From Burkholderiaceae bacterium (GTDB taxonomy: Bacteria > Pseudomonadota > Gammaproteobacteria > Burkholderiales > Burkholderiaceae_B), in assembly GCA_017857895.1 (NCBI GenBank), contig JAFMCG010000010.1, positions 1 to 33,168 of the forward strand: a DNA stretch of 33,168 bases, read 5' to 3'. The translations under genes were made by a program, and so were the position numbers. Positions 1 to 33,168 of the stretch are shown in pieces. Within the stretch, counting starts at the first letter, position 1. The number at the start of each line of letters is the position of its first letter. The notes beneath the pieces are model-generated. The model was not told the DNA's origin, searched no databases, and saw nothing but the letters and a program-made list of their open reading frames with translations.

Positions 1-1336
1 TGTCATAGGCCACTGACAACAAAACCTGCCCATCGACTTGAATATCAGGCACCAGTGTTAGGAATGCCCCGACAGTCTCGCGCTTCTGACTGACAGCGAT
101 ACCTGGCAGGGCAGACTTGGTGTCGTCTTTCTTGGCAACACCCACCGACTGAATTTGATCCACATAGGTAAAGGTCGATCGCACCGCATGGGTCACTGGC
201 CGCCGATTCAACGTCACCACGGGAACCGTGGTGTGACGCCGAATGTCGGCATACTTTGAAACCGCACGGGCCAGCACGCTACCCGTCACACCATTCATGG
301 CCGGTAGCGAAACATTGGCTGCCCCTGCCACAGGCGCCATGCCGCTCAGTGCTGCTGAACCAATCTGCAGACCGGCCACATCTGCCGCGAGTGCCAAAGA
401 CCAATCAAGTCCTTGCTCGTGCGCTTGGCTTCGCGTTACGGTCATTTCCTCAAAAACCAATCGCACCCGTCTTGTCATGGCACGGTTGGCTTCAGCGAGA
501 TAACGACCAATGGCAGCGAGCGTCTCCGGCGTGTCGGTCACCACGATCGAACTCAAATTGCCTGGCTGGGCCGATATGGTGCCCGCTCGAGTCATGAAGG
601 GTTCCACCCGTTGACGAATATCGTTCAGTAACGGTTGGGCGGTCAGTGAAAGCGTAGTTTGAGCCGAACTTTCAAAACCACCACCAGTACCCCCACCTGT
701 TTTACCGAGTTGCATTTGCGTGCTCGCATCGAGTGCCAACGCTCGAATATCAAAGACTTGTGTTTCGGTGCGAAATAATTCAATCGCCTTACCGGTATAT
801 CGCCACTGAACGTCATGACTGGCCGCAATGAAATCAAGCACTTCCGACAGCGGTCGAGTCCCCATGGGCATCATTGGCTCAAGCGTTGATGACGCTTGCG
901 TGGTGGTGGAAACGTCTTGTAATCGCGGCATGAAATAGTGAGCGGCCAACATGGCCTCGGGGCGCACTCGAACAGGAATGCCCGTTGCCCGTGCGATGCG
1001 TTGCCCGACCTCAGCCAAGGAAACGGCCTTCTGATGGAAAATAAGCGTGGTCTTGACGTCCGTGCGCAAAGGCTTGGGCAAACTGACCTCTGGCGCCAAC
1101 GCAATGGGCTGACCCGACACCCACGGTTTGTTAATCCGGTGTTCAGATGAGGGCGATTGACGCTCTTGGGTTGTCTGCTGAAACCGATCGCTCATGTGTT
1201 GTAAGTCTTGGGCGGCTCGTTTGCTTGCATCGCGACTGGTAGCCACTCGCTCATCAATGGCGCAACCGGTCACCGCAAGCACCAAGCACGTGGTTAGCAA
1301 CGCCGACAATAAAAACACCGATTGGGTTAATCTCAT
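1..1336 (-). CDS. PilN/secretin-family type IVb pilus outer-membrane lipoprotein, C-terminus cut by window edge
   Basis: Manual translation from ATG at 1336-1334 (MRLTQSVFLLSALLTTCLVLAVTGCAIDE..., lipobox VTGC). Frame appears open to the window edge, so it is absent from the ORF track. Secretin-like segments: SSIVVTDTPETLAAIGRYL and TVGAFLTLVPDIQVDGQVLLSVAYD. Confidence 0.8.
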   Translation of the reverse strand, partial: MRLTQSVFLLSALLTTCLVLAVTGCAIDERVATSRDASKRAAQDLQHMSDRFQQTTQERQSPSSEHRINKPWVSGQPIALAPEVSLPKPLRTDVKTTLIFHQKAVSLAEVGQRIARATGIPVRVRPEAMLAAHYFMPRLQDVSTTTQASSTLEPMMPMGTRPLSEVLDFIAASHDVQWRYTGKAIELFRTETQVFDIRALALDASTQMQLGKTGGGTGGGFESSAQTTLSLTAQPLLNDIRQRVEPFMTRAGTISAQPGNLSSIVVTDTPETLAAIGRYLAEANRAMTRRVRLVFEEMTVTRSQAHEQGLDWSLALAADVAGLQIGSAALSGMAPVAGAANVSLPAMNGVTGSVLARAVSKYADIRRHTTVPVVTLNRRPVTHAVRSTFTYVDQIQSVGVAKKDDTKSALPGIAVSQKRETVGAFLTLVPDIQVDGQVLLSVAYD

Positions 1337-2100
1337 GGCCGCACCTCAAAGGCCTTATCACCCGGCGTCTGGCCGGGCTCACACGAGGCTGTTTTGGGAA
1401 TAACACGCAACACATGATTGGCATAGAAGCAGGGTCGAGCGGGTCGACCAGCGCCTTCAACGGCTTGCAACAACTGCTCAACGGCTGCCGCAAAATCGCC
1501 TGAAAACCAGGCGGGTGCAGTAACTGGCAAATCAACCGGCAAGGTCCAGTGCGCATCATCAAAGTACCAATCGTTTTCCAATGCCCAGCGATTTAAGGCC
1601 TGACGAATGGTGCGGTCTGAAATACGCAACTCAAATTGACGCGCGATTGTTGTCGGTACTGATGACGGCACGGGGGGGCAATCCGATTGAAGGCGACGGT
1701 GCGCGTGGGCTTGAAGTTGCGCCCCCTGAAAACGCAACACCTGCCACTGCCCGTCAACAATGCTGTATTGCCCTTGCGTGCGAAGTTCTAAGACTTGCCA
1801 ATGGGCACCTATTTGCGCAAAGACTGTGGGTATCGCCTGATGAGAATGCCACTGCAACCAAATGTGGCGCGCATCAGAAAAAACTTGTCGCGGGGCCACA
1901 CGGCGGTCACCGCTCAGTTGCCAATTAAAGTCTGGGTCGCCAACCACCACGCCATGGTCAGAAGCCTGCACGACAGCATTATCAATAGCCGTGTCTTTAA
2001 CAACACAACCGCTCACAGCAAGCGCCAAGCCCACCCCAATCACACCACTCAAAAAATATGTCGCCATCATCGCTAGCCTCAACCCGAGCAAGGCGAGCAT
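1333..2100 (-). CDS. TcpQ-domain (PilL-like) lipoprotein with VirB9/TrbG-like N-terminal segment
   Basis: ORF track 1333..2106 (TTG); ATG at 2100 is likelier. Lipobox AVSGC. C-terminal FELRISDRTIRQALNRWALENDWYFDD...FSGDFAAAVEQLLQAV is TcpQ-like. ATGA overlap with the downstream secretin. Confidence 0.65.
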   Translation of the reverse strand: MLALLGLRLAMMATYFLSGVIGVGLALAVSGCVVKDTAIDNAVVQASDHGVVVGDPDFNWQLSGDRRVAPRQVFSDARHIWLQWHSHQAIPTVFAQIGAHWQVLELRTQGQYSIVDGQWQVLRFQGAQLQAHAHRRLQSDCPPVPSSVPTTIARQFELRISDRTIRQALNRWALENDWYFDDAHWTLPVDLPVTAPAWFSGDFAAAVEQLLQAVEGAGRPARPCFYANHVLRVIPKTASCEPGQTPGDKAFEVRP

Positions 2101-2194
2101 CTTCAAGCATTCAGATGATCAAAACAATTGTGTGAAATACGCAAGAAGGCGAGCGTGTTTGAATTCGCATGCAAGCAAGCGATATTGGGGTCTT

Positions 2195-3661
2195 TTAGAG
2201 GTAGGGCGAAACCAACCAAATCAATCGATTGCGCAAGCGCACTAAAAATGGAACAGCTTGAAGTTCGGCCAACGTGACCAACTTGCCTTGGGCTATTTTG
2301 GTGTCGATCCGTTGGCTTAGATGGTTAGCCAACGCTCGGCTATAGACTTCGAGATCTAACTCAAAATTCAATCGCAGGCTACGCGGATCAATATTGGAAG
2401 AACCCACATAAGACCATTGATTATCAACCGTTAAAAGTTTGGAGTGATCAAATGCCCCACTCGTGCGCCACACGCGAACGCCGTCTTTTATCAGTAATTC
2501 GAGTTGAGCTTCCATGGCTGCACCCACGAGCTTTAGGTTGTTGTGACCAGGAATCAAAACGTCCACCACCACACCACGACGGGCAGCTGTCACCAGCGCG
2601 GCCATCAGCACCATATCAGGTAGAAAATACGGCGACTGAATGCGCACATGATGCCGAGCAACCGATAGGGCACCCAAAATCATGCTTTGATTACTGCCCA
2701 TGGTTCGATCGGGGCCCGAAGGGACCACGCGCGCCGGCGTCACATCGTCGCCACTCAGGGCCTGAGGGGTGTATTCAAACCAAGGCGTGGTTGGCAGGCT
2801 TTCACCCGTGGTGAACTCCCAATCGTGCGCAAAACTATTCATCAGTTGCCGCGCAATGGGGCCCGTCACCTTAAAGTGGGTATCGTTGGCGCGATTATCA
2901 CCCGCGAACTCGATCATAAACCCACTGCGAATATTCATCCCACCGGCCAAAGCCAAACTGCCATCTACAACCAGTAACTTTCGGTGGCTGCGTAAATTGG
3001 TATAAACCAAGCGAATACCGATCGCTGTGGGCAGAAAACGAGCCACAGCAATACCGCTGCCTTTCAGTAAACGGGTGATCGGCGGGCTTGAGTATTTGGC
3101 GCCAACGGCATCAATCAAAACCCGGACTTGGACACCACGGTTATTCGCGTCAATCAGTGCTTGGGCGATCTTTATACCGATGGCATCATGATCAAAAATA
3201 TAACTCTGCAACACAATACATTGTCGCGCTGAGGCAATCGCCTCAAGCATGGCTGGGTAGGTCTCATCACCTGAATCCAGAATTTCGACGCGATTGCCAT
3301 TCAACAGCTCGTTTTCGCAAACGTTGTTGCCTAGCGTGCGCAGCGCATCAAGGTGGGGATCAGCGTAATCGCTCAAGTCGCGGGCGATAAGACGCTCCAT
3401 GACAGCCAACTCGTGCTTGGCCATTTCGCGTTGCGCCGACAATCGCTTTTGACGAACGCGATTAATGCCCGCAAAAAGATAAAAAATGGCACCAAGAAGT
3501 GGTGAAAATATCACCACAGCCACCCAGCCAATAGCCGACTTCACGTCTTGCTTGGTCATGGCGATATGGATCGTCGCCAACACACTGGCCCCTACTGAAA
3601 TAGCGAGCACCAGGTGGGGCCAGTAGCCCTGCATGGCGTTGGCAAGTTGCTGCCAATCCAT
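2195..3661 (-). CDS. cls: Cardiolipin synthase (phospholipase D superfamily)
   Basis: N-terminal membrane segments; two HKD motifs (HRKLLVVDGSLALAGG and HSKLLTVDNQWSYVGSSNIDPRS). Confidence 0.92.
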   Translation of the reverse strand: MDWQQLANAMQGYWPHLVLAISVGASVLATIHIAMTKQDVKSAIGWVAVVIFSPLLGAIFYLFAGINRVRQKRLSAQREMAKHELAVMERLIARDLSDYADPHLDALRTLGNNVCENELLNGNRVEILDSGDETYPAMLEAIASARQCIVLQSYIFDHDAIGIKIAQALIDANNRGVQVRVLIDAVGAKYSSPPITRLLKGSGIAVARFLPTAIGIRLVYTNLRSHRKLLVVDGSLALAGGMNIRSGFMIEFAGDNRANDTHFKVTGPIARQLMNSFAHDWEFTTGESLPTTPWFEYTPQALSGDDVTPARVVPSGPDRTMGSNQSMILGALSVARHHVRIQSPYFLPDMVLMAALVTAARRGVVVDVLIPGHNNLKLVGAAMEAQLELLIKDGVRVWRTSGAFDHSKLLTVDNQWSYVGSSNIDPRSLRLNFELDLEVYSRALANHLSQRIDTKIAQGKLVTLAELQAVPFLVRLRNRLIWLVSPYL

Positions 3662-3703
3662 TAAGAAAACGCCTGGTTAATCATGTTAATATCTCAATCC
3701 TTT

Positions 3704-3780
3704 GGTGGCTGTAGCTCAGTTGGTAGAGTCCCGGATTGTGATTCCGGTTGTCGCGGGTTCGAGCCCCGTCAGTCACCCCA
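3704..3780 (+). tRNA. tRNA-His (GTG)
   Basis: GGTGGCTGTAGCTCAGTTGGTAGAGTCCCGGATTGTGATTCCGGTTGTCGCGGGTTCGAGCCCCGTCAGTCACCCCA. Pairs as a cloverleaf, has G-1, anticodon GTG and encoded CCA. Confidence 0.95.
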
Positions 3781-3869
3781 GTAACATCAAATCATCACAG
3801 GCCATCCCAAGTTTTAGGGGCGGCCATTCCCCCCTCCCTCTGCCTAGTCTTTAAATGAGTCGCATAGCC

Positions 3870-4589
3870 CTAAAGGCTGTTTTCTTTGCGCCATCGCTCA
3901 AAGTCGACCAGTGTCTGGGGGTCTGTCGGCGGATAAAGTCCAAGAATGGATTGGCCTTTTTTAACCGCAGCCATTACATAGTCCTCGAAAATTGTCATTT
4001 CAGTGCCTTGAACAGCGACTTCATCGGCAATTTCTGCCGGGATCACAATAACGCCATCAGCATCACCCACCAAAACGTCACCAGGAAAAACTGGTGCATC
4101 GCCGCAGCCAATGGGCACGTTGATGTCGATGGCCTCGTGCAAGGTCAAATTCGTTGGCGCCGAAGGCCGTTGGTGGTAACTCGCGATACCGAGATGCGAG
4201 ATCTCATCCGAATCACGAAACCCGCCGTCTGTCACTACCCCCGCAACCCCTCTTTCCAAGAGCCTGCTGACCAATATACCGCCAGCCGATGCCGCCCTAG
4301 CATCCTTGCGGCTGTCGATAACCATGACCGAACCGAGCGGGCACTGTTCAACAGCTTGACGCTGGGGATGATTTCGGTCACGGAACACCTCAATACCATT
4401 ACGGTCTTCACGGGCTGGCATGTAGCGCAAGGTGAACGCTGGCCCGACCATATTGCCAGAAGACTTAGACAGTCGCACGATGCCTTGGATGAACTGATTA
4501 CGAAGGCCGCGCTTAAATAACAAAGTGGCCAAGGTCGCCGTGCTGATGTGCATCAGTCGTTTCTTGGTGTCTGGATTTAATTCACGCAT
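3870..4589 (-). CDS. RraA-family protein / class II (HMG/CHA-type) aldolase-like
   Basis: GGILVSRLLERGVAGVVTDGGFRDSDEI, GDVLVGDADGVIVIPAEIADEV signatures. Confidence 0.85.
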   Translation of the reverse strand: MRELNPDTKKRLMHISTATLATLLFKRGLRNQFIQGIVRLSKSSGNMVGPAFTLRYMPAREDRNGIEVFRDRNHPQRQAVEQCPLGSVMVIDSRKDARAASAGGILVSRLLERGVAGVVTDGGFRDSDEISHLGIASYHQRPSAPTNLTLHEAIDINVPIGCGDAPVFPGDVLVGDADGVIVIPAEIADEVAVQGTEMTIFEDYVMAAVKKGQSILGLYPPTDPQTLVDFERWRKENSL

Positions 4590-4616
4590 GGGTGATGACT
4601 CCTTTGGCCTGTCGGC

Positions 4617-6359
4617 TTAAAAAATTTCAGGTTCAGGCACAGGGCCGCCAAAATCGGTCCGTAAAAAGTCAAAATCACAGCCTTCATTGGCCTGTTGGAT
4701 GTGCTGAGAAAACATCCAACCGTAGCCGCGTTCGTACTTGCGCTCGGGCGGCTTCCAAGCCGCTTGACGGGCGGCAAGCTCTTCATCCGAAATCTCTAAC
4801 CGTATGGTTCGATTGGGCACATTGACTGAGATTAAGTCACCTGTTTTGACCAACGCCAAGGGGCCGCCCACGTAAGACTCAGGCGAGATGTGTAAAACGC
4901 AAGCGCCGTAGCTTGTGCCACTCATGCGGGCGTCAGACAGTCGCAACATGTCGCGCACGCCCTGCTTGAGTAACTTCTTGGGCATGGGCAACATGCCCCA
5001 CTCAGGCATGCCTGGCCCACCTAGTGGACCGGCGTTGCGTAAGATCAGAACGTGATCCGCAGTCACATCAAGGTCGTCGCGATCGATCACTGCTTTCATT
5101 GATGGATAGTCATCAAAAACCAAGGCCGGCCCCGTGTGTTGGTGCAAATGCGCTGGACAGGCGCTTGGCTTAATCACGCAGCCATCGGGCGCTAAGTTGC
5201 CCCGCAACACCGCTAGTGCGCCCTCAGCATAAATGGGATTGTCCAAGGAGCGGATCACATCGTCGTTGTAAACCTCAGCGCCCTCGATGGTCTGGCCGAG
5301 CGTTTTACCCGAAACAGTCAGGGCATCAAGATGCAAATGCTCGCGCAAGCGCGACATCAAACCCAAGAGCCCGCCAGCGTAATAGAAGTCTTCCATCAAG
5401 TAGGTATCGCCACTTGGGCGCACATTGGCGATCACTGGAATCGTCCGACTGTAGCGATCAAAATCATCCAAACCAATGTCGCAGCCTGCGCGTTTGGCTT
5501 GCGCAATCAAGTGAATGATGGCGTTGGTCGAACAACCCATCGCCATGGCAACCATGATGGCGTTTTCGAAAGCGGCATGTGTCAGAATCTTTGATGGCAC
5601 CAAATCTTCCCACACCATGTCCACGATGCGTCGACCGCTCTCAGCGGCCATCCTGACATGATTAGAATCTGGCGCTGGAATCGATGAGGCGCCAGGTATC
5701 GTCATGCCTAGGGCCTCTGCAATCGCAGTCATGGTGGCCGCTGTGCCCATCGTCATGCAGGTGCCGTGGCTGCGAGCGATCCCACCCTCGATTTCTGTCC
5801 AGTCTTTGTCGTTGATCAAACCCGCCCTGCGGTCATCCCAGTACTTCCAAGCGTCAGAGCCAGATCCCAAGACCTTACCGTGCCAATTGCCGCGCAGCAT
5901 TGGACCCGCTGGCAAGTAAATGGCTGGCAAACCCGCACTGGTGGCGCCCAATAACAAACCGGGCGTGGTTTTGTCGCAGCCGCCCATTAGAACGGCACCA
6001 TCAATGGGGTGGCACCGCAGTAATTCCTCAGTGTCCATTGCCAACATGTTGCGATATAGCATGGTGGTGGGCTTAACGTATTGCTCGGCCAACGACAGGG
6101 CTGGTAGCTCAATCGGCATGCCACCAGCTTGAAGAATGCCGCGCTTGACGTCTTCAACGCGCTGCTTGAAGTGTGTATGACACGGATTGATATCAGACCA
6201 CGTGTTGACGATACCGATCACTGGCTTGTCTTTCCAATCTTCTGGTGCAAGACCCATTTGCATGGCGCGCGATCGGTGACCGAAAGAGCGCAAATCGTCG
6301 GGCGCAAACCAGCGAGCGCTGCGTAATGTTTCGGGCGTTTTTTTGTGTTGTTCACTCAC
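4617..6359 (-). CDS. IlvD/Edd-family dehydratase (sugar-acid, L-arabinonate-dehydratase-like)
   Basis: 580 aa; GGCDKTTPG, SHGTCMTMGTAATM, MGCSTNAIIHL, DARMSGTSYG motifs. Confidence 0.9.
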   Translation of the reverse strand: MSEQHKKTPETLRSARWFAPDDLRSFGHRSRAMQMGLAPEDWKDKPVIGIVNTWSDINPCHTHFKQRVEDVKRGILQAGGMPIELPALSLAEQYVKPTTMLYRNMLAMDTEELLRCHPIDGAVLMGGCDKTTPGLLLGATSAGLPAIYLPAGPMLRGNWHGKVLGSGSDAWKYWDDRRAGLINDKDWTEIEGGIARSHGTCMTMGTAATMTAIAEALGMTIPGASSIPAPDSNHVRMAAESGRRIVDMVWEDLVPSKILTHAAFENAIMVAMAMGCSTNAIIHLIAQAKRAGCDIGLDDFDRYSRTIPVIANVRPSGDTYLMEDFYYAGGLLGLMSRLREHLHLDALTVSGKTLGQTIEGAEVYNDDVIRSLDNPIYAEGALAVLRGNLAPDGCVIKPSACPAHLHQHTGPALVFDDYPSMKAVIDRDDLDVTADHVLILRNAGPLGGPGMPEWGMLPMPKKLLKQGVRDMLRLSDARMSGTSYGACVLHISPESYVGGPLALVKTGDLISVNVPNRTIRLEISDEELAARQAAWKPPERKYERGYGWMFSQHIQQANEGCDFDFLRTDFGGPVPEPEIF

Positions 6360-6414
6360 CGAGCTGTCTCCTCACACCGTTAAACAAGAAAAGCGCTCGA
6401 CATGAGCACCTTTA

Positions 6415-6446
6415 ACATCAAAAGCATTGGACATCAAACGCATTGG
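6415..6446. repeat. Two tandem 16-bp repeats (ACATCAAAAGCATTGG / ACATCAAACGCATTGG), possible operator
   Basis: Adjacent copies with 1 mismatch, 56-87 bp upstream of the IlvD/Edd start. A further TTTTGAT half-site lies at about 6452-6459 on the minus strand. Confidence 0.6.
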
Positions 6447-6582
6447 CGCTTGATCAAAAGTCCATCATACCCAAGTCGAAAGGCTCCGTTTTCTGTTTTT
6501 TAAGATCTCGCGTCAAAGCAACAATTGCTGGCAAAAGAAGCCTTAGACAACGCAACAGCGCGCAAGATTTTGTGGCGCACCG

Positions 6583-7614
6583 CTATCCAAATAGCTGCTT
6601 GAACCGTTTTTGAAAGGTCGGCCACTGCTCGGGGTTTACCAATCGCTCTGGGCGATGCCCGTTTAGGACTTGTTGCAATTGCTCTGCACCCATGCGGGCA
6701 GCATTTCGTCTGGCCTCATGGGTGACACCCGCTGTGTGGTAAGTGGCCGCCACATTCGGCATGGACAGCAAAGGATTGTTCTGAGCGGGTGGCTCTACCG
6801 TCCACACATCCAAGCCAGCTCCTGAGAGATGGCCACTGGCGAGGGCTTGGGCCAAAGCCTCTTCGTCGTGGATACCGCCTCGCGCCGTTGAGATAAAAAC
6901 AGCCCCAGGGCGCATGGCTGAAAAAAGAGTGGCATTAAAAAGATTAAGCGTTTCTGCGGATCTAGGGCAATGCACAGACACCACATCACTTTGAGCCACC
7001 AAGGCCTCTAGACTAACAGGCTCCACGCCTCGTTCTTTTAGGGTCTCAGCGCTCAGGTGTGGGTCATGACCCAAGACACGCATGCCAAATGCTTTGGCCA
7101 AACGCGCAACGCGGCGCCCGATATTGCCCACGCCCACCAAACCAATGGTCAAACCCCTGATTTCATATCCCATCAGGTCTTCACGTGTGGTGTAAGCGCC
7201 AGCCCTCATGATCCGATCCGACTCGGCGATCCGGTGACGAACCGAGAGTAACAACCCGATTGTGTGTTCGGCAACCGAATCCGCATTACAACCGCTTTGG
7301 TTGACCACTAAGACGCCATGATTGTTACAGGCCTGAACATCAATGGGGTCGTATCCTGCACCGGAGCTCGACACGCAGAGCAAGTTGGGTGTGCGCTGTA
7401 AGAAAGCTTCATCGACCTGCCATTGGCTAGGCACCTCATCACGCGCAGCACAGATATGGTAAGCATGCGCTTGGCGCATATGTGCCCAGTTAACGTCATC
7501 GGCGGCGGCGAAATCACACACCTGCATTTGGACCGTCGGTTCAGTGGCGATGATTTGGTCAAAAATGGGATTGAGCCAAAAATCAAATCTCACAAGCTGC
7601 TTTTTCACCGACAT
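6583..7614 (-). CDS. D-2-hydroxyacid dehydrogenase (phosphoglycerate-dehydrogenase-like)
   Basis: GLVGVGNIGRRVARLAKAFGMRVLGHDP (GxGxxG Rossmann motif); NAD-binding 2-HADH signatures. Confidence 0.88.
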   Translation of the reverse strand: MSVKKQLVRFDFWLNPIFDQIIATEPTVQMQVCDFAAADDVNWAHMRQAHAYHICAARDEVPSQWQVDEAFLQRTPNLLCVSSSGAGYDPIDVQACNNHGVLVVNQSGCNADSVAEHTIGLLLSVRHRIAESDRIMRAGAYTTREDLMGYEIRGLTIGLVGVGNIGRRVARLAKAFGMRVLGHDPHLSAETLKERGVEPVSLEALVAQSDVVSVHCPRSAETLNLFNATLFSAMRPGAVFISTARGGIHDEEALAQALASGHLSGAGLDVWTVEPPAQNNPLLSMPNVAATYHTAGVTHEARRNAARMGAEQLQQVLNGHRPERLVNPEQWPTFQKRFKQLFG

Positions 7615-7729
7615 CTCCTATTCGCTGGTGTTTCCCGACTTTATTGACGGGCGACATTTTCAAATGTTTTGTTTTTTGCTTTTTTTGTTTTTTCTGGCTT
7701 TGTTCACGGGCAACATCACCCGCCTCTGA

Positions 7730-8530
7730 TCATACCGTTGAAGACTTCACCAAAACATCGATTGCGCGGGCCGCGGCTGCAAATCCCATGGCGGCTGTCA
7801 CCGTAACTAAAGAGCCGTAGCCTGCGCAGGCTAGCGGGGATTGGGCGGCATCTTGCGCGTTGAAGGTTAGTGGCCGCTGGGTTGGCTCGGAAAACCACAG
7901 CACATTCACACCGAGCTTGGCTGGTCGTTTAAGTCTAGCGGGAGCGAATCCGTGTTGCTTGCGTAGCGTCGTGCGCAACCTAGCCAACAAAGCATCGTGA
8001 GTGGCATCTCGCAAGTCACCCGACTTGAGCGTTAGCGCATCCGTTTTGCCACCCGCCGCACCACACACCAGAAGCGCCTGCTCGCGTTGCCGACAACACA
8101 ACACCATGGCTAATTTGGCAGTGAGCTGATCAGTGCAGTCCAGTACGACATCGGCCGCTGGCGAAATAGTGTCTTGAACATTACCCGTTTCGACGAAAAC
8201 ATCGCTTTCAACGACACAGCAATCCGGGTTGATCAAGGCAATGCGGTTACGCATGGCGCTGACCTTCGCTTGTCCGAGTGTGCTGTCTAAGGCGTGCACT
8301 TGTCGATTGATGTTTGACTCAGCCACATGATCCATATCGACCAACGTAATCTGACCTATCCCGCTTCGCGCCAACGCCTCAGCGGCCCAAGAGCCCACAC
8401 CACCAATACCAGCAATTAGCACGTGACTTTGAGCCAAAAATTGGGTCGCGGCTTGGCCATAGACTCGATCCACCGAGCCAAAACGGCGCGTGCGATCAGG
8501 ACGTTCGGCAAATAAAGGGGTGTCAGACAT
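7730..8530 (-). CDS. tcdA: tRNA threonylcarbamoyladenosine dehydratase (TcdA/CsdL, ThiF family)
   Basis: RFGSVDRVYGQAATQFLAQSHVLIAGIGGVGSWAAEALARSGIGQITLVDMDHVAESNINRQ. Confidence 0.92.
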   Translation of the reverse strand: MSDTPLFAERPDRTRRFGSVDRVYGQAATQFLAQSHVLIAGIGGVGSWAAEALARSGIGQITLVDMDHVAESNINRQVHALDSTLGQAKVSAMRNRIALINPDCCVVESDVFVETGNVQDTISPAADVVLDCTDQLTAKLAMVLCCRQREQALLVCGAAGGKTDALTLKSGDLRDATHDALLARLRTTLRKQHGFAPARLKRPAKLGVNVLWFSEPTQRPLTFNAQDAAQSPLACAGYGSLVTVTAAMGFAAAARAIDVLVKSSTV

Positions 8531-8715
8531 TGTTCGGTCTATGATGGGGTTTCAGAAAACTGACGGCTGTTAAGTTTACATTTTTACCCGCGCCTCGAAA
8601 TCGCTCGACAATCGCCTCGCCGTTAACCAAAATACTTAGCACGATTCTAACGACTCAAGACAACATCCTGAACGCGATTAATTTCAAACAACGCTTCTCA
8701 CGCATCCCCGATGCA

Positions 8716-9888
8716 TTGTTGTTTTGCGTCTTTCAAATGTTGATTCACATCACCCTCACGGGTGGACGCATTGCGGTAATGCTTGCGGGTCTAAATCTGG
8801 GCATGAGCACTTTTGATGTTGGCTTACTGATCGCCCTTTTTGCTTTGATCCCGATGTTTGCTGCCATCTCGATGGGTAGATTGATTGATCGTATTGGGGC
8901 GTTTGGGCCCATGCGGCTTGCTGGTGTGCTGACGGTCACTGGCATCGCCCTGCCTTTTGTTTGGCTGCACTGGGTTTCTCTTGGTATTGCCGCGGTTTTT
9001 ATCGGACTGGGACACGCGGCTTTTCAGCTGGGTACGCAGCAACAACTTGGACAAGCCGAGCCCGAGCAACGGCTTAGAAACTATTCGTGGTTGGCCATGA
9101 CCTTGGCGATATCTGGATTTAGCGGCCCCTTATTGTCCGGGCTTGCGATTGATAATTTAGGGTATCGCTGGGCGTTTGCGTTGCTGACGCTGCCCTCGAT
9201 ATTGGCGCTTTGTGGGCTCATCAAAAAGCGGGCCGTTATCACGGCATCCCACCAGATCAAAGAAACACCTGCGGTTCGACACAAGGCCATCGACCTGCTT
9301 AAGATCCGCGACCTGCGCTACACCTTTGCTGCCAACGGACTTTTGGCGGGCGCTTGGGATACCCACATGTTTCTTGTGCCACTCTATGGCGTGTCACGGG
9401 ATTTTTCAGCGACCACCATCGGCCTCATTCTGGCGGCCTTCGCCCTGGCGACTTTTCTTATTCGAACGGTATTACCCCTGATTCAAAGGTGGGCAAGTCC
9501 TTGGCAGTTGATTCATTTTGCGATGGTTACGACGGGCTTAAATTTCGTGCTGTACCCGCTTTTTGATGAATTCTGGATATTGATGTCGCTGTCCTTTGTG
9601 TTGGGATTGTCATTGGGCTGCACTCAGCCCAGCATTTTGGCGCTTTTGCAGCAACATGCCCCGCCCGGGCGCAAAGCGGAGGCCTTTGGTCTGCGCATGT
9701 CTCTGATCAACGGTTCGCAAGTCTCATTGCCTATCACTTTTGGGGCGTTGGGTGCTTTTATCGGCATCACACCACTTTTTTGGGCGGCAGCACTGGCTGT
9801 CAGTGGTGGCGCTTGGCTGACTCGGCGAGCCGATCGAGAAAAAGCACGGGACAAGCACGCCAAGCCACCCCAAGATACGATAAAGTGA
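8716..9888 (+). CDS. MFS transporter
   Basis: About 12 hydrophobic segments; GRLIDRIGAFGPMR (MFS motif A-like). Start uncertain: TTG at 8716, frame open well upstream. Confidence 0.85.
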   Translation: MLFCVFQMLIHITLTGGRIAVMLAGLNLGMSTFDVGLLIALFALIPMFAAISMGRLIDRIGAFGPMRLAGVLTVTGIALPFVWLHWVSLGIAAVFIGLGHAAFQLGTQQQLGQAEPEQRLRNYSWLAMTLAISGFSGPLLSGLAIDNLGYRWAFALLTLPSILALCGLIKKRAVITASHQIKETPAVRHKAIDLLKIRDLRYTFAANGLLAGAWDTHMFLVPLYGVSRDFSATTIGLILAAFALATFLIRTVLPLIQRWASPWQLIHFAMVTTGLNFVLYPLFDEFWILMSLSFVLGLSLGCTQPSILALLQQHAPPGRKAEAFGLRMSLINGSQVSLPITFGALGAFIGITPLFWAAALAVSGGAWLTRRADREKARDKHAKPPQDTIK

Positions 9889-9936
9889 ACGTTGACCCGC
9901 TGTTTTAACCCTCAAATCAACCGCGAACCAAATGCC

Positions 9937-10596
9937 ATGACTGACTTCAATCCACCGCCAGCTCACGAGATTCGATATTTGAGTCAGACCGAGCGCGAGG
10001 CATCGATGGCGCGCTCACTGAGTGACTGGTCTGGCGACACCGATCTGTGGGTCTATGGCTATGGTTCGTTGATTTGGAACCCTGAGTTTGACCATGCCGA
10101 ACAGCGACTCGGGATCTTACGCGGCCATCACCGATCCCTTTGCCTCTGGTCGCGGGTCAATCGCGGCACTCCCGAAAAGCCTGGATTGGTATTTGGCCTT
10201 GACCGAGGCGGTTCCTGTCGAGGCATGGCTTTCCGAATACGCTCTCAAATCGTGCCTCAAGCCTTCGAGGCCTTATGGCGTCGTGAAATGTCAACGGGTG
10301 CTTATCATCCGCGTTGGCTGCGTTGCGATACCGAACATGGGCCGGTGAAAGCGCTTGCTTTCGTTATCGATCGATCCGGTAGTGGGTACGTCAAAGGCCT
10401 TCCGGATAGCGAAACACTCGAGATTGTGAGTCGCGCCCAAGGCCGCTATGGTCCTTGCCTTGATTATGTGGTTCAAACGCATGAGGCCCTGTGCCTGGCT
10501 GGCATCCGCGACGGTCGGTTAGCGAGGCTCGCCGACCGACTGCAAGAGCGTATTCAGGCGCCTAGCAGCAGACAAAGCTTTACACTGAAGACTTAG
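9937..10596 (+). CDS. chaC: Gamma-glutamylcyclotransferase, ChaC family
   Basis: VYGYGSLIWNPEFDHAEQRLGILRGHHRSLCLWS. ATG at 9937 preferred over the TTG at 9892 in the track. Confidence 0.9.
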   Translation: MTDFNPPPAHEIRYLSQTEREASMARSLSDWSGDTDLWVYGYGSLIWNPEFDHAEQRLGILRGHHRSLCLWSRVNRGTPEKPGLVFGLDRGGSCRGMAFRIRSQIVPQAFEALWRREMSTGAYHPRWLRCDTEHGPVKALAFVIDRSGSGYVKGLPDSETLEIVSRAQGRYGPCLDYVVQTHEALCLAGIRDGRLARLADRLQERIQAPSSRQSFTLKT

Positions 10597-10627
10597 AGTC
10601 CTTTTTTAGACAATTGAGAGCGTCATC

Positions 10628-11260
10628 ATGTCAGTGGCAAACATCCGAATGAACTACGAGAAAGGCGAATTGACTGAGTCGGCCGCCAAAACATCACCCT
10701 TTGAGCAGTTTCAGCTTTGGTTGCAAGAAGCCATTGACTTGCCAGTTGCTGAACCCACGGCCATGGCGTTGGCAACGGCCAACGCCCATGGCAAGCCGTC
10801 GTCTCGCATTGTCTTGCTTAAAGGTTTAGACAATCGCGGCTTTGTCTTCTACACCAATTACGATTCACGCAAAGGTCAAGAACTGCGCCAACAAGCCTGT
10901 GCGAGCCTGCTTTTTTTCTGGCAACCGCTTGAACGCCAAGTCCGCATTGAAGGTGTGATTGAGAAAGTGACCGATCAAGAATCCGACGATTACTACCAAA
11001 GCCGACCCCTCGGTTCCCGTATTGGTGCTTGGGCATCAGCGCAGAGCCAGCCTGTTACCGTTACAGCCCTTCAATTCCGTGTCGAGCAACTCAGGGCTCA
11101 ATACGGCGAGACGCCACCCCGTCCACCCCACTGGGGTGGATACCGCTTGGTTCCCGATTATTTTGAGTTCTGGCAAGGTCGGCCTTCAAGACTCCATGAT
11201 CGCTTAGTCTATAAACCCTCTGCCGATAACGCCTGGGCCATTGAGCGCATTTCACCATGA
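10628..11260 (+). CDS. pdxH: Pyridoxamine 5'-phosphate oxidase
   Basis: PTAMALATANAHGKPSSRIVLLKGLDNRGFVFYTNYDSRKGQEL...WGGYRLVPDYFEFWQGRPSRLHDR. Confidence 0.95.
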   Translation: MSVANIRMNYEKGELTESAAKTSPFEQFQLWLQEAIDLPVAEPTAMALATANAHGKPSSRIVLLKGLDNRGFVFYTNYDSRKGQELRQQACASLLFFWQPLERQVRIEGVIEKVTDQESDDYYQSRPLGSRIGAWASAQSQPVTVTALQFRVEQLRAQYGETPPRPPHWGGYRLVPDYFEFWQGRPSRLHDRLVYKPSADNAWAIERISP

Positions 11261-11793
11261 GTCATCTTGCAGGGGCAGCAAAACCAAGTTTTGACTCTAA
11301 GGCATTTCGCCGCTCTCTCGGTCGATTTCCAACTGGGGTCACCGTGGTCATGGCTGAGGTGCCAGGCGAGCCGCCCGTTGGCCTGACGGTCAGTTCGTTT
11401 AACTCGGTATCGCTCGAGCCTCCCTTGGTCGTTTGGAGCTTATCCAAGCACTCCTCTTCCATGTGGATCTTTGAGCAATGTGAGCGCTACAGCATTCAAG
11501 TTTTGGCCGCTGACCAAGCTGACTTGGCCATGCGCTTTGCCAGTGGCACACATGAGCAACGATTCCTCGACCTGAATTTGACAACTTGCCCCAATGGCTC
11601 GCCTCGATTGGCGTCGCCTGTGGCAGCTTGGTTTGAATGTCACAACCGACACCGTCACCAAGAAGGTGACCATGTGGTGCTCATCGGTGAGGTAGAAAAC
11701 TGTCATCATGCTGATCTGATGCCACTCATTTATCATTCGGGTGGTTTTGACTTAACCCCAGCCGTGCTGTCGGCTGAATCAAACGCACGGTAA
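11257..11793 (+). CDS. Flavin reductase family protein (FMN-binding split barrel)
   Basis: [56 protein letters not shown] overlap with pdxH. Confidence 0.88.
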
Positions 11794-11800
11794 CGAAGCG

Positions 11801-12910
11801 ATGGATATTGAATGTGTGGTGGTCGGCGCCGGTGTTGTGGGATTGGCCACAGCTCGCGCCCTTGCCCAAGCCGGTGTAGAAGTACTGGTCGTTGAACAAG
11901 CCGCCATGATTGGGAGCGGCACCAGTTCGAGAAGTTCTGAAGTGATCCATGCTGGCATTTACTACCCAGCAAACAGCCTGAAAGCCAAGCTGTGCGTTCA
12001 AGGCAAACACCTCCTTTATGAGTATTGCCAAGCCAATGGCGTGGCGCATGCGCGCCTAGGCAAACTCGTGGTGGCCACGAACGAAGAAGAAAAGGGTACG
12101 CTGGCGGGCATTATTGAAAAGGCACGCGCCAATGGCGTTGATGACATGCAGTGGTTAGATCAGGCGCAGGCGCAGGCCCTTGAACCTGCGCTACGCTGTA
12201 CGGCTGCGCTTTTGTCACCGTCTAGCGGCATTGTCGACAGTCATGGTTTGATGCTGGCCTACCAGGGCGACGCGGAAAACGCCGGTGCGCAATGTGTTTT
12301 TCACAGTCCATTGATTCATGCCAGGGTTCTTCAACCTGAAGGCTTTGAAGTCTCCTTTGGTGGTAGCGACCCCATTACCTTGAGCTGCAAAATGCTGGTG
12401 AATGCCGCAGGCCTTAACGCACCACTGCTAGCCAACCGTATCGAAGGTTTAGATCCAAAGTTTGTGCCCCAAGCCTATATGTGCAAAGGCAGCTACTTTA
12501 GTTTGCAAGGCAAAGCACCCTTTCGGCATCTCATCTATCCCGTGCCCCAGCGTGCGGGGTTAGGCGTTCATTTGACGCTAGACCTCGGTGGGCAGGCCAA
12601 ATTCGGGCCCGACACGCAGTGGATCACCGAAGAAAACTATGACATCGACCCGAGCCGAGGCGACAGCTTTTACGAGGCTGTTCGGCGTTATTGGCCCGAA
12701 CTTCGAGATGGTGCACTCCAACCCGACTACACTGGCATAAGACCCAAAATTTCGGGGCCTGATGAGCCTGCTGCCGATTTCATGATCTCAGACGCCAGTC
12801 ACCATCACATTAATGGATTGGTGAACTTGTTTGGGATTGAGTCTCCTGGCATCACGTCTTCCTTGGCGCTCGCCTTACACGTCAAGTCAGCACTACTAGA
12901 CGGTCGTTAA
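11801..12910 (+). CDS. NAD(P)/FAD-dependent oxidoreductase, L-2-hydroxyglutarate oxidase (LhgO)-like
   Basis: [28 protein letters not shown] dinucleotide-binding motif; [28 protein letters not shown]. Confidence 0.88.
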
Positions 12911-12968
12911 AAACGACGGCTTAAAGCTGTTGGCTGAGTTTCACTTTTTTTACTGCCATTTCTCGATC

Positions 12969-13823
12969 ATGACTCAAAAAGACTTTATTTTGACCCTGGC
13001 TTGCCCAGACCGTCGCGGTATCGTGCACCACGTATCAGGTTTGCTGCTGGCCCACGATGGCAATATTTTGGATGCCCAGCAATTTGCAGATGAGCAGACT
13101 GGTCAGTTTTTTTTGCGGGTGCACTTCGCGCTCGCGGCACCGGTTCAAATTGAAGCGGTGCAAAAAGACTTGCGCGAGAGCGAAGCTGCCTTTCAGATGC
13201 AGTGGCAAGTCCACGACTCTCAGAAAAAAGCGCGCCTACTGATTATGGTCAGCAAGCAAGGACATTGCTTAAATGATCTTTTGTTTCGCATCAAAACGAA
13301 TCAGTTTCCCGCTGAGATTGCCGCTGTGGTCTCTAATCATCAAGACTTTGAAGGGCTTGTGACATCCTATGGCGTGCCTTTTCATTATTTACCCATCACG
13401 CCAAATACCAAAACCGCTCAAGAATCACGCCTTTTGGCTGTCATCGCTGCCGAGCAAATTGATCTGGTGGTGCTTGCCCGCTACATGCAAGTGCTGTCGC
13501 CCGACCTGTGTCGCGCACTCAGTGGCAGAGCGATTAATATCCATCACAGTTTTTTACCGAGCTTTAAAGGGGCTCGTCCCTACCACCAAGCGCACGCGCG
13601 CGGCGTTAAAATCATTGGTGCAACAGCGCACTATGTGACTGAAGATCTCGATGAAGGACCGATCATTGAGCAAGATATTGAGCGCGTAGATCACGCCATG
13701 AGCATTGAGGACTTCACGCAAGTGGGCAGCGATGTGGAGTCTTTGGTGCTCTCTCGTGCGGTGCGTAGCCATGTTGAGCACCGCATTTTGCTAAATGGTA
13801 AGCGCACGGTGGTATTTCGCTAA
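12969..13823 (+). CDS. purU: Formyltetrahydrofolate deformylase
   Basis: N-terminal ACT domain (ACPDRRGIVHHVSGLL) plus formyltransferase fold (INIHHSFLPSFKGARPYHQAHARGVKIIGATAHYVTEDLDEGPIIEQ). ATG at 12969 preferred over the track start. Confidence 0.93.
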   Translation: MTQKDFILTLACPDRRGIVHHVSGLLLAHDGNILDAQQFADEQTGQFFLRVHFALAAPVQIEAVQKDLRESEAAFQMQWQVHDSQKKARLLIMVSKQGHCLNDLLFRIKTNQFPAEIAAVVSNHQDFEGLVTSYGVPFHYLPITPNTKTAQESRLLAVIAAEQIDLVVLARYMQVLSPDLCRALSGRAINIHHSFLPSFKGARPYHQAHARGVKIIGATAHYVTEDLDEGPIIEQDIERVDHAMSIEDFTQVGSDVESLVLSRAVRSHVEHRILLNGKRTVVFR

Positions 13824-13893
13824 CAAACCCCTTATGCTCAAATGATCAGCAATACCCGAGAACAGCACACAGATTTTTGGAGCAATAGCCTGC

Positions 13894-14874
13894 ATGCAAA
13901 GCGATGATCAACTGCCATTAGCCACTTGGGGACAAGCCTTGGCGGCGGCTCGCACCGAACAAGGCCTCGGGGTTGTTGAGACGGCACGCGAATTGATGCT
14001 GTCGCCATCTCAATTGCGTGGTATTGAAGGTGGCGACATGCAATCTTTTCATGGGCCAGGCTATTACTTTAGAGCAGTGCAAAAATATGCCAACCGACTC
14101 AATATTGTTCTAGACCCTGCGGTCGAGTCTTTGCCGCTAACCGATAGCCAAATCGGGATGCAGCGGCTTAACAAAAACTCACCTGAGTCTCATGCGAGCG
14201 CCACAGCGACCCTCTCCAGACGACAGTCAACACTGGATAATGGGTTAAGGGTTGCTCCTTTTCGCTCGCGCAGCAGCCGCATTGGAATGGTTTTGGGTGT
14301 GATTCTGGTTTTTGCCGTGGCTTTGGGCATCTATCTTTCCGTTGAGGAAGGTTGGCCAAACAAACAGAATACCCAGGTTACTAATGGCATGGCGCCACCA
14401 TCACCGCCAGGCAAGTCAGTTGAGGCAATCGCCATACCGGTCAAACCAGATCTTGGCGCGCCAGCAAGCGTCTCTCGACAAAGCCCTAGCCCTGCAGCGG
14501 AACCGTTGCTTGTTTCGCCATCAGCTACTGAGGCAGTCAGTGCGGTTGAGCCACTGACTGCCGCTCCATCAGCCTCACCAGAACCCGCACCCGCACTGAA
14601 ACCACCGCCTGCGCCACCACCGCCACCAGCGGATATCTTCGAGGCACGGTTTACAGCGGATTGTTGGGTGGAAGTTCGATACAAAGATGGCCGAGTCGAG
14701 CAGAAGGTTTACACCGAGCGCGACATTCTGACGGTTCCCGTTGATGAGATCAGGAGCATGGTGCTTGGGAACGCCGCCGCGGTCTGGGCTCAAAGGCGAG
14801 GACAATCCTTTGACGTGATGACATTCGCTGGCGGCAGGAACGTGTCGCGAATCAGTGAAGGTGATCTTCGATAA
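13894..14874 (+). CDS. RodZ-like HTH / transmembrane / DUF4115 protein
   Basis: N-terminal RodZ-type HTH (LAAARTEQGLGVVETARELMLSPSQLRGIEGG), one TM segment, Pro-rich linker, C-terminal DUF4115-like domain (WVEVRYKDGR...VLGNAAAV). Confidence 0.78.
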   Translation: MQSDDQLPLATWGQALAAARTEQGLGVVETARELMLSPSQLRGIEGGDMQSFHGPGYYFRAVQKYANRLNIVLDPAVESLPLTDSQIGMQRLNKNSPESHASATATLSRRQSTLDNGLRVAPFRSRSSRIGMVLGVILVFAVALGIYLSVEEGWPNKQNTQVTNGMAPPSPPGKSVEAIAIPVKPDLGAPASVSRQSPSPAAEPLLVSPSATEAVSAVEPLTAAPSASPEPAPALKPPPAPPPPPADIFEARFTADCWVEVRYKDGRVEQKVYTERDILTVPVDEIRSMVLGNAAAVWAQRRGQSFDVMTFAGGRNVSRISEGDLR

Positions 14875-14938
14875 TCATTAAGCGCACCAGTGAGTCTTGG
14901 ATGTAGGATATGGCAATATATTCCATCGGGAGACTCGC

Positions 14939-16633
14939 ATGCAGATCAGTAAGCAAGAAATTGACACGCTGCACCCCGTGCCGGATGCGCGCGGCATCAA
15001 CCTCTATACCGCTGACGCCTGTCACCGCCTGGCTGGCTGCTACCTATCAGCCGAACTTCAGACTCATTTAGAGCCGCACTTCTCTCGCCTAGGCGCACTT
15101 GCTGGACAACATTTGGATGATTTGGCTGGCGTTGCGGACAAACACCCGCCCAAGCTATCGGTGCGCACCCGAGCCGGCATAGACGAATCTCGCATTGAAA
15201 AGCATCCAGCCTACGTTGAGCTAGAGCGCTGGGCCTACAGCGAGTTTGGCTTGGCTGCCATGTCTCATCGTGGTGGTGTACTGGGCTGGCCCGAGCCGAT
15301 GCCCCCAGCAGCGAAGTACGCGCTGACATATCTTTTTGTGCAAGCCGAGTTTGGACTGTGCTGTCCTGTGAGCATGACTGACTCTTTGGCGCGTACGCTC
15401 AAAAAGTTCGGTGATCCCGCGCTAGTCGAACAAGTACTGCCCATGGTTACCACGCAGGATTTTGATGCGTTACACCAGGGTGCCATGTTCATGACAGAAC
15501 AAGGTGCGGGCTCTGACGTCAGCGCCACCGCCACCACGGCCACTTTGCAGGCCGATGGCCGCTGGACGCTCAATGGCGACAAATGGTTTTGTTCAAACCC
15601 AGATGCTGGTTTCGCAATGGTACTAGCGCGTTCAGAGACAGAACCTGGCCTCAAAGGGGTTTCTTTATTTTTACTGCCTCGCAAGCTTCCCAATGGCTCG
15701 CTAAATCACTATCGAATTTTGCGGCTCAAGGACAAGCTTGGCACGCGCTCTATGGCCAGTGGCGAAATTCGTCTTGACGGCGCTTTCGCGTGGCTAGTGG
15801 GTGAACGCGGCAAGGGCTTTAATCACATGGCCGACATGATTAATAATTCACGGCTTTCAAACGGCGTTCGAGCCGCCGGCCTGATGCGTCGAGCCCTCAC
15901 CGAAGCGCTGTATGTTTCCAAAAACCGTCAAGCCTTCGGAAAACGCTTAATTGATATGCCGTTAATGCAACGCCAGCTTTGCAAAATGGCGGTTTGGACA
16001 GAGCAAGCAAGAACCATGGTGTTTCAAACCGCACAAGCCCTTCAGGCGTTTGACCAAGACAGTAGCAAGCGACCGCTGGCTCGCATACTCACGCCCTTGA
16101 TTAAATTTCGTGCCTGCCGCGATGCCCGTAAAGTCACCGGTGACGCCATGGAGGTTCGCGGTGGCTGTGGTTACATCGAGGAATGGTCTGATCCCCGCTT
16201 ACTTCGAGATGCACATCTTGGCTCGATTTGGGAAGGCACCAGCAATATCGTGGCTTTGGATGTTTTGCGCGCCATCCAACGAGAAAACGCCTTACCTGCC
16301 CTGCGTGAACACGTGACGCAACTGCTGGCGCAAGGTTTACCCGTGAGCGACGAACTGGCTGCACTTGAAAAAGAACGCATTGATGCCGCCTTTGCATTCG
16401 CCGAATATTCTGCTGCCAGTGCCGACTATGCGCTTGCGCGCCAAGTCGGCACCGCGTTGTATAACGTGATCACCATGGCAGGTATGCGATGGGAAGCAAA
16501 AGTCGCTGAAATGCCCATGCGAAGCCGTTTGGCCGACATGGTGCTCACTCAACGCCTATGTGCGCGAGATCCGATTAACGATGCCACACCGGCCGATGAT
16601 GTGCTGGTGCAATGGCTGGCCCAAGGTGTTTGA
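14939..16633 (+). CDS. Acyl-CoA dehydrogenase, AidB-like
   Basis: FMTEQGAGSDVSA, WTLNGDKWFCSNPDAGFAMVLAR, GGCGYIEEWSDPRLLRDAHLGSIWEGTSNIVALDV. ATG at 14939 preferred. Confidence 0.88.
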   Translation: MQISKQEIDTLHPVPDARGINLYTADACHRLAGCYLSAELQTHLEPHFSRLGALAGQHLDDLAGVADKHPPKLSVRTRAGIDESRIEKHPAYVELERWAYSEFGLAAMSHRGGVLGWPEPMPPAAKYALTYLFVQAEFGLCCPVSMTDSLARTLKKFGDPALVEQVLPMVTTQDFDALHQGAMFMTEQGAGSDVSATATTATLQADGRWTLNGDKWFCSNPDAGFAMVLARSETEPGLKGVSLFLLPRKLPNGSLNHYRILRLKDKLGTRSMASGEIRLDGAFAWLVGERGKGFNHMADMINNSRLSNGVRAAGLMRRALTEALYVSKNRQAFGKRLIDMPLMQRQLCKMAVWTEQARTMVFQTAQALQAFDQDSSKRPLARILTPLIKFRACRDARKVTGDAMEVRGGCGYIEEWSDPRLLRDAHLGSIWEGTSNIVALDVLRAIQRENALPALREHVTQLLAQGLPVSDELAALEKERIDAAFAFAEYSAASADYALARQVGTALYNVITMAGMRWEAKVAEMPMRSRLADMVLTQRLCARDPINDATPADDVLVQWLAQGV

Positions 16634-16634
16634 A

Positions 16635-17801
16635 ATGTGGCAAAGTCTCTCTAGCAGCAACCCGTCAAGTCATTCGCCTAGAGGCGCCCTTTCAGGTATC
16701 CGAGTGGTTGACTTAAGCCGTGTACTGGGTGGGCCGTTTTGCACCCAGATTTTGGGGGATCATGGCGCTGAAGTTTTAAAGCTCGAACCGCCTACCGGTG
16801 ACGAAACTCGCCACTGGGGCCCACCTTTTGAATCAGGTTTGGCCTCCTATTTTGTGGGGGTGAATCGCAACAAGACTGGCCTAACACTGGATCTGTCACA
16901 TGCCGAAGGCCGACAATTCCTTAGGTCTTTGCTGGTTGATGCCGATGTGCTCATCGAGAACTTTAAAACCGGTACCCTCGAAAAATGGGGACTCGGTTAC
17001 GAGACTTTAAAAGAAGCGTTTCCGCGTCTGATTCACTGTCGCGTCAGTGGCTTTGGGGCCGATGGCCCGCTTGGCGGCATGCCAGGCTACGATGCGTGCG
17101 CCCAAGCCATGTGTGGCCTGATGAGTGTCAACGGCGAAAAAGAGGCACCACCAACCCGCGTGGGGCTGCCCGTTGTCGATATGGTGACCGGTTTAAATGC
17201 CACCATTGCTATTCTGATGGCCCTGCAAGAACGTCATCAAAGTCACTTGGGCCAATTTTTAGACATCACCCTTTTTGATTGCGCCATATCACTTTTGCAT
17301 CCGCACGCAGCGAATTATTTTGGCAGCGGCAACATACCCCAGCGGTCAGGTAATGCACATCCCAACATCGCCCCTTACGAAACGGTCAGCACCGCTAAGG
17401 GTGAACTGTTTTTGGCAATTGGTAATGATCGGCAATTCAAACAACTGGCGATTGAGCTTGGTGAACCGTCCCTATCGCAAGACCCGCGTTTTCTCACCAA
17501 CGCCGATCGATTGGCTAACCGCCCAGCGCTGCACGCTTGTTTGAAGCGGCTGTTAAACCAATCCGAAGCCAATACCTTGGCCATCAAACTGCTTAAAGCG
17601 GGTGTGCCGGCTGCGCCTGTGCTCAATGTCGAGGAGATTTTGCATCACCCTCACACTGAACACCGTGGCATGGTTTTAGACAAAGACGGTTATCGCGGCA
17701 TCGCCTCACCGGTCAAACTATCTCGAACCCCAGCGCAGTTGCGCCAACTGCCACCCGGTTTTAAGGCGTTGCCTCAGACCCCACCGACTGAGCACTCTTA
17801 A
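16635..17801 (+). CDS. CaiB/BaiF family CoA-transferase
   Basis: LSGIRVVDLSRVLGGPFCTQILGDHGAEVLKLEPPTGDETR...YFVGVNRNKTGLTLDL. ATG at 16635 follows the upstream stop. Confidence 0.92.
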   Translation: MWQSLSSSNPSSHSPRGALSGIRVVDLSRVLGGPFCTQILGDHGAEVLKLEPPTGDETRHWGPPFESGLASYFVGVNRNKTGLTLDLSHAEGRQFLRSLLVDADVLIENFKTGTLEKWGLGYETLKEAFPRLIHCRVSGFGADGPLGGMPGYDACAQAMCGLMSVNGEKEAPPTRVGLPVVDMVTGLNATIAILMALQERHQSHLGQFLDITLFDCAISLLHPHAANYFGSGNIPQRSGNAHPNIAPYETVSTAKGELFLAIGNDRQFKQLAIELGEPSLSQDPRFLTNADRLANRPALHACLKRLLNQSEANTLAIKLLKAGVPAAPVLNVEEILHHPHTEHRGMVLDKDGYRGIASPVKLSRTPAQLRQLPPGFKALPQTPPTEHS

Positions 17802-18672
17802 TGAGCCACTGCTCGAACGACTGAAGTGCCGCTGTCACTTCAGTGCGTTCGGGGTAACCAAAGAAGTAGCCTTGAGAAACCGGCAGTGGTTGGTTCACAG
17901 GCCTTACCAACTGACCGGCATCGAGCGCCTGTTGCACCAAAAATCGGGGTACCAAGCCAACACCGAGTCCTGCCTGAGCCGCTGCGATGACCATCGAAAA
18001 CACCTCATAGCGGGGTCCACCGGCGACTTGTGGTGGATACGGCAAGCCGGCCTGTGCATACCAATCACGCCAAGCATCCGGGCGTGAAACCAAATGGAAA
18101 TGCGCAAGCTGGTTTAATACGCTCCCGTCGCTTGAGCCCTTAATCAAGTGCTTAGGCGCACAAACGGGTACCAATTCCTGCTCTGGAAAAAGCATCGTAC
18201 CGTGGGTCCCAGGCCAAATCGCATGGCTATGGTAGATGGCGCCATCAAACGGTTGGTCGTTGAATTGGAATGGCAAGGTCCTGAGCGATAAGCTGACCGA
18301 AATATCAGGGCATTGTTTTTGAAACTCGGGCAGTCGCGGAATGAGCCAATGGGCTGCCAATGTCGGTAGCACAGCGATATGAAGGCGTCGACCAATACTG
18401 GCACGACTCATGAGGCTGAAGGTGTCTTTTTCGATATGATCCAGATGTTGACGAATACGAGCCGCATATTCAGCGCCAGCATCGGTCAACGCGACGCGCC
18501 GACGAACCCGGGTGAACAACTGAACGCCAAGCCGGGCTTCTAAGGCACTGACTTGCCGATGCACTGCGCTATGGGTTAATGACAGTTCTTCAGCCGCCCG
18601 GGAAAAACCACCTAACCGGGCGGTGGCCTCAAAGGCCTGTAATGCGCTCAAATTGGGAATGCCTTTTCTCAT
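17761..18672 (-). CDS. LysR-family transcriptional regulator (GcvA-like)
   Basis: LSALQAFEATARLGGFSRAAEELSLTHSAVHRQVSALEARLGVQLFTR wing-HTH. Start MRKGIPNL at 18672 preferred over 18708. Confidence 0.92.
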   Translation of the reverse strand: MRKGIPNLSALQAFEATARLGGFSRAAEELSLTHSAVHRQVSALEARLGVQLFTRVRRRVALTDAGAEYAARIRQHLDHIEKDTFSLMSRASIGRRLHIAVLPTLAAHWLIPRLPEFQKQCPDISVSLSLRTLPFQFNDQPFDGAIYHSHAIWPGTHGTMLFPEQELVPVCAPKHLIKGSSDGSVLNQLAHFHLVSRPDAWRDWYAQAGLPYPPQVAGGPRYEVFSMVIAAAQAGLGVGLVPRFLVQQALDAGQLVRPVNQPLPVSQGYFFGYPERTEVTAALQSFEQWLIKSAQSVGSEATP

Positions 18673-18792
18673 GTTGCTGGTATCCGTTATCGTGTCACTG
18701 ACACACAAGAATGTGCGATTTTATCAATTGCAATGTGCAAACGATGAACATATCCTTACAACAATGCGTTTATAAACATAAGAGACAACAAA

Positions 18793-20487
18793 ATGGCAGA
18801 CCGAGACAATCAACTGAACCCACGAACGGGTGGACAGCTCATCGTTGAGCAACTGGTCGCGCAAGACGTGCGGCATGTGTTTTGTGTACCGGGCGAGAGT
18901 TTTTTGGCTGTTTTAGATGCCTTGGTTGATGTAAACATCGACGTGACAGTTTGTCGGCAAGAAGGAGGCGCGGCCATGATGGCCGACGCCCACGGCAAAT
19001 TAACAGGTCGTCCTGGTATTTGCATGGTCACTCGCGGACCAGGCGCCTCGAACGCGTTAGCTGGCATTCACATCGCCAAACAAGACTCCACCCCCCTGAT
19101 TATGTTCGTGGGCCAGATCGATCGCAGCATGCGTGAGCGTGAAGCGTTTCAAGAAATGGACTATCGCGCTGTTTTTGGTCAAGCCGCCAAATGGGCCACC
19201 GAGATCGACGATGCTGCTCGTATCCCTGAAATCGTCTCGCGTGCCTTTCATGTCGCCATGTCAGGACGTCCTGGGCCTGTGGTCATCGCATTGCCTGAAG
19301 ACATGCTGGTTGAGCCCGCCTCGGTTGCGGCAGCCCCACGAGTGCTTGCCATCGAAAGCTCACCATCAGTGGCGCAAATGCAAGACTTGGCTCAACGCTT
19401 GGCACACGCCAAGTCACCAGTGGCGATTGTCGGTGGTCCACGCTGGAGCTCGGAAGCCGTCTCACAATTTGCTGATTTTGCACAACGTCATCGCCTGCCA
19501 GTCACATGCTCCTTCAGACGCCAAATGCTGTTCCCCCATGATCACCCCTGCTACATCGGTGACTTGGGTCTAGGCTTAAATCCGGCGTTGCTGGCACGCT
19601 TACAACAAGCCGACTTGATATTGTTGGTTGGTGGTCGTTTGTCAGAAATCCCAAGCCAGGCTTACACCCTGCTAAACATTCCGGTACCGACTCAAGACCT
19701 GATACACGTGCACCCCGATGTCAATGAATTGGGTCGGGTATATGCGCCCACGGTGGCGATTAACGCCTCCCCAGCGGCCTTTGCTGCCGAATTGGCGCGT
19801 ATGCCTGCGCCCGTGCAATCGCCTTGGGCCGAGGATACCGAACACCTGCACGACAGCTACTTGGCCTGGAGTGATCCTAAGGATGTCACCACGCCAGGTG
19901 ACTTGCAGATGAGTGGTGTCATGGCGCATTTGAGAGAAGTGTTGCCGTCAAACGCCATCATCACCAATGGCGCCGGTAACTATGCCACTTGGGTGCATCG
20001 TTTCCACCGCTTTAATCAGTACGGCACACAACTAGCTCCCACATCGGGCTCGATGGGTTATGGCTTACCCGCCGCGGTTGGTGCCAAGCGCGTGTCGCCC
20101 GATACGCCAGTGATCTGTTTTGCGGGCGATGGTTGCTTCATGATGCACGGTCAAGAGTTCGCCACGGCCGTTCAATACGACCTGCCAATCGTGGTTCTGA
20201 TTGTTGACAATGGCATGTATGGCACGATCCGTATGCACCAAGAGAAGTTCTATCCTGGCCGTATTTCCGCCACCTACCTCAAAAACCCTGATTTTGCGGC
20301 CTACGCACAAGCCTTCGGTGGCCATGGTGAACGGGTTGAAAAGACAGCTGATTTTGCAGCCGCTTTCGATCGCGCTGTCAAAAGCAACAAGCCAGCTATT
20401 ATTCACCTGATCACAGACCCTGAAGCAATCACACCAACCACCACGATTGCAAAACTGCGAGCGGCCGCTCAATCGAACCAACCTTAA
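18793..20487 (+). CDS. Thiamine-pyrophosphate-dependent enzyme (acetolactate-synthase-like)
   Basis: CVPGESFLAVLDAL, VTRGPGASNALAGIHIA, TPP motif GDGCFMMHGQEFATAVQYDLPIVVLIVDNGMYGT. Confidence 0.9.
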   Translation: MADRDNQLNPRTGGQLIVEQLVAQDVRHVFCVPGESFLAVLDALVDVNIDVTVCRQEGGAAMMADAHGKLTGRPGICMVTRGPGASNALAGIHIAKQDSTPLIMFVGQIDRSMREREAFQEMDYRAVFGQAAKWATEIDDAARIPEIVSRAFHVAMSGRPGPVVIALPEDMLVEPASVAAAPRVLAIESSPSVAQMQDLAQRLAHAKSPVAIVGGPRWSSEAVSQFADFAQRHRLPVTCSFRRQMLFPHDHPCYIGDLGLGLNPALLARLQQADLILLVGGRLSEIPSQAYTLLNIPVPTQDLIHVHPDVNELGRVYAPTVAINASPAAFAAELARMPAPVQSPWAEDTEHLHDSYLAWSDPKDVTTPGDLQMSGVMAHLREVLPSNAIITNGAGNYATWVHRFHRFNQYGTQLAPTSGSMGYGLPAAVGAKRVSPDTPVICFAGDGCFMMHGQEFATAVQYDLPIVVLIVDNGMYGTIRMHQEKFYPGRISATYLKNPDFAAYAQAFGGHGERVEKTADFAAAFDRAVKSNKPAIIHLITDPEAITPTTTIAKLRAAAQSNQP

Positions 20488-20531
20488 TTCAATTTTTTTA
20501 AAACACCTCACAACCGTAATGGAGTCATGCA

Positions 20532-21722
20532 ATGTCAGCAGCAACGTTTAACTGGGAAGACCCACTCTTGCTCGATAGTCAACTCACTGACGATGAGCGG
20601 ATGGTGCGTGAGGCCGCTTACACCTATTGCCAGGAGAAGCTGGCACCCCGTGTACTACAAGCCTTCCGTCACGAAAAAATGGATGTGTCTATTTTCCCTG
20701 AGATGGGTGCATTGGGCCTCTTGGGTGCAACCATCCCAGCCGAATACGGTGGCGCAGACTTGAACTACGTTTGTTATGGCTTGATCGCACGTGAAGTCGA
20801 GCGCGTTGACTCAGGCTATCGCTCAATGATGAGTGTGCAATCATCGCTCGTGATGCTCCCGATCAACGAGTTTGGTAGCGAAGAACAAAAGCGCAAGTAC
20901 TTACCCAAGCTCGCGAGCGGCGAGTGGATTGGCTGCTTCGGTTTGACAGAGCCTAACCATGGTTCGGACCCTGCCAATATGGAAACACGGGCTGTTAAAA
21001 CAGCCGATGGCTACCGATTAACCGGCAACAAAATCTGGATTACCAACTCACCGGTGGCTGATGTCTTCGTGATTTGGGGCAAGTGCGTGGGTGGCGACCA
21101 CGACGGTCGTATTCGCGGCTTCATCCTTGAGAAAGGCATGAAAGGCTTGTCAGCCCCCGAAATCCACGGCAAGGTTGGTCTGCGTGCTTCGGTGACTGGT
21201 GAAATCGTCATGGAAGACGTTGAAATCAGTGATGATCAAATGCTGCCGCATGTGACTGGTTTGAAAGGTCCTTTCACTTGCTTGAATTCTGCACGATACG
21301 GTATCGCCTGGGGTGCACTAGGCGCTGCAGAGTTCTGCTGGCACACCGCACGCCAGTACACACTCGACCGTCACCAGTTTGGCCGCCCATTGGCAGCCAA
21401 CCAGCTGATCCAGAAAAAATTGGCAGATATGCAAACCGAAATCACGCTAGGCCTGCAGGGTTGCTTGCGTTTGGGTCGAATGAAAGACGAAGGCACGGCT
21501 GCTGTCGAAATCACATCGATCATGAAGCGTAACTCTTGTGGTAAATCGCTTGACGTGGCCCGCTTAGCCCGTGACATGCTCGGTGGTAACGGCATCTCCG
21601 ACGAGTATGGCGTAGCCCGTCACTTGGTGAACTTGGAAGTGGTCAACACCTATGAAGGTACTCACGACGTGCACGCACTGATTCTGGGCCGTGCCCAGAC
21701 CGGTATCCAGGCCTTTTTCTAA
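20532..21722 (+). CDS. gcdH: Glutaryl-CoA dehydrogenase-like acyl-CoA dehydrogenase
   Basis: [90 protein letters not shown]. Confidence 0.9.
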
Positions 21723-21753
21723 AACGCACGATCAACCGATCGCTAATCTCTGA

Positions 21754-22818
21754 TTAGTGGTCAGGGCGGCTATCGGCAAAAGCCGCTGCCGCCCTGCTTA
21801 ATCGGTCAGCTACCCCTGCCCATTCGGGCTCCGGTGGCACTTTGGCCCATCGCAACTCAACGAACCCACCCTGATCCAACGCTCGCAGACGAGCGTATAA
21901 CGCTCGGGCATATCCCGCGGCATCATCAGGCAAGACACTGATTGAGATTCGCTGGTTTGTGGCGAGCTCTTGAACAGCCCCGAGCTCACATTGCCGTAAA
22001 ACCACCGCCACGGTACCGGTGTTTTGATCTAACCACGCCAGCGCGTCTTGCACCAACTGTTTAAGCGAGTAAAGCCGTATCGGTGTGTGCGGTGAGTAAT
22101 GCGCTTTGAGCGAGCCAGAGACTCTCGGGGCTTGGTCATCAGTGCCTTTCAAAGGCTCACCAAGAACTAGCACTAGGGCTGAAGCACTGATGCCACCCGG
22201 ACGTAAAAGGGCCACACCGTGACCCAGACTAAAGCGGGAAAGATCAACAATGGTTGACTCAATACCGACTTCGCTGTCACCACCCTCGATGACGGGTAAG
22301 CCTGCTCGGACCAAATCGGCGAACTCGTCACGAACATGCTGCGCACGGGTCGGTGATACGTGCCCAAAGCGATTGGCTGAGGGTGCAGCAATCCCCGCGA
22401 GCTCGGAGCCGCGGGCTTGCGCAAAAGCCGTCAACAGTGCTTGAGCCACTGGGTGCGAGGGGCAGCGCACACCAATCGTGTCTTGTCCACCACTGACAGC
22501 CTCAGGCACGGCTTCGTTTCTTTTTAGAATCAGTGTCAATGGTCCTGGCCAAAACCGATCGACTAGGCGCTGAGCCACGGCTTTTGTTTGGTCATCGACA
22601 CTAACCCATGACCAAAGGTCAGCCGCTTGTGCCACATGCACGATCACCGGGTGATTGCTCGGTCTGCCCTTGGCTAAGTAAATGGCATGTACGGCTTCGG
22701 GATTACTGGCGTCAGCACCCAAACCGTAGACAGTTTCTGTGGGGAAAGCGACCAGCCCCCCCCGAAGCAGGACATCAACGGCCTGCGCAAGCGCTTGCTC
22801 AGGTTGGCCTGCTGTCAC
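21754..22818 (-). CDS. tsaC: L-threonylcarbamoyladenylate synthase (Sua5/YwlC/TsaC)
   Basis: GGLVAFPTETVYGLGADASNPEAVHAIYLAKGRPSNHPVIVHV; C-terminal Sua5 domain (SGSLKAHYSPHTPI). Confidence 0.93.
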   Translation of the reverse strand: MTAGQPEQALAQAVDVLLRGGLVAFPTETVYGLGADASNPEAVHAIYLAKGRPSNHPVIVHVAQAADLWSWVSVDDQTKAVAQRLVDRFWPGPLTLILKRNEAVPEAVSGGQDTIGVRCPSHPVAQALLTAFAQARGSELAGIAAPSANRFGHVSPTRAQHVRDEFADLVRAGLPVIEGGDSEVGIESTIVDLSRFSLGHGVALLRPGGISASALVLVLGEPLKGTDDQAPRVSGSLKAHYSPHTPIRLYSLKQLVQDALAWLDQNTGTVAVVLRQCELGAVQELATNQRISISVLPDDAAGYARALYARLRALDQGGFVELRWAKVPPEPEWAGVADRLSRAAAAFADSRPDH

Positions 22819-23984
22819 AGCGTTGACAGGGTTGCCAGCGCCGGCAAACGCAACAGGCTCACGATTTCGTTGGCGATCTTAACGGCTTGACCAAAATCAG
22901 ACGCTGTGATGTTGATGTGGCCCATTTTTCTGCCGCGACGCGCTTGTTTTTTGCCATACAGATGCAACGATGTGCCAGGCAATGCCAGCACAGCCTGCCA
23001 GTCTGGTTCAACAACGTTATTGTCCGTTGTTGGTAACCAGACGTCACCCAATAAATTAAGCATCACCGCGGGGGTTAACAATCGGGTGTCGCCCAAAGGC
23101 AAACCAGCCATCACGCGAGCCTGCTGCTCGAATTGACTGGTCGAGCAGGCGTTGAGCGTGAAGTGTCCACTATTGTGCGGTCTTGGGGCCACTTCGTTGA
23201 CCAACAGGACATCGTCTTTGAGCACAAAAAACTCAACACACATGACGCCGTGATAACCCAACCCCTCTGCAATCCGAGTCGCGGCACTGATGGCTTCGGT
23301 TGTCAGTGCACTGTCTTGACCATCGACGTGCGTCACCGCCAAAATACCGTCGTGATGAACGTTACGCGCCACAGGAAAAACCCGACTATTACCATCAACA
23401 TCGCGTGCCAACACCACTGAGAGTTCAGCCTTTAAATCAAGCCGAGCTTCAAGCACACAATTGACTTCACCCATGCTGCTAAACGCCGCAAGCGCCTCTT
23501 CACGCGTAGCCACGCGATGTTGACCCTTGCCGTCATAACCCAAACGGGCCACCTTCAGGATGCCGGGAAAAAGATCTGCTGGGGCGTTTTGGAGGTCGAT
23601 TTCCGAGTGCACGGCCACATAGGGCGCCACGGGCACGCCCTGGGCCTGGATGAAGGCTTTTTCCACGCACCGGTCTTGCACCAACTCGACGGCCCGCGCG
23701 CCTGGCGCCACGTGGGTTCGGCGTGCCAACGTTTCTAGGCTGACAGCTGGAACGTTTTCAAATTCGGTGGTGACTGCCATGCAGTTTCTAGCCAACTCCG
23801 CCAATGATTCTTCATCATCGTAATCAGCCAAAACGTGTGCGTCAGCCAAGGCAGCCGTCGGGCTTTCCTCTCCGGGGTCAAGCACCATCACGCGGTAGCC
23901 CATCGACTGAGCGGCCTGACAGAACATCCTCCCGAGTTGACCGCCACCCAGTACACCCAACCACTGCCCAGGCACCACCATCAT
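22815..23984 (-). CDS. purK: 5-(carboxyamino)imidazole ribonucleotide synthase
   Basis: [32 protein letters not shown]-grasp [23 protein letters not shown] overlaps with purE and tsaC. Confidence 0.95.
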
Positions 23985-24577
23985 GTTGGCAACCTCATGG
24001 CACGTGCGGCTCGTGTTTGTGCAGAGCGGTAAGCGATTAGCTTTTGTCTTAACTTGGCGTCAGTGGTGGCCAAGTTCGCCACCGCGTGAAGCGCCGCGTT
24101 TGCCGCACCAGCTTCACCGATCGCAAAAGTAGCCACCGGTATACCCTTGGGCATCTGCACAATTGAGAGCAAAGAGTCTTCCCCACGCAAATACTTGCTG
24201 GGAACAGGGACACCAAAGACCGGTAACTCAGTCAAGGCTGCCACCATGCCTGGCAAGTGAGCAGCCCCACCGGCTCCCGCAATAATGGCACGCAAGCCGC
24301 GCTTGGATGCGTCTGCCGCAAAAACCACCATGTCGTGCGGCATGCGGTGTGCTGAGATCACTTGCGACTCATGGGCAATGCCAAAGTGTTCTAGGATGGC
24401 CACAGCATTTGCCATCACGTCCCAATCACTCGAAGAACCCATGATCACTGCTACCAAAGGCTTGGGTTTGGACACGGATTTGTTTGCGGATTTGTTCGCA
24501 GATTTGGCTTTGGGCTGAACGCGGGATTGGCTTGGCGTTTTGACCAAAGCAGCAGTAACGGTCTTTTTGATAGGCAT
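23981..24577 (-). CDS. purE: N5-carboxyaminoimidazole ribonucleotide mutase with Lys/Ser/Ala-rich N-terminal extension
   Basis: [14 protein letters not shown]...[11 protein letters not shown]...[15 protein letters not shown]; about 40-residue basic N-terminal extension. Confidence 0.94.
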
Positions 24578-24615
24578 GATGGATGACCAACAATCGAAAG
24601 GTATATGTTAGCGGT

Positions 24616-24915
24616 TCACTGCACTGAGTCAGCGTCTGATTGCATCGCCACATCGTGGGCGGTAAAAAAGTGCCGACCCAACGGCGAAATCGGCTGATGG
24701 GCTTGGCCAAGCTGACCGGTCATTTTGGTGACCTCGCGCAACAAGGTGGTGCCATGGCCCAGTCGTCGATACAACGGATTCACAAAAATGTATTCCACAT
24801 CACCATTCTCGAAGTAGCGACAGTACCCGATGGTCGTGTTCTGGTTGCGAATGAGCACGATACCCGCCGAATGCTCGATGATGGGTTCATCGCTCAAGGC
24901 GCTGGCAAGCTTCAC
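24616..24915 (-). CDS. Small GNAT-like acetyltransferase-fold protein
   Basis: [25 protein letters not shown] resembles the GNAT acetyl-CoA loop. TTG start at 24939 in the track; GTG at 24915 or 24858 also possible. Confidence 0.55.
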
Positions 24916-25765
24916 GGTATTTGGCTGCGGTTTGCTCAATCACTTCGGCAGGCAAACGAGGCGCTGGCGCTGTCTTATCCCAGCCTTGGGTTTCCAACCA
25001 GTCGCGCACGAACTGCTTATCGTAAGACGGTGGACTGATGCCTTCGCGCCACTGATCAGCCGGCCAAAAGCGAGACGAGTCGGGCGTGAGCACTTCGTCC
25101 ATCAGGTGCAGTACACCATCGTTGTCTAACCCAAACTCGAATTTGGTGTCCGCAATGATGATGCCCCGACTCAATGCAAAGGCCGCCGCCTCATCGTAGA
25201 GTTGCAAAGTGATGTCGCGCAGCTTATTGGCCAACGACTCACCCACTGTTTTGATAACGTAGTCAAAATCAACGTTTTCATCGTGATCACCCACATCGGC
25301 TTTGGCGGCCGGCGTAAAAATAGCGGGTGACAGTCGGCTCGCTTGCTTTAAGTCCGGTGGTAATGCAATGCCGCAAAGCGCGCCTGTGGCCTGATAGTCT
25401 TTCCAACCAGAGCCGATCAAATAACCTCTGGCAACGGCCTCTACCATGATGGGCGTCAAGCGCTTGACCACCATTGAACGGCCACGCACTTGTTCTCGTT
25501 CTTCAGGACTCACCACCGACTCAGGATCAATGCCTGTACTGTGATTGGGCAACACATGGCCAAGTCTTTTGAGCCAAAACTCGGTCAAACGTGTCAATAC
25601 TTCGCCTTTGCCAGGTATGGGGTCGTCAAGGATGACATCAAAAGCCGACAAACGGTCCGAGGCAACAATCAATAGCTTGTCTTCACCGACTGCGTACATA
25701 TCGCGCACCTTGCCCCGCGCAAGCAGTGGCAAGGAGGTTAAGTTGGACTGATGCAATAAAGTCAC
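24887..25765 (-). CDS. purC: Phosphoribosylaminoimidazole-succinocarboxamide synthase
   Basis: [58 protein letters not shown]. Confidence 0.96.
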
Positions 25766-25784
25766 GTTTATTCTCTTTTATGAC

Positions 25785-26849
25785 TCAGGTCACGACTTGA
25801 GATAGTTTGCCAGCGGCATAGTCAGCGGCAATATCAGACAAAGGGCGGGCTTTGATCTTGCTCGCGTTGCCGGCTGTGCCAAATTGCTGATAACGGGCCA
25901 CACAAATGGCTTTGGCAGCAGCACGGGCAGGTTTTAAGTACTCGCGTGGGTCAAACTTGCCAGGATTCTCGGCAAAAAAGCGGCGAATCGCACCTGTCAT
26001 GGCCAAACGAATATCGGTATCGATGTTGATCTTACGAACGCCAAACTTGATGGCTTCTTGGATTTCCTCAACTGGCACACCATAGGTTTCTTTCATGTCG
26101 CCACCAAACGCTCTGATTTCAGCCAACAGTTCCTGTGGCACGCTCGAGCTGCCGTGCATAACGAGGTGGGTGTTAGGTAGGCGGGCGTTGATTTCTTTAA
26201 TGCGCCCAATCGACAAAATGTCTCCGGTCGGCTTACGGGTGAACTTATAGGCACCGTGGCTTGTGCCAATCGCGATGGCCAAAGCATCGAGTTGAGTTTG
26301 ACGCACGAAGTCAGCGGCCTGCTCTGGGTCGGTCAAAAGCTGGTCCATCGTCATCACGCCATCAGCGCCGTGTCCGTCTTCCTTGTCACCCATCATGGTT
26401 TCAAGCGAGCCCAAGCAGCCGAGTTCGCCCTCAACGGTCACACCAAGCTTGTGGGCTGTTTGAACCACCTGTCGGGTCACGGCCACGTTGTAGTCGTAGT
26501 CAGCCACGGATTTGCCGTCTTCCATCAGCGAACCATCCATCATCACGCTCGAGAAGCCCAAATCAATCGCACCTTGGCAGATGGCAGGCGACTGACCATG
26601 ATCTTGATGCATCACGACTGGAATGTGGGGATAGGACTCGACAGCGGCTTGAATTAAGTGCTTCAAAAAACCCTCCCCAGCGTACTTGCGCGCACCGGCA
26701 GACGCCTGCATGATCACGGGACTATCGGTCTCTTGAGCGGCTTCCATGATCGCCTGAACCTGCTCTAGATTGTTCACGTTAAACGCAGGAATGCCGTAAG
26801 CGTTTTCGGCGGCGTGATCCAAAAGTTGGCGCATGGAAACAAGAGACAT
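25785..26849 (-). CDS. fba: Class II fructose-bisphosphate aldolase
   Basis: [38 protein letters not shown]...HQDHGQSP...[12 protein letters not shown] at 26849 preferred over the track start. Confidence 0.95.
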
Positions 26850-26950
26850 GGTCAAAATCCTTCTGCAAGAGGGTGAAATAGGGCTATTGCGGATCAACGC
26901 CGGTGGGCAGTCGCTTGGCATTATTTTTAGCGATGATCGTTTAATTACTC

Positions 26951-26990
26951 GTCATTTTACCTGCAACGACCTCCCCTAGCCTAAAATGAC
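26951..26990. promoter_or_regulatory. 9-bp perfect inverted repeat (GTCATTTTA N22 TAAAATGAC) in the fba/methyltransferase divergent intergenic region
   Basis: Arms read directly: 26951-26959 and 26982-26990. Confidence 0.5.
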
Positions 26991-27055
26991 AACCTGACGA
27001 CGCATTTCTGCGTTTAAGCCCGACTTTCGCTTTAAAACACCCGACTAACGATGCC

Positions 27056-28252
27056 GTGCAATCCACTGAAAAATTAAATGATCCTGGCCATAGCCCTGAT
27101 GAATCAGCACTGGTTTATTGGTCAGAAAACGATCAGGCCTGCCAAGCCCTCTGGCAGTCAATGCATGGTTGGTCAGCACCGAAAGAATTACTGAGCGCCG
27201 ACGACACGCTGTCGGCTGATCGCGCTTACCGATTAATCAGTGGCGGCACCGGGCTGGTGTGGCGTGGCGATTTTCAAAATGGTAAGCAATTGCTGGCCGC
27301 CTTAAAAAGACGGGTTGCCAAACAAAAATCGCCTGATGCTGACATCGCTTACCCTGAGCGGTTTCATTTGGTTCGCCAATCGCGTAGTCAACAAGCCCGC
27401 CTGTTGGGACTGTTGTTGATTCCTTTGGCAGAAAACTTCCAACTGACGCATCGACGTGCACCTTCAGTTGCAGTGGCCTGTCAGGCTGCCTACTCATCCA
27501 AAGGGCTACGGGCCGTATCTCGAGCGCCTAACGTGCTCATGCCTTTGACAGAGTTGATCGGTGTTGTGAGTGCGTACGAATGGCAGCGTCAGGGATTGCC
27601 CGTGGCCGCGCTCGGGCAACACATTTACCCACGCCATGGCGTGTTTGCACCGACGCGACATGAATACCTCGATTTGGTGGTTCAAACGGCCTTGCCCAAT
27701 GGCGCGCAAACAGCACTGGATGTTGGGACAGGTACCGGCGTGATTGCGGCGATTCTTGCCAAAAGAGGCATCCCAAAAATAATCGCCACCGATACGCAAG
27801 CAGCCGCATTGCAATGTGCAAAAGACAACATGGCCCATCTGGGCCTGAGCGCTCAAGTTGAAGTCCTCGAAGCCGACTTGTTTGTGCCCGGCCGATACGA
27901 CTTGGTGGTCTGCAACCCACCTTGGTTGCCAGGACGCGCCAAAACCGCCCTAGATGCCGCCGTTTACGATCCGGACAGCCAAATGCTAGCGGGCTTTCTC
28001 GGCCAAGTACGGGCTCACCTGGCACCGAATGGCCAAGCTTGGTTAATCTTGTCAGATCTGGCAGAACACCTGAAGTTACGGTCGCGTCAAACCCTTTTAG
28101 CGTTAATCGATGCTGGCGGCCTGAAGGTCAATGCGCGTCATGACATCAAACCTAGGCACCCCAAATCCAGCAAACTCGACGATCCGCTTGCCGATGCCCG
28201 TGCGCAAGAGGTCACTTCGCTTTGGCAGCTGACTTTGGCCGAAAAGCTTTAA
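27056..28252 (+). CDS. Class I SAM-dependent methyltransferase, HemK/PrmB-like
   Basis: ALDVGTGTGVIAAILAKRGIPKIIATD (motif I); DLVVCNPPWLPG (NPPW motif). GTG start. Confidence 0.85.
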   Translation: MQSTEKLNDPGHSPDESALVYWSENDQACQALWQSMHGWSAPKELLSADDTLSADRAYRLISGGTGLVWRGDFQNGKQLLAALKRRVAKQKSPDADIAYPERFHLVRQSRSQQARLLGLLLIPLAENFQLTHRRAPSVAVACQAAYSSKGLRAVSRAPNVLMPLTELIGVVSAYEWQRQGLPVAALGQHIYPRHGVFAPTRHEYLDLVVQTALPNGAQTALDVGTGTGVIAAILAKRGIPKIIATDTQAAALQCAKDNMAHLGLSAQVEVLEADLFVPGRYDLVVCNPPWLPGRAKTALDAAVYDPDSQMLAGFLGQVRAHLAPNGQAWLILSDLAEHLKLRSRQTLLALIDAGGLKVNARHDIKPRHPKSSKLDDPLADARAQEVTSLWQLTLAEKL

Positions 28253-28865
28253 CCACTGACTCGACCGTTTCAATGTAAGGTCCACCAATCAGATCAATAC
28301 AATACGGCACGGCGGCAAAAATCCCAGCCGTCAGCAGAGCCCCTTCTTTATCCTTGAGTCCCTCTAGAGTCTCAGCGATTGCTTTGGGTTGGCCCGGTAA
28401 ATTGATGATCAATGCCGCATGGCCTTCAATTTCGCGCAAAGCACCCACTTGTCGCGACAAAATGGCCGTGGGGACAAATTTCAAGCTGATTTGACGCATC
28501 TGCTCCCCAAAACCAGGCATCTCGCGCGTGGCCGCATCAAGCGTTGCCTCAGGCGTCACGTCGCGACGCGAAGGACCGGTTCCGCCCGTGGTTAAGACCA
28601 GGTCGCACTTTTCTTGATCAACCAATTCGATAATCGTCTGAGTGATGATTTGCCGGTCATCAGCAATCAGTCGCTCTTGAACCAAAATGGGGTTTTGCAA
28701 AGCTTTACCAAGCCATTCACGCAAGGCTGGCACACCCTGATCCTGATAGACGCCCTGAGAGGCTCGGTCTGAAATCGAAATCAGTCCAACTTTTAGTGGT
28801 GCCGGTCTAGTGGCAAACGACGCATCAGGTCGCTCAGGCGATGCCAGCGAAGGGTTTATCGACAT
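28212..28865 (-). CDS. mogA: Molybdopterin adenylyltransferase (MogA/MoaB family)
   Basis: VGLISISDRASQGVYQDQG, DLVLTTGGTGPSRRDVTPEAT, IINLPGQPKA. Confidence 0.92.
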   Translation of the reverse strand: MSINPSLASPERPDASFATRPAPLKVGLISISDRASQGVYQDQGVPALREWLGKALQNPILVQERLIADDRQIITQTIIELVDQEKCDLVLTTGGTGPSRRDVTPEATLDAATREMPGFGEQMRQISLKFVPTAILSRQVGALREIEGHAALIINLPGQPKAIAETLEGLKDKEGALLTAGIFAAVPYCIDLIGGPYIETVESVVKAFRPKSAAKAK

Positions 28866-28885
28866 AAATTATTCCTTAATAAAGC

Positions 28886-28918
28886 GGGTTGCTATCTGCA
28901 AATCACTGCCAGCAACCC
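28886..28918 (-). promoter_or_regulatory. Stem-loop in the mogA 5' leader (GGGTTGCT / AGCAACCC, 17-nt loop)
   Basis: Perfect 8-bp arms at 28886-28893 and 28911-28918, just upstream of the AAGGA ribosome-binding-site-like sequence. Confidence 0.45.
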
Positions 28919-29087
28919 AGAATTTTTGTTAACTTAAATGAACACTCTTAGAATAACTTGGGCTTAGTCCTGCTCAGACGTTGCCAAAAGTCATCCATGC
29001 ACGCCATTGACGCAACGATAACGCAAACGTAAACCATGTTCTGATGGGTGTATTTTGATTAATTAAATCGCGTTAAACCATGGTAAT

Positions 29088-29102
29088 TGTTGCAATGCAA
29101 CA
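29088..29102. promoter_or_regulatory. Putative PhbF/PhaR-type operator TGTTGCAATGCAACA
   Basis: Perfect 6-bp palindromic arms with AAT spacer. Fits the PhbF motif TG[N]TGC[N]3GCAA as I recall it from Herbaspirillum work. Lies 45-59 bp upstream of the GTG start at 29147. Confidence 0.55.
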
Positions 29103-29146
29103 TCATTTGCGTTGTAATCAGTCAAACAACCCAAAAGGTCATCTTT

Positions 29147-31591
29147 GTGAGCGATCAAACGTCCGAGCATCCCCATCCAGTGCCTTTACTGCCGCCTGCA
29201 ATTGATGCGGCACTTGAATACGCCGTTGACAGTTGGCAACGTAGCGTGTTGTACGCCGATGTGATGCGCCAACGTGGCAACCAGTATCAGCGCCACATGT
29301 CTAAGCAAGCCCCGAATGTGCTGAGTATGAAAGCTGAGGTGATACTCGACGGACGCACACTAAAAAGACCTGTCAATTACATCCTAACGCGAATCACACC
29401 ACCGAAATCGATACCCATTGACCCAATCAAAAGGCCATTTGTGGTGGTTGATCCGCGCGCCGGTCACGGACCTGGCATTGCAGGCTTCAAACCCGAAAGC
29501 GAGATTGGTGTTGCACTCGAGGCTGGGCATCCATGTTACTTCATCGGATTTTTGCCACGCCCTGAACCTGATCAAGGTGTCGAAGATGTGGTTTGGGCTG
29601 AGACTCGCTTTTTAGAAGAAGTTATTTCGCTTCACCCAGAGGCTGAGGGCAAGCCCGTGGTAATTGGCAACTGCCAGGCGGGCTGGCAGCTGATGATGGC
29701 GGCGTCCACCCGACCTGAACTTTTTGGCCCCATCATCATTGCGGGCGCGCCGCTGTCGTACTGGGCGGGTTGGCGCAACAAAAACCCCATGCGTTACACC
29801 GGCGGTATCACCGGTGGGTCTTGGATGACCACCATGTCTAGCGACTTGGGTGGTGGCGTGTTTGACGGTGCCAATTTGGTGCAGAACTTTGAAAACCTGC
29901 ATCCTGCAAACACCTACTGGTCAAAACAATACAACCTTTACGCCAACGTTGACACCGAGGCTAGTCGCTATTTGGGCTTTGAGCGCTGGTGGGGCGGGCA
30001 CGTCTTTTTAAATGGCAAAGAGATTCAGTACATTGTCGACAACCTTTTTGTTGGCAACAAGCTCTCAACCGCGCGCTTGGTCACCCAAGACGGCTTGCGT
30101 ATCGATTTGCGCAACATTCGTTCACCAATCATTGTGTTTTGTTCAAAGGGTGACAACATCACACCCCCACCACAAGCCTTGGGGTGGATTACGGACCTTT
30201 ATCAAAACGACAAAGAAGTGCTCGCACACGGGCAAACGATTATCTATGCCATCCATGAGAGCATCGGTCACTTGGGTATATTTGTGTCAGGCGCTGTGGC
30301 TAAAAAAGAGCACCGCGAATTTACTTGCAATATTGATCTGATCGATATGTTGCCACCCGGCATTTACGAAGCTGTGATCCGTGACAAAACACCAGACACA
30401 CCAAACGCTGATCTGGCTTACGGTGACTACGTTTTGACTTTTGAACGACGACACTTGGCTGACATTGAAGCCATTGTCCAGCCTCGTGAGGATGATGATC
30501 GTCGGTTTGCTGCCGTTTCTCGGATCTCACAAGTTAATCAAGGCCTTTACAAATCTTTTGTACAGCCGTGGGTGAAGGCTTTTGCCACACCACGCTCAAC
30601 TGAGCGTCGTGAACAAACCCACCCCCTGCGCATGCATTACGAGGCCGTGTCTGACAAGAATCCCATGATTGCTGCGCTGGCACCTGTAGCAGTGCAAGTC
30701 AGAAACAAACGTCGAAAAGCAACAGCAGACAACCCATTTGTGCAACTTGAAAAACAAATTTCAAAGTCAATCGAATCGTCTTTAGACCTTTGGGGTGAAT
30801 GGCGCGATGCCTTGATTGAACGCACCTTTATGGCAGTTTATGGCTCACCCTTGGTGCAAGACATCGCTGGCTTGGGTGCCCGAGAAGGTTCGCCACGCGA
30901 GCATCCCGGCGTGTCACCCGAGCACATTGCCTTCGTTCGTCGCCGAGTCGATGAACTGCGCAAGTTGGTGCAATGTGGTGGTCTAAGAGAAGCTAGCATC
31001 CGAGTCATGATGTACATCGCACAAGCACAAGGTGGCATCGACTCTCGCAGCTTTAATCTGATCCGGCAGCTGCGAGCCCAACAAGAACACTCACTAAGCC
31101 TAGCGGCTTTTAAGGAACTGGTGCGTGAGCAAGCCATGGTGATGGTGGTTGACCCTGAAGGCGCGGTAGCTGCTATCCCAGGCCTTTTGAGCCACCACAG
31201 TGCCTCTGAAATAGAAGCAGCGCTCGAGTTTGTAACGCGGGTGGCGACGGCTAGCGGCGCACTGAACGCTGAAGGCAAAAAACGCTTGGCGCAAGTGGCA
31301 AGGTTCTATCACTTGGCCGCGCAACAATCGGGCCAGACCCAAGAAGTTGATGGCTTAACTGCGGTTAACTTACGACGCCCGTTAGAAACGAACTTAGCAA
31401 ACAACACCAGCAGCGATGTGCGTGAACCTGCTTTAACCAAAACCGTGATTGAGAAGACACCAGCTAAAAAAGTTGCTGCCAAAAAAGCTGTTGCTAAAAA
31501 AGTGGTTGCTCGGTCTACTGCCACTAAAAAGGTAACGGTTAAACCGACGACTTCTGCAACGGCAAAACGGGTTAAGAAGGCGATCGTTTGA
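29147..31591 (+). CDS. DUF3141 / PhaC-like alpha/beta-hydrolase with histone-like C-terminal Lys/Ala tail
   Basis: VVIGNCQAGWQ nucleophile elbow with Cys; CSKGDNITPPPQ Asp region; ESIGHLGIFVSG His region; tail KKVAAKKAVAKKVVARSTATKKVTVKPTTSATAKRVKKAIV. GTG at 29147 (AAGG upstream) preferred over the TTG at 29087. Confidence 0.82.
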   Translation: MSDQTSEHPHPVPLLPPAIDAALEYAVDSWQRSVLYADVMRQRGNQYQRHMSKQAPNVLSMKAEVILDGRTLKRPVNYILTRITPPKSIPIDPIKRPFVVVDPRAGHGPGIAGFKPESEIGVALEAGHPCYFIGFLPRPEPDQGVEDVVWAETRFLEEVISLHPEAEGKPVVIGNCQAGWQLMMAASTRPELFGPIIIAGAPLSYWAGWRNKNPMRYTGGITGGSWMTTMSSDLGGGVFDGANLVQNFENLHPANTYWSKQYNLYANVDTEASRYLGFERWWGGHVFLNGKEIQYIVDNLFVGNKLSTARLVTQDGLRIDLRNIRSPIIVFCSKGDNITPPPQALGWITDLYQNDKEVLAHGQTIIYAIHESIGHLGIFVSGAVAKKEHREFTCNIDLIDMLPPGIYEAVIRDKTPDTPNADLAYGDYVLTFERRHLADIEAIVQPREDDDRRFAAVSRISQVNQGLYKSFVQPWVKAFATPRSTERREQTHPLRMHYEAVSDKNPMIAALAPVAVQVRNKRRKATADNPFVQLEKQISKSIESSLDLWGEWRDALIERTFMAVYGSPLVQDIAGLGAREGSPREHPGVSPEHIAFVRRRVDELRKLVQCGGLREASIRVMMYIAQAQGGIDSRSFNLIRQLRAQQEHSLSLAAFKELVREQAMVMVVDPEGAVAAIPGLLSHHSASEIEAALEFVTRVATASGALNAEGKKRLAQVARFYHLAAQQSGQTQEVDGLTAVNLRRPLETNLANNTSSDVREPALTKTVIEKTPAKKVAAKKAVAKKVVARSTATKKVTVKPTTSATAKRVKKAIV
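31466..31510 (+). repeat. Three 15-bp tandem imperfect repeats (AAAAAAGnTGnTGCy) encoding KKVAA-KKAVA-KKVVA
   Basis: Read directly: AAAAAAGTTGCTGCC, AAAAAAGCTGTTGCT, AAAAAAGTGGTTGCT. Confidence 0.85.
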
Positions 31592-32553
31592 TTAAATCCA
31601 CACAAAAACAACCCGCTCATCATGAGCTTGTTAAGTTCGACGCGCTGATTAAAGCCGCTCAAAAGGTACCCACGCAAACTTGTGCCGTGGCTCACCCCTG
31701 TGATGAGACGTCTTTATCAGCCGTGGTTCAAGCACACGCTTTAAATATCATTGATCCTATTTTGATCGGTCCTCGCCACAAAATAGAAAAAATGGCAACA
31801 GCTGCTGCTTTGGATATCATGGGTTTTAAGATCATCGATGTGCCTCACAGCCACGCGGCTGCGGCCGAGGCCGTTGCACAAGTTCGGGCAGGCAACGCCA
31901 GTCTTTTGATGAAGGGTAGCCTACACACCGATGAGTTAATGCATGAAGTCGTCAATCCTCAGACCGGACTGAGAACGGCACGGCGACTGAGTCATGTTTT
32001 CTTAATGGATGTGCCGACCTACGCGGAGCTGCTTTTTATCACTGATGCAGCAATCAACATCGCCCCAGATTTGCTTTGCAAGGCAGACATTGTTCAAAAC
32101 GCCATTGACTTGCACCTTGCCTTGGGTTTTGGCACACCACGAGTGGCGATTCTCTCAGCGGTCGAGCAAGTCAATCCAAAGATTCCGAGCACCGTTGATG
32201 CGGCCGCTTTGTGCAAGATGGCTGAACGTGGTCAGATCACTTCGGGCCTCTTAGATGGGCCACTCGCCATGGATAACGCCATCAGTCCCCAAGCGGCTCT
32301 GATGAAGGGCTTGAGGTCCGAAGTAGCTGGCCACGCACAGATTTTGGTGGTGCCTGATCTAGAGTCAGGCAATATGCTGGCCAAAAATTTGACGTTTTTG
32401 ACAGGCGCTGACGCCGCTGGCATTGTGCTCGGCGCAAAAGTACCCATCGTCTTAACAAGCCGTGCTGATTCCGAGTCAGCCCGCTTGGCTTCGTGCGCTG
32501 TCGCCACACTTTACGCGCATCATGTAGCCTCACAGCCGCCTCAAATCAAGTGA
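31588..32553 (+). CDS. Phosphate acetyl/butyryltransferase family protein (Pta/Ptb)
   Basis: AHPCDETSLSAVVQAHALNIIDPILIGPRHKI...SLLMKGSLHTDELM...RLSHVFLMDVPTY...LVVPDLESGNMLAKNLTFLTGADAAGIVLGAKVPIVLTSRAD. TTG start overlapping the upstream stop (TTGA). Confidence 0.9.
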   Translation: MIKSTQKQPAHHELVKFDALIKAAQKVPTQTCAVAHPCDETSLSAVVQAHALNIIDPILIGPRHKIEKMATAAALDIMGFKIIDVPHSHAAAAEAVAQVRAGNASLLMKGSLHTDELMHEVVNPQTGLRTARRLSHVFLMDVPTYAELLFITDAAINIAPDLLCKADIVQNAIDLHLALGFGTPRVAILSAVEQVNPKIPSTVDAAALCKMAERGQITSGLLDGPLAMDNAISPQAALMKGLRSEVAGHAQILVVPDLESGNMLAKNLTFLTGADAAGIVLGAKVPIVLTSRADSESARLASCAVATLYAHHVASQPPQIK

Positions 32554-32568
32554 TTTAAGGCGACTGTG
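32531..32568. terminator. 18-bp imperfect inverted repeat between convergent Pta/Ptb and pgk genes
   Basis: CACAGCCGCCTCAAATCA-AG-TGATTTAAGGCGACTGTG. The two mismatches become G-U wobbles in the minus-strand (pgk) transcript. No clear U-tract. Confidence 0.5.
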
Positions 32569-32574
32569 CGTGTC

Positions 32575-33168
32575 TTAAAATCGAGCTCGTTTTTGTAATG
32601 CCTCTACGGCGGGTAAGGTTTGGCCTTCCAAAAACTCTAGGAACGCACCACCACCCGTGGAGATGTAGTCCACGCGATCAGCAATACCGAACTTAGCGAT
32701 TGCCGCTAAAGTATCCCCACCACCCGCGATAGAGAATCCATCAGAAGAAGCGATAGCCTGAGCAATGCCTTGGGTGCCGCCAGAAAACGCTTCAAACTCA
32801 AAGACGCCAACAGGACCGTTCCAAACGATCGTGCCCGCTTGGCTCAACATTTCAGCGAGTTGCGCTGTGCTTTGGGGACCAATATCCAAAATCAAGTCAT
32901 CGGCCTGTACATCAGTGGCCGCTTTAACAGTGGCTGGCGCCTGGGCCGAGAAAGACTTAGCCACTACCACATCAACTGGTATGGGAACGGCTGCCGAACG
33001 CGCTCGCATCTTTTCGATAACAAGCTTGGCTTGATCGACTTGCTCAGGTTCAGCTAGCGATTGGCCAATCGGCATGCCTGAAGCCAACAAAAAAGTGTTG
33101 GCAATGCCGCCCCCCACAATCAGCTGATCGACCTTGTCGGCCAATGCCAACAAAATAGAAAGCTTGGT
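32575..33168 (-). CDS. pgk: Phosphoglycerate kinase, N-terminal part outside the window
   Basis: [31 protein letters not shown]...[30 protein letters not shown]...[16 protein letters not shown]...[24 protein letters not shown]. Frame continues through 33168. Confidence 0.96.

Follow-up and report, generated by a model that had tools for sequence, protein, structure and literature searches.

A DUF3141 protein with a PhaC-like catalytic core and a basic tail appears to belong to the PhaR-controlled polyhydroxyalkanoate system

The window analysed here (the whole stretch of DNA, 33,168 nucleotides) encodes an 814-residue DUF3141 protein that very probably belongs to the polyhydroxyalkanoate (PHA) system. 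Our best reading, to which we assign a probability of roughly 0.5, is that it is a PhaR-controlled, granule-associated Cys-Asp-His acyltransferase of the PhaC superfamily, probably acting in PHA chain cleavage or transfer. The evidence comes from its catalytic core, from a PhaR-type box upstream of the gene and its homologs, and from relatives that have been described under other names.

The DUF3141 protein shares its fold and catalytic triad with PHA synthases

The features of the gene and its catalytic core are as follows.

29147–31591, plus strand: DUF3141 (PF11339) protein, a PhaC-superfamily alpha/beta-hydrolase of 814 aa (from the translation, the PF11339 match, the structure model and Foldseek)
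29672–29674, plus strand: codon of Cys176, in the nucleophile elbow GNCQAG (from alignment, hhalign and model)
30152–30154, plus strand: codon of Asp336, in KGDNITP (from alignment, hhalign and model)
30269–30271, plus strand: codon of His375, in IGHLGIF (from alignment, hhalign and model)

The open reading frame starts with GTG, about 9 nt downstream of a Shine-Dalgarno-like AAGG. Its product is a full-length member of a known, uncharacterised family: in a Pfam scan, residues 28–605 matched PF11339 with 933 bits (curated cut-off 29.7), covering model positions 1–579 of 582.

A first-pass annotation, made from the sequence, had placed the Cys, Asp and His of a PhaC-like core at exactly these codons and had proposed that their order is intact. 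Both points held. Cys176, Asp336 and His375 are invariant in 39 aligned homologs from beta-, gamma- and alphaproteobacteria and Desulfobacterales. Across a larger set, GHLGIFVS is present in 103/103 sequences, GNCQ(A/G)G in 102/103 (the pattern did not catch the remaining one) and G-D-x-[IV]-x-P in 102/103, with the Asp kept even in the exception. When alignments of DUF3141 and PhaC were compared using hhalign (E 2.3e-6, probability 77%), C176, D336 and H375 fell, unguided, on the catalytic residues 272, 428 and 456 of the genome's own PhaC. The AlphaFold2 model (built from 39 sequences; pLDDT 81, pTM 0.81) is an alpha/beta-hydrolase in which the Cys follows strand 171–175, the Asp follows strand 328–333 and the His follows strand 364–370. 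The first-pass annotation had suggested a Foldseek comparison with PhaC and a survey of triad retention among DUF3141 homologs; the invariance described above answers the second, and in the first the top eight PDB matches were all PHA synthase chains (9knj, 6k3c, 9knk, 5xav and 5t6o; best E 5e-8). Searching the PDB with a sequence profile returned no match, unlike the fold comparison.

The common ground with PhaC is limited to the fold and the triad, and membership in the PHA synthase family fails. Against the class I PhaC model TIGR01838, the protein scored 22 bits in the NCBIfam scan, far under the cut-off of 622.65. Unlike class I PhaC, it has no Pfam match to PhaC_N (PF07167; 236.9 bits for the true PhaC of a relative), and it carries an extra helical C-terminal region and a tail. 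The intracellular PHB depolymerase models PF06850 and PF10503 were likewise unmatched in the Pfam scan, and neither the Pfam nor the NCBIfam scan gave a phasin-type match. The genome encodes a separate, normal phaC, as well as PhaR (beside phaC and phaB) and a phasin.

A PhaR-type box is conserved upstream of beta- and gammaproteobacterial homologs

29088–29102, no strand assigned: PhaR/PhbF-type operator-like palindrome TGTTGCAATGCAACA, which fits TG[N]TGC[N]3GCAA and is conserved upstream of homologs and phasins

The palindrome TGTTGCAATGCAACA sits 44 nt upstream of the GTG start. The sequence that it fits is the DNase I-footprinted operator of PhbF, the PhaR orthologue of Herbaspirillum seropedicae (PMC3206438). 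As one box match in one window means little, the case is made from conservation across loci only; occurrences of TTGCNNNGCAA within the window (5 found, 2.3 expected) are not significant and were discarded as evidence. In the 200 nt upstream of the gene, TGCRNYGCA was present at 15/15 beta and 47/47 gamma loci, compared with 0.30 and 0.93 expected from same-locus tiles, although these loci are mutually related and the counts are not independent. It was found upstream in just 2/21 alpha/delta homolog loci, and three more divergent betas outside the 15/15 set (L017, L019 and L020) have no box upstream.

Set against the kinship of the loci are several features of the box. In all loci but one, it lies about 28 to 175 nt from the start. 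Its central triplet varies yet stays R-N-Y in 65/74 cases, and sampled upstream regions are only 50–69% identical. Bases outside the search pattern are conserved as well, namely T at -3 (61/64), C at +10 (61/64) and A at +11 (63/64). In Burkholderiales and Halomonadaceae, 34 of the 41 ORFs chosen at phasin loci also have the box near their start, and several of the remaining seven are unlike phasin. Two copies precede the phasin gene of the genome itself. A search of ten selected loci with a simple pattern found no Pho-box-like repeats upstream.

From the sequence, we infer that PhaR recognizes 29088–29102, and the DUF3141 gene appears to be under this PHA-sensing repressor in beta- and gammaproteobacteria. 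In one relative, phaR, phaC and the DUF3141 gene follow one another on a single strand, overlapping or 17 nt apart. Together with the recovery of PhbX from granules (see below), the box and this operon make the PHA link stronger than the first-pass annotation knew. In the literature searched, we found no report of this conserved PhaR-type box, which unifies PhaC2, PhbX and DUF3141.

A tandem pair of PhaR-type boxes, spaced by 55 nt as at phasin promoters, was also observed in genome G000 (contig C97, 19156–19225; L190, 4157–4226). The two boxes lie between coq7-like and pgi-like ORFs, with no evident gene to control.

DUF3141 proteins have been described under other names

DUF3141 has been called a depolymerase (PMC8050969) and has been listed as a PHA polymerase (PMC11878206). 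We take DUF3141 to correspond to PhaC2 of Halomonas, and probably also to PhbX and to orfA of Sinorhizobium meliloti.

First, the triad, together with a GxCxA box and an extended C-terminus, was reported for PhaC2 of Halomonas TD01, and it was suggested that the protein may represent a new class of synthase; its homologs, one of them in Aromatoleum, are 81–92 kDa in size (PMC3227634). The box of PhaC2 is GNCQAG, its C-terminal pI is 9.6–10.1, and histone-like matches have been mentioned (PMC8686332). PhaC2 of Halomonas bluephagenesis TD01 and sp. O-1 thus resembles the protein studied here in GNCQAG, the Cys-Asp-His triad, a size of 89–93 kDa and the long basic C-terminus, and a LysR gene lies upstream of TD01 phaC2 as it does at the DUF3141 gene of Vreelandella (L065). 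It differs in adjoining topA rather than pta and in having been described as a possible synthase, and it was matched here by description, not by sequence. As possible DNA binding by PhaC2-type C-termini was raised in 2021 (PMC8686332), the idea of a fused anchor is partly anticipated in the literature. The first-pass annotation overstated the novelty of the protein: the triad, the variant box and the long C-terminus had been published for Halomonas TD01 PhaC2 in 2011.

Second, PhbX of Pseudomonas extremaustralis, a 93.5 kDa protein, was recovered from granules and did not complement a PHA-negative strain (PMC4041789). It is an alpha/beta-hydrolase, encoded next to phasin and PhbF, where P. umsongensis GO16 has its DUF3141 gene (PMC8601165). 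Its authors, however, found no synthase key residues (PMC4041789). PhbX is probably a DUF3141 protein, considering its gene order and size (synteny, not sequence).

Third, the resemblance to orfA of S. meliloti comes from the neighboring genes.

The gene neighborhood varies among homologs

31588–32553, plus strand: phosphate acetyl/butyryltransferase (pta/ptb) gene, whose TTG start overlaps the DUF3141 stop (TTGA)

The order DUF3141-pta-ackA-fabI is found in Sinorhizobium (including S. meliloti), in Bradyrhizobium, in a Burkholderia and on a Cupriavidus plasmid; ackA of the genome studied here is on another contig. As this order agrees with that of orfA-pta-ackA-fabI, we take it to be the S. 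meliloti orfA operon, which is reported (PMC8231600, citing Summers 1999) to be phosphate-starvation induced and PhoB-dependent. Thus orfA is like the gene studied here in that DUF3141 comes first in the same order; it differs, as most alpha homologs do, in being without the tail and the PhaR-type box, and in its reported PhoB control. The pta neighbor is dispensable, as the 91%-identical sister of the DUF3141 gene has no pta there. In the available flanks of most Halomonadaceae homologs and of the 91% sister, we found no pta, ackA or fabI.

Two other observations concern neighboring genes. A topA gene (DNA topoisomerase I) is near the DUF3141 gene in 41 loci, mostly of Halomonadaceae, and is downstream of it in L045 and L065. 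In genome G006, L034 (4914–8324) holds an apparent in-frame DUF3141-tail-Pta fusion (1108 aa, in an ORF of 1136 aa). This fusion was dropped as evidence for an interaction because it may be an assembly error: an unfused relative has one A fewer in a homopolymer at the junction, and the fusion comes from a low-coverage MAG.

Chain cleavage or transfer is the preferred reading

Under the preferred reading, PhaR control would lead to the DUF3141 protein being made together with the phasin upon granule formation. Cys176 would then take up a 3-hydroxyalkanoate chain or 3-hydroxyacyl-CoA as an acyl-thioester, allowing either chain transfer or the thiolytic release of 3-hydroxyacyl-CoA. The coupled Pta/Ptb, joined in many relatives by AckA and FabI, may interconvert the released acyl-CoA and acyl-phosphate, recovering CoA or ATP. 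In the weakest step, the polycationic disordered tail would probably bind DNA or a different polyanion through its charge, as is thought for the tails of PhaM and PhaF.

That the chemistry is chain transfer or thiolysis rather than polymerisation is a tentative proposal, held at somewhat less than even odds. It is likelier than primary polymerisation, as two homologs on their own made no PHA and the genome has a separate true phaC. The release direction is supported by the distribution of depolymerases, which we scanned for as the PF06850 and PF10503 families. PF06850 is missing from 7/9 and PF10503 from 9/9 genomes of the same genus (G000–G008, some of them incomplete), and the genome studied here has neither, yet genomes of the genus carry DUF3141 and phasin. 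Halomonas TD01, by comparison, has three other PhaZ candidates (PMC3227634), so no depolymerase is missing there. Other observations weaken the preferred reading. The box is nearly absent from alpha homologs, and the S. meliloti operon is reported to be PhoB-controlled. In addition, some box-bearing homologs have no basic tail, and the 91% sister has no adjoining pta.

The alternative that survives best, although unlikely, is a true PHA synthase belonging to a class of its own ("PhaC2 with GxCxA box"), perhaps with a partner subunit or an unusual substrate. This was proposed by the authors of PMC3227634, and it agrees with the complete triad, the PhaC fold and the phaR-phaC-DUF3141 operon of one relative. 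However, the protein falls far short of the synthase cut-off (22 vs 622.65 bits) and is without PhaC_N, two homologs were negative in expression or complementation tests (Halomonas sp. O-1 PhaC2, which yielded no PHA in E. coli, PMC8686332; PhbX, PMC4041789), and the genome already has a normal phaC.

Somewhat less probable still is a thioesterase or acyltransferase of an acyl-CoA/acyl-phosphate pathway. It would serve phosphate or acetate metabolism alongside Pta, AckA and FabI, and its link to PHA in betas and gammas would be secondary. The DUF3141-pta-ackA-fabI order in alphas and some betas, the overlap with pta in the window and the PhoB control reported in S. meliloti (PMC8231600) are all consistent with such an enzyme. 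It accounts poorly for the absence of these genes from the available flanks of most Halomonadaceae homologs and of the 91% sister, for the PhaR-type box in the 15/15 beta and 47/47 gamma sets, and for the location of PhbX on granules (PMC4041789). Finally, a granule protein with a structural or regulatory role, catalytically silent but still with the PhaC fold, would fit the two negative activity tests and the large added helical region without a significant structural match, but it is improbable, as a dead enzyme is not expected to keep its Cys, Asp and His and their surroundings invariant in distant homologs.

A broader version of the preferred reading, which we regard as speculative and rather unlikely to hold in full, is that DUF3141 proteins are a distinct PhaR-controlled granule class of Cys-triad thiolytic depolymerases or chain-transferases. 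With Pta/Ptb and AckA, they would recover the carbon of PHA in the form of acyl-CoA, acyl-phosphate and ATP, while the charge-conserved tail of betas and gammas would tie granule turnover to the nucleoid. If so, DUF3141 would be the missing PHB mobilisation enzyme where PF06850 and PF10503 are absent, as in most of the genus. A widespread DUF that has variously been annotated as synthase, depolymerase or hypothetical can now be placed in a single regulatory circuit under a single set of names. Its role in making bioplastic or turning it over thereby becomes open to immediate test, and Halomonas is used industrially as a PHA host.

The C-terminal region ends in a basic tail that retains its charge

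30452–31336, plus strand: all-helical C-terminal region, residues 436–730, weakly TerB-like near its end (from models and Foldseek)
31340–31588, plus strand: disordered C-terminal tail, residues 732–814, with its basic K/A-rich part at about 758–814 (from Pfam/NCBIfam scans, the model and homolog comparison)

The helical region, modelled alone (pTM 0.47), had no significant Foldseek match to solved structures. The best match was 2h5n (probability 0.87 but E 1.3); the tellurite-resistance TerB-type protein 2ou3 was listed as well (E 5.0), and we take both to have the TerB-like fold. The first-pass annotation had noted a weakly TerB-like stretch, to which the 2h5n match lends slight support without establishing it.

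From residue 732 onwards, pLDDT falls below 50 in the AlphaFold2 model, and the last 79 residues have a net charge of +15. The tail is real coding sequence, as the 91% sister and many relatives carry it in frame. Among the homologs tested, the tail reaches 40 residues or more in all 16 betas, 77% of gammas and 17% of alphas, and the last 40 residues have a charge of at least +4 in 94%, 79% and 22%, respectively. The tail thus recurs in betas and many gammas and is not a quirk of one genome; its absence from all close homologs, along with failure to bind DNA, had been named by the first-pass annotation as an outcome that would count against it. Of the histone-like DNA-binding tail claimed there, a basic, K/A-rich, disordered tail is real, but the HC2/histone H1-like models stayed below their cut-offs (20.9 vs 40 bits in Pfam; 19.8 vs 80 in NCBIfam). 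We rejected this likeness as evidence of homology, as it is driven by composition as well as being below cut-off.

Tails are frequent among homologs with a PhaR box and mostly missing elsewhere. The box is present at 48/51 tailed and 17/52 "untailed" loci (Fisher p 3e-11, kinship ignored). The threshold for calling a locus tailed was set arbitrarily, and several of those counted as "untailed" do have long tails, though with less charge. Several short-tailed Halomonadaceae homologs keep a PhaR-type box. In G005, a relative of the same genus, the long-tailed copy (L009) has the box, with extreme C-terminal residues that are not strongly basic, and a second, untailed paralogue (L225) has no box. 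The sequence of the tail evolves almost freely: relative to the 91% sister, 36/78 tail residues have changed (46%) compared with 40/735 in the core (5%), a rate about 8x faster. What is kept tends to be net charge rather than sequence. As short-tailed Halomonadaceae homologs still carry the box and the tail diverges so fast, the tail is not required for the function of the family.

This divergence, and a length that ranges from about 10 to 295 residues with several homologs tailless, would also be expected of functionless low-complexity sequence under weak selection for charge or solubility. We regard this as a serious alternative for the tail, if one that falls a little short of an even chance, as the last 40 residues remain positively charged in most betas and gammas despite the divergence, and the presence of the tail tracks the PhaR box (kinship again ignored). 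The tail could plausibly be anchored by its charge to DNA or to some other polyanion, and perhaps to the nucleoid; that DNA in particular is the target we hold at a little below even odds. The tail resembles those of PhaM, PhaF and HC2 in being disordered and lysine/alanine-rich, and differs in being borne by an enzyme without a phasin-type match. PhaM connects granules to the nucleoid (PMC3556143), and the granules of H. seropedicae were found to carry an HC2 protein (PMC3783465). As tailed and untailed homologs exist, both of them in the genome of one relative, the role of the tail becomes a clean experiment.

Genome G000 also encodes a histone H1/HC2-like protein (contig C153, 25367–25885; L234, 1498–2025; 105 bits against a cut-off of 40), which consists almost wholly of KKAPAKKV-type repeats and has a relative on H. 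seropedicae PHB granules.
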